DNA from: Actinomycetes bacterium | GTDB taxonomy: Bacteria > Actinomycetota > Thermoleophilia > Gaiellales > F1-60-MAGs149 | Reading direction: 5' to 3' | Length of the DNA stretch: 64,000 nucleotides | NCBI GenBank assembly: GCA_025360225.1 | Contig: JANYCN010000018.1 | Coordinates: forward strand, 35,038 to 99,037 | Notes under the pieces: generated by a model | What the model was told of the DNA's origin: nothing | Database searches by the model: none | What the model saw: only the letters and a program-made list of their open reading frames with translations | Program-made: the position numbers and the translations under genes | Part shown: positions 1-64,000 of the stretch, one piece after another | How positions within the stretch are numbered: position 1 is the stretch's first letter | How the letters are laid out: the number at the start of each line of letters is the position of its first letter

Positions 1-1058
1 ACGTCCACTCGCTGATCGAGCGTCAGCTTGTCGCCCGTCTCGGCGAGGTTGGCAAACGCGTCCACGCCGGTCGGTCGCGCAACGACCAGGTCGCGACCGC
101 CTTCCGCCTCTGGTGCCGTGATGCGTGCGACGACGTCGCTGCCGCGATCACCGGCCTCGAGACGACCCTCGTTGCCCGCGCCAGGGCCGACGGCGACGCG
201 CTTCTGCCCGGGTACACCCACGTCCAGCGAGCACAGCCGATCACGCTTGGTCACCACCTCGCCGCCCACTGCTGGGCGCTGGAGCGCGACGTCACACGGG
301 TTGCTGCCGCCAGGGTCGCCGCGGACATCTCACCGCTCGGCGCGGGCGCGCTCGCCGGGTCGAGCCTGCCCCTCGATCCGATCTCGGTCGCCGCCGAGCT
401 TGGCTTTGCAGCGACTTTCGTGAACAGCGTCGACGCAGTAGCCGACCGGGACTTTGCTATTGATCTCTCGTATGCGGCGACGCTCTCGATGGTGCATCTC
501 TCGCGCATGGCAGAGGAGCTCGTCCTGTGGACGAGCCAGGAGTTCGGGTTTGCCGAGCTGCCGGACAGCGTCGCTCAGGGGTCGAGCATGATGCCGCAGA
601 AGAAGAACCCGCAGATCGCCGAGCACGTCCGCGGACGGTCGGCCGTCTCGATCGGGCGTTTGACTGCGCTGCTTGGCGTCGTTAAGGGTCTTCCCCTGGC
701 ATATAACAGTGACATGCAGGAGGACAAGGAGATCGTCTTCGCGCTCGTTGACACGGTCGTTGGCTGCTCGACGATCCTCGCGATCGCCTACTCCGGTCTG
801 CGGTTCGACACCGACCGGATGTCTGCCGCCGCCGGCGACGGCCTCGTCGTCGCGACCGACGTGGCGGAGGCACTCGTGCGCGCCGGGATGCCGTTCCGAG
901 AGGCGCACGAGCAGGTTGCGCGCCGGATCGCCGCTGGGGAGCGATTTCTCTCGCCGACCGCCGCGGAGGCGGTCGCCGCGCGGGTCGGCGCCGGCAGCCC
1001 AGCCCGCTTCCGTGAACAGCTCGCAGCCCTCGACGAGCGGATCCTCAGCCGCCGATGA
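1..1058 (+). CDS. argH: argininosuccinate lyase, 5'-truncated by the window edge
   Basis: Catalyses the last step of arginine synthesis, splitting argininosuccinate into arginine and fumarate in the cytoplasm. The frame is open from base 3 with no start, so the N-terminus lies outside the window. The visible part begins with the conserved VHSLIERQL segment and carries GRSRNDQVAT and the fumarase/aspartase-superfamily signature GSSMMPQKKNPQ near base 580-615, which holds the catalytic serine loop. The C-terminal helical region is complete. Its stop overlaps the start of lysA (ATGA at 1055-1058), so the two are probably translationally coupled in an amino-acid biosynthesis operon. Confidence 0.95.
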   Translation, partial: VHSLIERQLVARLGEVGKRVHAGRSRNDQVATAFRLWCRDACDDVAAAITGLETTLVARARADGDALLPGYTHVQRAQPITLGHHLAAHCWALERDVTRVAAARVAADISPLGAGALAGSSLPLDPISVAAELGFAATFVNSVDAVADRDFAIDLSYAATLSMVHLSRMAEELVLWTSQEFGFAELPDSVAQGSSMMPQKKNPQIAEHVRGRSAVSIGRLTALLGVVKGLPLAYNSDMQEDKEIVFALVDTVVGCSTILAIAYSGLRFDTDRMSAAAGDGLVVATDVAEALVRAGMPFREAHEQVARRIAAGERFLSPTAAEAVAARVGAGSPARFREQLAALDERILSRR

Positions 1059-2326
1059 TCGACACGCTCTACCCCTTGACGGCGTCGATTGAGGCCGGCA
1101 GGCTCCACCTCGGCGGCATTGACTGCGAGACGCTCGCGGAGCGGTTCGGCACGCCGCTATACGTCTACGACGCCGCAACGTTGGCAGCACAGGCTGAGGC
1201 GTACCGCGGGCCGCTCGCCGCCGTCGGCGGCCGGGCCATCTTCGCCGCGAAGGCGAACTCGTCGGTGGGCGTGCTCCGCGCCGCGCGCGCGGCAGGGCTT
1301 GGGATCGACGTCGCCTCCGCAGGAGAGATCGCCGCCGCGGTCGCTGCGGGCTTCGCGGGCTCGGAGATGGTCGTACACGGAAACGCGAAGGGTGACGACG
1401 ACCTTACCGCTGCGCTCGACGTGGGCGCCGGCCTCGTCGTCCTCGATGCGCGGGAGGAGGCCGAGCGTCTAGGCGCCCTCGCCCGCGCCCGGTCGGTCGA
1501 GGTGGCGGTCCTCATCCGCGTCACGCCGGACATCGGCGTTGACACCCATGAGAAGGTGCAGACAGGTCACGCGGGCTCGAAGTTCGGGCTCGAGCCCGAC
1601 GCTGTCGCCGCGTTGATCTCCGAGCTACCGGCTGGCCTCAAGCTGCGCGGGCTGCACGTCCATCTTGGCTCCCAGGTCGTCGATTCCGTGCCGTTGCGGT
1701 CGGCGGCCGGGTGGTGCGCCGCGTTCTGTCAGCGGATCGGCTACAGGCCATCCGTGCTTGACCTCGGCGGGGGGCTCGGCGTTGCCTACGTTCCCGGAGA
1801 TGACGCACCTGACCCTTGCCGGTACGCGACTGCACTCGTCGAGGCGGTCCTCGCCGCCTTCGCCTCCCACGGTCTCGCCGCGCCGCAGCTCCTCGTCGAG
1901 CCCGGCAGGTCCGTCGTTGCTCGGGCGGGCGTCACCCTGTACCGCGTGCGCACGGTGAAGGAGACGTCGGCCGGCACGACGTGGGTGACCGTCGACGGTG
2001 GCCTAGCGGATAACCCGCGCGTCGCCCTCTACGGCGCGCGGTACGCCCCCGCGATCGCAACGCGTCTCCTCGCGCCGCCGACCGGGACGTTCGCCGTCGC
2101 CGGGCGTCACTGCGAGTCTGGCGACGTGCTTGCGACGAGCGTCGCCCTTCCTGATCCCCGTTCCGGCGACCTCGTCGTCGTCCCCGTGACGGGGGCATAT
2201 CACCAGTCGATGGCCTCGACGTACAACCTGTTCGGTCGACCAGCTGCAGTGCTCGTCGAGAACGGCGAGGCGCGGGAGATCACCCGTCGCGAGTCGGTTG
2301 AGGACCTTCTGTCCCGCGACCTGTGA
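1055..2326 (+). CDS. lysA: diaminopimelate decarboxylase
   Basis: PLP-dependent fold-III enzyme of 423 residues that decarboxylates meso-diaminopimelate to lysine, the last step of lysine synthesis. The PLP lysine lies in FAAKANSSVGVLRAA near residue 65. HVHLGSQ, the glycine-rich phosphate-binding segment LDLGGGLG and the CESGDVLA motif (catalytic Cys, donated across the dimer interface in this family) are all visible. Length is normal for LysA. The ATG sits in an ATGA overlap with argH. A weak 5-bp hairpin follows the stop, and the next gene is convergent 3 bp away. Confidence 0.95.
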   Translation: MIDTLYPLTASIEAGRLHLGGIDCETLAERFGTPLYVYDAATLAAQAEAYRGPLAAVGGRAIFAAKANSSVGVLRAARAAGLGIDVASAGEIAAAVAAGFAGSEMVVHGNAKGDDDLTAALDVGAGLVVLDAREEAERLGALARARSVEVAVLIRVTPDIGVDTHEKVQTGHAGSKFGLEPDAVAALISELPAGLKLRGLHVHLGSQVVDSVPLRSAAGWCAAFCQRIGYRPSVLDLGGGLGVAYVPGDDAPDPCRYATALVEAVLAAFASHGLAAPQLLVEPGRSVVARAGVTLYRVRTVKETSAGTTWVTVDGGLADNPRVALYGARYAPAIATRLLAPPTGTFAVAGRHCESGDVLATSVALPDPRSGDLVVVPVTGAYHQSMASTYNLFGRPAAVLVENGEAREITRRESVEDLLSRDL

Positions 2327-2329
2327 GCG

Positions 2330-3073
2330 TTAGCGCTCGTCGCGGTGGTGCATGCCGCGTTGCTGCTGCTGGTGCTCGGGAGGAGCGACGGGCTTCTCGC
2401 CGGGCGCGCGCGTGCGCTGGGCGGAACGCTGCTCCTGGGCGGCCTCGACGAGCTGTTCGAACATCGCCTTGCCAGTTGCCTCCTCGAGGAACCTGCCGCC
2501 GTAGCGGTTGCGCACCGTCGGGTCAGCGCGGGTGACCTCGAAGTCGGCGCCAGCCTCCGGCTGCTTCGGCCCCTCGAGGAAGAGCACGTCGCCGGTGGCG
2601 AGCTTTGCGCCCGTCTCGACGCAGACGCCGCCGGCGGACGCGTCGACGACCTCGACGGAGACTGCCGCGCCAGCGGCGAGCGCCCCGCCCTTCTTCACCT
2701 GTCCCGTGAGCTGGATGCCGATCTTCTCGCGCCGATGCGCCCGCTCTGATGCGGGTTTCGGCTCGTGCAGCATGCGGATCGTCACCCGCTCGCGCATCCC
2801 GGGGAGCGAGGTTGACGTCAGCGCGAGGAACGACGCCCGGTGCCACCCGGCGTTGCTCATGTAGCGGGCGCTGAAGTACTGCCCCGGCTGGATGGTGCCG
2901 CGCGGCGCGTCGACGTCGACGGTGTCGAGCGTGCGCGGCGGTGCAAGGAAGGCGACGCCCGTCACCGACGGGATCGTCTGAAACGAGTCGACGCCTCCCA
3001 GCACGAGCGGGCTCGCGCAGGCGTTCATCCGGAATCCGCGCGTGTCCTCGGTCATCGTCATCGCTCCGTACAT
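2330..3073 (-). CDS. PilZ-like domain protein
   Basis: About 247 residues with no signal peptide or membrane segment. The middle carries ERAHRREKIG followed about 35 residues later by DASAGGV. This resembles the RxxxR and (D/N)xSxxG halves of the PilZ domain, the cyclic-di-GMP receptor fold, although the first motif is imperfect. The N-terminal half could be a YcgR-like flanking domain. The C-terminal 35 residues are charged and Gln/His-rich, so probably disordered. Three ATGs compete for the start (3073, 3061, 3055); a GGAG 8 nt before the one at 3055 makes that start attractive. A GGDEF/HD-GYP enzyme at 39-41 kb gives a possible c-di-GMP context. Binding is inferred only. Confidence 0.55.
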   Translation of the reverse strand: MYGAMTMTEDTRGFRMNACASPLVLGGVDSFQTIPSVTGVAFLAPPRTLDTVDVDAPRGTIQPGQYFSARYMSNAGWHRASFLALTSTSLPGMRERVTIRMLHEPKPASERAHRREKIGIQLTGQVKKGGALAAGAAVSVEVVDASAGGVCVETGAKLATGDVLFLEGPKQPEAGADFEVTRADPTVRNRYGGRFLEEATGKAMFEQLVEAAQEQRSAQRTRAPGEKPVAPPEHQQQQRGMHHRDER

Positions 3074-3243
3074 CCCCCTCGTCAGGTGGCGACTTCCGCG
3101 ACGCCACGCACCTCACCGTACTGAAAACGACAGAAAATGCAGGCCGGAACGCGAAGATATTGCCTATCGGATGGATGTAACCGGTATCCAGCACCCGACG
3201 ACCCGGTTCGGGACGTCGACGACCAGCCGTGGCGGAACCAGCG

Positions 3244-4164
3244 TCAGTCCTCTCCGTCCCAGTAGTCGAGGCGTTCGACCCTACCGATGACGCCAACGCC
3301 CCGCCAGTAGATCTTGTTCGACCGCGGGTAGTAGCAGATGTCGTTCGGGTCGCGCTGCCCGTAGGCGAGCAGGCTCAGAGGCTCGGCGCCGGCCTGAAAC
3401 GCGTGGGCGATGCGGGTCGCGGCAGGTCTGCTGATGACCGACCCTGCCGTCACTGCGTGCGTGGCGTCGCCGAGCAGCACGGTGCCGCTGCCGGCGAGCA
3501 CGACGAACAGCTCCTCATCGGCCGAGTGACAGTGCTCGGGCCAGTTCAGCCTGCCTGGAGCGATCACGACGTGGTTGAGGCCGGTCGTCTGCGCACCGGC
3601 GTGACGGCCAAGCGGTCGGGTTGCGGCGGCGCAACGCGGTCGGTCGGTCGTCATGGCGGTGACGGCGTCTCGATGCGCCACGTTCAGCCCTCGTTCGCCC
3701 GGCTCGGGAAAGGGTGGTTCCGGGAGCGAGGCCTCGCGATCCCATGGCGAGGAGCCGCCGCCCGCCTCGACCCAGTGATCGCCGAGCCACGCCCAGCCGG
3801 TTCGGGGCAACGGGCAGAGCTCGGCCGTGCGGCGCTCGCCGAACGCCAGCAGGTCGAGCCCGTCCGGGCCGGCGCGCAGCGTGTGCGCCACCGGTCCGGC
3901 GACGTGGACGATGCAGTCGCCCTCGCCGACGGCGGTCGTGCGTCCATCTTCCCAGAGAAGGCCGTTTCCGCCGAGGACGTAGAAGATCTCCTCCTCCGCG
4001 GCGTGCGCGTGACACGGCGTCGAGCGCTGGCCCGGCTGCACGCGAATCCGTCGTAACCCGACGCGAACGCTTCCTGCAGCCTGGCCGAGGTTCTGCCAGG
4101 TGGCCTGGAGGCCGGCCTGTGGGACGTGCCGCGGACCGACATCTGCCATCTGAACGATGCTCAT
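3244..4164 (-). CDS. bicupin domain protein
   Basis: 306 residues with two cupin barrels. The N-terminal one has CHAHAAEEEIFYVLGG, the first metal-binding cupin motif (HxH then E), and GPVAHTLRAG as the second. The C-terminal one repeats the pattern with EHCHSADEELFVVLAG and ATRIAHAFQAG. Both barrels keep the histidines and glutamate for a metal site, so both could be catalytic or ligand-binding. The spacing and length fit small bicupins used as isomerases, dioxygenases or sugar epimerases; no substrate can be assigned. It is followed 25 bp downstream of the neighbouring start by other minus-strand genes but is not clearly part of an operon. Confidence 0.75.
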   Translation of the reverse strand: MSIVQMADVGPRHVPQAGLQATWQNLGQAAGSVRVGLRRIRVQPGQRSTPCHAHAAEEEIFYVLGGNGLLWEDGRTTAVGEGDCIVHVAGPVAHTLRAGPDGLDLLAFGERRTAELCPLPRTGWAWLGDHWVEAGGGSSPWDREASLPEPPFPEPGERGLNVAHRDAVTAMTTDRPRCAAATRPLGRHAGAQTTGLNHVVIAPGRLNWPEHCHSADEELFVVLAGSGTVLLGDATHAVTAGSVISRPAATRIAHAFQAGAEPLSLLAYGQRDPNDICYYPRSNKIYWRGVGVIGRVERLDYWDGED

Positions 4165-4189
4165 GTGAGCAGTGTGGCAGCGCTGCCGG

Positions 4190-4741
4190 TCAGCTTGGCG
4201 GCGGCGCGTCCTCGCCCATCGCGATCGTCTCGGCGATCAGGTTGAGCGCACGGGCGAGCTCGTCGTTGTCGAACGCGCCCCCCTTCGTCGCGAACTCGCG
4301 TTGCGCCTGGCAGAGCCGGCGGATGAGGCGTGAGAGGCCTTCGCCGGACGTCCGGATCGCCGCTACCTCCCCGTCCCAGCGGCCGACCTGCACGAGCATC
4401 GAGCGATGGTCGTTGCGCTCCGTGTAGGACCACTGCAGCTGCCGCCACTCGGCGCCGTCCGTGTCGACCTCAGCGGACCACGCGCGGTAACAGTCTTCCG
4501 CGATCAACGCGAGCTCGCCGATCAGGGCGAACTCCTCACGGTCGAGCCGCTCGGCGAATGCCAGCGAGTTCAACAGCTCGCGCGACAGGTCGGCGCCGAC
4601 GAGAGGGCTCCAGGCGGCGATGATGTCGCCCTCGGTAAAGATGGTCACGGGGGCGCGCAGGACCCGGTCGGCGCGTTCCCGCAACATCGAGGCCTGCCGA
4701 GGGTCGCTCAGGAGTCCACGGAGCTCGTCACTGATCGCCAT
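4190..4741 (-). CDS. unknown helical protein, 183 aa
   Basis: I do not recognise a family. The sequence is soluble and mostly predicted alpha-helical, with two conserved-looking stretches (SYTERNDHRSMLVQVGRWDGEVAAI, only partly diagnostic, and a leucine-rich C-terminal helix LARALNLIAETIAM). There are no cysteine clusters and no signal peptide. The start is supported by a TACCCT -10-like hexamer ending exactly 6 nt before the ATG with no Shine-Dalgarno, as in other leaderless genes of this window. A REP-like palindrome lies just upstream. Confidence 0.6.
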   Translation of the reverse strand: MAISDELRGLLSDPRQASMLRERADRVLRAPVTIFTEGDIIAAWSPLVGADLSRELLNSLAFAERLDREEFALIGELALIAEDCYRAWSAEVDTDGAEWRQLQWSYTERNDHRSMLVQVGRWDGEVAAIRTSGEGLSRLIRRLCQAQREFATKGGAFDNDELARALNLIAETIAMGEDAPPPS

Positions 4742-4770
4742 GGTTGAAGGGTAGAGCAGCTGGGTCAGAA

Positions 4771-4856
4771 GCTACACCATGGTGCCAGGCACGAGCTGTA
4801 GCGTTTGGCTCAAACGCAGGGGACGCGACAGCTCGTACCTGGCACCAGGGTGTAGC
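4771..4856. repeat. REP-like long palindrome (29-bp arms)
   Basis: Two 29-bp arms (4771-4799 and 4828-4856) are inverted repeats of each other at 27 of 29 positions. Each contains the core GGTGCCAGG(C/T)ACGAGC. The 28-bp loop holds a second nested stem, GCGTTT/AAACGC (4801-4806 and 4812-4817). It lies between two minus-strand genes and encodes nothing plausible. The GGTGCCAGGCAC core resembles REP units mobilised by RAYT transposases in other bacteria. That link is inference. Confidence 0.75.
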
Positions 4857-4872
4857 GTCAATGGCAGGTAAT

Positions 4873-5766
4873 TTACTTGAAATAGGCGAGCTGTGGACCG
4901 ATCTCATCCGCGATGTCAATGCCGTTTGCGAGGAGGGCGTCGAGGTCGTCCGGGTCGCCGATGTGGCCGTTGATCGGCACGACAAGGGCTCCACCCTCGA
5001 CCTCCATGTGCGTTGGACCGTGGTCGAGAAACCAGACGATCGTCGCCGGCGAGAAGACCCGTCGGAGCGCCACGTCATCGGTCGCGTCCTGCACGGTGAG
5101 GCGGTAGCGCTTGGCGAACTCGACCGACTCGAGCTCGACCGTTCGCCCGTCTGTCACCGCCGAGGTGACCTTGTCGAACACCCGGAGCGAGAGCCCGCCG
5201 CGCTCCTCGAGGACGAGCCGGGGGATCGCCGGGTGGGGGAGGTCGACACGACAGACGGTGAAGTCGTGGTCGACGTCGACCTCGTACGTGCGGGTCGTCG
5301 TGTGTCCGTTGGCGTCTGTCGAGGTGGACGTTCGCGTCTCGCGCGTGACGTAGGTGAATGCGAACAGCGACACGGCGTGACCTTGGACGATCCCGGAGTA
5401 TGCGACGCCGTACTCGCGACGGTAGCCGCTGCGGAGGAACGGCGTGTCCGTGAACGGTGGTGCCTGGGCGCTGAACGTCAGCGCGCGCGCGCTCGTCCAC
5501 GCGGCGGTGGCGTCGGCGCGGGCGCGTCCGCGTGCCGCTCGAGCGAGCAGCAGCGCCCAGGTGGCGAGTCCGAGCAGAGCGCCGACTGCGCCGCCAGCGA
5601 GCCCAGCCGGTCCTGCCGCGGCGGCACCGAGGAGAGCACCAGCTACCAGGCCGCCGCCGACCGCCGCGATGCGACCCTGGCGCCAGCCCGTGGACGCGCG
5701 CAGACCGGCGCTGTACGTCGTCTGCAGAGCGTCCTCGTCGGGTAGCGTGATCGGCTCGAGCGCCAC
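4873..5766 (-). CDS. membrane-anchored protein of unknown function
   Basis: 297 residues. Residues about 30-80 form an Ala/Gly/Leu-rich hydrophobic region, probably two membrane helices (GGGLVAGALLGAAAAG and AVGALLGLATWALLLA). A roughly 200-residue polar domain follows with a Thr-rich stretch (TRETRTSTSTDANGHTTT) and a beta-rich end. This recalls DUF3137-like membrane proteins that have two N-terminal helices and a cytosolic beta domain, but I cannot confirm the family. The GTG start has TAGCCT 6 nt upstream, and that hexamer includes the stop codon of hisIE. The gene may therefore be both read through from the his operon and started independently. Confidence 0.65.
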   Translation of the reverse strand: MALEPITLPDEDALQTTYSAGLRASTGWRQGRIAAVGGGLVAGALLGAAAAGPAGLAGGAVGALLGLATWALLLARAARGRARADATAAWTSARALTFSAQAPPFTDTPFLRSGYRREYGVAYSGIVQGHAVSLFAFTYVTRETRTSTSTDANGHTTTRTYEVDVDHDFTVCRVDLPHPAIPRLVLEERGGLSLRVFDKVTSAVTDGRTVELESVEFAKRYRLTVQDATDDVALRRVFSPATIVWFLDHGPTHMEVEGGALVVPINGHIGDPDDLDALLANGIDIADEIGPQLAYFK

Positions 5767-5775
5767 GTCAACAGG

Positions 5776-6387
5776 CTAGCGGGCGTGGCGGGCGCGGAGC
5801 ACCTCGAGCGCCGCGAGCGGATCGAGCCCGTCGCGAGCGAGGAGCACCATCGAGTGAAACCACAGGTCGGCGACCTCGCCGACGAGCGCTGCCGAGCCGG
5901 GCTCCTCCGTCAGCACCTCGGCCGCCTCCTCACCGACCTTCCGGGCGACGTGCGCGCGTGGCGCGCCAAGCAGGCGGGCGGTGTAGCTCTCGGCCGCGTC
6001 GGCCCCGACGCGTTCGACGATCGTGGCCCTCAGCTTGGCGAGCACGCCGCCACCGTCCTCACCGAAGCACGACCGCGACCCGGTGTGGCACGAAGCGCCT
6101 TCCGGTGTCACCTCGTAGAGCACGGTGTCCGCGTCGCAGTCCACGCGGATCGCCTCGATCATCAGCCGGTTTCCGCTCGTCGCGCCCTTCTCCCACAGCT
6201 CACCGCGGGAGCGGCTCCAGAACGTCGCGGTGCCTCCCTCGACGGTGCGTCGCAGAGCGTCGGCGTTCGCCCACGCCACCATCAGCACCTCTCCGGTCGC
6301 GGCGTGCTGGCAGACGCATGGCACGAGACCGTCAGCGTCACAACGGACGGTGGCGATCAGCGCATCGGCAGTCCACGCCTGCGACAT
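5776..6387 (-). CDS. hisIE: bifunctional phosphoribosyl-AMP cyclohydrolase / phosphoribosyl-ATP pyrophosphatase
   Basis: Steps 2 and 3 of histidine synthesis in one 203-residue protein. The HisI half carries WSRSRGELWEKGATSG and the zinc/magnesium ligands DCDAD...CHTGSRSCF. The HisE half carries RKVGEEAAEVLTE and GEVADLWFHSMVLL, a MazG-like helical site for pyrophosphate hydrolysis. The start chosen is the ATG at 6387 (MSQAWTADAL), which gives a 31-bp overlap with hisF. A longer reading of the frame to 6738 is Arg-rich and lies entirely over hisF, so it is rejected. Last gene of the his operon. Confidence 0.93.
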   Translation of the reverse strand: MSQAWTADALIATVRCDADGLVPCVCQHAATGEVLMVAWANADALRRTVEGGTATFWSRSRGELWEKGATSGNRLMIEAIRVDCDADTVLYEVTPEGASCHTGSRSCFGEDGGGVLAKLRATIVERVGADAAESYTARLLGAPRAHVARKVGEEAAEVLTEEPGSAALVGEVADLWFHSMVLLARDGLDPLAALEVLRARHAR

Positions 6388-7106
6388 TCGGCCTTCACCT
6401 CCGCAACGGTGAACGTACCGTCGTGGAAGATCGTCGCGGCGAGCGCGGCGCTCGTGCCCCGCGCGAGGGCCTCGGCGATGTGTGCTGGGCCGCTCGCTCC
6501 ACCGGAGGCGATCACGGGGACGGCGACGCGGTCGACGATCGCACCGAGCAGCTCGAGGTCGTAGCCGGCGCCGGTCCCGTCCGCGTCCATGGACGTCACG
6601 AGCAGCTCGCCCGCGCCTAGGCGGGCGGCCTCCTCGGCCCAGTCGATCGCGTCGCGTTCCGTGGCCACACGCCCGCCGGCAGCATGGGCGCGGTAGCCGG
6701 CGGCGGATCGGCACGCGTCGATCGCGACGACGATGCATTGTGAGCCGTGCGCCTCAGCGCACTCCTGCACGAGAGCCGGGCTGCGGAGTGCGGCGGAGTT
6801 GATCGAGACCTTGTCGGCGCCCGCACCGAGAAGCTCGCGGACGTGGCGTTCCTCGCTCACGCCGCCGCCAACGGTGACCGGCACGTCCACCTCGCGGGCG
6901 GCCTGCTCGACCTGGCGGAGAAGGGCGCTCCAGCTCTCCTTGTCGGCGGTGATGTTCAGCCAGCAGATCTCGTCGGCCCCCTGGGCGGCGTACCGCACGG
7001 CGGCAGCGACGGGGTCGCCGCAGTCGCGGAGGTTGACGAAGTTCACGCCCTTCACGACACGGCCGGCGGACACGTCGAGGCACGGAATGATGCGTCTACG
7101 CAGCAT
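6357..7106 (-). CDS. hisF: imidazole glycerol phosphate synthase, cyclase subunit
   Basis: TIM-barrel subunit of the glutamine amidotransferase complex with HisH. It uses ammonia to convert PRFAR into imidazole glycerol phosphate and AICAR. The first strand IIPCLDVSAGRVVKGVNF holds the catalytic Asp, and the second catalytic Asp is in VVAIDACRS. Phosphate-binding loops GGGVSEE and ASGGASG are intact. 249 residues, the family norm. It overlaps hisH by 11 bp, as expected for partner subunits. Confidence 0.96.
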   Translation of the reverse strand: MLRRRIIPCLDVSAGRVVKGVNFVNLRDCGDPVAAAVRYAAQGADEICWLNITADKESWSALLRQVEQAAREVDVPVTVGGGVSEERHVRELLGAGADKVSINSAALRSPALVQECAEAHGSQCIVVAIDACRSAAGYRAHAAGGRVATERDAIDWAEEAARLGAGELLVTSMDADGTGAGYDLELLGAIVDRVAVPVIASGGASGPAHIAEALARGTSAALAATIFHDGTFTVAEVKAECRRRGLPMR

Positions 7107-7707
7107 TCGACCAGCTCAGGAAGCCGCGGAGCATCGCTTGGCCCGCCGCGGCTGATCGTTCCGGGTGAAACTGCACGCCGGCGACGCGACCGGCAGCAAC
7201 GACGCTCGCGAACGTCACGCCGTCGACCTCCGTCGTTGCGACCGTGCAGGGACCGGGATCGACGATCGCGTAGGAGTGTGCGAAGTAGGCGCATGCCGGC
7301 AGGTCGGCTGCCAGCGGGTGGGGTGGGCCGACCGGCACGACGTCGTTCCAGCCCATGTGCGGCAGCAGGGCGACGCCGGTGAGATGTGTGACGCGACCAG
7401 GAAGCAGGCCGAGACCGGTAGTTTCCTGCTCCTCGCTCGACTCGAACAGCAGCTGGAGGCCGACGCAGACGCCGAGCAGGTAGGCGCCGCTCGTCAGCGC
7501 GGAGCGGATCGCACGTTCGAGACCGGTACGCCGAAGCGTCTCCATCGCCGGGCCGGCGGCACCCTGGCCGGGCACCATCAGCCGTGGGGCGAGGGCCACG
7601 ATCATCGGGTCGCCCGAGACGACCACCTCTGCTCCGACCCGCTCCAACGCGGCCCGGAGCGAGCGGACGTTGCCAGATCCGTAGTCGACGATGACGACCT
7701 CGCTCAC
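7096..7707 (-). CDS. hisH: imidazole glycerol phosphate synthase, glutaminase subunit
   Basis: Class I glutamine amidotransferase, 203 residues, supplying ammonia to HisF. The nucleophile is in GVCVGLQLLFESSEE, PHMGWN is the HisH-specific segment, and the His/Glu of the triad are in QFHPERS. The N-terminus VVIVDYGSGN is typical. The GTG start overlaps the hisCB stop (GTGA at 7704-7707). Confidence 0.95.
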   Translation of the reverse strand: MSEVVIVDYGSGNVRSLRAALERVGAEVVVSGDPMIVALAPRLMVPGQGAAGPAMETLRRTGLERAIRSALTSGAYLLGVCVGLQLLFESSEEQETTGLGLLPGRVTHLTGVALLPHMGWNDVVPVGPPHPLAADLPACAYFAHSYAIVDPGPCTVATTEVDGVTFASVVAAGRVAGVQFHPERSAAAGQAMLRGFLSWSNAA

Positions 7708-9401
7708 AGCACCCCCTTCGTGGAGGGAGCCGCGCCGGCCCGTCGCGGGTCGGCGGCGCAGGCGATCCGCAGAGCGCGGGCGAGCGCCTTGAACGCCGCC
7801 TCGACGATGTGGTGGTCATCGTCGCCGGTCGCGCTGAGGTGGAGGTTGACGCGAGCGGCACGCGCGAGCGAGTCGAGCATGTGCGGCCACAGGCTGGCCG
7901 CGATCCCGCCGACGGGCTGCCCCGAGAGCGCGAGCTTGATCACCGAGACGCCGCGTCCACCGAGGTCGATGACGCACGTTGCGAGCGCCTCGTCGAGCGG
8001 TGCGGAGGCGTCGGCGAAGCGGGCGATTCCCTGCCGCGCGCCGAGGGCTCGGTCGAGGGCCTGACCGAGCGCGATGCCGACGTCCTCGGTCGTGTGGTGC
8101 TCGTCGACGTGGAGGTCGCCGGTGACCTGCAGGTCGAGATCGATGCAACCGTGAAAGGCAAGGGCGTGGAGCATGTGGTCGAGGAAGCCAAGGCCCGTGT
8201 CGATCGTGCACGTCCCGCTGCCGTCGATCACGAGCCTCGTTGCGATCGTCGTCTCCCGTGTCGCGCGTCGCACCGTTCCGCGGCGTCCCCAGAGGCGGTC
8301 GTGCTCGACGGGCACGGGCTCGGGGGCCGGCGGTGTTCCGCCGGTGAGGGCGGCGATCGCGGCCACCAGATCGTCGTTCTCCGGCGGCGTCTGCACCGTG
8401 ACGCGGATCACATTGGCAAGGAGCGGCTCGTGCCCGAAGGTGCGCACCACGAGTCCCTCGTCTGCGAGCGTCTGCCAGGCATCGTCAGACGAGGCAACGG
8501 TGCGAACGGTGACGAATGGCCCGGCCTCTGCGAGCACCTCAGCCCCCGCGGCAGCCAGCGCCCGCCGAAGACGACCGCGTTCGGCAACGTACGCGACGCA
8601 GTCGGCGCGCATCTCCTCGACCTCGCTAAGGGCGAGCTCGACGGCGGTCGCGGCCTGAAGCGAGAGCGACCCTGGCGGTCGGAGCGCGTCGAGCGCACCG
8701 GCGATCGCCGGGTTGGCAAGCGCGTAGCCGACGCGTAGCGACGCGAGCGCCCAGCCTTTGGAGAACGTCCGGCAGACGATCAGGTTGTCGTGCTCGGCGA
8801 TCAGCGGAGCGTGGTCGATGCCGCCGAACTCGAGATAGGCCTGGTCGACGACGACGAGCCCTGGGCACGCAGCACAGAGCTCCGCGACGGTCGCCGCTGG
8901 CACATCCTCGCCGGTAGGGTTGTTCGGCGAGCACAGCCAGATCATTCGGGCGCCCGGGGCTCGCTCGAGGAGCCCTTCAAGATCGAGCGCGAGACCGTCT
9001 CTTGGCGGCAGCGCAACGAGCGTGCCGCCGGCCATGGCCGTCGCGACGGAGTACATCTGGTAGGTCGGCTTGCAAACAAGGGCAGTGTCGCCGCGGCCCA
9101 TCGCGAGCGTCCCGGCGAGCAACAGGACCTCGTCGCAGCCGGCCCCTGGCACGATCTGCGTCCAAGGCAGCCCGACGTACCGCCCGATCGCCTCGCGCAG
9201 CGGCCGATACGTCGCCTCCGGGTACGCGCACGCCTCGAGCCTCGCGACCTCGGCGGCGATGCGCGGCCAGGCGGCGGGGGAGAGCGGCAGCGTGTTCATG
9301 TCGAACCTGCTGACAGGGCCAGCCGGCACGTTGTCCTGCCAGCGGTACGGGGCCGGGCGGGCCAGCTCGGGCCGGACATGGGTGAGAAGCTGTTCGGTCA
9401 C
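7704..9401 (-). CDS. hisCB: HisC-HisB fusion: histidinol-phosphate aminotransferase + imidazoleglycerol-phosphate dehydratase
   Basis: One uninterrupted 565-codon frame carries two histidine enzymes. Residues 1 to about 352 are a class-I/II PLP aminotransferase, with SPNNPTGE, VVDQAYLEF and the PLP lysine K215 in RTFSKGWALASLRVGYA. A Pro-rich linker (TPPAPEPVPVEHDRL) spans about 353-373. Residues about 374-565 are a complete HisB dehydratase, with LGFLDHMLHALAFHG and the metal-binding DEHHTTEDVG. No stop, start or ribosome site separates the domains. The GTG at 9401 overlaps the hisG stop (GTGA), so the fusion begins with HisC. HisB converts IGP to imidazole acetol phosphate and HisC transaminates that product, so the fused enzymes are consecutive. 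HisB fused to a phosphatase is the well-known arrangement; this one is less usual. Confidence 0.9.
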   Translation of the reverse strand: MTEQLLTHVRPELARPAPYRWQDNVPAGPVSRFDMNTLPLSPAAWPRIAAEVARLEACAYPEATYRPLREAIGRYVGLPWTQIVPGAGCDEVLLLAGTLAMGRGDTALVCKPTYQMYSVATAMAGGTLVALPPRDGLALDLEGLLERAPGARMIWLCSPNNPTGEDVPAATVAELCAACPGLVVVDQAYLEFGGIDHAPLIAEHDNLIVCRTFSKGWALASLRVGYALANPAIAGALDALRPPGSLSLQAATAVELALSEVEEMRADCVAYVAERGRLRRALAAAGAEVLAEAGPFVTVRTVASSDDAWQTLADEGLVVRTFGHEPLLANVIRVTVQTPPENDDLVAAIAALTGGTPPAPEPVPVEHDRLWGRRGTVRRATRETTIATRLVIDGSGTCTIDTGLGFLDHMLHALAFHGCIDLDLQVTGDLHVDEHHTTEDVGIALGQALDRALGARQGIARFADASAPLDEALATCVIDLGGRGVSVIKLALSGQPVGGIAASLWPHMLDSLARAARVNLHLSATGDDDHHIVEAAFKALARALRIACAADPRRAGAAPSTKGVL

Positions 9402-10261
9402 GGGATCAGGTGCTCGATCGGGAGGACGAGGATGCCGGTGGCTCCGGCCTGCTTGAGCGGTGCGAGGAGCCGGACGATATCGCTCGCGTCGACGACCGCG
9501 TGCACGGCGTGCATGCCGGGCCGTGCGAGCTCGAGCACGGTCGGCGCATCGATACCGGGCAGCAACGCGAGGGTTCCGGGCAACTGGTCGTCGTGGACGT
9601 TGAGCATCAGGTACCGCTTGGGGCGAGCTGCGAGCACCGAGGCGAGGACGAGCTCGAGCTCCGCGACCCGTTCCTCGGTCGCGCTGTCGAGCGCGACGGG
9701 GGAGAGGAGGACGGCCTCCGAGACGAGGACCGTCTCGACCTCGACGAGGCCGTTCTGACGCAGCGTGTCGCCGCTCGAGACGAGGTCTGCGATCGCCTCG
9801 GCGGCGTCGAGGGCCGGTGCGAGCTCGACCGAGCCGCTGATCGGGATGCACGTCGCCGCGACGCCGTAGCCCGCGAGGTGGGCGGTGACCGTGCGCGGGT
9901 AGGAGGTTGCGACGCGGAGGCCCGCCAGATCACGCGCCTCGCGGATCGCGCTCTCGGCCGGCGCCGCAAGCGCCAACCGGCAGCGCCCGAACCCGAGAGC
10001 AAGGCGCGTCTGGACGACAACGCCAGCTTCGATCACCTGGTTTGCACCGGCGATGCCGCAGTCGACCGCGCGGTCCTCGACCCAGACGGGGATGTCGTCG
10101 GCGCGGGCGAAGAGGATCTCGAGATCGTGCTCGGGGAGCGGCAGACGCAGCCGTCGACCGTCCGGCTCGAAGGCGATGCCAGCCTCGCGGAACAGGCGGT
10201 ATGCCGGCTCTGCCATGCGCCCCTTGGACGGCAGGGCGATCCGCAGCGGTCGCGAGCTCAC
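9398..10261 (-). CDS. hisG: ATP phosphoribosyltransferase (long form)
   Basis: First committed step of histidine synthesis. At 287 residues it is the long HisG form with a C-terminal ACT-like regulatory domain, the type that is feedback-inhibited by histidine and needs no HisZ. N-terminal LRIALPSKGRM is the classic start. The PRPP-binding loop is around LVSSGDTLRQNGL, and the C-terminal domain ends IEHLIP. The GTG start overlaps the yerC stop (GTGA at 10258-10261). Confidence 0.94.
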   Translation of the reverse strand: MSSRPLRIALPSKGRMAEPAYRLFREAGIAFEPDGRRLRLPLPEHDLEILFARADDIPVWVEDRAVDCGIAGANQVIEAGVVVQTRLALGFGRCRLALAAPAESAIREARDLAGLRVATSYPRTVTAHLAGYGVAATCIPISGSVELAPALDAAEAIADLVSSGDTLRQNGLVEVETVLVSEAVLLSPVALDSATEERVAELELVLASVLAARPKRYLMLNVHDDQLPGTLALLPGIDAPTVLELARPGMHAVHAVVDASDIVRLLAPLKQAGATGILVLPIEHLIP

Positions 10262-10548
10262 GACGCGTCCGCCACGCGATCGAGAACGAGCCGGTACCCG
10301 CCTTCGCCGTGGTTGAGCCAGTGCGCGACGCGGGTCACCGTCGTCGTCGACGTGCCGACCTCGCTGGCGATCTCGGCGTACGTCTGTCCGCCAATCGCAA
10401 GCGCGCGAGCCGCCGAGAGCCGATGGGTGAGGGCCGCGAGCTCACCGATCGTGCAGAGGTCGCGGAGGAAGGCCCGCACCTCGGCAACCGTCTCGAGCGC
10501 GAGGATGCCGGTGCAGAGGCGCGTCAGGTCATCGTCCAACGATTCCAT
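10258..10548 (-). CDS. TrpR-like regulator, YerC/YecD family
   Basis: 96 residues with the TrpR-type helix-turn-helix: DLCTIGELAALTHRLSAARAL, then GQTYAEIASEVGTSTTTVTRVAHWL as the DNA-reading helices, ending GGYRLVLDR. This is the YerC/YecD family of Trp-repressor homologues. It is the first gene of the his operon and overlaps hisG by 4 bp. Comparative work on Gram-positive bacteria has assigned a TrpR-like regulator (HisR) to histidine genes, so control of this operon is a reasonable inference. The ATG is preceded by TAACAT at 6 nt with no ribosome site (leaderless type). Imperfect CATGATG repeats at 10546-10569 overlap this promoter and could be its operator. Confidence 0.85.
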   Translation of the reverse strand: MESLDDDLTRLCTGILALETVAEVRAFLRDLCTIGELAALTHRLSAARALAIGGQTYAEIASEVGTSTTTVTRVAHWLNHGEGGYRLVLDRVADAS

Positions 10549-10600
10549 GATGCCATGTTAGCATGATGGACTGAGCTCGCGTGCTGCCCCCGAGCCACGC

Positions 10601-11074
10601 TCAGAGCGGAGCGAGCAGCACGAGCGCGATCTCGCGACCTGCTCGCAGCCGGTAGACACGGTACCCCGGATAGAGCGCGTCGAGCAGCGGCCAGAGCCGA
10701 TCGCGCTCGGTGGTGCTCGCGGCACGGGCGACGACGCCACGGGTGACGCCGCGGCGCATGACGGACGCCTCCGGGTTGGCGATGAGGTTCAGGCTCCAGG
10801 CAGGCACCCGGCCGCTGCCCCAGTTCGAGGCAACGACGACGAGCTCATCTCCCTCGGGCAGTGCAAGGAGCGGAACCGTCCGTTCCAGCCCGGTGCGGGC
10901 GCCGAGGGTCGTGAGCCACACGACCTCAACGCCGCCGACGAGCTCGGAGAAGCTCCGTCGCCCGCCGGTCGCGCGGGCGAACGCGGCATCGAGCGCCGGG
11001 AGGGCGCGGGAGAACAGCGCCGCGCCGGCGCGAGACGACGCGACGCGCGCGGAGAGCGTGTGGAGGAAGGCCAT
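10601..11074 (-). CDS. deazaflavin-dependent nitroreductase-family protein
   Basis: 157 residues of the split-barrel DDN/F420H2-dependent family. The pattern VWLTTLGARTGLERTVPLLALPEGDELVVVASNWG...PAWSLNLIANPEASV matches the family's TxGRxSG...RxxPL and ASxxG...P.W..NL.A.P signature. Members reduce quinones or nitro compounds with F420H2. The start MAFLHTLSAR is the ATG at 11074; further upstream the frame is antisense to hisA. Adjacent and divergent to hisA, with starts 25 bp apart, but unrelated in function. Confidence 0.82.
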   Translation of the reverse strand: MAFLHTLSARVASSRAGAALFSRALPALDAAFARATGGRRSFSELVGGVEVVWLTTLGARTGLERTVPLLALPEGDELVVVASNWGSGRVPAWSLNLIANPEASVMRRGVTRGVVARAASTTERDRLWPLLDALYPGYRVYRLRAGREIALVLLAPL

Positions 11075-11098
11075 CCCGACGCAGCGTACGATGCCTGC

Positions 11099-11830
11099 GT
11101 GGCGTTCGAGGTGATCCCGGCAATCGACCTCGTCAACGGCCGCGTCGTACGCCTCGTCCAGGGACGGTTCGACGCCGTGACCGACTTCGGCGACGACCCG
11201 CTCTCGATCGCCCGTGGCTTCTGGCGTGAGGGTGCTCGCTCGCTGCACGTCATCGACCTTGATGCGGCTCGCACGGGCGTGCGCCCCGACGCGCATCGTG
11301 CCCTGATCGAGCGGCTCGCGCGGGAACGACCGACCGGCGGCGTCCTCCAGGTTGGCGGCGGTTTCCGCACCGTGGAGGCGATCGACGACGCGGTCGCCCT
11401 GGGTGTCGACCGCGTGCTCGTCGGGACGATGGCGTTTCGCGAGCCGACGTTGTTGGACGAGGCGGTGCGACGCCACGGCTCGCGTATCTGCGTCACTGCT
11501 GACAATTTGGCCGGCTCGGTCCGCGTTGCCGGGTGGGAGGAGGACTCGGGCGTTGCCGTCGTCGACGCGGTGATCGACCTCTCGGCGCGTGGCGTTGGCT
11601 GCTTCCTCGTGACGGCGATCGAGCGTGACGGGACGCTCGCCGGCCATGACGTGCGCCAGCTCACCGCGGTCAGGGCAGCCACCTCCGGCGTGCTGCTCGC
11701 AAGCGGCGGGATTGGCACCGTCGAGCACGTCCTCGCCACCCGCGATGCCGGGGCTGATGGTGTGGTCGTCGGTCGGGCGCTGCTCTCGGGCGCGATCCGG
11801 CTCGCCGACGTCCGCTACGCGATGCGGTAG
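11099..11830 (+). CDS. hisA: phosphoribosylformimino-5-aminoimidazole carboxamide ribotide isomerase
   Basis: Amadori isomerase of histidine synthesis, 243 residues, half-symmetric TIM barrel homologous to HisF. First strand VIPAIDLVNGRVVRLVQG, phosphate loops GGGFRT and ASGGIGT, and TAIERDGTLAG are all present. The GTG at 11099 is preferred because TACGAT ends 6 nt before it and homology begins at VAFEVIPAIDL; a GTG at 11060 would invade the divergent gene. hisA is absent from its usual place between hisH and hisF and stands alone here on the opposite strand. Dual HisA/PriA activity (also TrpF) is possible in actinobacteria but cannot be read from sequence alone. Confidence 0.92.
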   Translation: MAFEVIPAIDLVNGRVVRLVQGRFDAVTDFGDDPLSIARGFWREGARSLHVIDLDAARTGVRPDAHRALIERLARERPTGGVLQVGGGFRTVEAIDDAVALGVDRVLVGTMAFREPTLLDEAVRRHGSRICVTADNLAGSVRVAGWEEDSGVAVVDAVIDLSARGVGCFLVTAIERDGTLAGHDVRQLTAVRAATSGVLLASGGIGTVEHVLATRDAGADGVVVGRALLSGAIRLADVRYAMR

Positions 11831-12930
11831 GGCTCGAGCGCGGCCAGGTCGGGCTCGACGCCGAGCCCGGGGCCGGGCGGGGGTGCGATCGTTCCGTCCG
11901 CCGCGATCTCCACCGTCGCCGGTAGCAGGAAGTCGCGGCGCGCCGTTGACCACGTTGGCGGGTCGTACGGCACCTCGAAGTACGGGTGGCCGGAGAAGGC
12001 ACACGCCGCGTGGAGGTTGGCGACGAACCCGACGCCGCCGCTCGACCAGCTGTGTGGCGACCACGCCCGGCCGTGCAGCTCGGCCAGGGCGCTGACCCGG
12101 CGACAGCCAGAGATGCCTCCCGAGAGCACGACGTCGCACTGGACGACGTCGATCTTGCCGCGCTCGATCAGATCACGGGCGTTCGCCTCGCTGCGCACCA
12201 TCTCGCCCGCGGCGATCCGGATCGGCGTGAGCGCGCGGAGCGCGGCATAGCCGTCGAGGTCGTCGGTCGCGAGCGGCTCCTCCAGCCACCAGACACCGAG
12301 CTCGTGCAGCGCGGCAGCGCAGCGTGCGGCGGTCGGCACGTCCCAACGCGGCGTGAGGTCGCCCGGCATGCGCCACCCTTGGTTCGCGTCGACCATCAGC
12401 TCGAGCCGGTCGCCGACGGACGCTCGGACCCGCGCGACGACCGCCACATCATCGCGCCAGTCCGCGTGGTGGAAGCGGATCTTCAGCGCCCGAACACCCG
12501 CATCAGCGAGCTCAACCGCCCGCTCGGCTCGGGTCTCCGGCGCGACCAGCGCGCCGGACGAGGCGTAGGCCGTGATGCGCTCTCGTCGTCCGCCGAGCAG
12601 CTGCCACAGCGGCAGTCCCGCCGCCTTCCCTGCGATGTCCCAGCAGGCAACGTCGACCGCCCAGCATCTCCCACCATGGAAGTCGATCGTTGCGCAGACG
12701 CCGTTCACAACGTCGCTCGCGCGCGGATCGACACCGACGAGGAAGCGCTCCAGCAGCTCGCGGTCTGGGAGGCCGTCGCCACCAGAGGCGTATCCCGTGA
12801 TGCCAACATCGGTGTGGACGATGACGAGGGTGCACAGCACCTGTCGACGCGGGATCGGGTCCCAGGCCGCGGGGAAGGGCGGGTCGAGCACCTGGCGATA
12901 GGTGCGCGTCTCGATCGCGGTGATCAGCAC
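11815..12930 (-). CDS. enolase-superfamily enzyme (mandelate racemase/muconate-lactonizing type)
   Basis: 371 residues with the capping domain plus a modified TIM barrel. Metal ligands are in MVDANQGW (Asp), WLEEPL (Glu) and AAGEM (Glu). The acid/base positions are KIRF at strand 2 and SPHSW (His) near the end, with QCDVVLSGG between. The His suggests dehydratase or racemase chemistry on a carboxylate acid-sugar-like substrate, not identified here. The GTG start is 3 bp past the fae-like stop, so it is co-transcribed with it. The 3' end overlaps convergent hisA by 16 bp. Confidence 0.85.
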   Translation of the reverse strand: MLITAIETRTYRQVLDPPFPAAWDPIPRRQVLCTLVIVHTDVGITGYASGGDGLPDRELLERFLVGVDPRASDVVNGVCATIDFHGGRCWAVDVACWDIAGKAAGLPLWQLLGGRRERITAYASSGALVAPETRAERAVELADAGVRALKIRFHHADWRDDVAVVARVRASVGDRLELMVDANQGWRMPGDLTPRWDVPTAARCAAALHELGVWWLEEPLATDDLDGYAALRALTPIRIAAGEMVRSEANARDLIERGKIDVVQCDVVLSGGISGCRRVSALAELHGRAWSPHSWSSGGVGFVANLHAACAFSGHPYFEVPYDPPTWSTARRDFLLPATVEIAADGTIAPPPGPGLGVEPDLAALEPYRIA

Positions 12931-12933
12931 GCG

Positions 12934-13452
12934 TCACTCCCCGTCGTAGAACGCGTTCGTGACCGTTCCGCGGGCGGCGAGGAGCGCGTCAACCTCGCCG
13001 GTCAGCGGGCCGCTGATCGCGCGGGCGATCGCGTCGCGCATCGCGATGCGGTTCGCCGCGCGTAGCGCCGTGTGGTCAGCGGCACTCGGGTCGACCCAGA
13101 CGGCGACGAGCAGCACCGTCTCCGCGTCGGCGGCGACGAGTCCCTCCTCGACGGCGTCCATCACGCCCTCGCCGATGCCGAGCTGAGCAGCACCCCAGGT
13201 GAGGCGTTGGTGCAGCTCAGCCGTCGCCGTCGCCTTGTTCATCATGATCGTTGCTGGCCAGACTGGCGAGCCGCCGCCGAGGCAGACGAGGACCGGTGTG
13301 TGGCCGGGCGTCGGTGAGGCGAACGCGGAGGTCGCGACCGCTGCGGTGGCCGATCCTCGACGCGCGAGGACGACGTTGATGTGCGAGCCGTTTGGAACGG
13401 TTCCCGACCAGGCCTCGCCGATCAGGCCGTCGATGTCAGCGGGTTCGATCAT
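12934..13452 (-). CDS. formaldehyde-activating enzyme (Fae)-like protein
   Basis: 172 residues clearly of the Fae fold: GSHINVVLARRGS...FASPTPGHTPVLVCL...WPATIMMNKATA, followed by a helical LGIGEGVMDAVEEGL and VAVWVDPSAADH. In Fae, a histidine at the position of His24 here helps condense formaldehyde with tetrahydromethanopterin; it is retained. Stand-alone Fae homologues also exist that act with other cofactors or as sensors. It sits in an operon behind a molybdopterin oxidoreductase, which suggests one-carbon or aldehyde oxidation. A TACGCT hexamer 8 nt before the ATG may be its own promoter. Confidence 0.82.
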   Translation of the reverse strand: MIEPADIDGLIGEAWSGTVPNGSHINVVLARRGSATAAVATSAFASPTPGHTPVLVCLGGGSPVWPATIMMNKATATAELHQRLTWGAAQLGIGEGVMDAVEEGLVAADAETVLLVAVWVDPSAADHTALRAANRIAMRDAIARAISGPLTGEVDALLAARGTVTNAFYDGE

Positions 13453-13483
13453 GACGATGGAGCGTACTACGCTCTACCGCGGG

Positions 13484-15667
<2,184 letters not shown>

Positions 15668-15679
15668 GCGCGCTCCCTT

Positions 15680-15706
15680 GTGTATCGATTCACTGAAACG
15701 ATACAC
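15680..15706. promoter_or_regulatory. candidate operator, 8-11-8 inverted repeat
   Basis: GTGTATCG at 15680-15687 and CGATACAC at 15699-15706 form a perfect inverted repeat with an 11-bp spacer. It lies in the 84-bp gap between the divergent oxidoreductase and PLP lyase genes, 12 bp from the former's start. The spacing, over two helical turns with AT-rich arms, fits a dimeric repressor. No regulator gene for it is seen nearby. Confidence 0.6.
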
Positions 15707-15751
15707 GACATTTCCCACGAGCGCGGCGCAGCGCCGCGGTACGGTGCCGAC

Positions 15752-16930
15752 ATGGATTGGGAACAGGGACCGTCAACGCGCGCGATTCACGCCGGCTCAC
15801 AGGCTGGCGACGACGCCGTCGGATCGCTGCGGCGGTCGGTGATCGGGCGGTTCGACAGCTCCCGGCGGTTTGCCGCCGTGATGGCGGGCGAGGAGGAGGG
15901 CTACCTCTACGGGCGGCTCGGCAACCCGACGGTGCTCGAGACCGCGTCGGCGATCGCCGAGCTTGAGGGCGCCGGTGCCTGCGAGCTCACGGCGTCCGGG
16001 ATGGCCGCGATCCACGCCACGCTGGTGGCGTTGCTGCCGAACGGCGGGCACCTCGTGCAGGCGATCCAGGCGTACGGCAACGCCGCGTCGCTGATCCGCG
16101 ACACGATCGCTCCGCGCTTTGGCGTGCGGGTGACGGTCGTTGACATCACCGACCTCGCGGCGGTCGAGGCGGCCTGCGGTGGCGGCGTGAACGTCGTCTA
16201 CTGCGAGACGATCGCCAACCCCGGCGGTGTCGTCGCCGACCTCGCCGCCCTCGCGGCGATCGCGCACGGCGCCGGCGGCCGCCTCGTCGTCGACTCGACG
16301 CTCGCGACGCCGCTTCTCTGCCGCCCGCTCGCGCACGGCGCTGACGTCGTCGTGCACTCGGCGACGAAGTTCCTCAACGGGCATCACGACGTGACCGCCG
16401 GCGCGGTCTGTGCGGACCGCGCGACGATCGACAGTGTTCACCGGATCATCGTCGACACGGGAGGGATCGCCGACCCGGACTCGGCGTGGCTCCTTCGCCG
16501 GGGCATGCGAACGCTGTCCCTGCGCGTCGATCGACAGTGCGCGACCGCGCTCACGCTAGCCCGCTGGCTCGTTGGCCGTCCGGAGATCGTTGCGGTCCCC
16601 TACACCGGCCTGCCGGAGCATCGCCAGCACGGGCTCGCGGCACGTCTTCTCGACGGCCGCTTCGGCGCGGTGCTTCCTGTCGAGGTGCGTGGCGGCCGGG
16701 CCGGCGGTGAGGCGTTGATGGACGCCACGAGGCTGATCGAACGGGTCACGTCGATCGGTGGCGTCTCCTCCGGGATCAGCCACCCGGCCTCCACGAGCCA
16801 TCGACAGCTGTCGGAGGATGACCTGCTGCTTGCTGGGATTCCACCTGGCCTCGTGCGCATCGCCGTCGGCTGCGAGGACGCCGACGACCTGATCGCTGAT
16901 CTCGCGCAGGCGCTCGCCCAGCTTGGCTGA
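15752..16930 (+). CDS. Cys/Met-metabolism PLP enzyme (gamma-lyase/gamma-synthase type)
   Basis: 392 residues of the trans-sulfuration family. N-terminal [13 protein letters not shown] is characteristic. The cofactor lysine is in [17 protein letters not shown], and the [22 protein letters not shown] segment and C-terminal [11 protein letters not shown] are typical of cystathionine gamma-synthase, cystathionine lyase and methionine gamma-lyase, which sequence alone does not separate. The ATG at 15752 is chosen because TACGGT ends 6 nt before it (leaderless type) and homology begins there. Divergent from the molybdenum enzyme across a palindromic operator, so the two may be co-regulated. Confidence 0.88.
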
Positions 16931-17002
16931 GCGCCTGCCCGGGTGGATGGTGTGACCCAGACGGGGCTCAAGCGCCGCGCGATCGCGGACGATACGACCC
17001 GC

Positions 17003-18028
17003 ATGGCCCGCCGTCACATCCGGAGGACTCTTCTCGCGCTGGGCGTCGCGATCGCCGCGCCCGCCGTGGCGGTCTCGTCGGCATCCGCCTCGACCTGGGC
17101 GTCGGCCTCGGTGCAGGCGGTGGTGGCGGCCCAGCTTCTGCCGGACACGACCGTCGACACGTTCGGGCCCGACCGTCCGCTCGACCACGCCACCCTTGCC
17201 TTGCTCGTCTGGGGCTCCGTTCCTGGGTCGATCGCAACGACCGACCTGCCGCTAGACGGCGAGCCGGCGACGATCGGCGAGCTCGATGCCGCGTTCGTCC
17301 AGGCATACGGCCTCTCCTCGGCCGCGCAGGCGGCGCATGATGGCCTCGTCGCGGCTGGCTACCTCCCGCGGGACGATGCGGGAACGGAGATCGTCGCGCG
17401 GTTGCTCAGCCTGCGCTACAACCATCCGGCTGCCGACGATGCCCTCGAGCTCGCAGACTTCGAGATCGCGACGCGGGCCGAGGCCGCCTACACGACCGCG
17501 GTCGCGCTCGGCGGCGTCGATCGTACGAGCGTCGCGCGGGTCGTCGCGCGGATCGCCTCGCTACCGCAGACGACGGGTGAGCGCCATCGCGTTATCGATC
17601 GCGCCGTCGGCCTGATCGGTCGTCCCTACGTCTGGGGTGGCACCTGGGACGACACGACGGGTGGCCCTGCCGGGTTCCAGCTGCATGGGGGCTATGACTG
17701 CTCAGGTCTCGTGTGGCGGACGATGGCGTACGCACCGGGAGCCTCGCGCGCTGCCGGTCGTCGGCTCGGCGGGCGAACGACCTACGACATGGCCTCCACG
17801 ACGGCGAAGGCGCGCAAGCTGCCGCCGTCGCGCGTTCGGCCTGGCGACGTGTTGCTCTTCTCGCCGCGCGGGCGGAAGGCTCGTTGGCAGGAGGTCGACC
17901 ACTCAGCGATCGCGATCGGCAACGGTCTGATGATCCAGTCATCGAACGAGGGCGTCACCCTGACGGTGTGGGCCTACGGGCACTACGCGCACACGTTCGC
18001 GTTCGGCAAGTCTGTCCTTTCGGGGTAG
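17003..18028 (+). CDS. secreted NlpC/P60 peptidase
   Basis: About 341 residues. A signal peptide (MARRHIRRTLLALGVAIAAP... with cleavage near SASA) leads into two SLH-like/helical segments. The C-terminal NlpC/P60 domain has RPYVWGGTW, the catalytic Cys in GGYDCSGLVWR, the His in VDHSAIAIGNG and a polar third residue further on. Such enzymes cut gamma-D-glutamyl-diaminopimelate links in peptidoglycan. The ATG at 17003 is taken because the signal peptide begins there; one at 16943 would add 20 polar residues. Confidence 0.88.
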   Translation: MARRHIRRTLLALGVAIAAPAVAVSSASASTWASASVQAVVAAQLLPDTTVDTFGPDRPLDHATLALLVWGSVPGSIATTDLPLDGEPATIGELDAAFVQAYGLSSAAQAAHDGLVAAGYLPRDDAGTEIVARLLSLRYNHPAADDALELADFEIATRAEAAYTTAVALGGVDRTSVARVVARIASLPQTTGERHRVIDRAVGLIGRPYVWGGTWDDTTGGPAGFQLHGGYDCSGLVWRTMAYAPGASRAAGRRLGGRTTYDMASTTAKARKLPPSRVRPGDVLLFSPRGRKARWQEVDHSAIAIGNGLMIQSSNEGVTLTVWAYGHYAHTFAFGKSVLSG

Positions 18029-18033
18029 GGGGT

Positions 18034-20610
18034 CTACGGCACGACGACGCGCAGCGCCCGGCTCGGCGTGCCCGCGCCAAGGGTGCCCAGCGCGACGACG
18101 CGGATCGTCCATGTTCCCGGGACGAGTCGGAGCGTGACGATCCCGCGTGTCGTCCGCCGGACGACACGGCGTCGCCCGGCGCTGGCGATGATGCGGTAGG
18201 CCGTCGTCCGTGCCGCGGCGATGTTGGCGGGCGCGGCGAACGTGACCGAGACGACGACGCCGCGCCGGCTGGCGCGGAGGCGTTGGGGAGCGGAGGCGCG
18301 CGCGAGCGTGATCGCGGTGCCTGCGTCGAGCGGCGTCGACAGCCCGGCCGCGTTGCGCGCGACCACCTGGACGGCGTAGCCCGTGCCGGCGCGGAGTCCG
18401 TCGACGATCGCCGTCGTCCGACCAACGACGTGAACGGTGCGGCCGGGCCGGACGGTGACGTCGTACCCGGTGACGGGTGAGCCGTTGTCGGAGAAGGGCC
18501 GGCCCCACGAGACGACGAGCGCGTGCTCGCGGACGCCGATCGCCGGCGCGGTTGGGGGCGTCGGGACGTCGATCGGGGTCGCCGAGCCGGCGTCGAGCCA
18601 CGGGGACGTCCCGGCGTCATCGACGGCGCGCACCCGGACGGCGTAGGTCTGGCCGTTCGTGAGGCCCGGGAAGGTGACGGAGGTGGTCGTCGTCGTCCGG
18701 GTGACGTCGCCTGGCTCGATGGCCACCTCGTAGGTGGGACGCGAGCCGTCCGCCGGTGAGCGCAGCACCTGCACGTGCATCGCGGTCGGGCCGATCGAGA
18801 GGGTCGCGCCGGACGGGGCCGCTGGTACCCCGTAGGGCGTCACGGCGGGGAGGGCGACGGGCGCGGTCTGTCCCCACGCGCTCGTCGCGACGATCGTGGG
18901 GGTGTACGCGACGCCTGGGGTGAGCCCGGTGAAGGTCGTCGAGACGCCCTCGGCGTAGAACAGGTAGTCGAGGTGCTGCGTCGCGCCGCCCGGCGTGATC
19001 GTCACGTCGAGGCCGTAGGGTGCGCCGGCGAGCGTGCCGGGGATGCGGGCGACGATGTTCAGCCCGAACCCGATCGGGGCCACGGTAGCCGTTGGCCCGG
19101 GCGGGACGCCGTAGGGCGCGGCAGGCGGGCTGCTCACGAGGCTTGGGCGGGACGAGCCGACACCGTTCCGGGCAACGATCGTGAACGTGTAGGCAACGCC
19201 GTTGCGGAGCCCGTCAACGGTCACCGGGCTCGTGGAGCCGGTCACGGACCGTCCGCCCGGCATGGCGATGACGTCGTAGCCGAGAATCGGCGACCCGCCG
19301 TCGTCGGGTGTCGCGAAGCCGACGGTGACGCCGTCGAGGGACGGCGTCACCGACGGCACGCCCGGGATCGGGGCCGGGACGCCGCCGACCACGACGTTCG
19401 CGACGGCCGGGGGCGAGGTGCCGAGCGGGTCCTCCGTCGTGACCGCGATCCGGTAGGTCGTGCCGTCCGTGAGCCCGGTAAGCACGACCGGACTGCGGCC
19501 GGTGAGGACGTCGGGTTGGCCATCGACGTGCACGCGGTAGATGGTCGCCATGCCGCTCTCCGGCTGCGGCATGAACGTCACGACCGCGCCGCCGCCCTCG
19601 GGCGCGACGCCGAGGGCGGTCGGTGGGTCGGGTGGGCGGGTGTGGAGGATGCAGCCGTTACCGCGGTTCGACCACTCGCTCTGAAGCAGGTAGCGGCCGG
19701 CACCGATACGCTGGTTGTAGGCGGTCGCCGGCGTCCCGTCTCGCGTGCCGAGCAAGCTTCCGAACTTCCACGCGCAGAGGTCGCCGACCTCCATGTTGTA
19801 GAGGTTGGTCGTCCACCACCCGTCAAGGTAGGGGTCGGTCTCGGCCTCGATCAGCTCGTGGCTGATCACCCCGATCGCCGCGTCCTCGTTCGATACCGTC
19901 GGTAGCGTCGGTGTCGAGGAAGCGCGGCACCTCGCGCCCGGAAACCCGATCACGGCGTAGACCGTCCGGTTGCTCGTGAAGTAGTGGTATCCACAGAAGC
20001 CGTTGTTCGTGCAGAGGCTCGGCCCGTCGGTGACCTCGCAGGCCTCGAAACCGGGTGGCAGGAGGAGGACGACGAGCGTGGACCCGGCGACGGGCCAGCG
20101 CCGGGCAGCGACGAGGTTGGTCACGTGCGTGATGCCGTCGCCGACGTAGAAGCAGAGCTGCGGCGAGGGGACGGCATCACAGCCGACCGGGACCGGTGTG
20201 TGGTCGACGATCGAGCCGGCGAACCGCGTCGTCTGACCGGCGACGTCCCCGGCCAGGTCGGTGTACTCGCGCGCCACGGCGAACACGTTCTCGGCGTCGT
20301 CGGTCGCGCTCGCGACGTCCGATAGGAAGCCGTCGATCGCAGAGCGGTACGTCGATGGGAAGGCGGCGCTGCCGGGTGGCGACCAGTAGACGACGTGGAC
20401 GGAGATCGTCGCCATCACCGCGCCGCCGTGGTACCGGACTGGGCCACCACCGGTGGTGGCTGCGGCGTGGATGCGGTTTGCAGAGCTTCGCGCACCCTGG
20501 ATGATCGGGAGCACGTGCGGGTGAGGCTGCGTCGTCGAGGCGCTCGCCTCGCCTGCTCCCGCGAGGACGGCTGCCAGGAAACCCGCCGCTGCCAGCATCC
20601 GTCGCTTCAC
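18034..20610 (-). CDS. secreted exordium-like protein with six FnIII domains
   Basis: 858 residues: signal peptide, a domain to about residue 330, then about six fibronectin type III repeats separated by Pro-rich joints (for example PPDPPTALGV, VPTPPTAPAI). The N-terminal domain has YHGGAVMATISVHVVYW and GVISHELIEAETDP followed by EVGDLCAW. This matches the plan of plant phosphate-induced/EXORDIUM proteins and their bacterial relatives, where SHExxEAxTDP looks metalloprotease-like. Likely a cell-surface or extracellular carbohydrate- or wall-interacting protein. The GTG start has TACGAT 6 nt upstream and TTGATC 16 bp further, a leaderless promoter. Divergent from the toxin operon. Confidence 0.8.
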   Translation of the reverse strand: MKRRMLAAAGFLAAVLAGAGEASASTTQPHPHVLPIIQGARSSANRIHAAATTGGGPVRYHGGAVMATISVHVVYWSPPGSAAFPSTYRSAIDGFLSDVASATDDAENVFAVAREYTDLAGDVAGQTTRFAGSIVDHTPVPVGCDAVPSPQLCFYVGDGITHVTNLVAARRWPVAGSTLVVLLLPPGFEACEVTDGPSLCTNNGFCGYHYFTSNRTVYAVIGFPGARCRASSTPTLPTVSNEDAAIGVISHELIEAETDPYLDGWWTTNLYNMEVGDLCAWKFGSLLGTRDGTPATAYNQRIGAGRYLLQSEWSNRGNGCILHTRPPDPPTALGVAPEGGGAVVTFMPQPESGMATIYRVHVDGQPDVLTGRSPVVLTGLTDGTTYRIAVTTEDPLGTSPPAVANVVVGGVPAPIPGVPSVTPSLDGVTVGFATPDDGGSPILGYDVIAMPGGRSVTGSTSPVTVDGLRNGVAYTFTIVARNGVGSSRPSLVSSPPAAPYGVPPGPTATVAPIGFGLNIVARIPGTLAGAPYGLDVTITPGGATQHLDYLFYAEGVSTTFTGLTPGVAYTPTIVATSAWGQTAPVALPAVTPYGVPAAPSGATLSIGPTAMHVQVLRSPADGSRPTYEVAIEPGDVTRTTTTTSVTFPGLTNGQTYAVRVRAVDDAGTSPWLDAGSATPIDVPTPPTAPAIGVREHALVVSWGRPFSDNGSPVTGYDVTVRPGRTVHVVGRTTAIVDGLRAGTGYAVQVVARNAAGLSTPLDAGTAITLARASAPQRLRASRRGVVVSVTFAAPANIAAARTTAYRIIASAGRRRVVRRTTRGIVTLRLVPGTWTIRVVALGTLGAGTPSRALRVVVP

Positions 20611-20616
20611 GTAGCG

Positions 20617-20696
20617 ATCGTACCAGCGTGCCGGCCATGATCAATTCCGACAATTGATGACAATCACTAGACATGGCCGGCCAGACATCGTACGGT
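20617..20696. promoter_or_regulatory. divergent promoter region with nested palindromes
   Basis: Outer arms GCCGGCCATG (20630-20639) and CATGGCCGGC (20672-20681) flank ATCAATT (20640-20646) and AATTGAT (20652-20658). The minus-strand promoter is TTGATC (20639-20644)-16 bp-TACGAT (20617-20622), leaderless for the FnIII gene. A plus-strand promoter for the toxin operon may be TAGACA (20668-20673)-17 bp-TACGGT (20691-20696). Both -35 elements overlap palindrome arms, so one repressor could control both directions. Confidence 0.6.
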
Positions 20697-20738
20697 GACC
20701 GACGTTCGGCAGCGACGACACGAGGGGTGGGGTTTTCG

Positions 20739-23604
20739 ATGGGCGTTCGAGGAGCAGCGGGTGTTCTGGTGCTCTCGGCTGTGGTCACGGCGACCGCCGC
20801 GTCTCTCACGGGCATGGGGGGGGGGATCGGGGCGGGCGGTGGCAGCGACGGCGCCCCCGCCGGTGGCGATGAGCGCTCCGACGGAGCAGCTCGCGGCGGC
20901 GCTGGCGCGCTCGCAGGGGACGCCGGTTGAGGTGTCGTCGAGGACGACCCCGACCGAGCAGACCCTTGCGAACCCGGATGGCTCGTTCACGCTGAGCATC
21001 TCGTCGGCGCCGGTCCGCGCGATGCGCGCAGGCGCGTGGGTTGCGGTTGACCCCACGCTCTCCGTCTCGGCCGACGGGCGGGTGCGGCCCTACGCCTCGG
21101 CGATCGATGTCTCGTTCTCGAACGGCGGCAGGGGACCGGCCGTGATCGTGACCGCGGAAGGCGCGACCGTCGCCTGGTCGTGGCCGACGGCGCTCCCGGT
21201 ACCGACCATCAGCAGCGACCGCGTGACCTACGCGAGCGTGTACCCCGGCGTCGACCTCGTGCTCCGCGCGACGTCGTCGTCGTTCGCGGACGTCCTCGTC
21301 GTCCACTCGGCGCAGGCGGCAACGAGCGTGGCCGGGAAGCCGATCACGCTTGCGATGGCGATTACGGGTGGCACCGTCTCCGCCGACGGTGGTGGCGGCT
21401 TCAAGGTCGTGAACGCCCTCGGCGGCGTGGCGCTCCGTGGCGACGCGCCGGCGGAGTGGGACTCGCGTGGCGCAACGGGCACGTCTGGCCCGGCCGCGCA
21501 GGCCTCCGTGGCGGGGCCGTCGGCGACGGTCACGGAACCCGGCGGAGGGCCGGTTGACCGCGTCGTCGCGCCGCTCGGCTCCGATCGCTTCGTGGGGCTC
21601 TCGGCATCCGTGACGGGCTCGTCGCTGGTGGTCACCGCTGCCTCCTCGCTGTTCAGCGATCCGGCTACCGTCTACCCGGTGTACGTCGACCCCTCGACCA
21701 GCCTCAAGACCGGTAGCTGGGCGATGGCCGACCAGTACTTCCCGACCGCGAAATACTGGAACTGGTCCGATGCGGGGACGCCGGGCGGCCAGGGCGTCGG
21801 GCACTACGCCGACACGACGCAGTACCCGACGGTCGAGAGCAGGCGACTGTACTTCAGCTTCCCGACCTCGACGCTGTCGAAGAAGGTGATCACGTCTGCC
21901 TCGTTCACGGCGACCGAGGTGTGGGCGTGGTCGTGCACGGCGGCCGCGGTGAACCTGTACGAGTCGCCGGCCGTCACCTCCGCGTTGACGTGGAACACGA
22001 GGCCGGCCTGGGGGAAGCTCGTCTCGACCAAGACCGTTGCGCACGGGTATCCCGGCTGCACGACGTCGTCGACGGTCTCGTCGTCCCCAACTCTCGTCTC
22101 GTTCGACGCGAAGGCGGTCGCAGTCGACGCGGCCGCGAAGGGGTGGGGCACGACCTGGGTCGGCCTCGGTGCCTCCGAGACGACGAACTCCTGGAAGCGA
22201 TTCAAGCACGACGCGACGCTCGTCGTCGTCTACCGCTCCGTCCCGAACGTGCCGACGATCACGAACCCGACATGCGGAGCTTCGCCGGGGCCCACGCACG
22301 CGCCGAGCGTGATCTTCAAAGCCAAGAATGTGGTGAGCCCGGATAAGGTCGCCGTGAAGGTGACGTTCGATGTAGCCCGAGCCGGGGGGACCGCGATTGC
22401 AAACCTTTCGACCCAACCCGTGACCGTGACCCCGACCACGGAACAACAGGTTGGGCCGATCACGCTGGTGGGCGGAACCTACACGATGGACGCCTACACC
22501 ACTGACATGTCGGTGAAGCTCCTTCCATTGAGTAGTGCAAAGACACCAGTCTGCTACTTCCAGGTCGATGCGTCCACACCACCGTCCCCGCAGGTGTACC
22601 TCCCGGCAACCGGGCCATCTGGAGCGCCGGTTCCGGCCACGGTGGTGCTACCGGCCGGCACGACCAGGTATGCCTGGACGATCAACCGAGCGGGTGCGGC
22701 ACCGGGAACTGGATCCTTCGTCACTGGTGCCGGAACGCTCTCCTTGCCCGTCACGTTCCCGACATCGGGGAACGAGACGCTGTACGTGTGGAGCATGAAC
22801 GGGGTCGGAACCGTCTCCACCGATCCGGGGTCCGCGGGGATCACGATCAGCGGCACACCGGCCCTGGCGCGGTGGGGCCTCGACGATTCGTTGCCGGGAG
22901 GCGCGGGGCCCGCGGACGAGGCCTCGGCGTGCCCGGCGAACGTCCCGCTTCGATCGGGCCTTCTGTCGGGCGGGGTGTCGTCGGTCGGCGGGCGCTGGAT
23001 CGCGTCTGACCCGTCTGACCTGGCGTTGCAGTTCGCGGGCACGGCGGCCGACACGCTGGTGTCGGGGGCGATCGCGATGCCCGGCCCCGATGATGTCTCC
23101 GCCACGGCCTGGGTAGCCCCGAACGGGTTGGCCGGGACGGCGTTCGCGCTCGGCGCCCCGGCTGGCGGGACGCCGCTCGTCTCGGTATCGCTGACACCCG
23201 ACCCGGCTGACGCGACCGTCTCGCGATGGACGGCGACGCTCGGCGGGGTCTCCGTGCAGGTGCCGACGATCGACGTCGTCGCGGGCGACTGGTACCACGT
23301 CACGGCCGGGTACTCGAGGAGCGATGGGCTGTTGACGCTCTCCGTCCTCCAGGTCGACGGGCTGCTGATCTTCCCCGACTCGGTGTCCGCCGTGATCGTG
23401 GCACCCGTCGTGGTACCAGCCCAGCTCGAGGCGACCGTGGGCGGCGTGCACGTGGCCACCGGTTTCGATCAGGGCTTCGTAGGGACGGTGGACGAGCTGC
23501 TCGTGTATGGCGGCTCGCTCAACGCCCAGCAGGTGACCTATCTGGATACAGCAGCAAGACCGTACGGCACCAATGATCCCTGCTCGCAGGCACCGCAGGG
23601 ATGA
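20739..23604 (+). CDS. secreted LamG-type protein, signal peptide out of frame at a G10 tract
   Basis: The mature region (frame open to 23604) has an N-terminal beta-rich part (TYASVYPGVDLVLRAT, YPVYVDPS), a DNRLRE-like segment (TALTWNTRPAW, WGLGASETTNSWKRF-like) and a C-terminal LamG/jellyroll domain ending GFVGTVDELLVYGGSLNAQQV. This is the usual partner protein upstream of actinobacterial RHS proteins. Its own frame has no signal peptide. A good one (MGVRGAAGVLVLSAVVTATA) begins at ATG 20739 in another frame, and the two frames meet at ten consecutive G (20816-20825). With nine G the protein is continuous (…SLTGMGGGSGRAVAATAPPP). Sequencing error, phase variation or frameshifting are possible. 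It ends in an ATGA overlap with the RHS gene. Confidence 0.75.
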
Positions 23605-26600
23605 AGAGGCCAGCCCTCATGCGGGTCGGCGTCGCGATGGTTCTCCCGGTCGTCCTCGCGACGGCCGCCGCGGCGACGCCGTCGGCCGCCGCGCATACGC
23701 CAACCGTCGCGCGGCCGGCGGTCGCCGCTACCGCGGCGTCATCGTTGCCTCCGGTCGTGCGGGCGGTGCGTCCGACGACCCACCCGTTCCACCTCGTGCC
23801 GCGGGCACCGCGCTACCGGGTGGCTGCGGCTGCAGCTGTGACTCGGTCGCCGATCTCGGTCAAGGTCGTGTCGGCCGGGCATGCGCGAGCATCCTCGGTC
23901 CGCGTGCGGGTCTCGGTGTCCGGAGCGGCTGTCGCCCGGGCTCGCGGAGCGGGGATCGTCTGGTCGCTACGTCCCACCGTCCGGGCGAGCATCCGCGTTA
24001 CCCTCGACCTCGCGACGATCGCTCCACGGTTCGGTGGAGGTTGGGGCCCGCGCGCGCGACTCGTCGCGCTCGTGCCGTGCGCCGGGGCGGCGTTGCGGCG
24101 TGATCCCGGGTGTCGCCTCGAGGTGCCGGTCGCGACCAGGAACGTTCGCGGACGCGTGCTCGTCGCCACGGTCGCTGCCGGGCCATCATCGGCGGTCACG
24201 CTGGCGGCGGTCTCCTCCGCGACGGGAAGCGCGGGGTCGTACGCGGCGACGGCGATGGTGCCGTCCTCGTCCTGGCAGGCCGGTGGTCAGAGCGGCGACT
24301 TCCGCTGGTCGTATCCGATTCAGGCTCCGCCGGTGGCGGGCGGTCTCGGCCCGACGCTCGCGATCGACTACGCCTCGGGCAGCGTCGACGGCCGCGTCGC
24401 GTCCACGAACGTGCAGCCGTCCTGGCTCGGACAGGGGTTCGGGCTCGAGCCCGGCTACATCGAGCGGCGCTACGTGTCCTGCGCCGACGACCTCGCGTCG
24501 GGGAACAACGCCACCCACGCGACGCCCGACCTCTGCTGGAGGTCGATGAACGCGTCGATCTCGCTCGGCACGCACTCCGGCATCCTCGTCCCGACGACGA
24601 CCGCGAACGTGTACCGGCTACAGGAGGACGACGGCTCGCGGATCACGCACGTCGGAACCGGCCCGACCGGTGGTGCCGCGGAGTCCTGGAAGCTCGAGAC
24701 GACCGACGGCACCGTGTACACGTTCGGGCTCGGGAAGGATGCGCTGGGGAACGCGACCGGTAGCGCCTGGTCGGTGCCGGTGTTCGGGAACCAGGCGGGT
24801 GAGCCATGCTACAAGGCCGCGAACTTCGCCGGCTCGTCCTGCTCGCTAGGGTGGCGCTGGAACCTCGACTCGGTCGTCGATCGCCACGGGAACGCGATCG
24901 GGTACGCCTACGCGCCGGAGACGAACGAGTACGGCGCGAACCTGAACACGTCGATCGTGTCCTACACCCGGGGCGGCGTCCTGACGCAGATCAGCTACGG
25001 CCAGCGTGTCGGCGCGCCTGCGCTGGGCGCCTCGGCGCGGGTGGTATTCACGACCGCGCAGCGCTGCATCCCGTCTGGCACGATCACGTGCGCTGCGACG
25101 CAGCTGACGGCGACGACGGCGAGCTCGTGGCCGGACGTGCCGTTTGACCAGATCTGCACGGCGGCGCTCGGCGCGGTGCCGGCCGGCAAGGGGTGTCCGA
25201 ACGTGCAGGCGCCGGCGTTCTTCACGCGCCTCATGCTCACCGGGATTGCCACGCAGGTGGCGCTCACCGCGAACGTGTTCACGGCAGTCGACTCGTGGGC
25301 GTTCGCGCACACGTGGCTGAACCCGGGGGATACGACGAGCGCGGTGCTGTGGCTCGACTCGATCACGCGCACCGGCCTCGACGGCGGGTCGGTTGCCGTG
25401 CCGCCCGTGAAGCTGATCGCGTCGACGCAGATGCCAAACCGCGTCGACTCGGTGACGGACAACGCGCCGCCGATGAACAACTTCCGGCTGATAGGGATCC
25501 AGAACAACGTCGGTGGGGCGACGTCGATCGTGTACTCGTCCCCGGTTGAGGCCGGGGCGTGCACGCCGGCGTCGAAGCCGGTGCCGGCGACGAACACCCG
25601 GCTCTGCTTCCCGGTGTACTGGTCGGCGTTCGGCAACGTCGCGCCATCGTTGAACTGGTTCTACAAGTACGTCGTGCGGCAGGTGACGGAGGACACCGGC
25701 ACGATCGGCAGCACCCAGAAGGTCACCCGCTACGCGTACGTCGGAGGTGGAGCCTGGCGGTTCGACCGGGACGATCTGGTGCCGGCGAGGTACCGCACGT
25801 GGGGCCAGTGGCGCGGGTTCGCGACGGTCGATGCTGTCGTCGGCACTCCGAGGGTCGGCCCGTTCTCGGCGTCGCGGCAGCTGTTCATGCGTGGCATGAA
25901 CGGAGACTGCGTCGACGCGACCTGCGTCGCGAAGAAGAGCGTGGTCGTCACGGACTCGCGCGGCGGGTCGGTCGTCGACCAGGACCGGATGAACGGCTTC
26001 CTGCGCGAGCAGATCATGTTCGGGGCCTGGAGCGACGCGACGATGGCCGGCTCGGCCGCAACGAGCGAGGAGCTCCAGACGCCGATCCTGGGCGCCGTCA
26101 CGGCAACGGACGGGACGCATAGCGCCCAGCTGCTCGAGACCGCGAGCTCGAGCAAGCGGACGTACCGCACGACGTCTGGCGGGTACCTCGAGTCGGACCT
26201 CGCCTACACGTACGACGCGTACGGGCAGCCGCTGACGATCGACGACAACGCCGGCGAGTGCACGACCTTCACCTACGACACGAACCTCGCGGTCTGGCTG
26301 GTCGACCTCGTGACGAGCAAGGCGATCGTCGCGCGCCCCTGTGCCACGGCGCCCTCGGCGACGGTTGCCGACACGCTGAGCGCGACCCGCACGGTGTACG
26401 ACTCCGCTCCCTCGTGGGCGGCGGCTCCCGGATCGGCGGTCGGCGATCCGACGCGAACGCTCGTGCTCGACGGCCCCGCCGCCGGCCCAGGCGCGTGGGT
26501 GACGAACGCGACGACGACGTTCGACGGTCTCGGCCGGCCGCTCGTGGTGACGGACGGGCTCGGGCGTGCGACGACGACGACGTACACGCCGGCCGTGAGC

Positions 26601-29600
26601 GGCCCGGCGACGCAGGTCGTCGTCGCGAACGCGCTCGGCCAGGCCACGACGACCACCCTCGACCCGCTGCGGGGCCTGACGCTCGCGACGGTCGACCCGA
26701 ACGGACGGCGCATCGACGAGGCCTACGACGGCCTCGGGCGGCTCACGTCCGTGTGGCTCGCGAACAGGGCGAAGGCAACGCAGACCCCGAACGTCCGCTA
26801 CGCGTACACGCTGTCGGCAACCGCCGGCAGCGTCGTCGAGTCGGACGAGCTGCGCAACAACGGCACCTACACGGCGACGTTCACCTACTACGACGGCCTG
26901 ATGCGCGAGACCGAGACGCAGTCGCCGCTGCTTGACGGCACCGCCGGGCGCGTCGTCTACCAGACGCTGTATGACGGTCGCGGGCTGAAGGCGACCGTCA
27001 CCGGCCCGGTCGGCCTGACCGGCGCGCCCGCCGCGACCGGCACGGTGATCGCGGCCGACAACCAGGTGATGGACCGCGTCGACACGAGCTACGACGTCTC
27101 CGGGCGCGTGACGTCCGTCACGGAGCGCCCCGGGACGCCCGGCGGCTGGCGGTACCTGACGACCTCCACGACCTACGACGGCGACACCGTGACGGTCACG
27201 CCGCCGACCGGTGGCACGATCACACGAACGACGGTCGATGCGCGGGGCAACACGATCTCGTCGGCCCAGTACGACGGCACGGCGTTCCTGACGAGCACGT
27301 ACGCGTACCGGCCGGACGGGCTGATGACGTCGATGACGGATCCCGCCGGCAAGTCCTGGACGCGCTCCTACGACCTTCGTGGCCGGCTCGTCTCGACGGC
27401 CGATCCGGACGCCGGGACGACCCGGTTCACCTACGACGTGGCGGGCCAGCAGCTCACGCGGACGGATGCCCGTGGCGTGCAGATCACGACGAGCTACGAC
27501 GGTCTTGGCCGCCGCACCGGCGAGCAGCGCACCGACGGCCCCACGCCGGTGCCGCTGACGCAGTTCACCTACGACGCCGCCACGGGCGGCATCGGGCAGC
27601 TCGCGACTGAGACGCGCACGGTGAACGGGAACGACTACACGCAGGCGATCACGGCCTACGACCCGCGCTACAACGTGCTGACCTCACAGACCACGATCCC
27701 GGCGTCCGAGGGCCTGCTCGCCGGGACGTTCCCGGGGAAGTCGGCCTACAACGTCGACGGACAACTCCAGTCGTACATCCCGCCGAACGTCCCCGGCCTC
27801 GCCGCCGTCGGCTACTCGTACGGCTACGACACGCTCGGGCAGCTTAAGTCCATGGCCACTGGCGTGGGCGCAATTGTGCCCGGTGTGCTGCACGACTACC
27901 TCGGCGACGTGTACCAGATGACGACGGGTGCGAGTCTCGGGCAGGGCGTGACGTATAACTGGAACTACGAGACCGGCACGAACCGGCTCGTCGGCCGCAT
28001 CATCCAACGCCAGTCGCAGCCTGGCTACACGATGAACCTGAGCTACACGTACGACGACGCCGGCAACGTCACGAGCAGCAACGACGCTCCGAGCGGCGTC
28101 ACGGACGGGCCGACCGGTGAGACGCAGTGCTACACGTACGACGGGCTGCGTCGCCTGACGGCGGCGTGGACGCCGGCCGCGGCGAGCTGTGCGGCGGCGC
28201 CGGCGAGCGCTGCCGCCCTCGGTGGCCCTGCCCCCTACTGGCGCACGTATGGCTACAACAATGAGGGGTCGCGGACCAGCGAGACGGATAACGCCGGCGT
28301 CACGCCGACCACGACGTCGTACCAGTACGCGGCCGGCGCCCCCCACGAGCTCGCCTCCACGACGACGGGCGGCCGCACGACCGGCTACGGGTTCGACGCT
28401 GCCGGCAACCGGACGACGGTCACGCCGCCTGTTGGCCAGGCGACGACGACGACGTTCGACGAGTTCGGGAAGGTGTCGTCCGTCACGAGCGCCGCCGGCA
28501 CCGTCACCTACATCCACGACGCCGAGGGGCGCCTTCTGCTGACGAAGGTCGGCACGGACGAGACGCTGTCATTGCCGGACGGTACCGAGGATCGCGTCAC
28601 GAACGCCGTGGCGTCATCGACGCGGTCGATCTCGTTCCTCGGCAACGCGGTGACGGTTCAAACCCCCGGCGGGTTCGTGAACATCGTTCCCGACCCGCAC
28701 AACACGGGCGAGCTGGCGATCGACGACCACACCGACGCGATCTCGATCCGGCGCAGCCTGCCGTTCGGCGGGCTGCGCACGACGCCAACCTCGTGGCCCG
28801 ACCAGCACGGCTTCGTGGGTGGGCTAGCCGACCCGGTCGCCGTGACCGGAACCGTCCACGTCGGCGCGCGCGACTACGACTCGGGCACGGGCCAGTTCAT
28901 CAGCCCCGACCCGGTGCTCGACGCCGGGAACCCGTCCGGCTGGAACCCGTACGCATACGGCGGCTCGAACCCGGTCACGAACAGCGACCCGAGCGGGCTG
29001 ATGCTGGCGTCGCCGGACGGAGGTGGTGGTGGGGGTCTCACCGCTACCGCGCCGCGACCGGCTCCGGCGAAGCCGAGGATGATCGTGTACGGCCGGTGGG
29101 CTGCGATCTATCGCTCCACGAGCGGCACGAACAAGCACTCCGACTCCGGCGGCAGCTTCTTCTCGAACATCGGGAACGCGTTCGCCGGGATGGGAGCCGG
29201 CGTCGCCGACCAGGTCGGCCTCGGCGACGTCTACACCGGCGCGATGAAGAGCGCCGGCGTCGACACGAGCAGCGGCTGGTACACCGGCGCGCGCACCGTC
29301 ACGAACGTCGCGATCATCGTCGCTTCCGTCGCCGTCCCGGGCGTCGGCGCCGTCCGCGCCGGCATCCAGGCCGCGCGCCTCGCGAACGACGCACACGAGG
29401 CGCTGAACGCCGTCCGCGCGGGCGAGTCGATGCTCCCCGAGGCAGAGAGCCTCGTGCGGGATGCGGCGGAGTCGTGTAGCGCGAACAGCTTCACCGCGCG
29501 GACGCTGGTGACGATGGCGGACGGCTCGCGCGAGCCGATCAGCCGGGTGGCGGTGGGCGACCGCGTCCTCGCGTCCGACCCGGAGACGGGCCGCACTGAG

Positions 29601-30218
29601 GGGCGTGCCGTGACGGCGACGATCGTCCACGGCGGCGCCCACACGATGGTCGACGTCAGGCTCGCGGACGGCACCACGACCACCGCCACCGATCACCACC
29701 CGTTCTGGGACGCCACCACCACCAGCTTCGTGTACGCCGACCACCTCCACGTCGGCGACCGCCTCCTCGAGGCGAACGGCACGCTGATCCAGGTCAGCGG
29801 GCTTCGCATCTACCAGGCGGACGTGACCGCCTACAACCTCGCGATCGACGGCATCCACACGTACTACGCCGGCGACACGCCGGTGCTGGTTCACAACACG
29901 TGTGGCCCCCTGGTGATCGGCGAGAACATAAGCCGGGTCAGACGCTTCGCCGATGAGGTGGGAGGTCACGCATACCGACCTTGGACCCGGGCATCGGAGT
30001 CTGTAGCGCTCCGTCGGAACGAGCGCATGGTGCGTGACGCGATGAGCGCAGGCCGCGACATTATCGACATCGGTCCGGACTTCGCACGACGCGCCGCCGG
30101 GCGGGAACCCAGTTTGTTCTACAACATGGAGCGTCAGGTCACGCGCGGCTACGATCGGTACCAACGCGTTTGGGACAGATCCGGCCAAGCTGGCGGCGTT
30201 CCAGGGTTCGACCCGTGA
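23601..30218 (+). CDS. secreted RHS polymorphic toxin with pretoxin-HINT domain
   Basis: 2,205 residues. Signal peptide (MKRPALMRVGVAMVLPVVLATAAAA); an SpvB/TcdB-like N-terminal beta region to about residue 900; many YD/RHS repeats from about 900 to 1,750; the RHS core-associated motif ending the shell near residues 1758-1800 (YDSGTGQFISPDP...NPYAYGGSNPV...DPSGL). After an Ala-rich hydrophobic stretch (VTNVAIIVASVAVPGVGAV) comes a HINT autoprotease from C1959 (CSANSFTARTLVTMADGS) to HN at 2098-2099 (DTPVLVHNTC). Residues 2100-2205 are the presumed released toxin, which I cannot assign; its DNA is visibly less GC-rich. ATGA-coupled to the LamG gene and GTGA-coupled to the immunity gene. Confidence 0.92.
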   Translation: MKRPALMRVGVAMVLPVVLATAAAATPSAAAHTPTVARPAVAATAASSLPPVVRAVRPTTHPFHLVPRAPRYRVAAAAAVTRSPISVKVVSAGHARASSVRVRVSVSGAAVARARGAGIVWSLRPTVRASIRVTLDLATIAPRFGGGWGPRARLVALVPCAGAALRRDPGCRLEVPVATRNVRGRVLVATVAAGPSSAVTLAAVSSATGSAGSYAATAMVPSSSWQAGGQSGDFRWSYPIQAPPVAGGLGPTLAIDYASGSVDGRVASTNVQPSWLGQGFGLEPGYIERRYVSCADDLASGNNATHATPDLCWRSMNASISLGTHSGILVPTTTANVYRLQEDDGSRITHVGTGPTGGAAESWKLETTDGTVYTFGLGKDALGNATGSAWSVPVFGNQAGEPCYKAANFAGSSCSLGWRWNLDSVVDRHGNAIGYAYAPETNEYGANLNTSIVSYTRGGVLTQISYGQRVGAPALGASARVVFTTAQRCIPSGTITCAATQLTATTASSWPDVPFDQICTAALGAVPAGKGCPNVQAPAFFTRLMLTGIATQVALTANVFTAVDSWAFAHTWLNPGDTTSAVLWLDSITRTGLDGGSVAVPPVKLIASTQMPNRVDSVTDNAPPMNNFRLIGIQNNVGGATSIVYSSPVEAGACTPASKPVPATNTRLCFPVYWSAFGNVAPSLNWFYKYVVRQVTEDTGTIGSTQKVTRYAYVGGGAWRFDRDDLVPARYRTWGQWRGFATVDAVVGTPRVGPFSASRQLFMRGMNGDCVDATCVAKKSVVVTDSRGGSVVDQDRMNGFLREQIMFGAWSDATMAGSAATSEELQTPILGAVTATDGTHSAQLLETASSSKRTYRTTSGGYLESDLAYTYDAYGQPLTIDDNAGECTTFTYDTNLAVWLVDLVTSKAIVARPCATAPSATVADTLSATRTVYDSAPSWAAAPGSAVGDPTRTLVLDGPAAGPGAWVTNATTTFDGLGRPLVVTDGLGRATTTTYTPAVSGPATQVVVANALGQATTTTLDPLRGLTLATVDPNGRRIDEAYDGLGRLTSVWLANRAKATQTPNVRYAYTLSATAGSVVESDELRNNGTYTATFTYYDGLMRETETQSPLLDGTAGRVVYQTLYDGRGLKATVTGPVGLTGAPAATGTVIAADNQVMDRVDTSYDVSGRVTSVTERPGTPGGWRYLTTSTTYDGDTVTVTPPTGGTITRTTVDARGNTISSAQYDGTAFLTSTYAYRPDGLMTSMTDPAGKSWTRSYDLRGRLVSTADPDAGTTRFTYDVAGQQLTRTDARGVQITTSYDGLGRRTGEQRTDGPTPVPLTQFTYDAATGGIGQLATETRTVNGNDYTQAITAYDPRYNVLTSQTTIPASEGLLAGTFPGKSAYNVDGQLQSYIPPNVPGLAAVGYSYGYDTLGQLKSMATGVGAIVPGVLHDYLGDVYQMTTGASLGQGVTYNWNYETGTNRLVGRIIQRQSQPGYTMNLSYTYDDAGNVTSSNDAPSGVTDGPTGETQCYTYDGLRRLTAAWTPAAASCAAAPASAAALGGPAPYWRTYGYNNEGSRTSETDNAGVTPTTTSYQYAAGAPHELASTTTGGRTTGYGFDAAGNRTTVTPPVGQATTTTFDEFGKVSSVTSAAGTVTYIHDAEGRLLLTKVGTDETLSLPDGTEDRVTNAVASSTRSISFLGNAVTVQTPGGFVNIVPDPHNTGELAIDDHTDAISIRRSLPFGGLRTTPTSWPDQHGFVGGLADPVAVTGTVHVGARDYDSGTGQFISPDPVLDAGNPSGWNPYAYGGSNPVTNSDPSGLMLASPDGGGGGGLTATAPRPAPAKPRMIVYGRWAAIYRSTSGTNKHSDSGGSFFSNIGNAFAGMGAGVADQVGLGDVYTGAMKSAGVDTSSGWYTGARTVTNVAIIVASVAVPGVGAVRAGIQAARLANDAHEALNAVRAGESMLPEAESLVRDAAESCSANSFTARTLVTMADGSREPISRVAVGDRVLASDPETGRTEGRAVTATIVHGGAHTMVDVRLADGTTTTATDHHPFWDATTTSFVYADHLHVGDRLLEANGTLIQVSGLRIYQADVTAYNLAIDGIHTYYAGDTPVLVHNTCGPLVIGENISRVRRFADEVGGHAYRPWTRASESVALRRNERMVRDAMSAGRDIIDIGPDFARRAAGREPSLFYNMERQVTRGYDRYQRVWDRSGQAGGVPGFDP

Positions 30219-30655
30219 GTCTTTCTACTTCGCCCGAGCTTCTTTCGAAGTGCCTTAGTGCGTTTAGCTTCCTCGAGGACTCTGGGGCTCGTGTGGAGGT
30301 GGAGGACGGTGCTTCGCGGTCGGTGGTTGGCTACGCTCTCGACGATTCCGTCTTCGAGGTCGAGTTCGATTGGAGCGAAATGGCCGTGTTCCTCCTCGTC
30401 TGTCAGCCGGGCCCATCAGGAGGGCGCCCTGGCGGCTACTATCGGGATCGCGGCCAACTTGTCCGAGTCCATCTACTCGAGGCGCTCGGTCGGGCGGGAT
30501 TGGCCGACGATGGGTTGCGATCGGCGCTCCGAGCGGTAACGCGCCGCTCTGGAGCATCGGCCATGGAAGCTCAGATTGCTCTCGCGGCAAACACTCTCGC
30601 GGAGGTGCTCGCGGCCCTCCGCGATCGGTACGGGTCGGTCTTCGACTCTGGATAG
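30215..30655 (+). CDS. candidate immunity protein for the RHS toxin
   Basis: 146 residues, acidic, soluble, no recognised family. The pattern (helix LLSKCLSAFSFLEDSG, strands VVGYALDDSVFEVEFDWSEMAVFLLV, then helices) fits the small alpha/beta immunity proteins that follow polymorphic toxins. The GTG start overlaps the toxin stop by 4 bp (GTGA), which gives tight coupling. Base composition is lower in GC than the RHS shell, like the toxin tip, suggesting the two moved in together. Function is inferred from position only. Confidence 0.65.
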   Translation: MSLSTSPELLSKCLSAFSFLEDSGARVEVEDGASRSVVGYALDDSVFEVEFDWSEMAVFLLVCQPGPSGGRPGGYYRDRGQLVRVHLLEALGRAGLADDGLRSALRAVTRRSGASAMEAQIALAANTLAEVLAALRDRYGSVFDSG

Positions 30656-30715
30656 CGACCTGCGTGTGGAAGGCGCCAGTAGGACGCAGGCCGCGGATCG
30701 CGAACCTGTGAGGCG

Positions 30716-31702
30716 ATGATCCGCCTCCTCGAACCGGTCGCGCCGGGGGACTCCGATCACGCTGCGGTTCCGGTGACCGCCGTCGACCGGCTCGCGACGT
30801 ACGTCGCGTCGCTGCCGTTCGCGTGGATCGACGTCGTCGCGCCGTCTGAGGCTGAGATCGCGGCGCTCTCGTCCGCCTTCGGCTGGCACGCGCTCGTTAC
30901 GGAGGACCTCCGCAAGGGGAACCAGCGCCAGAAGGTCGAGCAGTTCCCGGGCAGCGTCTTCGCGGTGCTCCTGCGTCCGGCCCTGGTCGACGGTGTCGTC
31001 GTGTTCAGCGAGCTCCACGTGGTGCAGAGCGAGCGGCTCCTCGTGACGGTGCATGCGGCCGAGCCGCAGCTCGCGGAGCGCGCAGCGACGCGCTGCTCGG
31101 AGCGCGTCGACCTCGCCCAGAACGGTGCGATCGTTGCGACGACGCTCGTCCTCGACGCCGCGGTCGACGCCTACGAGGACGCGATCGACGCGCTCGAGGA
31201 GCTCGTCCAGAACCAGGAGTCGCGGGCGCTCGAGCCCGGCGGCGGCGACCCGATCCCCGACCTCCGCCGCGCCTCCGAGACACGCACGGCCGTCGCGCAG
31301 GTGCGCCGCGCCTCGGGACAGCTGCGCGAGGTCGTGGGCGTCTTCGTGCGCCGCGAGCTCGTCGACGTCGCGCACTCCAGCGAGCTCGACCTCGAGCTGC
31401 GCGACATCCACGACCACGCCGTGCGCGCGCACGAGGACCTCGACATGCTCCACGACCGCATGTCCGCGCTCGCCGACACGCGGCTCGCGGTCGTCGCGTT
31501 CCAGCAGAACGAGATCACGAAGCGGCTCTCGGCGTACGCTGCGATCCTGATCGTCCCGGCGATCGTGACGGGCTGGTTCGGCCAGAACTTCGAGCACATG
31601 GTCGGCCTCACCTGGCGCTTCGGCGAGGTCTACGCCCTCGGTGTGATCGTGGCGCTCTGCGGCGGCATGTTCCTGCTCATGCGCCGCGCCCGCTGGCTGT
31701 AG
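30716..31702 (+). CDS. CorA-like divalent cation transporter
   Basis: 328 residues with the CorA plan: an N-terminal cytoplasmic alpha/beta domain, long charged helices, and two C-terminal membrane helices (LSAYAAILIVPAIVTGWFGQNF and YALGVIVALCGGMFLLM). The pore-entrance motif, normally G-M-N, reads G-Q-N (FGQNFEH). The family transports Mg2+, Co2+ or Ni2+, or Zn2+ outward in the ZntB branch, so the substrate is uncertain. Starts 60 bp after the immunity gene but is probably not part of that operon. Confidence 0.85.
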   Translation: MIRLLEPVAPGDSDHAAVPVTAVDRLATYVASLPFAWIDVVAPSEAEIAALSSAFGWHALVTEDLRKGNQRQKVEQFPGSVFAVLLRPALVDGVVVFSELHVVQSERLLVTVHAAEPQLAERAATRCSERVDLAQNGAIVATTLVLDAAVDAYEDAIDALEELVQNQESRALEPGGGDPIPDLRRASETRTAVAQVRRASGQLREVVGVFVRRELVDVAHSSELDLELRDIHDHAVRAHEDLDMLHDRMSALADTRLAVVAFQQNEITKRLSAYAAILIVPAIVTGWFGQNFEHMVGLTWRFGEVYALGVIVALCGGMFLLMRRARWL

Positions 31703-31740
31703 GTGAGGGAGCGGTGCCGCGAGCCGCGCAGGATGGAGGC

Positions 31741-32118
31741 TCAGTGCTCGGCGACGACCGCGCCGGCCGGTTCGGTCGGCAGCCCCTCCGCGTGCCAGTG
31801 CGTGAACCCGCCGCGAACGTTGTACGCGTCGTAGCCGATCGCACGGAAGGCGGTCGCGACCATCCCCGCGCGCACCCCACCTCGGCACATGAACGCGACG
31901 GGGACGGCGGCGTCCAGCAGCGGCGCGCGCGACGCGATCCGCTCGATCTCGTGGTGTACCGCTCCGGGGACCCGTCCGGCGTCCCACTCGTGCTGCTCGC
32001 GCACGTCGACGAGCACGATTGTCCCCGCCGCGAGCCGGTCGCGCACGTCGTCTGGCATGAGGTCGAGCGCGGGATCGGCGAACGCGCTCGGCAGGAGCGG
32101 GGGAGCGGAATCAGTCAC
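31741..32118 (-). CDS. rhodanese-domain protein
   Basis: 125 residues, one rhodanese domain. IVLVDVREQHEWDAGRVPGAVHHE is the N-terminal signature, and the active-site loop is CRGGVRAG with the persulfide-forming Cys; NVRGGFTHW is the conserved end. The GTG at 32118 is picked because TACCCT ends 7 nt before it and the domain begins soon after. Probably transfers sulfane sulfur to an unknown acceptor. Divergent from the permease at 32144, with only 25 bp between the starts. Confidence 0.87.
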   Translation of the reverse strand: MTDSAPPLLPSAFADPALDLMPDDVRDRLAAGTIVLVDVREQHEWDAGRVPGAVHHEIERIASRAPLLDAAVPVAFMCRGGVRAGMVATAFRAIGYDAYNVRGGFTHWHAEGLPTEPAGAVVAEH

Positions 32119-32143
32119 GGGAGGTAGGGTACTCTCCGCCACC

Positions 32144-33376
32144 GTGAACGTCTCGCCGATTCGCGTCCCACGCTGGATCCAGCTCGTGGTCTTGCCGCTC
32201 GCGCTGCTCGCGGCGTGGACGCTCGGCGGCCTGTTGCAGCAGACGCTCGAGATCCTCATCGTCGCGTCGCTTGGTGCGCTGTTGCTGAACCCGTTGGTCC
32301 ATGCCCTGACACGAGCACGGGTGCCGCGCGGGCTTGCCGTGCTCACCGTCTACCTGGTGGTGTTCTCGGTGCTGATCGGCGGGATCGCCGTCGCTGGTTC
32401 GCTTGTCGTCCAGCAGGTCGGCGATGCGGCGCGGGTGATCGATCACGAGGTGACGGTGCAGACGGCGACGGGGCGGACGCCGGCGGACGACCAGATCGAC
32501 GCCTTCCAGCAATGGCTCGACCAGCACAACCTCGGCCAGCTGCAGGTGCGCTCGATCGGCCAGAAGGCGGTCGCACGGGTGCGCTCCGACATCTCCGGCT
32601 ACGTGAAGAGCGCGATCGCGATCGGCGAGACCGTTGCGACAACCGTCGTCACCGGGATCTTTCGGTTCGTGCTCGTCCTCGTCGTCTCGATCTACCTCCT
32701 GCTCGACGCGCCGCGCCTCGCGCGCTTCGTCAATCGGCTCCTGCCGCCCGGCGAGGACGGGCGTGAGCTCGGGCGCGAGGTGCAGCGCTCGCTCGCCGCC
32801 TACGTGCGGGGTCAGCTCCTTGTCTCGCTCACGATCGGCGCCAGCGCGGGCCTCGCGATGGAGGCGTTCGGGCTGACCGGGCTGTGGCCAGCCGCCACCA
32901 GCTATGCCGTGTTCTTCGGGCTGTTCGTGATGGCGACCGAGACGATCCCGTACGTCGGGCCGATCCTCGGCGCCGTGCCGCCGATCGTCCTCGCGGTGAT
33001 CGACGACCCGCTGATCGGCGTCTGGGTTGCGCTCGCGTTCCTCGCGATCCACCAGCTCGAGGGGCACGTCGTCGTGCCGCGGATCATGGGGTCGGCGTTG
33101 CGCAGCCACCCGTTGCTGGTGATCTTCGGGCTGCTCAGCGGCGCCGAGATCTGGGGCATTCCCGGGGCGTTGATGGCGCTTCCGCTGCTCTCCGTCGGGC
33201 GGGCGGTGTGGGATTTCGTCCGGCCGCGACTTTGCTTTGAACGGTGGACAGCCGTTGATGCGCTGGCTGGCGTCGGCCTCACGGGCGCACCAGCGTCCGC
33301 TCCGTCCGACGCGGTAGGTAGTGTTCTTCACCCGCCCCGCGTGCCGATCGAGCATGGCGACGGACCCCACATCTAG
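32144..33376 (+). CDS. AI-2E family (PerM-like) membrane permease
   Basis: 410 residues, about seven to eight membrane helices: WIQLVVLPLALLAAWTLGGLL, GLAVLTVYLVVFSVLIGGIAV, then, after a cytoplasmic helix-rich loop, FRFVLVLVVSIYLLLD, SYAVFFGLFVMATETIPYVGPILGAVPP and the last pair near LLSGAEIWGIPGALMALPLL. The TIPYVGPxxG and GxxxxPL motifs mark the AI-2E/PerM family, whose members export small molecules or act as Na+/H+ antiporters. The C-terminal 50 residues after FVRPRL look unstructured. TACTCT lies 8 nt before the GTG. Confidence 0.87.
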   Translation: MNVSPIRVPRWIQLVVLPLALLAAWTLGGLLQQTLEILIVASLGALLLNPLVHALTRARVPRGLAVLTVYLVVFSVLIGGIAVAGSLVVQQVGDAARVIDHEVTVQTATGRTPADDQIDAFQQWLDQHNLGQLQVRSIGQKAVARVRSDISGYVKSAIAIGETVATTVVTGIFRFVLVLVVSIYLLLDAPRLARFVNRLLPPGEDGRELGREVQRSLAAYVRGQLLVSLTIGASAGLAMEAFGLTGLWPAATSYAVFFGLFVMATETIPYVGPILGAVPPIVLAVIDDPLIGVWVALAFLAIHQLEGHVVVPRIMGSALRSHPLLVIFGLLSGAEIWGIPGALMALPLLSVGRAVWDFVRPRLCFERWTAVDALAGVGLTGAPASAPSDAVGSVLHPPRVPIEHGDGPHI

Positions 33377-33385
33377 GAGGCGCAC

Positions 33386-36300
33386 GTGAGGATCGAGAGG
33401 CGGTACACCGCACCGGGTGGCGACCCGTACGCTGGCATCGCGTTCGCTGAGCGCACGTCGCGCATCGTCAATCCGGACGGCTCCGTCGTCTTCGAGGCCA
33501 CGCTCGATGCTCCTGCCGGGTGGTCGCAGGTCGCGGTCGACATCCTCGCGCAGAAGTACTGCCGCAAGGCCGGCGTCCCGGCCGCGCTGCGCCCCGTCGA
33601 CGAGGACGGCGTGCCCGAGTGGCTGCGCCGGATGGAGGTCGACGAGAAGACGCTTGCGACGCTGCCGGCCGCCGAGCGCGAGGTCGGCGAGTCCGACGCG
33701 CGCCAGGTGTTCCGCCGGCTCGCCGGGTGCTGGACGTACTGGGGGTTCACCCATGGCTACTTCGGCGAGGAGGACGCCCACGCCTTCTACGACGAGCTGC
33801 AGGCGATGCTGGCGCGCCAGGCTGCTGCGCCGAACTCGCCACAGTGGTTCAACACCGGCCTGAACTGGGCGTACGGCATCGCCGGGCCACCGCAGGGACA
33901 CTGGTTCGCAGAGCCCGAGACGGGCGAGCTAAAGCGCTCCACGAGCGCGTACGAGCGCCCCGCGCCGCACGCCTGCTTCATCCAGTCCGTTGCCGACGAC
34001 CTCGTGAACGAGGGCGGCATCATGGATCTCTGGGTGCGTGAGGCGCGGGTGTTCAAGTACGGGTCAGGAACCGGCTCAAACTTCTCCGACCTGCGCGGCG
34101 AGAACGAGCGGCTGTCCGGCGGTGGCAAGTCGAGCGGGCTGATGAGCTTCCTCAAGATCGGCGACCGGGCAGCCGGTGCGATCAAGTCTGGAGGCACGAC
34201 CCGCCGCGCTGCGAAGATGGTCACGCTCGATCTCGATCACCCGGACATCCAGCGCTACGTGCGCTGGAAGGTGGTCGAGGAGACCAAGGTTGCTGCGCTC
34301 GTTGCCGGCTCGCGGATGCTCGCGCGGCACCTGAACGCGATCGTCGCTGCGACGGAGGAGGGCGACGGCGACGAGCGGTTCGTCGCGCGTACCAACCCGG
34401 CGCTCGCTCAGGCGATCCGCGGAGCCCGTGCGGGCTTCGTCCCGGACGTGGCGATCAACCGCACCCTTGAGCTCGCGCGCCAGGGCGTCCGCGAGCTGCG
34501 CATCGATGAGTACGACACCGACTGGCAGGGCGAGGCTTACCAGACGGTGTCAGGCCAGAACTCGAACAACTCGGTGCGGGTCGACACCCGGTTCATGCGC
34601 GCCGTCGAGACCGACGACGTGTGGCACCTGTTCGAGCGCACCGAGAAGGCCCGCGCCGCCGTCGAGGATCGCCCTGCCCGCCCGTGCACGACGCTCCGTG
34701 CACGCGAGCTGTGGGACGAGATCGCCGAGGCGGCGTGGCAGTGCGCCGATCCTGGTCTGCAGTTCCACGACACGACCAACGAGTGGCACACCTGCCCGGC
34801 GGACGGCCCGATTCGCGCCTCGAACCCGTGCTCGGAGTACGTCTTCCTCGACGACACGGCGTGTAACCTCGCATCGCTGAACCTGCTGCAGTTCGAGGGA
34901 GCGAGCGGCTTCGACGTCGAGCTGTACCGTCATGGCTGCCGGCTCTGGACGATCGTGCTCGAGGTCTCCGTCCTGATGGCGCAGTTCCCGTCGCGGGAGA
35001 TCGCTGAGCGCAGCTACGCCTATCGCACGCTCGGCCTTGGCTACGCGAACATGGGTGCGATGCTGATGCGCCGTGGCCTGCCGTACGACGGACCCGTGTC
35101 CTACGCGCTCTGCGCCACGCTCACGGCAATCATGCACTTCACGTCGCTGGCAACGAGCGCCGAGATCGCGGGCGAGCTCGGCGCGTTCCCGGCGTACGAT
35201 CGCAACGCCGAGGCGATGCTGCGGGTGGTGCGTAACCACCGCCGTGCGATCTACGCGGCGCCCGACGTCGACTACGAGCAGCTCTCGGTGCTGCCCGTGA
35301 TGGTCGACGTGACACACGCCGATCCGGCCCTGCTGGCAGCGGCGCGTGCTGACGCTGATCGAGCGCTCGAGCTCGGCGAGAAGCACGGCTACCGCAACGC
35401 CCAGGTCACGTTGATCGCCCCAACGGGCACGATCGGCCTCGTGATGGACTGTGACACGACCGGTATCGAGCCCGACTTCGCGCTGGTGAAGTTCAAGAAG
35501 CTTGCGGGCGGCGGGTACTTCAAGATCGTCAACGCCTCCGTTCCAGCGGCGCTCGCGAACCTCGGCTACCCCGCCGAGGAGTCGGAAGCGATCGTGCAGT
35601 ACTGCGTCGGCGCTGGCACGCTCGAGGGCTGCCCCCACATGTCGCCGGACAAGCTTCGCCAGCTTGGCTTCCCGAGCACCGCGATCGACGCGATCGAGTC
35701 GCAGGTACGGTCCGCGTTCGACCTTCGCTTCGCGTTCACGCGCTTCGCGATCGGCGACGACGTGTGCACCGAGCACCTCGGCATTGAGCCGGAAGACCTA
35801 CGGACGCCCGGCTTCGACCTGCTCACGGCCGTCGGCTTCTCCGCCGCCGAGGTCGAGGAGGCGAACCTCTACGTCTGCGGCACGATGACGGTGGAGGGGG
35901 CGCCGTACCTGCGCGACGAGCATCTCCCCGTGTTCGACTGTGCGAACAGGTGCGGTCGTCTAGGCACTCGAGCGATCGCCCCGCTCGCCCACGTGGAGAT
36001 GATGGCCGCCGCTCAGCCGTTCCTCTCGGGTGCGATCTCGAAGACCGTGAACCTGCCGAACACGGCGTCGATCGCCGACATCGCCGAGATCTACCGCGTC
36101 TCCTGGAAGCGCATGTTGAAGGCGATCGCGTTGTACCGCGACGGGTCGAAGCTCTCGCAGCCGCTGAACTCGTCCGCCGCGGACGCTCTTACGGTGGAGG
36201 ACGTCGAACCGGTCGTCGAGAAGGTGCTCTTGCCGAGCAGCGAGGAGATCGCCGAGCGCGTCGTCGTCGAGTACCTCCGCGAGCGGCGGCGCCTGCCCGA

Positions 36301-36967
36301 CCGTCGCGCCGGTTACACGCAGAAGTCGACGATCGGCGGGCACAAGGTGTACCTGCGCACCGGTGAGTACGCCGACGGGCAGCTTGGCGAGGTGTTCATC
36401 GACATGCACAAGGAGGGCGCTGCCTTCCGGAGCCTGATGAACTGCTTCGCGATCGCCATCTCTCTTGGCCTGCAGCATGGCGTGCCGCTCGAGGAGTACG
36501 TCGACGCGTTCGTCTTCACCCGCTTCGAGCCGAACGGGATGGTGCAGGGCAACGCCCACATCAAGATGTCGACGTCGGTGATCGACTACATCTTCCGCGA
36601 GCTCGCCGTCTCCTACCTTGGCCGTGACGACCTCGCCCAGGTGAAGCCCGAGGACCTGCGACACGACACGATCGGCAGCACCAACCCGCGCTCGGAGCAC
36701 CTCGCGCCGTTCGCGCCCACGACCTCGGCGTCGGCACCGGTCGCGTCTGCCGCCGTGGCCGCACCGAGCCCATCAGCGGCGGCGGTCGCCGTGCTTCCGG
36801 GCCGGGCAGTGAAGGCCGTCGCGCCGTTGCTCATGACCGACCGTGACGCCGCCCGTCTGCGCGGCTACGAGGGTGACGCTTGCTGGAACTGCGGACAGTT
36901 CACCCTGGTGCGTAACGGCAGCTGCCTCAAGTGCAACAGCTGCGGCGAGACGTCCGGCTGTAGCTGA
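33386..36967 (+). CDS. nrdJ: vitamin B12-dependent (class II) ribonucleotide reductase
   Basis: 1,193 residues. Reduces ribonucleotides to deoxyribonucleotides using adenosylcobalamin to make the thiyl radical, so it needs no oxygen and no Nrd[16 protein letters not shown] and [16 protein letters not shown] are hallmark segments. [21 protein letters not shown] holds the active-site Cys and Glu, and [20 protein letters not shown] is conserved. The C-terminus ACWNCGQ...[14 protein letters not shown] is the zinc-ribbon/redox tail. One of the few genes here with a strong ribosome site (AGGAGG 5 nt before the GTG). I see no cobalamin riboswitch upstream; the 9-bp gap to the previous gene leaves little room. 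Confidence 0.96.
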
Positions 36968-36980
36968 TCGATCCCGTCGC

Positions 36981-37016
36981 GCGGGGTGCCCGGGTCAGGC
37001 TGCCTGGGCGCCCCGC
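36981..37016. terminator. bidirectional terminator-like hairpin after nrdJ
   Basis: Arms 36981-36994 and 37003-37016 pair over 14 positions with two G-U pairs around an 8-nt loop. It lies between the convergent ends of nrdJ and the 36995-37345 gene, whose last codons overlap it. There is no U-run, as is common for actinobacterial hairpin terminators. Confidence 0.6.
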
Positions 37017-37345
37017 CACTCGACCTGACGGCGGGCAGCGAGGGCGTCGATCAGACGCAACTGGCGGCCGTCGCCCTCGCTGAGGAACGGGCCGACGGCG
37101 GTGTAGCCGTGCTCGACCAGGTAGCCGCGCAGCGACTCCGAGAGGCTCCCTGTGCTGCGGTGCTGGTTGTTCTTCGTCTCCTGCTCGAGCCGTGCGCGCA
37201 CGATTTCCTCGAGCGGCGCGATGTCCCCGGCGACCGGAAGGCGCACGAGCGCCCGCCCGCGCCCGTCGACGCCGTGCACCGTTAGACCGGTCGGTGAGAG
37301 GGCCTCGACGCAGAGCTGCTCGATCGGCGGGAGCTGGTCGCTCAT
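36995..37345 (-). CDS. small unknown protein, 116 aa
   Basis: Soluble, no recognised family. It shows an alternating strand pattern (LTVHGVDGRGRALVRLPVAGDIAPLEE) and helices at the C-terminus (SLRGYLVEHGYTAVGPFLSEG). The start MSDQLPPIEQL is the ATG at 37345, in an ATGA overlap with the upstream secreted-protein gene, so the two are co-translated. Nothing in sequence or context gives a function. Confidence 0.6.
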   Translation of the reverse strand: MSDQLPPIEQLCVEALSPTGLTVHGVDGRGRALVRLPVAGDIAPLEEIVRARLEQETKNNQHRSTGSLSESLRGYLVEHGYTAVGPFLSEGDGRQLRLIDALAARRQVEWRGAQAA

Positions 37346-37758
37346 GACGTCTGGGTGCTGGTGGCGGCGGAGACCGCCTCGGTGCCGGCGCCGCCGCCGT
37401 TGGTGGCGACCTCCGCGTGGCCCTTCTCGAACGTCACGACGACCCCCGCGAGGACGATCCGGGTCGCGTGCCCGCCCGCCACGACGCGTCGCGCCGCGAG
37501 CTCGCCGGAGGCGACGATCGGGCCCGTGACGGCCACGCGCGTCCCGGGCGCGACGGGGTGCGTCCAGCGCACGCGCAGCGGCGTCCCGTCGGCGCGCGCG
37601 AGCACGAACGAGCCCGCGCCGGCCGTCACGACCGTCCCGCGGACGGGTCTGGTCGCTCCGAGCGCGGTCGTCGAGACGGCGAGGAGGGAGAGCACGGCGA
37701 GGAGGGAGAGCACGGCGAGGAGCGCGACGGGGCCGCGACGCGGGAGAGCCACCGTCAC
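37342..37758 (-). CDS. small exported protein of unknown function
   Basis: About 138 residues. An N-terminal signal peptide (VALPRRGPVALLAVLSLLAVL...) is followed by a beta-rich domain of about 100 residues with VRGTVVTAGAGSFVLARADGTPLRV and TRVAVTGPIVASGELAARRVV. This reads as an OB-fold-like DUF5666-type secreted domain, similar in style to the protein at 62578-63768. Two exact 18-bp tandem repeats in the signal peptide (37681-37698, 37699-37716) encode the doubled LSLLAV. GTG at 37758 or 37752 are both possible starts. Confidence 0.6.
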   Translation of the reverse strand: MTVALPRRGPVALLAVLSLLAVLSLLAVSTTALGATRPVRGTVVTAGAGSFVLARADGTPLRVRWTHPVAPGTRVAVTGPIVASGELAARRVVAGGHATRIVLAGVVVTFEKGHAEVATNGGGAGTEAVSAATSTQTS

Positions 37759-37808
37759 ACGTTGCACCGCCGCAGCGAAGCACGCGTCCCCCGTTAGAGG
37801 GAGGAGCG

Positions 37809-39038
37809 TCACGGACCGCTGGCGCGTGCTGCGAGCTCGCGGATCCGCGGGTTCGCGGACACCTGTCCGGCATCGATCAAGCTGGTGCACACGACGTCGC
37901 CGGCCGCGAGGCGGCGCAACACCTCGTCCAAAACGCGGTCGGTGAGGCGGACCGCCGGCTGGTCGGCCAGGACAGCGAGCGTCTCCTGCACGCGAGCGGT
38001 CGTCGGATCATGCAACATCGTGAAGGCCAGCGAGGCGTCGTGCGGCTCGCGGCGCAACGCCGCGCACGCAGCGTCCCAGAGGTCGATCGAGACGGAGGGC
38101 GCCAACCGGAGGGCGAGCGCCCGCTCTGAAGACGGACCTTTGAGGAACGCGGTGCGCACCAGGTCCTGCACCGCTGGCGTGGTGAGGATCGTCGTCGCTC
38201 GCGCCGCCGCCCCGTCACCGAACTGCGAGATGCTGACGAGCGCGTCGACGCGTGCGAGCCGGTCACAGCGCCCGTTGACCGCCTTGAGGAAGGCGCGCGC
38301 CAGCGGCGCACGGGCGGTCTCATCGGCTGCGCGGGCGACGGCTACGATGATCGCCGCGGCGCCGTCGAGAACCCCGTCGGGTGCCGTGCGCACGACGGTC
38401 TCGACGAACCGTCCGGCGACGGCAGCCGGTGCCGCGAGCTGCTCCGCGACGTCGACACGGTCTCCGACGACGGCGATCAACCACTCGCGATCGCCGTGTG
38501 CCGGCACCGGTCGGCTCGCGAGACGCTCTACCACCTCGATCAGGCCCCAGCCTTCTGCTGTTCGGGCGATCGCCATCAACGCGTCCGTCGGATCGTTTGA
38601 GAGTCGCTCGATTGCCTCACAGGCGAGGAGCGTGAGCTCCTCGTCGGCGCCCAGGACGACGAGCTCGTCGATGTCACGCTCGTCACCAACCGCTCCCGTG
38701 AGGACGATCGCGAGCTTGACGGGCTCGGCGTCGCGGGCCGTCCGCCGGAGCCAGCGCACGTTGGGACGCAGGCGTGCGGCAGCGGCGCCGTCGAAGCGGC
38801 CGGGCGCCAAGAGCTCCTCCGCGTAGTCGGCGACCGGGTGAGCGAGCGCGAAGGCGTAGACGTCGTCGAGCGTCGCTTCGCCACTGCTCAGGGAGGCGAC
38901 GACGGTGACCGCGGCCACGTGCACTGCGAGGTCGACGCGTCGCGCGTCGTCGACGTCGAGAAGGCGTTGCGGTGGACGCCTGCCGCCGCGGAGCCGCTCC
39001 AAGAGCGGTCGTTCGTCGCGATCGCTCGACGCTCCCAT
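37809..39038 (-). CDS. helical repeat protein, unknown, 409 aa
   Basis: Almost entirely alpha-helical with short repeated helix pairs (for example ELTLLACEAIERLSNDPTDALMAIARTAEGWGLIEVVERLASRP, too degenerate for a firm call), suggesting a HEAT/ARM-like solenoid. No signal, membrane or catalytic motif. The ATG at 39038 is chosen because TAGTGT ends 7 nt before it; an in-frame GTG at 39047 lies inside that hexamer. It is followed 50 bp downstream by the exported-protein gene and may be a protein-interaction scaffold. Confidence 0.6.
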   Translation of the reverse strand: MGASSDRDERPLLERLRGGRRPPQRLLDVDDARRVDLAVHVAAVTVVASLSSGEATLDDVYAFALAHPVADYAEELLAPGRFDGAAAARLRPNVRWLRRTARDAEPVKLAIVLTGAVGDERDIDELVVLGADEELTLLACEAIERLSNDPTDALMAIARTAEGWGLIEVVERLASRPVPAHGDREWLIAVVGDRVDVAEQLAAPAAVAGRFVETVVRTAPDGVLDGAAAIIVAVARAADETARAPLARAFLKAVNGRCDRLARVDALVSISQFGDGAAARATTILTTPAVQDLVRTAFLKGPSSERALALRLAPSVSIDLWDAACAALRREPHDASLAFTMLHDPTTARVQETLAVLADQPAVRLTDRVLDEVLRRLAAGDVVCTSLIDAGQVSANPRIRELAARASGP

Positions 39039-39071
39039 CGCTCTCACACTAGTCGCGAAAGGAGCCCTTCG

Positions 39072-41027
39072 TCAGGCCGCCTCGTCTCGTGGGTCGTCCC
39101 GACGGCGACCGTCCGACTGGCCCGGGTCACGGGCATGGAGGCGAGCGCTGTCGCTTGCCAACACGTTCAGCAACGCGTGCACGACGGTGGGATCGAGGTG
39201 GCTTCCGGCAGCGGCCTGGAGCTCGGCGATCGCGACCGACTCGGGCATGGCGTGGCGGTGAGGACGTTCCGACGTCATCGCCACGTAGGCATCGGCGGCG
39301 GCAACGATCCGCGCCTCGATCGGGATCGCCTCACCCGCGAGGCCGTCAGGGTAGCCGCACCCGTCCCAGCGCTCGTGATGGTGGCGCACCGCCCGCGCCG
39401 CCTCCTTGAGACCGGCGACGCGTCGGATGATCTCCTCGCCGATCGCTGGATGACCGCGCATCGTCGCCCACTCATCGGCGTCAAGCGCTCCGGGTTTCGT
39501 CAGGATCCGGTCGGGGATCGCAACCTTGCCGACGTCGTGCAGCCAGCCGCCGAGACGACAGCGCAACACGACTGGCGGCGCCGACCCGAGCGTCTCTGCC
39601 GTGCGCGTGGCGAGGTCAGCGACGCGGATCGGATGCTTCGCGGCCGTCCCCTCCCGCAGGCTCGCGGCAAGAGCGAGCGCCTCGGCGATCCGTACGGCCT
39701 CGGGATCCTCGGCGATGAAGTCCTCGAACTGCCACTCGTCGTAGAGGCGGGTCTGGTTGCGGCCGCGGCGCTTCGCGGTGTAGAGCGCCCTGTCCGCCGC
39801 GTCAACGAGGTCGTCTGCGTCGCGCAGCGCGTCGACGGCGAGCGCGGCGCCGACGGAGACCGTCACGGCAAGCTCGAGCCCCTCGACGATGATCGGCGCG
39901 CGCTCGATCGCGATCCGCACCGTCTCGGCAACCTCGCGCAACGCCGTCGCGTCACCGATCTGTCGGAGCAGGATGCAGAACTCCTCACCACCCCAGCGAG
40001 CGGCGCAATCGGTGGAGCGGACGGCGCCAGCCGTGCGCGCGGCGATCTCCACCAGCACGGCGTCCCCCGCGGCGTGTCCGTACGTGTCGTTGATCCGCTT
40101 GAAGTGGTCGACGTCGAGCAGCACGAGTCCGGGCGCGGGAAACGGCGGGCCGGTCAGCGCAGCGCTCAGCTCCTCGCCGAGATGGCGGCGGTTTGCGATG
40201 CCGGTGAGGGCGTCGGTGCGCGCCTGGCGGTCGGCCTCCGCGCGCGCCTCCTCGCTCGCCTCTGCGTGGCGCTGGGTGGCGCCGATCGTCGCCTTCAGCA
40301 CACGCTCGAGCGCCATGCGACCCGTGACGTCGGCGGCGATCCCGAACACGTCGACGCCTGAGGCGGTGCGATACGGCCACGCGCGCAACGCGATCCAACG
40401 CGTCACGCCATCGAGGCCGACGAAGCGCATCGTGTCGTCGGTCTCCTCACCGTTGACGAGGCGCTGGAGGTGGTTGCGGAAGGTCGTGCGGTCATCCGGA
40501 TGCAGCACGCGGCTCCAGGCAGAGGCGGCGTCGACGCCGGGAGGCACCGCGGCACCGAGGATCCGCTCGGCTCCCGGGCCGCTGAACGTTGTCTCGAGTC
40601 GGCCATCGGCGTGGATCGTGAACGCGTACAGGTGATCGCCGACGCCGTCCAGCAGGCGGGTGTACGTGCTCTCGTCGGCGTTCGGCGCTCGCACGGGCCG
40701 CGTCGCCGGCCCGAGCTCGCGTACCGTGATCACCCTTCGAGCGCCCCCGCCGGGAAGGAGGAGGTCGGTGGCCTGGACGATCAGCGCAAGACGCACGCCG
40801 TCTCGGCGGCGACCGATCACGTCCTGTGGCTCGTCGCGGTCGAGCTGCAGACCGGACGGCATCAGCGTGCTGACCGGCACTCCCTCGAGCGTGGCGAGCG
40901 TCGCACCGAACAGGTCTGCGAGCGCGCCGTTGCCGCCACAGATCGTCCCGGCGGCGTCCACGACGCACGCAGCGAGCGCTCGTTCGGGCGGCCGGCCTCG
41001 GCGCGTGTTCGGCTCGCGCTTGTTCAC
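39072..41027 (-). CDS. PAS-GGDEF-HD-GYP cyclic-di-GMP signalling protein
   Basis: 651 residues, no membrane segment. An N-terminal PAS-like region (CVVDAAGTICGGNGALADLFGA) and a second PAS/PAC near residues 120-250 (HPDDRTTFRNHLQRLV...FGIAADVTGR) are followed by a GGDEF domain with intact active site (RWGGEEFCILLRQIG) and DALTGIANRRHLGEEL. An HD-GYP phosphodiesterase follows, with GGWLHDVGKVAIPD, HHERWDGCGYPDGLAGEAI. It can in principle both make and break c-di-GMP in response to a ligand sensed by PAS. The GTG at 41027 is preferred (GATAGT 6 nt upstream); a longer frame would run into the MITE-like repeat. Confidence 0.9.
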   Translation of the reverse strand: MNKREPNTRRGRPPERALAACVVDAAGTICGGNGALADLFGATLATLEGVPVSTLMPSGLQLDRDEPQDVIGRRRDGVRLALIVQATDLLLPGGGARRVITVRELGPATRPVRAPNADESTYTRLLDGVGDHLYAFTIHADGRLETTFSGPGAERILGAAVPPGVDAASAWSRVLHPDDRTTFRNHLQRLVNGEETDDTMRFVGLDGVTRWIALRAWPYRTASGVDVFGIAADVTGRMALERVLKATIGATQRHAEASEEARAEADRQARTDALTGIANRRHLGEELSAALTGPPFPAPGLVLLDVDHFKRINDTYGHAAGDAVLVEIAARTAGAVRSTDCAARWGGEEFCILLRQIGDATALREVAETVRIAIERAPIIVEGLELAVTVSVGAALAVDALRDADDLVDAADRALYTAKRRGRNQTRLYDEWQFEDFIAEDPEAVRIAEALALAASLREGTAAKHPIRVADLATRTAETLGSAPPVVLRCRLGGWLHDVGKVAIPDRILTKPGALDADEWATMRGHPAIGEEIIRRVAGLKEAARAVRHHHERWDGCGYPDGLAGEAIPIEARIVAAADAYVAMTSERPHRHAMPESVAIAELQAAAGSHLDPTVVHALLNVLASDSARLHARDPGQSDGRRRDDPRDEAA

Positions 41028-41085
41028 GCTCGGACTATCGGCGCGCCCGGCGTCAGGCGAGAGGGTGGACCGCGTCGGCCGGCTC

Positions 41086-41310
41086 CTCGTGGTCTGATTG
41101 CGAGATCGCCTGGTCACTCGACTGCCTGGATCGTCCTGCGCTTGCTGGCTCTGCCACCCGGTGGGTGGCAGAGCCAGCTAGCTGCGGCGTGGGCTTCGCG
41201 GGAGCGTCGCGCGCCGCTTGCGCTTGCCCCGGCAAGCCCTGCGCGACGCGCAACGATCCCGCTCGCTCCAGACACCTGATGAGCATGCCATCTCGCAATC
41301 ACACCACTAG
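41086..41310. mobile_element. MITE-like structured repeat, copy 1
   Basis: About 225 bp with terminal inverted repeats GTGGT(C/G)TGATTGCGAGAT at both ends. Internal hairpin A: GCTGGCTCTGCCACCC and its exact complement around a 3-nt loop (41144-41178, 16 bp perfect). Hairpin B: 41198-41262, arms starting GCGGGAGCGTC and ending GATCCCGC. It encodes no transposase. The right end CTAG (41307-41310) supplies the TAG stop codon of the PHP gene. Copies 2 and 3 lie at 62.3 and 63.9 kb. Confidence 0.85.
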
Positions 41311-42104
41311 CGCACCGCGACGAGCGTGCGTTCGCGGCCGCGGAACGCGGCGACAGCTGCGACGCCGTGCTCGCGCAGCAGCGCACGGGCACGCAGGACC
41401 CGGCCGGCGTTGTTCGGGCGGTGCGCGTCGGAGCCAAGGCTGACGACTGCTCCTTCGGCGGCGCAGGCGGCGACGAGGGCGCTGACGAGCTCTGGGTGGC
41501 GGTCGAGGTCGGTGCCGTTCACCTCGAGCGCGACGTCGCTTCCTGCCGCCGTTGCCGCGAGCTCGCGGTACCGCGAGGCGACGAACGGCGGCGCGTGTGG
41601 GGCGCTCCGGGCGAGCCGCGCCGGGTGCGAGATGACGTCGTAGCGACCGCTCGCGGCCGCTGCGACGAGTCGATCCAGGTAGTCGGCCCAGGCCGCCTCA
41701 GGGTCGGCGTGATCGCCCTCACCTTCGACGGCGACGTCGTCCCTGATCACGTGGACGGAACCGATCACGACGTCCCAAGCGCGGGAGTGCTCGGCGCAGA
41801 ACGCGTCGGTCGCCGCCGTCGTCGTCGCGTCGTCGGCGCGGACGTCGAGCTCGATGCCGACACGCACCTGGACGGGCGCAGCGATGCTCGCAGCGATCAC
41901 GGCGTCGAGGTAGGTCGCATGGCTGATCGGCGGTCCCTCGGGGGTGAACCGCGTGGCGATGTACGACGAGGCGGTTCGCGCCTCCTCGATGTGGTAGACG
42001 TGCTCGGTAAAGGCGATCGAGCCGACCCCGGCTACGGCAGCCGCGGCAACCATCTCGCTCGCTGAGCCGTGGTAGATGAAGTGGTTGTGGTTGTCGGGTA
42101 GCAC
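41307..42104 (-). CDS. PHP-family phosphatase, HisJ-like
   Basis: 265 residues of the PHP fold with its metal ligands: DNHNHFIYH (HxH), FTEH, GIELDV (Glu), GSVH, ISHP and GSDAH. Length and motif order fit HisJ-type histidinol-phosphate phosphatases. No other histidinol phosphatase is seen in the window, so it may complete the pathway, but other PHP phosphoesterases cannot be excluded. The GTG at 42104 follows TACCCT by 7 nt. It starts 19 bp after dnaE2. Its TAG stop lies exactly at the end of the MITE-like repeat. Confidence 0.78.
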   Translation of the reverse strand: MLPDNHNHFIYHGSASEMVAAAAVAGVGSIAFTEHVYHIEEARTASSYIATRFTPEGPPISHATYLDAVIAASIAAPVQVRVGIELDVRADDATTTAATDAFCAEHSRAWDVVIGSVHVIRDDVAVEGEGDHADPEAAWADYLDRLVAAAASGRYDVISHPARLARSAPHAPPFVASRYRELAATAAGSDVALEVNGTDLDRHPELVSALVAACAAEGAVVSLGSDAHRPNNAGRVLRARALLREHGVAAVAAFRGRERTLVAVR

Positions 42105-42123
42105 TGGGAGCAGGGTAGCCCGC

Positions 42124-45100
42124 TCAACGGCGCCCCTGGGCGAAGTGCTGGGCGGGTGGCGCAACGGCGACCAGGTCGTTGGAGGGCACCGCGCGGCGGC
42201 CGCGTCCGCGGTCCTGGGAGCGTGCGCCGATCACGTGACGGCCGGGCGTTGCGAGCGGTTCGAGGTGGCTAACGAGCACGTTGATGTTGCGGTCGCGGCG
42301 CTCGAGCGTCCCCTCTGCGAGCAGCAGCGGCTCGGTTCGGGCGAGCAGCCGGTAGCGCTCGTAGACGTCGGGGAACAGCACGAGGTTGACGAGGCCGTGC
42401 TCGTCCTCGAGCAGCAGGAACACGATTCCGTTCGCGCTCTGCGGTCGCTGTCGTGCGATCGCAAGCCCTGGGAGCGTGATCAGGCTGCCGCTCGGCAGGG
42501 CGCGGAGATCGGCGCTTGACACGATGTCTTCGAGACCACGCCGGATCGCTGCGATCGGGTGCTCGCGGATCGAAACGCCGGTCGTCGCGTAGTCGGCGAC
42601 GAGCAGCTCCCACTCGCCCTGCGCGGGGAGGGCTGGTGCGTCGCCGACCGTGAGATCGAGCGCGAGCTGTCGGTGCCCGCCGCGCACCGGCGCCGAACGC
42701 GTCGCGAGGCCGAGCTCCCAGAGCAGCGTGCGTCGAGGGCCGAGGGCGTCACACGCGCCGGCGGCGACGATCCGCTCGAGCTGGTCGAGCTTCAGGTCGA
42801 GCCGAACGGCGAGATCGCGGGCTGAGCGGAACGGCCCGCGCGTGTGGCGTTCCGCGATGACGGCCGCTGCGCCATCTGCACCGAGGCCGGTGACGTAGCC
42901 GAGGCCGATCCGCACGGCGTCACCTTCCAGGACGCACGCCGCCTGCGAGCGCAGGATGTCGGGCGAACGCACCTCGACGTCGCGGCGTTGGCCATCACGG
43001 ACGAGCGAGGCGGGAGGGTAGAAGCCCATCGGCTGAGCGTTCAGCAGCGCGCAGAGAAACGCAGCGGGGTGGTGTCGACGCAGCCATGCGCTCTGGTAGG
43101 CGAGCAGTGCGAACGCGGCGGCGTGGGCCTTTGGAAAACCGAAGGCGGAGAACGCGAGGATCTTCGCGAACACCAGCTCTGCGACGTGCTCAGGAACGCT
43201 GCGTGCGTGGCAGCCGTCACGGAACGCGTCCCACTGGGCGCGCATCGCTGCCTCCGACCTTCGTCGGCTCATCGCCCTGCGCAGCGCCTCGGCCTGTCCG
43301 GCGCTGAACCCGGCGAGCGCCTGCGCGGCGGAGAGCACCTGGTCCTGGAAGACGATCACGCCAAGCGTCTCCTCGAGCGGCCCTTCGAGCAGCGGGTGGT
43401 CGTATGGGATCGGGAACGCCGGGTCGTGGCGGCGTGCGAGGCGGCGCTGGATGTACGGGTGAACGGCGCCGCCCTGGATCGGGCCGGGGCGTACCAGGGC
43501 GACCTCGACGACGAGATCATCGAGGTTCTCCGGCTGGGTGCGCAGGAGCATCTGCATCTGTGCGCGCGACTCGATCTGGAACACGCCGACGGTGTCAGCA
43601 GCCTTGATCTCGGCGTACACCTCGGGGTCGTCGAGCGGGATCCGAGACAGATCGACCGCCTCGCCGCGTGATGCGAGGGCGACGACGCACTCCTCGACGG
43701 CTGAGAGCATGCCGAGCCCGAGCAGGTCGATCTTCAGGAAGCCTGCATCGGCGCACGAGTCCTTGTCCCACTGGCAGATCGTGCGCCCCGCCATCGCGGC
43801 CGGCTGGAGCGGCACCATCGTCGTCAGCGGCCGGTCCGAGATGATCATGCCGCCGGGGTGCTGGGAGAGGTGGCGCGGCATGCCGCCGATCGCGCGGCAG
43901 AGCGCCGCGAGCGCACGGAAGCGGCGATCTCCCGCACGCTCCGCGAGGCCGGGCAGGCGTGTCATCTCGTCGCCGACGGCGGCGGCGCTCCAGCCGTCGG
44001 ATGATGCAGCGAGCCGCGCGACGTCGCTTGGCGGCAGGCCGAGCGCCTTACCGAGCTCGCGGATCGCGCCCCGTGCGCGGTAGGTGGAGTGCGCTCCGAC
44101 GAGCGCCGCCTGGCGCGATCCGTAGCGTTCGTGCACGCGCAGGATCAGCCCCGCGCGGATGTCGCGCGGGAAGTCGAGGTCGATGTCGGGCACGGAGGCG
44201 AGCTCGCGGTTCAGGAACCGACCAAGCGACAGGCGTGCCTCGATCGGGTCGACGTGGGAGAGGCCGGTCAGGTAGCAGACGATCGAGCCGACGCTCGAGC
44301 CGCGGCCGCGTCCTGGTGGTAGCGTCATGCGTGGCGAGCCGGCACCGCGCACCTCGAGGGCCACCTCGCGCGCAAGCTCGAGCACCTCGTGGTGAAGCAG
44401 GAAGAAGCCTGAGAGGCGGTGGTGGCGGATCAGCGCGAGCTCGTCCGCGAGGCGGGTGACCCCTTCTGTGTGGTGACGCGAGCCGGCCGGGTAGCGCTCG
44501 ACGAAAGCGTGAGCGCAGAGCTCTGCGAGGCCGACGTCCGGGTCATCGGTCGTCGTGGGTGGCCGGTAGCCGAGGTCGCGTGTCAGGTCGAAGGTGATCG
44601 ACTCGGCGATCTCGCGGGTCGCTGTGATGGCGTGGGGGAGGTCGGCGAAGAGCGCGGCCATCTCCGTCGGACGCTTCAGCACGTGCTCGCGGTTGCCGCG
44701 CCGCGCACCCTCGCACCCGTCGAGCGTGGCGTGCGTGCGGATCGCAACCATGGCGTCCTGCAGCGGCCCGCGGTTGCGACGGTGCAGGTGCACGTCGTTC
44801 GTCGCGGCGATCGGGAGCGTGTGGCGTCGGGCGAGCTCGAGCAGGCTGCGCGTGCGGGCGCGGTCGCCGCGCTGGTACGGGCGGCTGATCTCGATCCAGA
44901 GCCGGCGGGCGAAGGCGTCGGCAAGCTTCCGTGCCCGGTGCGTCGCGAGCTCGCGGTCGCCCCGTCCGAGCGCTGCTGTGAGCGCGCCCGAGCGTGCGCA
45001 ACCGCTGAGGCACAGCAGGCCGTCGGCGTGCTCGAGGACGTCGTGAAACGACACGTTGGGCGGAGCTGGCGAGCGGTCGGGGGCGTCGCGCGTGTGGACG

Positions 45101-45399
45101 TGCGCGAGGGTGATCAGCTCGCAGAGGTTGCTGTAGCCGGTAGTGGTCGCCGCGAGGAGCGTCAGATGGAAGTCCTCGTCACCGTCGCGCACCGTCAGCT
45201 CGCAGCCCGTGATCGGCCGGATGCCCGCGTCGGCAGCGGCTTGGGCGAACACGAGCGCTCCACACAGGTTGTCGTGGTCGGTGAGCGCGAGCGCATCGTG
45301 CCCTTGCTCGACCGCGCGGTCGACGAGCTCCTCGGGCGTTGACGCGCCATCGAGAAACGAGAAGGCGGAGTGGCAGTGCAGCTCAACGTAGCCCGTCAT
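42124..45399 (-). CDS. dnaE2: error-prone DNA polymerase III alpha subunit
   Basis: 1,091 residues, C-family polymerase of the mutasome. An N-terminal PHP domain (ELHCHSAFSFLDGAS) is followed by the polymerase core with catalytic acids in VPDIDLDFPRD, plus GRGSSVGSIVCYLTGL and FLKIDLLGLGMLSA, and a C-terminal OB domain (SLITLPGLAIARQRPQSANGIVFLLLED). The shorter length and these segments fit DnaE2 rather than replicative DnaE1. DnaE2 copies damaged templates with ImuB. The start is exact: TATACT ends 6 nt before the ATG, so the mRNA is leaderless, and a perfect LexA box fills the -10/-35 spacer. Confidence 0.94.
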   Translation of the reverse strand: MTGYVELHCHSAFSFLDGASTPEELVDRAVEQGHDALALTDHDNLCGALVFAQAAADAGIRPITGCELTVRDGDEDFHLTLLAATTTGYSNLCELITLAHVHTRDAPDRSPAPPNVSFHDVLEHADGLLCLSGCARSGALTAALGRGDRELATHRARKLADAFARRLWIEISRPYQRGDRARTRSLLELARRHTLPIAATNDVHLHRRNRGPLQDAMVAIRTHATLDGCEGARRGNREHVLKRPTEMAALFADLPHAITATREIAESITFDLTRDLGYRPPTTTDDPDVGLAELCAHAFVERYPAGSRHHTEGVTRLADELALIRHHRLSGFFLLHHEVLELAREVALEVRGAGSPRMTLPPGRGRGSSVGSIVCYLTGLSHVDPIEARLSLGRFLNRELASVPDIDLDFPRDIRAGLILRVHERYGSRQAALVGAHSTYRARGAIRELGKALGLPPSDVARLAASSDGWSAAAVGDEMTRLPGLAERAGDRRFRALAALCRAIGGMPRHLSQHPGGMIISDRPLTTMVPLQPAAMAGRTICQWDKDSCADAGFLKIDLLGLGMLSAVEECVVALASRGEAVDLSRIPLDDPEVYAEIKAADTVGVFQIESRAQMQMLLRTQPENLDDLVVEVALVRPGPIQGGAVHPYIQRRLARRHDPAFPIPYDHPLLEGPLEETLGVIVFQDQVLSAAQALAGFSAGQAEALRRAMSRRRSEAAMRAQWDAFRDGCHARSVPEHVAELVFAKILAFSAFGFPKAHAAAFALLAYQSAWLRRHHPAAFLCALLNAQPMGFYPPASLVRDGQRRDVEVRSPDILRSQAACVLEGDAVRIGLGYVTGLGADGAAAVIAERHTRGPFRSARDLAVRLDLKLDQLERIVAAGACDALGPRRTLLWELGLATRSAPVRGGHRQLALDLTVGDAPALPAQGEWELLVADYATTGVSIREHPIAAIRRGLEDIVSSADLRALPSGSLITLPGLAIARQRPQSANGIVFLLLEDEHGLVNLVLFPDVYERYRLLARTEPLLLAEGTLERRDRNINVLVSHLEPLATPGRHVIGARSQDRGRGRRAVPSNDLVAVAPPAQHFAQGRR

Positions 45400-45411
45400 T
45401 CACAAAGTATA

Positions 45412-45425
45412 CGAACAAGCGTTCG
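45412..45425. promoter_or_regulatory. LexA (SOS) box between dnaE2 and the P450
   Basis: CGAAC-AAGC-GTTCG, a perfect match to the Gram-positive/actinobacterial LexA consensus CGAACRNRYGTTCG. It lies directly upstream of the dnaE2 -10 (45406-45411). It also overlaps the -35 position (45418-45423) of the divergent P450 promoter if TACAGT (45441-45446) is that gene's -10. A second candidate P450 -35, TTGACA, follows at 45428-45433. Confidence 0.88.
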
Positions 45426-45453
45426 TGTTGACAGGTTGGATACAGTATCCATT

Positions 45454-46713
45454 ATGGATCGAGTGACGCTTGACCGGATCGACCTCTCCAACCACGATCT
45501 GTTCGTCGACGGCCCGCCGCACGCCGTCTTCGACACCCTCCGCGTGGAGGCGCCGGTGTTCTGGAACGCCGAGAGGCCGCCGCGCAAGGGCTTCTGGGCG
45601 ATCACGCGCTACCAGGACATCGTCACCGTGCTGGGCGATCCGACAACGTTCTCGAGCGAGCTCGGCGGCGTCACCCTCGAGGAGCAGTCGGCGGAGGAAC
45701 TGGGAGAGCGGCGCAACTTCCTCGAGCTCGACCCACCGCGTCACGGTCGGTTCCGTAAGGTGCTCGCACCCGACTTCACACCAAAGGCGGTCGGGCGTTG
45801 GGAGGCGTGGCTGCGCGACCTGATCGTCCGCAACCTCGACGAGGTGCTGGTGACCCGCGAGTTCGATTTCGTCGAGGCGATCGCTGCGCCCGTGCCGATC
45901 CGCGTCCTTGGCCACATCATGGGCGTCCCCGACGAGCACCACGACCGGTTGATCGTGCTCTCCGACAGGCTGATCAACAGCAACGATCCAGAGCTCGCGA
46001 CCGTCACGTCCGACTCTGCCGACTCCGACCCGTACCGCTTTGAGCCGTTCCGTAGCCCGGATGCGGCAGAGATCGTCGCGATCGGCCGCGCGCTGTTCGA
46101 CGAGCGCCGCCGCGAGCCGCGCGAGGACGTGATCTCCTACCTCGTGAACGCGAGCCCGGACGGTGGTGCGTACACCCAACAGGAGCTCGAGATCAACTTC
46201 GTCACGATGGTCGTCGCCGGGAACGAGACGACGCGCTCGGCGATGGCGAACGGCATCCTCGCGTTCTGCGAGAACCCTGACCAGTGGCAGCTTCTGCTCG
46301 ACCAGCCCGAGCTGATCAACGCCGCCGCAGACGAGATGATCCGCTACGCCTCGCCGGTGTGGCACTTCCGCCGTACGGCGACGCGGGACGTCACGCTCGG
46401 TGGCGTGACGATCCGCGAGGGAGACAAGGTCGTGGTCTGGTTCGGCTCTGGCAATCGCGATCCCTCCCGGTTCCCGGACGCCCATCGTTTCGACGTCACC
46501 CGCCCGCCGAGCAAGCACACGCACTGCGCCTTTGGCCGTGGCGGGCCGCACTACTGCATCGGAGCGCACCTTGCGACGCTCGAGGTTCGCGTGCTGCTCG
46601 AGGAGCTCGTCGCGCGCGTCCAGTCGATCGAGCTAGCGGGCGAGCCGCGCCGGGTGCGCTCGAACTTCGCCAACGGTCTCAAGACGCTCCCCGTGCGGGT
46701 CGCCTTGCGCTAG
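45454..46713 (+). CDS. cytochrome P450
   Basis: 419 residues, soluble bacterial class. The heme-ligand loop is FGRGGPHYCIGAHLA with the axial Cys at residue 368. The I-helix oxygen-binding motif is VVAGNETTRS, and the K-helix ExxR is in DEMIRYASPVW. N-terminal DLSNHDLFVDGPPHAVFDTLR resembles actinobacterial CYP142/CYP125-like steroid or terpenoid hydroxylases. Substrate unknown, and no ferredoxin partner is adjacent. The ATG at 45454 follows TACAGT by 7 nt; an alternative leaderless GTG is at 45463. It is the only gene between dnaE2 and imuB and shares the LexA-box region. Confidence 0.92.
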   Translation: MDRVTLDRIDLSNHDLFVDGPPHAVFDTLRVEAPVFWNAERPPRKGFWAITRYQDIVTVLGDPTTFSSELGGVTLEEQSAEELGERRNFLELDPPRHGRFRKVLAPDFTPKAVGRWEAWLRDLIVRNLDEVLVTREFDFVEAIAAPVPIRVLGHIMGVPDEHHDRLIVLSDRLINSNDPELATVTSDSADSDPYRFEPFRSPDAAEIVAIGRALFDERRREPREDVISYLVNASPDGGAYTQQELEINFVTMVVAGNETTRSAMANGILAFCENPDQWQLLLDQPELINAAADEMIRYASPVWHFRRTATRDVTLGGVTIREGDKVVVWFGSGNRDPSRFPDAHRFDVTRPPSKHTHCAFGRGGPHYCIGAHLATLEVRVLLEELVARVQSIELAGEPRRVRSNFANGLKTLPVRVALR

Positions 46714-46732
46714 GAGCCCGTCGGTCTTCGTC

Positions 46733-46984
46733 CTATCCCCGCTGGCGGTACCAGGTGCCAGGGAGGCGCCGATCCTCGAACACGACGCAGACGCGACCGC
46801 CCGCGAGCACGAGCTCGAGGTAGCGGCGTCGGATCGGTGCGTCCGTCCACCAGCCCTCCTCGACGCGCCACTCCTCGCGGATCGCCTCGACCGCTCGGCC
46901 ATCGACGGTGATTGGTCGGCTGCTCGTGTCGACGACCACCCGCGCCGGGACGGGAGCGTTCAGCGTCTGCAGGCGCCTGCTCAT
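46733..46984 (-). CDS. DUF6504-like small partner of ImuB
   Basis: 83 residues. The C-terminal pattern RRRYLELVLAGGRVCVVFEDRRLPGTWYRQRG, together with an N-terminal basic strand, matches the small domain (DUF6504) that accompanies Y-family ImuB genes in actinobacteria. Recognition is from memory of the family. It overlaps the imuB stop by 4 bp (ATGA), so it is surely co-expressed with imuB and likely works with it. Its role in translesion synthesis is unknown. Confidence 0.68.
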   Translation of the reverse strand: MSRRLQTLNAPVPARVVVDTSSRPITVDGRAVEAIREEWRVEEGWWTDAPIRRRYLELVLAGGRVCVVFEDRRLPGTWYRQRG

Positions 46985-48174
46985 CCGGGCGCGAGCCCGT
47001 ACCGTCGCTCGGGCAGGCGGCTGTCGACGTCGATCGGGACGACCTGCAGCGCGGCGTCCTGCCCGAGCGCCGCGCGCACCTGGGTGACCGCGCCCGCAAG
47101 GCGGGCGGCGCGCACGTCACCGTCCTCGCGAAACAGCGGTGCCTGCTGGTTGCCAGGCGCGAGAGCGGTGATCTCGAGCGTGAGCTCCTCTGCCGGGGCG
47201 GGAAGCCGGGCGAGCTTGGCCTGAAGCGCCAGTCGGATGCGCGTGGGATCGGCGGTGGGTTCGCGCAACGACGCGTCGACGCACCAGGAGCCGCCGCCGA
47301 CGAGCCGGGCGCCAAGCGTCAGCACTCGCGGCTCGCGCCCCTGTCGGTCAGCACGCGCCAGGAGGCGCTCGACGAGCACGCGTATGGCGTGGTCGAGCGC
47401 GCCCTCGGTGGTGGTTGCGTCTGGCATCGTGATCGTCTCGCGCATCGGCTCGCGCGGCGTGCGGGGGACGAGCGGTGTCGGGTCGTCACCGCTTGCAAGC
47501 CGCCAGGCGCGCTCACCGTCGGGTCCGAAGCGGTCGCGCAGACGAACGCGACCGAGCGCCTCGACGGCGCCCAGTCGATCGACGCCGAGCCGTTCGAGCG
47601 TCGTCACGAGCGAGCCGGGGACCGCGCCGTCGCTCTGCAGCGTCGACACGGCGAGCGGTGCGAGGAACTCACGCACCGCCGGGCCGGTGACGACGACCGG
47701 CCGTCCAGGACGTGCGCGTCGCGTTGCGGCGAGCGCCGGGAACCGCCCGGGTGCCGCTCCGACCCGGCTGGACGGGGCGATCTCCTGGAGTCGAACGAGG
47801 ACGGCCGCCCGTCCACCGTAGAGCAGCTCGACGGGCTCGGTTGCGAGCAGCGCACGGCCGGGGCCGGCCGGCTCGACGGGGATGCCGAGCGCCTCGATCC
47901 GCTCGAGGAGACGCTCGTTCGCGGAGGAGACGATGATCGGGTCGGAGGGCAGGAGCGCTAGACCGGGGCAGAGGGCGAGCGCCTCCGAGATGCGCATGCC
48001 CTCACGGACCCCCGCGGTGGACGCCGCTGCAGACGGCTCGCCAACGCGCGGGGGTCCGCCAGGCTCGGGCGCCAACGCGGCGGCGAGAGCGGGGTCGCGC
48101 AGACCGAGCCGGCTAGCGGTGACGGCGAACGCGAAGCGGGGGATGACCAGGGCTGCGATCACCCGCTCCAGCAT
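46981..48174 (-). CDS. imuB: ImuB-like inactive Y-family polymerase
   Basis: 397 residues of the Y-family shape: VTASRLGLRDPALAAALAPEPGG...VREGMRISEALALCPGLALLP, HhH region LERLGVDRLGAVEALG...LRDRFG and a little-finger-like C-terminus. The catalytic acidic residues are not evident (the first motif reads ALVIPRFAFAVTAS instead of DMDAFFAS-like), as expected for ImuB, which bridges DnaE2 and the beta clamp. Usually ImuA/ImuA' precedes imuB; none is in the window. A perfect LexA palindrome lies 4 bp upstream of the ATG. Confidence 0.88.
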   Translation of the reverse strand: MLERVIAALVIPRFAFAVTASRLGLRDPALAAALAPEPGGPPRVGEPSAAASTAGVREGMRISEALALCPGLALLPSDPIIVSSANERLLERIEALGIPVEPAGPGRALLATEPVELLYGGRAAVLVRLQEIAPSSRVGAAPGRFPALAATRRARPGRPVVVTGPAVREFLAPLAVSTLQSDGAVPGSLVTTLERLGVDRLGAVEALGRVRLRDRFGPDGERAWRLASGDDPTPLVPRTPREPMRETITMPDATTTEGALDHAIRVLVERLLARADRQGREPRVLTLGARLVGGGSWCVDASLREPTADPTRIRLALQAKLARLPAPAEELTLEITALAPGNQQAPLFREDGDVRAARLAGAVTQVRAALGQDAALQVVPIDVDSRLPERRYGLAPG

Positions 48175-48177
48175 ACA

Positions 48178-48191
48178 CGAACGTACGTTCG
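48178..48191. promoter_or_regulatory. LexA (SOS) box between imuB and the LysE operon
   Basis: CGAAC-GTAC-GTTCG, perfectly symmetric and embedded in a 22-bp palindrome (48174-48195). It lies 4 bp from the imuB start. On the other side it lies just upstream of TACGAT (48197-48202), the putative -10 of the plus-strand micro-ORF, so LexA could block both directions. Confidence 0.88.
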
Positions 48192-48209
48192 TGTACTACG
48201 ATCGCATCG

Positions 48210-48269
48210 ATGACGATGCTGGCTTGCGCGGCGTGTGGCGAGCCGGTTGACGGGTTGCGCAACGGATGA
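48210..48269 (+). CDS. 19-codon CxxC micro-ORF coupled to the exporter
   Basis: MTMLACAACGEPVDGLRNG then TGA. Support is positional: the ATG is 7 nt after TACGAT, the leaderless spacing seen repeatedly in this window. Its stop forms an ATGA overlap (48266-48269) with the LysE-type gene. The CAAC pair is CxxC-like. It could be a leader peptide that opens translation of the exporter, or a tiny functional peptide. No ribosome site precedes the exporter's own ATG. Confidence 0.5.
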   Translation: MTMLACAACGEPVDGLRNG

Positions 48270-48889
48270 GTCCGGGCGTGGTGGACGTTGGCGACGCCGT
48301 CGTGCTGGGCGGGATTGCCGGCTATGCCGTCGCGATGCCGGTCGGCGCGATCTCGCTCCTGATTCTCGACACGGGGATCCGCCGCGGGCTCCGGCTCGCG
48401 CTGGCTGCAGGTCTTGGTACGGCGCTTGCCGACCTGCTGTACGCCGCGGGCGCTGCCCTTGGCGGCTCGGCGCTCGCGCGCCTGTTTGAGCCGGTAGCGG
48501 GAGCCGTTCGAGTGGTCGCTGCAGGTGCGTTGCTCGCGGTCGCGGCGGTGCTCGTCCGCCAAGCCCGATCGGTGCTGGTCGAACGCACCGTGCAGGCACG
48601 GAGCGCGGCGGCGACGTGCGTGCGGTTTCTCGCGCTCACGATCATCAACCCGGCGACTGCGGCGTCGTTCGCGGCGGTCGTGCTCGGGACCGGAGACCGG
48701 CAGCTGACGTTCGCGTCCGGCGCCGCGTTCGTCCTCGCCGCATTCGTCGCCTCGCTCTCCTGGCAGTGGGTTGTTGCTGCTGTTGGAGCGATGGCGCACC
48801 GGCGCCTCCCGGCATCGGCACGGCGGTTGACCAGCGGCGTCGGCGCCGGTCTGCTCGCGCTGCTCGCGCTGCGGGTCATCCTCAGCTGA
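48266..48889 (+). CDS. LysE/RhtB-family exporter
   Basis: 207 residues, about six membrane helices. YAVAMPVGAISLLILDTGIRRGLRLALAAGLGTALADLLY is the LysE-family signature, and FLALTIINPATAASFAAVVLG is the conserved Asn-Pro segment of helix 4. These proteins export amino acids or other small metabolites. It is coupled to the micro-ORF upstream and, through it, to a LexA box, which would make it SOS-inducible. A short hairpin with TTTT near 48902-48915 may terminate it. Confidence 0.85.
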   Translation: MSPGVVDVGDAVVLGGIAGYAVAMPVGAISLLILDTGIRRGLRLALAAGLGTALADLLYAAGAALGGSALARLFEPVAGAVRVVAAGALLAVAAVLVRQARSVLVERTVQARSAAATCVRFLALTIINPATAASFAAVVLGTGDRQLTFASGAAFVLAAFVASLSWQWVVAAVGAMAHRRLPASARRLTSGVGAGLLALLALRVILS

Positions 48890-48987
48890 GGCGGGGCTCA
48901 CCCTCCTGGGGGGTTTTCGCTCAAGGGCTGCGCCGAGCGGCTCGCCAGCGTCAACTCAGCCCGCGTTCTGCCGATAGCTGATGAGGC

Positions 48988-51900
48988 GTGAGCGATGGCG
49001 ATGTCACCTCGAGGCTTGCTCGGCTGGCCCACATGGATGGGCAGCCGCGATCGTTGCGCGGCGCGATTGGCGACCGCATGCAGGCCGCCTCTGAGGAGGA
49101 GATCCAGGGCCGGATCCGCGAGGAGTCGCAGAAGCTTCTGAAGCAGTCCGAGAAGCTCCTGAACCAACGCGAGGCGCAGCTTGAGGCTCGCGAACGGGCG
49201 CTGGCTGCTCACGAGACGGGCGTCGACCTCTCGACGATCAACGCAGACACGATCGCGCGGGTGGGCGAGCTTGAGGGCCACATCGGCGAGCTCGAGGAGA
49301 GGGCTGTTGCGCTCGAGGCCGAGATCGAGCGGGAGCGGCGTCGCGCCGGCGAGCTTGAACAGATGCTCGAGTACCACAGCTTCGCGCGGAGCGACGACGA
49401 CGATAGCGGCGTCGAGGCTGACCTCCGTGCGGAGATGGAGGCGCTCCAGGCGCAGATCGCCGGGCGGGATCTCGATCTCGTGCAGGCGCGCGCCGCCGTG
49501 ACGGGTGCCGAGGACCGCCGCCACGAGCTGGAACGGGTGCTCGCCGACATCCGCGCCGAGTCCGCGCGCAAGATCGACCCGGATGACATGCGCGTGCGGA
49601 TCGTCGGTCTCGAGCGCGACGCGGCGCGCGCTGGCGAGCTTGCGGCGCGCGCCGAGGAGCTCGAGGCCCGCATCGCCGCCGGCGCCGCCGGGCCGGCGTC
49701 AGACGCTGAGCTGGCGGCGGAGGTCGACCGGCTCCGCGCGGCCCTCGCAACGGCGTCGACCCAGACGGCGAGTGACGGCACGAGCGAGGAGATCGAGGCC
49801 TTGCGTGCCGAGCTTGTCGAGGCCCGCGCGGCGGTGCTCGCGGCGGAGCAGGCGATCGCTGCTCCGAGCACGATGGACGCCGAGACGGCGGAGGGTCGCG
49901 TCGCGATCCTCGAGGACGCGCTGTTTCGTCTGCAGCTCGAGCTGGAACAACGTCCCCTTGCCGGCGACCACGCTCCCGACCCGCGTGCCGGCGAGCTGGC
50001 GGTCGAGATCGATGAGCTACGACGCGAGCTCGCGGGTCGTGAGGACGAGATCGCGAGCCTTCGACGGGCGTCCGACGTGGCAACGGAGATCGCTGCGCGG
50101 CTCGCCGCCGCGGAGCAGTCGCTCGCCGAGGAGGGTGCCGCTCGTGTGCTGGCCGAGTCCGATCGAGCCGAGCTCGAGCGCCGTGCCGGACTTGATGCCG
50201 ATGCGTTGGTCGACGTCCGCGAACGGCTCGTCGTCGCTGAAGCTGCGGCTGCGGCGGCGCTGGCGGCGCGGGAGGCGTTCGCGGGCGACGTCCAGTCTGC
50301 CGATGCCGCGCTGACGGCGTTGCGGGACGAGGTCGCGGAGCGGACGCTCCAGCTCGAGCAGGCGAACGCGCGGCTCGATGCCGTCGAGGCGGCCGCTGCC
50401 GACGCGACGCGGGAACGCGAGCGGGCGAGCGACGCTGCAGCGGGAGCCGTCGAGGCCCTTGCGGCGATCGAGGAGCGGGCCGCGAGGGACGTGGCGGCGC
50501 TCGCCGAGGCGCGCGAGCAGCTGGCTCGTGCGCAGGACGCTGCCAGCGACGCGTTGCGTGCTCGGGACGCGGGGCAAGGAGAGGCCGAGGCCGCTGTCCG
50601 GGAGCTGGACGAGCTGCACGGCCGGGTAGCTGAGCAGGCGCGTGCGCTGACCGCCGCGCACGAGGAGGTCGAGCGCGCGCTCGAGGCCACCGCGTCGGCG
50701 ATCCGAGACCGGGAGACGGCGGACGAGAGCGCCGAGGTCGCGGCGCGCGGATATGCCGATCGTCGCGAGCAGCTTGCTGCAGAGGTCGCTGCTGCGCGTT
50801 CCGTGAGCGTTGAGCTCGAGCAGCGCCTCGCCGCGCAGGAGCACGAGCGCGCACTGCTGCAGCAGGCGCTCGTGAACGCCGACGCCGCAGCGAGCTCGTT
50901 GGCGGTCGAGCACGAGAGCGAGCAGGCAGCGCGGATCACGCTCGAACGCCGCTTGGCCGAGGTTGAGCAGACGCGTGCGGACGCCACCGGCGCTGTGATG
51001 GACGCGGAACGGCGTGCCTCGGAGCTCGCGGGGGAGCTGGAGGCGCTCCGGCGGTCCTCGACCGAGGAGTCCGACGAGCAGGACGCCTTGCGGGATGAGC
51101 TGACGACGGCGAAGCGCCTGCTTGACGAGGTTCGCGGCCGCACCGAGGAGCTTGAGGCTCGCGACGAGCAGCTCCGACGCGAGCGTGATCGTCTGGCTGA
51201 GTTGGCAGAACGCGCGCGCGCCGACGCCGACGCGACAGCCTCCGACCTCGCGGAGGCCGAGGGCGAGCTCGGCCGTCGCGCGACGGCCTTCGACGTCGAG
51301 CAGCAAGCGCGTGTGGGCGAGCTCGCTACGGCGCGTGAGGAGGTCGAGCGGCTGACGGCGGAGCTGGGCGCGACGCAGGCGCAGGCGAACGACCTCGCGA
51401 CGGACCGAGCGCAGGCAGAGGATCGAGCTGCAGAGGCTGACGCGAGGCGTGCTGGCGCCGAGATCGAGCGTGCAGCGATCGCCACGACCCTGACCGATCT
51501 CGAGCACCAGCTAGCCGCAGTGCAGGCGGAGTCCCGTGACGCAGCCGATGCGCGCGCCGGTGCCGCGGCGCGCGCTGACCAGGCCGAGGCCGAGCGAGCC
51601 GGGGTCGAGTGCGACCTTGCCGCGCTCCGGGGAGAGGTCGCTCGGGTCGAGGAGCGGCTGGCGGACGAGACGCGCTCGTCCGAGTCCGCGCTCGCCGAGC
51701 TCCAGCGACAGCTCGACGACGTCCTCGGTGAGGCGGCTGCGCTTCGACAACGCGAGGCGGACGCCCGTCAGCGCGAGGAGTCTCTCGAGTCGGCCGTTGC
51801 TGCGACCCGAGAGGAGGGCGAGCAGCAGGTCGCCCGACTGCAGCAGGAGCTCGCTGCCGCGACAGCGGCAGCGCAGGTGGAGATCGCACGGATCCGTGCT

Positions 51901-54384
51901 GCGGCGGACGAGGCGCGCGACGGCGACGCGGAACGCTCGGAGCGAGACGCCACGAGGCTTGCAGAGCTGGAACAGGCGCTTCGAGCGGCGACCGAGGCCG
52001 TCGACGCGGCGACCCACGACGCAGACCGGAGCCGTGAGATCGCTCGGGAGGTGACCGCGGCGGCGGAGCGCGAGCTGGCGAGCCTGCAGGCGAGCGCCGA
52101 CGAGCGATCGGCCGCCCTCGAAGCGACGCTGGCGGAGGTCCGCGCGCTCGCCGACGGGCGGGTCGATCCGCTCGAGGTTGAGGACCGGCTTTCGTCGCTC
52201 CGGCGCGACGTCGACGCGGCCCGCGCGGAGCTTCGACTGCGCGAGGAGCAGCTGACGGATGCCGCTCGTGAACGGGAGGAGCGTCACGCTGCGGCGCTGG
52301 TGGCGGCGGAGGCCGCTGCGGCGACGCGGCAGGGCTCGATCGCGGTCGCCCTCGCCGACGCGACCACGGCCGTCGTGGCGATCACGGCCGAGCGCGACGC
52401 GCTCGTCGAGCAGGCCCGGTCGACGGCCGAGGCGCTGGAACTGGCAGGCGAGCAGCTCGCCGGCGAGCTGCGCTCCGGGGTCGAACACTTGCGGGTGATC
52501 AGCGATCTCCGCGCCGAGGCGGCACGACTGACGGCGGCAGTCGACGAGCTCCGCGGAGAGGTCGATCGTCGCATCGATCCCGCTGAGCATCACACGCGTG
52601 TTGGTGCCGCGGAGACTGCATTGGAGACCGTCAGGGCGGAGCTTGCGGTTGAGCGGCTCCACGCCGTTGAGCAGCGAGAGGCAACGAGCGCCGAGGTGGC
52701 GGTGTTGCGGGCCGCGATCGCTGAGGCCGAGTCGGGCGCAGAGATCGTTCGGCGTGAGCGCGACGCCGCGGCCGCCCGGCTGGAGACGGCGATGCGCCGG
52801 GTCGGTGAGCTCGACGACGCCGTCCAAGCGGCCCGGCGTGAGGCGGAAGGTCGGCTTGACCCGGCGGTGGTGGCGCGCCAGCGCGACGAGCTCCTCGCGC
52901 AGGTCGCCGCGGCACGGGTCGAAGCTGCGGAGGCACGCACCGGGCGCGAGGCGACGCAGGTGTCCCTCGACACCCTCCGCATCGAGGCGACGAACCTGGC
53001 AATCCAGGTGCAGGCAGCCGAGGAGCGAGCTGGTCGGCTGAACGCAATGGAGGTCGACCTGAAGCAGGCGGTTGACGCACGTGAGCTGGCGCGGACGGAC
53101 GCGATCCGCAGCGCTGCGCGCCTGGCACAGGTCGAGTCGGAGCTCGTGTCGGCACGCGCCGAGGCGCGCGAGCGGGCGATCTCTCTCGAGGAGCGTGCAC
53201 GAATCGCCGAGGCGCGGATCAGCGACCTCGAGGACCAGCTCGGGGGCGCCCCTTCGAGCGTGCTTCTCACAGGTGACGATGCGCCGGACGTCGATGGCGC
53301 GCTGCGCCACGCCGCCGAGCTGCAGGCGCGGATCGCGACGCTCCAGTCGCGTGAGGAGGCGGCACGGTCGCAGATTCTCGCGCTGCGCGGCGAGCTCGAG
53401 TCGCTCCGGGGCGACGACGCGATGCGGGCCGGTGCGATGGCCGGCCTCTCCGGCCGAGAGCGCCAGATCGCGGAGCGCGAGGCACAGCTTGCCGGTGATC
53501 GGACGAGGGTCGCTGAGCGTGAGGCGGAGCTTCGGGGCCTTCTCGAGCGCCACGAGCTCGACGGCGCCCGCCTGAAATCCGATCGCGGGGTGCTCGACGT
53601 GGCACGCACGGATCTTGCTGCCCGGGAGCGGCAGGTCCTCGCCGAGCTTGAGGAGCGCGAGACGAGGCTGGCCGCCGAGCTCGCCGATCGCAGCGACGCG
53701 CTCCAGCTTGCTGCCGCAGAGATCGAGGAGGCACGATCGCAGTCGCACCAGGTGGTCGCCGGTCGCGGTGACGACCTCGAGCGACGAGAGGTCGAGCTGA
53801 CGACGATCGCGGAGTCACTGGCGCGGCGTCGCGACGAGATGCGGCGGCTCGATGACGCGCTCGCGACACGCGAGCGTCAGCTCGACCGTCGCGCGAGTGA
53901 CCTTGAGCGGCGCGCTGGAGAGGTCAAGCGACGTGAGGACGAGGTCGACTCGGCCGAGGAGGAGGTCGAGCGGATCCGGACGTCGATGCTGCGCAGCGAG
54001 CCGGTCACGCTACGGGCCGTCGCGCCGCTGCCGGAGGCGTCCGACGACGTCGAGCTCGACGAGGATGGCAACCCGGTCCAGGCGTGGCTCGACCGCCGGC
54101 GCCGCAAGCAGGCATCGCTCGAGGCGAAACAGGCCGATCTCGACCGGCGTGAGGTCTCGGTGCGCGAGCTCGAGGGTCGCCTGCGCGCCCTCGAAGGAGC
54201 GCTGACGCGGAAGGAGGCCGATCTGGCATCGTTCGCCGAGATGCTGCAGCAGTCGCTCGGTCAGGCCGAGGACGCCGCGCTCGGCGAGGTCACCCGTTCG
54301 AAGGCTCCGTCGGACGAGGACCCGACCCAGCGGCTGCGGTTCTGGACGCGTGACAGCTCGACGGGCAACTCGAAGGCGTCCTGA
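48988..54384 (+). CDS. giant coiled-coil protein, 1,798 aa
   Basis: Nearly the whole chain is heptad-rich Ala/Glu/Arg/Leu coiled coil from about residue 30 to 1,640, with no signal peptide, membrane helix or ATP-binding motif, so it is not an SMC or Rad50. Four spaced copies of R/K-[IVL]-D-P (DNA near 49,570, 52,158, 52,566 and 52,849) start similar segments such as RVDPLEVEDRLSSLRRD. The last 180 residues contain a less helical stretch (LPEASDDVELDEDGNPVQAW) and more coil. The short N-terminus RLARLAHMDGQPRSLRGAIGDRM might be a docking segment. The GTG at 48988 is the first start in frame; no strong ribosome site. Scaffold or cytoskeleton-like function is inference. Confidence 0.75.
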   Translation: MSDGDVTSRLARLAHMDGQPRSLRGAIGDRMQAASEEEIQGRIREESQKLLKQSEKLLNQREAQLEARERALAAHETGVDLSTINADTIARVGELEGHIGELEERAVALEAEIERERRRAGELEQMLEYHSFARSDDDDSGVEADLRAEMEALQAQIAGRDLDLVQARAAVTGAEDRRHELERVLADIRAESARKIDPDDMRVRIVGLERDAARAGELAARAEELEARIAAGAAGPASDAELAAEVDRLRAALATASTQTASDGTSEEIEALRAELVEARAAVLAAEQAIAAPSTMDAETAEGRVAILEDALFRLQLELEQRPLAGDHAPDPRAGELAVEIDELRRELAGREDEIASLRRASDVATEIAARLAAAEQSLAEEGAARVLAESDRAELERRAGLDADALVDVRERLVVAEAAAAAALAAREAFAGDVQSADAALTALRDEVAERTLQLEQANARLDAVEAAAADATRERERASDAAAGAVEALAAIEERAARDVAALAEAREQLARAQDAASDALRARDAGQGEAEAAVRELDELHGRVAEQARALTAAHEEVERALEATASAIRDRETADESAEVAARGYADRREQLAAEVAAARSVSVELEQRLAAQEHERALLQQALVNADAAASSLAVEHESEQAARITLERRLAEVEQTRADATGAVMDAERRASELAGELEALRRSSTEESDEQDALRDELTTAKRLLDEVRGRTEELEARDEQLRRERDRLAELAERARADADATASDLAEAEGELGRRATAFDVEQQARVGELATAREEVERLTAELGATQAQANDLATDRAQAEDRAAEADARRAGAEIERAAIATTLTDLEHQLAAVQAESRDAADARAGAAARADQAEAERAGVECDLAALRGEVARVEERLADETRSSESALAELQRQLDDVLGEAAALRQREADARQREESLESAVAATREEGEQQVARLQQELAAATAAAQVEIARIRAAADEARDGDAERSERDATRLAELEQALRAATEAVDAATHDADRSREIAREVTAAAERELASLQASADERSAALEATLAEVRALADGRVDPLEVEDRLSSLRRDVDAARAELRLREEQLTDAAREREERHAAALVAAEAAAATRQGSIAVALADATTAVVAITAERDALVEQARSTAEALELAGEQLAGELRSGVEHLRVISDLRAEAARLTAAVDELRGEVDRRIDPAEHHTRVGAAETALETVRAELAVERLHAVEQREATSAEVAVLRAAIAEAESGAEIVRRERDAAAARLETAMRRVGELDDAVQAARREAEGRLDPAVVARQRDELLAQVAAARVEAAEARTGREATQVSLDTLRIEATNLAIQVQAAEERAGRLNAMEVDLKQAVDARELARTDAIRSAARLAQVESELVSARAEARERAISLEERARIAEARISDLEDQLGGAPSSVLLTGDDAPDVDGALRHAAELQARIATLQSREEAARSQILALRGELESLRGDDAMRAGAMAGLSGRERQIAEREAQLAGDRTRVAEREAELRGLLERHELDGARLKSDRGVLDVARTDLAARERQVLAELEERETRLAAELADRSDALQLAAAEIEEARSQSHQVVAGRGDDLERREVELTTIAESLARRRDEMRRLDDALATRERQLDRRASDLERRAGEVKRREDEVDSAEEEVERIRTSMLRSEPVTLRAVAPLPEASDDVELDEDGNPVQAWLDRRRRKQASLEAKQADLDRREVSVRELEGRLRALEGALTRKEADLASFAEMLQQSLGQAEDAALGEVTRSKAPSDEDPTQRLRFWTRDSSTGNSKAS

Positions 54385-54440
54385 TCGTCGGTCGCCTGAG
54401 AACTTGTCGCTCGTAGCGTGATTTTCCGTTCCTCGGCGCC

Positions 54441-54646
54441 TTGACACGCGGGCTCTCGGAGCGGTACATTCTCCTTGCGCCGAGCACGGGGCCCGAGGAG
54501 ATCTCGGCCCGGGTATCAGAGCCGCGACGAAGGGCAGCCGGAGTCGAGGGGACGGTACGCGGGCCGCGAAGGATGCGGGACACCGACTCGGCGCCTCGCG
54601 TCCTGCACCGTCCACGCAGACGTCGCCGTCCGGTACGCTGGTCGCC
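54441..54646 (+). promoter_or_regulatory. promoter followed by a structured untranslated stretch
   Basis: TTGACA (54441-54446), 18 bp, TACATT (54465-54470): the best classical promoter in the window. Transcription would begin near 54477, and no convincing ORF follows before the SDR start at 54647. The stretch is rich in potential stems, for example GGG(C)CCGAG pairing with CTCGGCCC around GAGAT. The SDR gene has its own TACGCT 7 nt before its ATG, so this transcript may be an independent small RNA or an extended leader. I recognise no Rfam family. Confidence 0.4.
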
Positions 54647-55411
54647 ATGTCGGTCAGACCTCGTGCGGTGATCAGCGGCGGCTCGTCCGGGATCGGGCTC
54701 GCCGTCGCGCGACGGCTTGTCGCGCTCGGCTACTCGGTGCACCTCGTGGCGCGCGGCGCCGATCGGCTCGACGCGGCGACGCGCGAGCTCGGCGAGCACG
54801 CGACCGGGACGGTGCTCGATGTTGCTGACCCGGCCGCCGTGGCGGCGTTCGCCGAACGTCTCCGCGTTGACGGTCTGCACGAGCTTGCGCTGCTCGTGTG
54901 CAACGCCGGCATCCCTGGTCGCGCGTCAGCGACGTCCGTTGACCCGGCGCTCGCACGAGTAGTTATGGGCGTGAACTATCACGGGATGGTCGATCTGACC
55001 CGTGCGTTCTGGCCAGAGCTGGTTGCCGCAGGCGGTACGGTGGTGAACGTGTGCAGCGTCGCCGGCACCGTCGCCCTTGCCGCCGCGGCGCCGTACAGCG
55101 CCTCGAAGCATGCAGCGCTCGCGTGGTCGAGGTCGCTCGCAGGCGTTGCGCGCACGACCGGCGTTCGCGTGCTCACCGTCAACCCCGGGCCGGTCGCGAC
55201 CCCGGGGTTCCCGCAGGCGAAGCTGGTCGCGCGCCGACGGACAAGCCGGGTCGTGATCACCGCCGACGCCTGCGCGGAGTCGATCATCCGCGGCCTCGAA
55301 CGTCGGCGAGGCGAGATCTTCGTGCCACGGTGGTGGCGCGTGGCCGCCGTCGCGCAGAGCGTCCTGCCGACGCCGTTTGCCCGCCTTGCCGGTCGGGCGT
55401 GGCGGGGGTAG
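54647..55411 (+). CDS. short-chain dehydrogenase/reductase
   Basis: 254 residues, classical SDR. Nucleotide-binding GGSSGIGLAVARRL, adenine pocket LDVADP, CNAGIPG, catalytic Ser and YxxxK in PYSASKHAAL, and NPGPVATPGF. Arg-rich C-terminal region with a hydrophobic end (VAQSVLPTPFARLAGRA) might associate with membranes. Substrate unknown. Start set by TACGCT 7 nt upstream. Confidence 0.88.
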   Translation: MSVRPRAVISGGSSGIGLAVARRLVALGYSVHLVARGADRLDAATRELGEHATGTVLDVADPAAVAAFAERLRVDGLHELALLVCNAGIPGRASATSVDPALARVVMGVNYHGMVDLTRAFWPELVAAGGTVVNVCSVAGTVALAAAAPYSASKHAALAWSRSLAGVARTTGVRVLTVNPGPVATPGFPQAKLVARRRTSRVVITADACAESIIRGLERRRGEIFVPRWWRVAAVAQSVLPTPFARLAGRAWRG

Positions 55412-55427
55412 CGGGCTCGATCTCTCA

Positions 55428-55478
55428 CCCACGCGCCATCGCCGACCCTGTTTGACGGGCTCCTAGAACGCGCGTGGG
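55428..55478. terminator. inverted repeat between convergent SDR and trpS
   Basis: CCCACGCGC (55428-55436) and GCGCGTGGG (55470-55478) are perfect complements separated by 33 bp, in the convergent gap; the second arm lies in the last codons of trpS. It could terminate both transcripts. The long loop makes this tentative. Confidence 0.35.
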
Positions 55479-56455
55479 AGGAAGCCGACGCGGTCACGCG
55501 CGGCCTCGAGCGTGGGGGTGGCGAGCTCGCGTGCACGGTCGGTGCCGCGGCGCAGGAGGCGTTCGACCTCGGCGCGGTCGCCCGAGAGCTCGCGGTAGCG
55601 CGCCTGGATCGGCGCGAGGTACTCGACGAGCGCCTCGAGCACCGCCTTCTTCAGCACGCTGTACCCCTGGCCCGCGAGCTCGTCCTCGAGCCTGGCGACC
55701 GGCGCGCCGGTCGTGATCGAGAGCAGCTCGAGCAGCGCGCTCACACCCGGCTTGTCCGCCGCCGCGCGAACGTCGCTCGCGGAGTCGGTAACGGCTGACA
55801 TCACCTTCTTCTTCAGCCGCGCCGGCTCGTCGAGGAGCCAGATCGTGCCGAGCTCCGAGCCGTCGGTCTTCGACATCTTCCGGTCGGGCTGTTGCAGGTC
55901 CATGATCCGACCGCCCTGGCGCGGGATCGATGCCTCGGGGACCTGGAACGTGTCACCGTAGCGTCCGTTGAAGCGGATCGCGATGTCGCGCATCAGCTCG
56001 AGGTGCTGTCGCTGGTCATCGCCGACCGGCACCCGCTCGCCCTGGTAGAGCAGGACGTCGGCAGCCTGCAGCACGGGGTAGTCAAAGAGGCAGATGGAGA
56101 TCGAGTCGCGACCCTCGCTCTTGGCCTTGAACTGGGTCATCCGCGAGAGCTCGCCCATGAACACGACGGAGTTGAGGATCCACGCGAGCTCGGCGTGCTC
56201 GCCGCCGAGCTGGCTCTGCACGAACAGCGTCGCCCGCTCCGGATCGATGCCGACGGCGAGCAGCACCGTCGCCATCTCCAGCGTGTTTGCGCGCAGCTCG
56301 GCCGGGTCGTGCGGGAGCGAGATCGAGTGCAGGTCGACGACGCAGTAGAGGCAATCGTGGTCGTCCTGGTCGGTCACCCAGTGGCGTAACGCGCCGAGCA
56401 GGTTGCCGAGGTGAACCTGGCCGGTGGGCTGGATGCCGGAGAAGACGCGTGCCAT
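55463..56455 (-). CDS. trpS: tryptophanyl-tRNA synthetase
   Basis: 330 residues, class I aminoacyl-tRNA synthetase that charges tRNA-Trp. The HIGH-like motif is in SGIQPTGQVHLGNLLGALRHW, and the KMSKS loop is DRKMSKTDGSELGTIWL. GGEHAELAWILN and VGDDQRQHLEL are typical TrpRS segments. The ATG at 56455 overlaps the stop of the upstream small membrane-protein gene by one base (TGATG), so it is coupled to it. A longer N-terminus would be Arg-rich and unrelated. Confidence 0.95.
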   Translation of the reverse strand: MARVFSGIQPTGQVHLGNLLGALRHWVTDQDDHDCLYCVVDLHSISLPHDPAELRANTLEMATVLLAVGIDPERATLFVQSQLGGEHAELAWILNSVVFMGELSRMTQFKAKSEGRDSISICLFDYPVLQAADVLLYQGERVPVGDDQRQHLELMRDIAIRFNGRYGDTFQVPEASIPRQGGRIMDLQQPDRKMSKTDGSELGTIWLLDEPARLKKKVMSAVTDSASDVRAAADKPGVSALLELLSITTGAPVARLEDELAGQGYSVLKKAVLEALVEYLAPIQARYRELSGDRAEVERLLRRGTDRARELATPTLEAARDRVGFLPRAF

Positions 56456-56742
56456 CAGGGCGTTGATGGTACCGGAGCGCCGCACAGCGTCGGGTCGGTG
56501 ACGCAGGCGCCTGCGAGCGTCCGCGACACCGGGGCTTGAAGGAGCGCGCCGTGCGGGCGGGGGACGAGACGCACACCGACGTACGCCCAGCCGCCAAGGG
56601 CGCACACGGCGAGGATCGCCATCACGGCGAGGCTCGGCGCTGGCGGTCGACGAACGGTGCGGCGCCGCGTGACGACCACCGGTTGTGCGACCGGGACGGC
56701 GATGCCTCGAACGGGTGCCAGGACGGGCGTCACGGACGCCAT
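56455..56742 (-). CDS. small single-pass membrane protein, 95 aa
   Basis: A basic N-terminal tail with TRRRTVRRPP, one membrane helix (SLAVMAILAVCALGGWAYVGV) and a short outside tail with two Cys (ACVTDPTLCGAP). Start at 56742 is supported by GATACT 6 nt upstream. Coupled by TGATG to trpS. Family unknown, function unknown. Confidence 0.6.
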   Translation of the reverse strand: MASVTPVLAPVRGIAVPVAQPVVVTRRRTVRRPPAPSLAVMAILAVCALGGWAYVGVRLVPRPHGALLQAPVSRTLAGACVTDPTLCGAPVPSTP

Positions 56743-56806
56743 GCGGTCAGTATCGGGCTGACCGCGGTCGCACTTGAGCGCCGTCCGGTGCGCTACGCTC
56801 GGCTGC

Positions 56807-57655
56807 GTGCAGCCTTCGGACGAGCTTGCGGCGCTGATCGCCGCCAAGGACGGAGCGCTCTCACCGAACGACCGCCGGGTCGCCGACTACCTGCTCGAGC
56901 ACGTCGAGGACGCGGCGCTCGCCTCAGCCGATGAGCTCGCCGGCCGGATCGGCCTCTCGAAGGCGGCGGTTGTGCGGTTTGGGATCCGGCTTGGTCTTGG
57001 TGGGTTCGCTGGGCTTCAGGCCGTCGCGGCCCGTGCGGTACGCCGACATCTCGACCTGGCGACCGAACCGAGCGTGCCCGGACCGGCCGTTTCGGGCATC
57101 GCCGAACGCTGGCACCGCGCGGTCACGGACGATCTGCTGCGGTCGCTCGAGGCAACCGACGGCGGTGCGATCGACCGTGCTGCGGCGGTGCTTGACTCCG
57201 GCGAAGGGTGGATTCACGTGTTCGGGCAGCGCGCCTCTGCGGCCGTCGCCGAGTACGCCTACTTCCTGTTGAACCCGATCTTGCCGAACGTCGTGCGCGT
57301 CGAGTCGGGGGAGAGCGCGCTCGCTGACCACCTGCTCGACGTCGGCCCCGAGGATCGCCTGCTCGCCGTCACGTTCCGTCGCTACGCGAAGGTGACGACG
57401 GACGTTGTGTCGTACTTCGCGGAGGCCGGTGCCGCGACCGTCCTGGTCACCGACTCGCGTGGCGCGCCGGCGGCCGCCCGCGCGACCGAGGTTCTCGTCT
57501 GTGCCGACGACACGCCGGGCCCGTTTCCGACCGCCGTCCCCGGCGTGTTCCTGCTCGAGGTGCTCGCGCGCGCGCTCGTCGACCGGAACCCGGCGCGCGC
57601 CGAGCGACGCCGCGGCGATGCGGAGCGCGTCTGGGGCCGGTTCGGGACGTACTGA
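56807..57655 (+). CDS. MurR/RpiR-family transcriptional regulator
   Basis: 282 residues. N-terminal RpiR helix-turn-helix (DRRVADYLLEHVEDAALASADELAGRIGLSKAAVVRFGIRLGLGGF) and C-terminal SIS domain for a sugar phosphate (IHVFGQRASAAVAEYAYFLLN...LLAVTFRRYAKVTTDVVSYF). The family senses sugar phosphates, for example MurNAc-6-phosphate in MurR. It leads an operon with glutamate racemase 2 bp downstream, so the ligand could be a cell-wall sugar. GTG start set by TACGCT 7 nt upstream. Confidence 0.87.
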   Translation: MQPSDELAALIAAKDGALSPNDRRVADYLLEHVEDAALASADELAGRIGLSKAAVVRFGIRLGLGGFAGLQAVAARAVRRHLDLATEPSVPGPAVSGIAERWHRAVTDDLLRSLEATDGGAIDRAAAVLDSGEGWIHVFGQRASAAVAEYAYFLLNPILPNVVRVESGESALADHLLDVGPEDRLLAVTFRRYAKVTTDVVSYFAEAGAATVLVTDSRGAPAAARATEVLVCADDTPGPFPTAVPGVFLLEVLARALVDRNPARAERRRGDAERVWGRFGTY

Positions 57656-57657
57656 TC

Positions 57658-58422
57658 GTGTCTGTCGCCGTGATCGACTCGGGGTTGGGTGGCGTCGCGG
57701 TCCTGCGCGAGCTGCTCGCGATCGCACCTGGCGCGAACGTCGACTACCTCGCAGACCACGCCGGTCACCCGTACGGAAACCGCTCGCCCGCTGACATCGC
57801 CGCGCGGATGGCTCGGCTCGCCGACGCAGCCCTCGGCCTTGGCGCGTCTGGCATCATCGTGGCCTGCAACACCGCCACCGCGGTGGCGGTCGATGCGTTG
57901 CGCAGCCGTCTCCCGGGCGTGCCGATCGTCGGCATTGAGCCACCCGTCAAACCGGCTGCGGCGCTCACCCGCACCGGCGTGATTGGCGTGCTCGCGACCG
58001 CACCGACCGCCTCCTCCTCGCGTGTTGCGCGGCTCGTCGAGTCGCACGCCGAGGGCGTCCGCGTCCTCGTCACTGGGTGCCCGGGCCTTGCCGACGCGGT
58101 GGAGGCTGGAGCGATCGAGGCGCCTGCGACGACGGCGCTCGTGCGTCGCTACGTTGGCCCGCTCCTCGCCGCGGGGGCCGACGTGCTCGCGATCGGGTGC
58201 ACGCACTACGCCTTCCTCGCTGACACGATCGCGACGATCGCCGGTGCCGACGTGGCGATCGTCGACGGCTCGGCGGCGGTCGCACGCCGGGCCGCGACCG
58301 TCGTTCCCGGCCTTGCCGAAGGCGCCGGTCGTCTCCGCTGGTACTCGAGCGACGTGCGCGCCGCCGACGGCCTCGCGCGCGCCTGGGGTGAGCCGGTGAG
58401 CGTGCGTCCCGTCGCGTGGTAG
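57658..58422 (+). CDS. murI: glutamate racemase
   Basis: 254 residues. Interconverts L- and D-glutamate, supplying D-Glu for peptidoglycan. The two catalytic cysteines lie in ACNTATAVAVD and IGCTHYAFL; N-terminal VIDSGLGGVAVLREL and YGNRS are family-specific. Cofactor-independent, cytoplasmic. The GTG starts 2 bp after the regulator gene and it ends 9 bp before the aminotransferase, so it is an operon gene. Confidence 0.93.
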   Translation: MSVAVIDSGLGGVAVLRELLAIAPGANVDYLADHAGHPYGNRSPADIAARMARLADAALGLGASGIIVACNTATAVAVDALRSRLPGVPIVGIEPPVKPAAALTRTGVIGVLATAPTASSSRVARLVESHAEGVRVLVTGCPGLADAVEAGAIEAPATTALVRRYVGPLLAAGADVLAIGCTHYAFLADTIATIAGADVAIVDGSAAVARRAATVVPGLAEGAGRLRWYSSDVRAADGLARAWGEPVSVRPVAW

Positions 58423-58431
58423 TGTCGGTCC

Positions 58432-59493
58432 GTGGAAGCGATTCTCCGACACGTCCACCCGTGGCTCCGCGAAGCGCCGAGCTTCGTCGTCGGTGATCCG
58501 CCGGCAGACGCGTTACGTCTCGATCTCAACGAGGGCGCCTACGGACCGACACCACGCGCGCTCGCGGCGATCGCTGATGGCGCGCTACGCGGTAACCGCT
58601 ACCCCGATCCGGAGGCTGCGCATGGCCTGCGGGCCGGGCTCGCGAAGCACCTCGACGTCGACCCTTCCTGGCTGCTCTTCGGCCCTGGATCGAACACGCT
58701 CGGCAGCCTTCTTGTCCGCATCTGCGCCGGCGAGGGCGGTCGCGTCGTGTACTCGTGGCCGGGCTTCCCGACCTATGGCTGGTCAGCACGACGCAACGGT
58801 GGCATCGCTGTCGCGGTGCCGACGCTCCCCGATGGGCGGGACGACCTTGCGGGCCTCGCCGCCGCCGCGCCGGGCGCGTCGGTCGTGGTGCTCGCGACCC
58901 CGGCGAACCCGACCGGGCGGTACGTTGCGGACGGGTTGGCGGAGTTCGTCGCGGAGGCGTCGAAGCACGCGCTCGTGATCGTCGACGAGGCGTACTACGA
59001 GTACGCGCCGGCCGGTCCGAGCGGTCTCGACCTCCTGCGCGATGGCGCTGAGGTCGTCGTGTTGCGCACGTTCTCCAAAGCGTGGGGACTCGCCGGTCTC
59101 CGTATCGGCTACGCGATCATGTCGCCGGCGCTCCGTGCGGTGGCGCGCTCGGCGCAGGACACCTTCGAGGTCTCCGCGCTGGCGTTTCGTGCTGCCGAGG
59201 CCTCGCTGCAGGATGCCGCCGAGATCGTTCGACGCGCCGAGGAGAACGCCCGTGTCCGCGCTGCGCTGCAGGAGGCGCTCGGGGCTCGTGGCGTGCCGTT
59301 CTGGGAGTCGGGCGCAAACTTCGTCTGCGCGTCGCCTGCCGAGCCTGCGGCGTTCATCGCTGCCCTCGCCGCAGAGGGCGTGATCGTGCGTAGCACCGCG
59401 GCGTTCGGCGATCCTGACCGGGTGCGCATCGGCGTGCCGGCCGAGGGCGACCTGCCTAGGCTGCTGGCAGCCCTTCGTTCGGCGACGGCCTGA
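58432..59493 (+). CDS. HisC-like class II PLP aminotransferase
   Basis: 353 residues. PLP lysine in RTFSKAWGLAGLRIGYA, ATPANPTGRYV and VIVDEAYYEYAP are present; LDLNEGAYGPTP is the HisC-type N-terminus. It is a second HisC-family enzyme besides hisCB. Next to murI and a serine hydrolase, it more likely transaminates another amino acid, perhaps a cell-wall one. The GTG follows TAGTGT (which includes the murI stop) by 6 nt, hinting at an internal leaderless promoter. Confidence 0.85.
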   Translation: MEAILRHVHPWLREAPSFVVGDPPADALRLDLNEGAYGPTPRALAAIADGALRGNRYPDPEAAHGLRAGLAKHLDVDPSWLLFGPGSNTLGSLLVRICAGEGGRVVYSWPGFPTYGWSARRNGGIAVAVPTLPDGRDDLAGLAAAAPGASVVVLATPANPTGRYVADGLAEFVAEASKHALVIVDEAYYEYAPAGPSGLDLLRDGAEVVVLRTFSKAWGLAGLRIGYAIMSPALRAVARSAQDTFEVSALAFRAAEASLQDAAEIVRRAEENARVRAALQEALGARGVPFWESGANFVCASPAEPAAFIAALAAEGVIVRSTAAFGDPDRVRIGVPAEGDLPRLLAALRSATA

Positions 59494-59497
59494 TCGG

Positions 59498-60547
59498 ATG
59501 GGCGCTGGCAGCGTCGCCGTTGCGCTCGCCGAGCGCGGGGCTGTGCCGGGGATCGCCGTCGTCGTCTCCGACGCGGACCGCGTGATCGAGGAGGCGTACG
59601 CTGGCACCGCTGACCGCGCGCGCACGGTGTCGGTGGACGCTGAGACGCGCTTTGCGCTCGCCTCGCTGACGAAGCCGCTCGTGGCGCTCGCCGCGCTGGT
59701 GGCCTGCGACGAGGGCGTGGTCGACCTCGATGCGCCGATCGCCGAGCTGGTGCGCGGCGTCGCGCCGTGGATCACGCTTCGCGGCTGTCTGTCCCACTCG
59801 ACGGGGTTGCCGGAGACGGTCGGCCCCGGCCAGCTTGGGGTTGCACCGGACGCCGGCTGGCCCGCGTTGCGTGAGGCCTACGTGCGGGTCGAGCCGACAT
59901 CACCGGCGGGGACGGTGCGCCGCTACTCGAACGTCGGCTACGCCGTGGCGGGAGCGGCGATTGAGCGGGCGACGGGACTCGCGATCGACGCGTACATCGG
60001 CCGGTCGGTGCTTGAGCCGCTCGGCATGGAGCGAACATCGCTTGGGCTCCCGCTTGGCGTCGCTGGCGGGTGGGTGCGCGATGCCGGGCTGTTCGCGCCG
60101 GGCGTGCCGCACTTCACGACGCCCTGGCTCGCGGCGGAGCCGTTGCCGCAGTCTGGTGGCTGGTCGACGGCAGCGGATTACGCGCGGTTTCTTCGTTGCG
60201 TGCTGCGCGGCGGAACCGCTGACGACGGCACCAGGGTGGTCTCCGAACGGCTGTGCGCCGAGCTGTGGACGAACCAGGGTGGCTCCCTCGCCGGCGGCGT
60301 GGATTCGTTCATGACGTGGGACGAGGCGGACTGGGCGATCGGCTTCGAGCTTCGTGGCAGCAAGTCGCCGCACTGGACCGGGCAGGCCTTGGCGCCGGCG
60401 ACGCTCACCCACTTCGGTGCGTCGGGCACGCTCTGCTTCGTCGATCGCGAGCGCCGCCGTGCGCTCGTTGCGCTCGCCTGCCGCGGCACCTACTCGGGCT
60501 GGATGCTCGCTCCCGACGCTTGGCCCGCGATCGTCGCGGCGGTGTGA
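59498..60547 (+). CDS. beta-lactamase-family serine hydrolase
   Basis: 349 residues, class C beta-lactamase/DD-peptidase fold. The nucleophile is in FALASLTKPLVAL (SxxK), the second motif is RRYSNVGYAVAG (YxN) and the third is HFGASG (HxG). No clear signal peptide, so it acts in the cytoplasm or the start is elsewhere. Relatives include esterases and D-aminopeptidases. Four bases separate it from the aminotransferase, so it completes the murR-murI operon and may process recycled muropeptides. Confidence 0.85.
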   Translation: MGAGSVAVALAERGAVPGIAVVVSDADRVIEEAYAGTADRARTVSVDAETRFALASLTKPLVALAALVACDEGVVDLDAPIAELVRGVAPWITLRGCLSHSTGLPETVGPGQLGVAPDAGWPALREAYVRVEPTSPAGTVRRYSNVGYAVAGAAIERATGLAIDAYIGRSVLEPLGMERTSLGLPLGVAGGWVRDAGLFAPGVPHFTTPWLAAEPLPQSGGWSTAADYARFLRCVLRGGTADDGTRVVSERLCAELWTNQGGSLAGGVDSFMTWDEADWAIGFELRGSKSPHWTGQALAPATLTHFGASGTLCFVDRERRRALVALACRGTYSGWMLAPDAWPAIVAAV

Positions 60548-60617
60548 GATCGGCGGAGGAGGCGTCGTTCCGGTCGTCGGTCGGTGCGCTCCGCGACGGC
60601 GGGGGCGTGGCGAGCGC

Positions 60618-61295
60618 TCAGGACGCTGCGATTGTCGCTGCGATCTTCAACGCGTTCTCCCGCGTCAGCGTCGCCGGCCCAACGACGTCGTGCTCGACCG
60701 GCCCTGTCCACCAGATGACCACGGTCGGATCTGTTCCGGTGTACCAGATGATGCCGATCGTTCCCGGAGCGATTGAAACACGGCCGCTCGACGACTGGTC
60801 GCACCTCACGCAGCGGGCGGGAACGTCCGCGATCGTGCGGTTCGTCTGGTACTCCTCCAGCCAGAAACGCCCGATCGACGGGTCGTCGAAGTTCTGGGTG
60901 ACGGCGGAGCCGTCTCGCTTCTCGTAGATGCTCAACGCGGTGAACCCGCGAATCGCGGTTGGACCAGCGCTGATCGATCGTCTCGTGTCGGCGAGCTGTT
61001 GCCACGACAGTGGCTGGGAGTTCGGGTCCGTCCTCGCAGGGTTCGTCGAGAAGTCCATCCTTGTCGGGCTATCGCCACCAGCCAGTGCCGTCGTCGTTAC
61101 TGGCGACGTCACGTCGGGAGCCGTCGTGACCTCCGTTGCTGGTGGTGCGACGAGCGTCTGTGGCGGGGCATCGGTTGACGGGGGAGCGGTCGCGCCAACG
61201 CCCGTGGCGTCCTTGGGCGACGCGGATCCGCAGCCGCCGAAGAGTGCGGCGGTGAGCAGCAGCGTGGCGATCCATGCACCCCGCGTGTGGGCCAT
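60618..61295 (-). CDS. lipoprotein of unknown function
   Basis: 225 residues. Signal with lipobox-like LFGGC (cleavage before the Cys about residue 22), a Pro/Thr-rich disordered linker (APPSTDAPPQTLVAPP), then a domain of about 120 residues with SWQQLADTRRSISAG and IWYTGTDPTVVIWWTGP, unknown fold. The ATG is preceded by TACGAT at 6 nt. Anchored outside the membrane; binding function unknown. Confidence 0.65.
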   Translation of the reverse strand: MAHTRGAWIATLLLTAALFGGCGSASPKDATGVGATAPPSTDAPPQTLVAPPATEVTTAPDVTSPVTTTALAGGDSPTRMDFSTNPARTDPNSQPLSWQQLADTRRSISAGPTAIRGFTALSIYEKRDGSAVTQNFDDPSIGRFWLEEYQTNRTIADVPARCVRCDQSSSGRVSIAPGTIGIIWYTGTDPTVVIWWTGPVEHDVVGPATLTRENALKIAATIAAS

Positions 61296-61331
61296 GCGGG
61301 GATCGTAGCGAACAGATCACCTCGACGAGAG

Positions 61332-62054
61332 CTATCGTCGGCGGTATGCGACCGCGATCTGGAAGGTCAGCGGCGCCCAGCGCCAGGCGTCCGTCGGGAC
61401 GAACGCGATGCGGTAGCGGTAGGTGCCAGAACGGCTGTGGCGGACGCGAAAGTGGAAGGATCCGTCGCTCCGCACGCGCTGGTGGCCGACCACGCCGATG
61501 TCGTTACCGTGTGCGTCAAGCCGGTACAGGACAACCGTGCTGGCGCTGCTCGCATCTGGGATGTCGAGCACACCGTCAAGGCGGTATGTCCGCCCCTTCT
61601 GGCCGGTCAGCGGCGTCGTCCAGTGCACGTTCGGGACGACGGCCACCTGGAGCGGCGGACCGGATGTCGCCGCCACGCCCGGCGCCGCGTCGACGTGCAC
61701 CAGGTAGATCATGCTTCGACCTGGCACCGTCGAGAGGACGAAGCCGCCGGCGGCGCTCGTCCGTACATCATCGAGGGCGAGCTCGGGCGCGGCTGGCGTT
61801 GTGACGGTCGAGACGTGCACGACCGTGCCGGCGCCGACCGGGTGGCCGGCGTCGTCGAACACCGCGCCCACGACGGTGATCGTTGAGCGATACGACACCG
61901 AGAAGCGCAGGGTGCCGTTGCCGGCCGGGCCAAGTGCCGTGAGGTTCGCGTCGTCCGACGCCACCTGAGCAGTGACCGTTGCCGCCGCCGCGCCGGTCGG
62001 CAGTGCGAGCGCTGCCAGTAGGCCCAACAGGGTGAAGGTGATGGGTCGCCGCAT
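61332..62054 (-). CDS. exported beta-rich protein
   Basis: 240 residues: signal peptide MRRPITFTLLGLLAALALPTG with AAA cleavage, then beta-strand repeats of about 80 residues (STITVVGAVFDDAGHPVGAGTVVHVST and KGRTYRLDGVLDIPDASSASTVVLYR) like Ig-like/carboxypeptidase-regulatory domains. It ends SGTYRYRIAFVPTDAWRWA. Probably a surface adhesive or structural protein. Start at 62054 is selected by the signal peptide; the frame continues upstream to 62306 without support. Confidence 0.62.
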   Translation of the reverse strand: MRRPITFTLLGLLAALALPTGAAAATVTAQVASDDANLTALGPAGNGTLRFSVSYRSTITVVGAVFDDAGHPVGAGTVVHVSTVTTPAAPELALDDVRTSAAGGFVLSTVPGRSMIYLVHVDAAPGVAATSGPPLQVAVVPNVHWTTPLTGQKGRTYRLDGVLDIPDASSASTVVLYRLDAHGNDIGVVGHQRVRSDGSFHFRVRHSRSGTYRYRIAFVPTDAWRWAPLTFQIAVAYRRR

Positions 62055-62123
62055 CGCTCCGGCATTCTCCCCGCAGGGGTCCCTTGCAGGAGTGGGCGAG
62101 CGCTCGTTGAACATCATGGCCCG

Positions 62124-62312
62124 ATGGAGTGGCAAGAGTGGAACGATCTCGCAGCAGCAGACCTCTCCTACGAGGATGACGTCGACGCGTGGTTCGCGTC
62201 GGGCCTCCGCACCCTGGAGCTCTACCTCGCTCGACATGCCGCGTTCGACACGTGGTGTCGCGACCAGTACCGCCGGTACGGCGCGCTCCCCGGTGACGTC
62301 GAGCACCCGTAA
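62124..62312 (+). CDS. small acidic protein, 62 aa, unsure
   Basis: Trp/Asp-rich helical peptide (WQEWNDLAAADLSYEDDVDAWFA...YLARHAAFDTWC). No ribosome site or clear promoter is visible and no homologue comes to mind, but the amino-acid composition is not that of a shadow frame. It ends 12 bp before MITE-like copy 2. Confidence 0.35.
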   Translation: MEWQEWNDLAAADLSYEDDVDAWFASGLRTLELYLARHAAFDTWCRDQYRRYGALPGDVEHP

Positions 62313-62323
62313 GCCTGCGGCTG

Positions 62324-62581
62324 CTAGTGGTCTGATTGTCAGATAGCGTGGTCATTCGCGCACCTGGATCGTCCTGCGCTGGCCGGCTGCGCCACCCTGC
62401 GGGTGGCCACGCCGCCCAGCTCCGGCGACCACGCCGCGGCCCGCTCTGCGTGCCGGATCGTGGGCTTCGCGGGAACGTCGCGCGCCGCTTGCGCTTGCCT
62501 CAGCAAGCCCTGCGCGACGCGCAACGCTCCCGCTCGCTCCAGACACCCAATGACCATGTCATTTGACAATCAGACCACTAG
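62324..62581. mobile_element. MITE-like structured repeat, copy 2
   Basis: 258 bp with near-perfect termini CTAGTGGTCTGATTG at both ends. The same internal hairpin B is present (left arm GCGGGAACGTCGCGCG, right arm CGCGCAACGCTCCCGC) with CTTGC/GCAAG stem preserved although the loop differs from copy 1. An extra about 35 bp sits near hairpin A. The right end CTAG (62578-62581) supplies the stop of the next gene. Confidence 0.85.
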
Positions 62582-63768
62582 TGCCCCTTGCCGCCGTGAC
62601 CGCCGTCGCACGCGCGGATCGAGACGAGCGCGACCGGGTCGGCCGGGGTCGCGCCGGGCGCGCCGTGCACGCGGACGCACGCGCCAGCGAGGGCCGGATC
62701 GACGACGACGGTGCCGATCGTGAACGTCTTACCATCGACGGTGATCGTGCCGAGCGCCGCATCGATGCCGATCGTCAGGTTGCCGCGTGCCTCGACGCCG
62801 TCCGGGCCATCGCCCTGCTCGTGGTCCTCGGTCGTGCACTCGTCGCTCTTCGCGATCGAGTCGAGCACGATGTTCGCGCCGTCCTGGTGGCCGCGTGCCT
62901 CGACGCAGTCGGTGGCGACGAGCCCGGTGATCTGGGCGTCGGTCGCGACGTAGGTGATCGCGCCGTGCTCGCCGGTGACGGTGATCGAGCCAGGGGCGGG
63001 GATCGTCAGCACACCCTCGGCGTGCAGGCCGCCCTTGTGGCCGCCGTCACGGTCGTGCCCGTCGTGGCGCGCCTTCATGAGCGTGTAGGTGACCGGATCG
63101 GTGGAGGTGGCACCTGGCGTGATCGTCACGTGCAGCTCGACCTCGTCGCCGACCTTGAAGGTCGCGGTCGAGTCGGCCGGGACGACGACGGTGACGACGG
63201 TCGTCGAGTTCTCGACGGTGAGCGACACCGAGCCGGCGACGGCGGGCGACGCCGTCGTGTCGGGTGCCGTGAAGGCGGTGACGGTGCCGGAGAGCTCGGC
63301 GTGCGTCGCCGACGCGTCGATCGTGTGCTCGCTCTTGCCGGTCAGCGAGGAGCCGGAGATCGTCTCGACGGTATCGACCTCGGCGCCGTCAGGGGCCGAG
63401 GCAGTCGTGCCAACCGTCACGGCAGCGCCGCCGCCTGCGATCGTCGCGCTGTGCTTGGAGTGCGCGAGCTTCACGCCATGGATGCGCACCGTGTGTGCCG
63501 AGCCCTTGTGGCTGACCTTGCTCGCGACGAGCGCGCCGGACGCGCTGACGGTGCCCTTGATCGTGACCTTCCAGCCGACCTTCAGCTTCGTCCTCGTGCG
63601 CACGACCTCGAGGTTGCCCTTCGCGTCGGCGACGACCCAGGCACCGCGGTGCGTGTCGTGGGCGACGACCGTTCCCTTGAGCGTCGTCGTCTTTGCCGCC
63701 GCTGTTGCGGGCAGCGCGAGCGCAGCGATCGCCGCCACCGCTCCGAGTACCTTCGTGGACTTCATCAT
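62578..63768 (-). CDS. secreted beta-rich protein, DUF5666-like repeats
   Basis: About 397 residues. Signal peptide from MMKSTKVLGAVAAIAALALPATAAA, then OB-like segments (TTTLKGTVVAHDTHRGAWVVADAKGNLEVV; TIKGTVSASGALVASKV) and a His/Gly-rich stretch (ARHDGHDRDGGHKGGLHAEG), ending CDGGHGGKGH. AGGAGG lies 1 nt before the ATG at 63768 and 4 nt before the one at 63765, so 63765 may be used. An upstream extension reads into the repeat and is rejected. Possibly metal-binding because of its His clusters. Flanked by two repeat copies in opposite orientation. Confidence 0.7.
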   Translation of the reverse strand: MMKSTKVLGAVAAIAALALPATAAAKTTTLKGTVVAHDTHRGAWVVADAKGNLEVVRTRTKLKVGWKVTIKGTVSASGALVASKVSHKGSAHTVRIHGVKLAHSKHSATIAGGGAAVTVGTTASAPDGAEVDTVETISGSSLTGKSEHTIDASATHAELSGTVTAFTAPDTTASPAVAGSVSLTVENSTTVVTVVVPADSTATFKVGDEVELHVTITPGATSTDPVTYTLMKARHDGHDRDGGHKGGLHAEGVLTIPAPGSITVTGEHGAITYVATDAQITGLVATDCVEARGHQDGANIVLDSIAKSDECTTEDHEQGDGPDGVEARGNLTIGIDAALGTITVDGKTFTIGTVVVDPALAGACVRVHGAPGATPADPVALVSIRACDGGHGGKGH

Positions 63769-63916
63769 GCCTCCTGGGCTTCCATCTCTTGCGTGATCAT
63801 TGGGGCGTGCATGGAGAGAGATCGAGATTCCAGCCGATTCCTTGCGCACCTTTTGGGGGATCTTCGCCGGAGATTCACCGATCCGCCCTCCCGTTTCGGC
63901 CTCCCCGCGGGGTATC
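63769..63916 (-). promoter_or_regulatory. structured leader of the secreted-protein gene
   Basis: 148 bp between the gene and repeat copy 3 with GGATC/GATCC stem (63858-63862, 63880-63884) and the palindrome CCCCGCGGGG (63903-63912). It looks folded, but I can match it to no riboswitch family; it ends in the good AGGAGG ribosome site. Confidence 0.3.
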
Positions 63917-64000
63917 CTAGTGGCGTGGTTGCGAGATGGCATGGTCATTGGGTGTCTGGAGCGAGCGGGAGCGTCGCGCGTCGCGCAGCGCTTGCTGGGG
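63917..64000. mobile_element. MITE-like structured repeat, copy 3 (cut by window end)
   Basis: CTAGTGGCGTGGTTGCGAGAT starts at 63917 and the following 60 bp match the reverse complement of the right half of copies 1 and 2, including GGTCATTGGGTGTCTGGAGCG and hairpin B. It is therefore in the opposite orientation and continues beyond the window. Confidence 0.8.

Follow-up and report, generated by a model that had tools for sequence, protein, structure and literature searches.

Does a perfect LexA box between two divergent genes place both of them under SOS control? The question is raised twice by a 64,000-nt stretch of DNA (the window), in which one such box separates the error-prone polymerase gene dnaE2 from a cytochrome P450 gene, and another separates imuB from a micro-ORF followed by a LysE-type gene. 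The first-pass annotation had suggested that all four of these transcription units may be SOS-controlled. The natural reference is the mycobacterial mutasome, an actinobacterial SOS regulon with damage-inducible imuA'-imuB-dnaE2. Both systems have LexA-type boxes before imuB and dnaE2; at this locus, however, the two genes are separate units with their own boxes, a P450 gene on the opposite strand stands between them, and no adjacent imuA' was noticed.

The motif CGAACN4GTTCG occurs at exactly two sites in the window:

45412..45425, no strand: LexA box 1, CGAACAAGCGTTCG, within the 17-bp spacer of the dnaE2 promoter
48178..48191, no strand: LexA box 2, CGAACGTACGTTCG, a perfect box; the imuB box is kept in 40 of 40 relatives' loci

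The expected number is 0.17, and none of 100 shuffles contains two such sites. Chance was thus rejected as the origin of two perfect boxes, and they are real, as the first-pass annotation had held. Relaxed matches behave differently: for GAACN4GTTC with one mismatch allowed, 20 sites are found in the window (both boxes counted) vs 19.3 expected, and 46 shuffles reach 20. Since one-mismatch sites are at chance level, weight is given to perfect boxes only. The assembly as a whole (3.24 Mb in 89 contigs) contains 15 perfect sites vs 5 for the reversed control. According to frames from a simple ORF caller, with short or oddly composed ORFs dropped, 11 of the 15 lie upstream of or at a gene start and 4 well inside coding frames.

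As for the protein that would bind these boxes, the genome has a single lexA match (NCBIfam lexA, 210 bits, cut-off 111). It is preceded by the perfect box CGAACAGATGTTCG, which ends 33 bp upstream of the HTH match; the same CGAACN4GTTCG stands before dnaE2 and imuB, and the recA box CGAACATCTGTCCG is a one-mismatch copy. Other genomic boxes precede ssb (Pfam SSB), a DinG-type helicase, a RadA-type protein, an Rv2578c-like radical SAM protein (374.6 bits, cut-off 430), a sigma-70-type protein, and a run read by eye as mraZ/rsmH, and two tandem boxes lie upstream of a YneA-like LysM protein (40.6 bits, cut-off 60). The names DsbA-like, TfoX-like, RsmH, MraZ, RadA, and DinG were assigned by visual reading or from domain content. 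At the RadA-type gene the box is 36 nt from the start and TAnnnT is absent within 22 nt, i.e., geometries other than a box next to a -10 exist in this genome.

The motif found here agrees with the Streptomyces LexA motif tCGAAC-N4-GNNCGa given in PMC9380542. Because lexA, ssb, and other SOS-type promoters carry the box, recA carries a near-copy, and the Streptomyces motif matches, the designation of both window palindromes as predicted LexA operators is well supported. According to the same paper, the LexA regulon of Streptomyces venezuelae has a near-identical motif and includes dnaE2, lexA, and recA among its targets; in contrast to the present locus, dnaE2 is listed there with dinP, and the term "p450" occurs 0 times in the main text. 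It could also be supposed that the palindromes are operators of some other regulator (TetR- or ArsR-like) and that LexA is not involved. Indeed, the flanks here are ACGAAC..GTTCGT vs tCGAAC in Streptomyces, and an ArsR motif resembles the mycobacterial SOS box (PMC8151990). The identical motif before lexA, ssb, and imuB, together with the one-mismatch copy at recA, makes this highly improbable, however.

The first of the two boxes belongs to the dnaE2 promoter, whose remaining elements are as follows:

42124..45399, minus strand: dnaE2, error-prone DNA polymerase, 1091 aa (NCBIfam PRK05672, Pfam; predicted leaderless, 6 nt after the -10)
45406..45411, minus strand: dnaE2 -10, TATACT (promoter scan)
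45429..45434, minus strand: dnaE2 -35, CTGTCA, overlapping the P450 -35 on the opposite strand

With 958 bits against NCBIfam PRK05672 (cut-off 939), the product qualifies as a DnaE2-type error-prone polymerase. The promoter match CTGTCA-17-TATACT has box 1 filling its spacer, so the position between -10 and -35 claimed for this box in the first-pass annotation is borne out. The closest relative, defined by the highest imuB identity (G003, 72%; locus L051), has a perfect box 14 bp upstream of dnaE2; the consensus scan finds no promoter for the gene there, and its -10 was read by eye. A box with at most one mismatch lies within 40 nt of the dnaE2 start in 4 of the 34 relatives' loci that contain this start (L051, L074, L085, and L088). 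The start is missing from 6 of the 40 loci, many contigs being short, and L075, with a one-mismatch box 74 nt upstream of dnaE2, was left out of the count. In 11 loci of genus g3 (L053-L063), dnaE2 directly follows imuB and a small ORF, and therefore probably uses the imuB box.

The imuB side of the locus comprises the following features:

46733..46984, minus strand: conserved ORF of 83 aa after imuB, without Pfam or NCBIfam match
46981..48162, minus strand: imuB, Y-family homologue, probably inactive (GTG start, predicted leaderless; Pfam IMS, IMS_C)
48170..48175, minus strand: imuB -10, TATGCT, 2 nt from box 2

When ImuB is aligned with DinB, SLDEA stands opposite GPGRA, so that DE, presumably the active-site catalytic acids of DinB, is replaced by GR; the N-terminal acid falls outside the alignment. 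Together with the IMS and IMS_C domains, GPGRA points to a Y-family fold without catalytic acids. The gene probably starts at GTG 48162 rather than at ATG 48174, since the latter overlaps the -10 and the alignments with most relatives begin at residue 3-6 of the ATG frame.

Homologues of imuB are present in 58 of 61 genomes including its own (57 of 60 relatives), and 40 of these 57 relatives' loci were fetched, 38 by best score and two of family f4. All 40 have NGAACN4GTTCN ending no more than about 45 nt from the imuB start, and 18 have two boxes before the gene. TAnnnT occurs within 12 nt of the imuB box in 24 of the 40, in 18 of these exactly 2 nt away. A box with an adjacent -10 is a recurrent promoter design for imuB, and the window's copy fits it at +2; the consensus scan gives no promoter match at box 2, where the -10s were read by eye. 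The genome's own lexA box, the other SOS-type promoters, and this conservation together strongly support the prediction that dnaE2 and imuB are under LexA control.

The first-pass label of a divided mutasome is right, but in this order it is common for other genes to separate dnaE2 from the imuB operon. The same slot holds an F420H2-dependent quinone-reductase-like gene in G003, in 7 f3 loci an opposite-strand double-cupin-like gene adjoins dnaE2 (Pfam checked for one, L072), and further loci have other ORFs. The idea that a boxed dnaE2 promoter is repeatedly shared with an opposite-strand gene was rejected: in the 7 cupin loci the best match near dnaE2 differs from the box at 2 to 4 positions, a level reached by 15 to 100% of random same-locus windows. 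As sampled, the loci of the 40 relatives contain no P450 or LysE homologue near imuB or dnaE2. An origin of the P450 in an ancestral SOS cassette was rejected on these grounds, and for the same reason the gene is most likely a passenger of a single lineage, one that seems to have come late to a slot with varied occupants.

Whether box 1 also serves the P450 depends on the promoter of this gene, which consists of the following elements:

45428..45433, plus strand: P450 -35, TTGACA (consensus scan)
45438..45450, no strand: predicted GntR-type operator, GGATACAGTATCC, in the P450 spacer, its last base being the first of the -10
45450..45455, plus strand: P450 -10, CATTAT (16-bp spacer)
45463..46713, plus strand: cytochrome P450, CYP125/CYP124-like (Pfam p450; frame also open from ATG 45454)

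GTG 45463 is the probable start of the P450, and box 1 lies a short way upstream of the P450 -35. The consensus scan of 45380-45480 reports just two promoters, TTGACA-16-CATTAT on the plus strand and CTGTCA-17-TATACT on the minus strand, which are 2 of only 3 promoter matches in 14 kb (0.2 expected). Their -35 hexamers are one DNA segment read on opposite strands, so polymerase probably occupies one promoter at a time. In the P450 match, the spacer contains the second palindrome, and the LexA box falls outside the promoter. A gap of 2 bp would separate a LexA dimer on box 1 from the P450 -35, so that LexA might interfere with P450 expression and exert a weak SOS effect on the gene.

The P450 homologues show no conserved box of this kind. 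Among 29 homologue loci read (of 70 matches outside the own genome, with flanks of up to 1.5 kb each), CGAACN4GTTCG occurs outside the P450 frame in none, L116 having no upstream DNA and L104 being masked beyond about 60 nt. Inside the frame, it occurs in L095, and the shorter GAACN4GTTC in L107. A contig search with the P450 yielded one locus at 37%.

The second palindrome has a more informative distribution. One other perfect copy of GGATACAGTATCC exists in the genome, 4 bp before the probable ATG of a GntR/FCD gene (C87:72303), and a third copy with one mismatch is located at C4:46601. The C87 regulator exceeds the Pfam cut-offs for both GntR and FCD, carries the palindrome at its own promoter, and diverges from a glutamine-synthetase-like gene. 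Binding of a GntR-type protein is suggested by a palindrome that is perfect at only two genome sites. The core GGATACNGTAT is found in 2 places in the own genome (before the P450 and before the GntR/FCD gene) and in 1 in G003, with reversed controls giving 0. The G003 genome contains GGATACTGTAT once, 21 bp before the matched frame of the P450 homologue; its GntR homologue (64%) has not kept the palindrome, with only the half-site TGGATACA upstream, and no synthetase homologue is found in the 16 kb read around that gene. Several P450 homologues of genus g3 have TTGGATCCAA-like sequences instead of GGATACNGTAT.

Of the 29 loci, 10 have a synthetase-like gene next to the P450 homologue and 19 have none within the flank examined. 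The order in G016 is ALDH, P450, synthetase, and Rieske protein, with the GntR homologue about 10 kb away. Mycobacterial mor/pip clusters combine a GntR-controlled P450 with a glutamine-synthetase-like gene. The likeness is that the GntR regulator and the P450 share a palindrome here and that a synthetase-like gene adjoins the P450 in relatives; unlike in those clusters, this P450 is CYP125/CYP124-like by sequence and lies away from the synthetase and GntR genes. Its best PDB matches are CYP125MRCA and CYP124, and an alternative identity, namely a CYP151-like amine oxygenase, was rejected on these matches. The CYP125/CYP124 likeness itself gives no pointer to an amine pathway.

Since the palindrome is found elsewhere in perfect form only before the GntR-type regulator, the P450 probably belongs to a GntR regulon and came to lie beside dnaE2 as a metabolic neighbour, not as a repair gene. 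Judged by the box position upstream of the -35, the palindrome shared with the GntR/synthetase pair, and homologues without LexA boxes, LexA control of the P450 is not supported.

On the far side of box 2, the evidence is more evenly divided. The relevant features are the following:

48197..48202, plus strand: predicted -10 of the micro-ORF/LysE unit, TACGAT, 5 nt from box 2
48210..48269, plus strand: micro-ORF, 19 aa, beginning 7 nt past the -10; stop codon and LysE start overlap as ATGA
48266..48889, plus strand: LysE-type translocator, 207 aa (Pfam LysE, 49.6 bits, cut-off 25.6)

On this side, box 2 is flanked by a weak -35, TACACG (48174, 3/6), and by TACGAT, a -10 missed by the consensus scan. 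The offset from box to -10 is 5 on the LysE side vs the usual 2. TAnnnT within 0-5 nt occurs at 0.6% of plus-strand window positions, a rate that would be higher in AT-richer intergenic DNA. If this promoter is used, LexA on box 2 should block LysE.

Among 60 relatives, LysE has only weak matches, in 4 genomes and at no more than 35% identity, and a contig search with it found no relative. Within the class, 8 of 399 genomes have a match, the own genome included, and the other 7 homologues (distant, 34-46%) have no box. Proteins 72-79% identical to LysE do exist. In 10 of 13 f1 loci (L051-L063), imuB is preceded by a same-direction gene (DsbA-like by eye), which makes the divergent LysE unit lineage-specific.

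One alternative is that dnaE2 and imuB are the sole SOS genes of the locus, the P450 and LysE both being bystanders that came to lie beside conserved operators. In favor of this are the 40 sampled loci, in which neither gene adjoins imuB or dnaE2, the absence of LysE matches above 35% identity in the 60 relatives, the same-direction gene of the f1 loci, and the varied passengers of the imuB-dnaE2 slot. It is countered by the -10 match next to box 2 and by a start whose spacing matches the leaderless spacing of dnaE2, imuB, and the Rv2578c-like gene, and its probability is put at somewhat below one half. LexA control of the LysE unit via box 2 is given near even odds.

The proposal that both boxes act in two directions, so that dnaE2, P450, imuB, and micro-ORF/LysE would all be SOS-induced, can now be assessed. 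It draws on palindromic boxes between divergent starts and, at LysE, on TACGAT 5 nt from box 2 and 7 nt from the start, with TAnnnT so placed at only 0.6% of plus-strand window positions. In contrast, the P450 has the box outside its promoter, another palindrome inside it, and homologues without LexA boxes, and the 7 distant LysE homologues have none either. Taken as a whole, the proposal appears quite unlikely, and it is supported only in part: control of dnaE2 and imuB stands, according to box, promoter, and relatives; that of the P450 lacks support; and that of LysE is possible.

The arrangement judged likely is that LexA acts on dnaE2 through box 1 and on imuB through box 2, and that a separate GntR/FCD-type repressor acts on the P450 through GGATACAGTATCC. 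LexA on both boxes would keep dnaE2 and imuB off until DNA damage, when it would be released by RecA-driven self-cleavage. The GntR/FCD protein on GGATACAGTATCC would keep the P450 off until an effector appears, and the shared -35 would admit polymerase to only one of the dnaE2 and P450 promoters at a time. Box 2 may also repress the micro-ORF/LysE unit.

A more elaborate version, considered tentative and rather doubtful, is a two-input switch. In this scheme LexA and a GntR catabolic repressor would sit in opposite spacers around the shared -35, so that either dnaE2 or the P450 is expressed, and LexA would gate LysE via the leaderless micro-ORF. If it were true, SOS mutagenesis would be reduced by the P450 inducer, and P450 expression by DNA damage.

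Nothing is unusual about the mutasome components; what stands out at the locus is the pair of palindromes with a shared -35. The literature search found no paper describing this arrangement. Should the shared -35 exclude polymerase from one promoter, promoter geometry alone would couple the supply of mutations to a metabolic signal. The case also illustrates the limits of inferring regulation from a LexA box between divergent genes, dnaE2 being the likely target and the P450 very likely answering to another repressor. In addition, it provides sequence-based SOS candidates for this lineage. As a minor observation, the terminator-like stem flagged at 45426-45411 is the LexA palindrome itself, and such stems occur at chance level (2 found, 2.2 expected).

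Within the genome that holds the window (G000), one LexA box sequence, CGAACAGGTGTTCG, is found both upstream of a putative mraZ/rsmH cluster whose genes were named by eye (contig C8, locus L006:4001) and upstream of a sigma-70-type gene (contig C47, locus L011:4001). These identical boxes possibly provide an SOS input to division and sigma control. A tandem pair of LexA boxes (L008:4001-4037; contig C14:11787-11823) precedes the gene of an 88-aa LysM protein, which resembles the SOS cell-division inhibitor YneA with a score under the NCBIfam cut-off. On contig C10 (L007:3995-5072), the Rv2578c-like radical SAM gene is preceded by TTGATA-16-TATGAT with a LexA box within the spacer, and starts 6 nt past the -10 element; this arrangement is probably another leaderless SOS-type promoter.

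Among the 40 imuB loci examined in relatives, two LexA-type boxes lie upstream of imuB in 18 (all between L066 and L088), the second being near the imuB start region or overlapping it. In the family f3 loci L072, L076, L077, L081, L084, L086, and L087, opposite-strand double-cupin-like genes occupy the imuB-dnaE2 gap, and no recognisable LexA box is present at dnaE2.

As for the window itself, one large reading frame follows the LysE-type translocator gene:

48988-54384, + strand, 1798-aa ORF downstream of LysE

Its product is Glu/Ala/Arg-rich, appears coiled-coil-like by eye, and has no match in Pfam. At the P450 promoter, a further perfect palindrome, ATCCATTATGGAT (window 45447-45459), spans the -10 element and partly coincides with the GntR-type palindrome.
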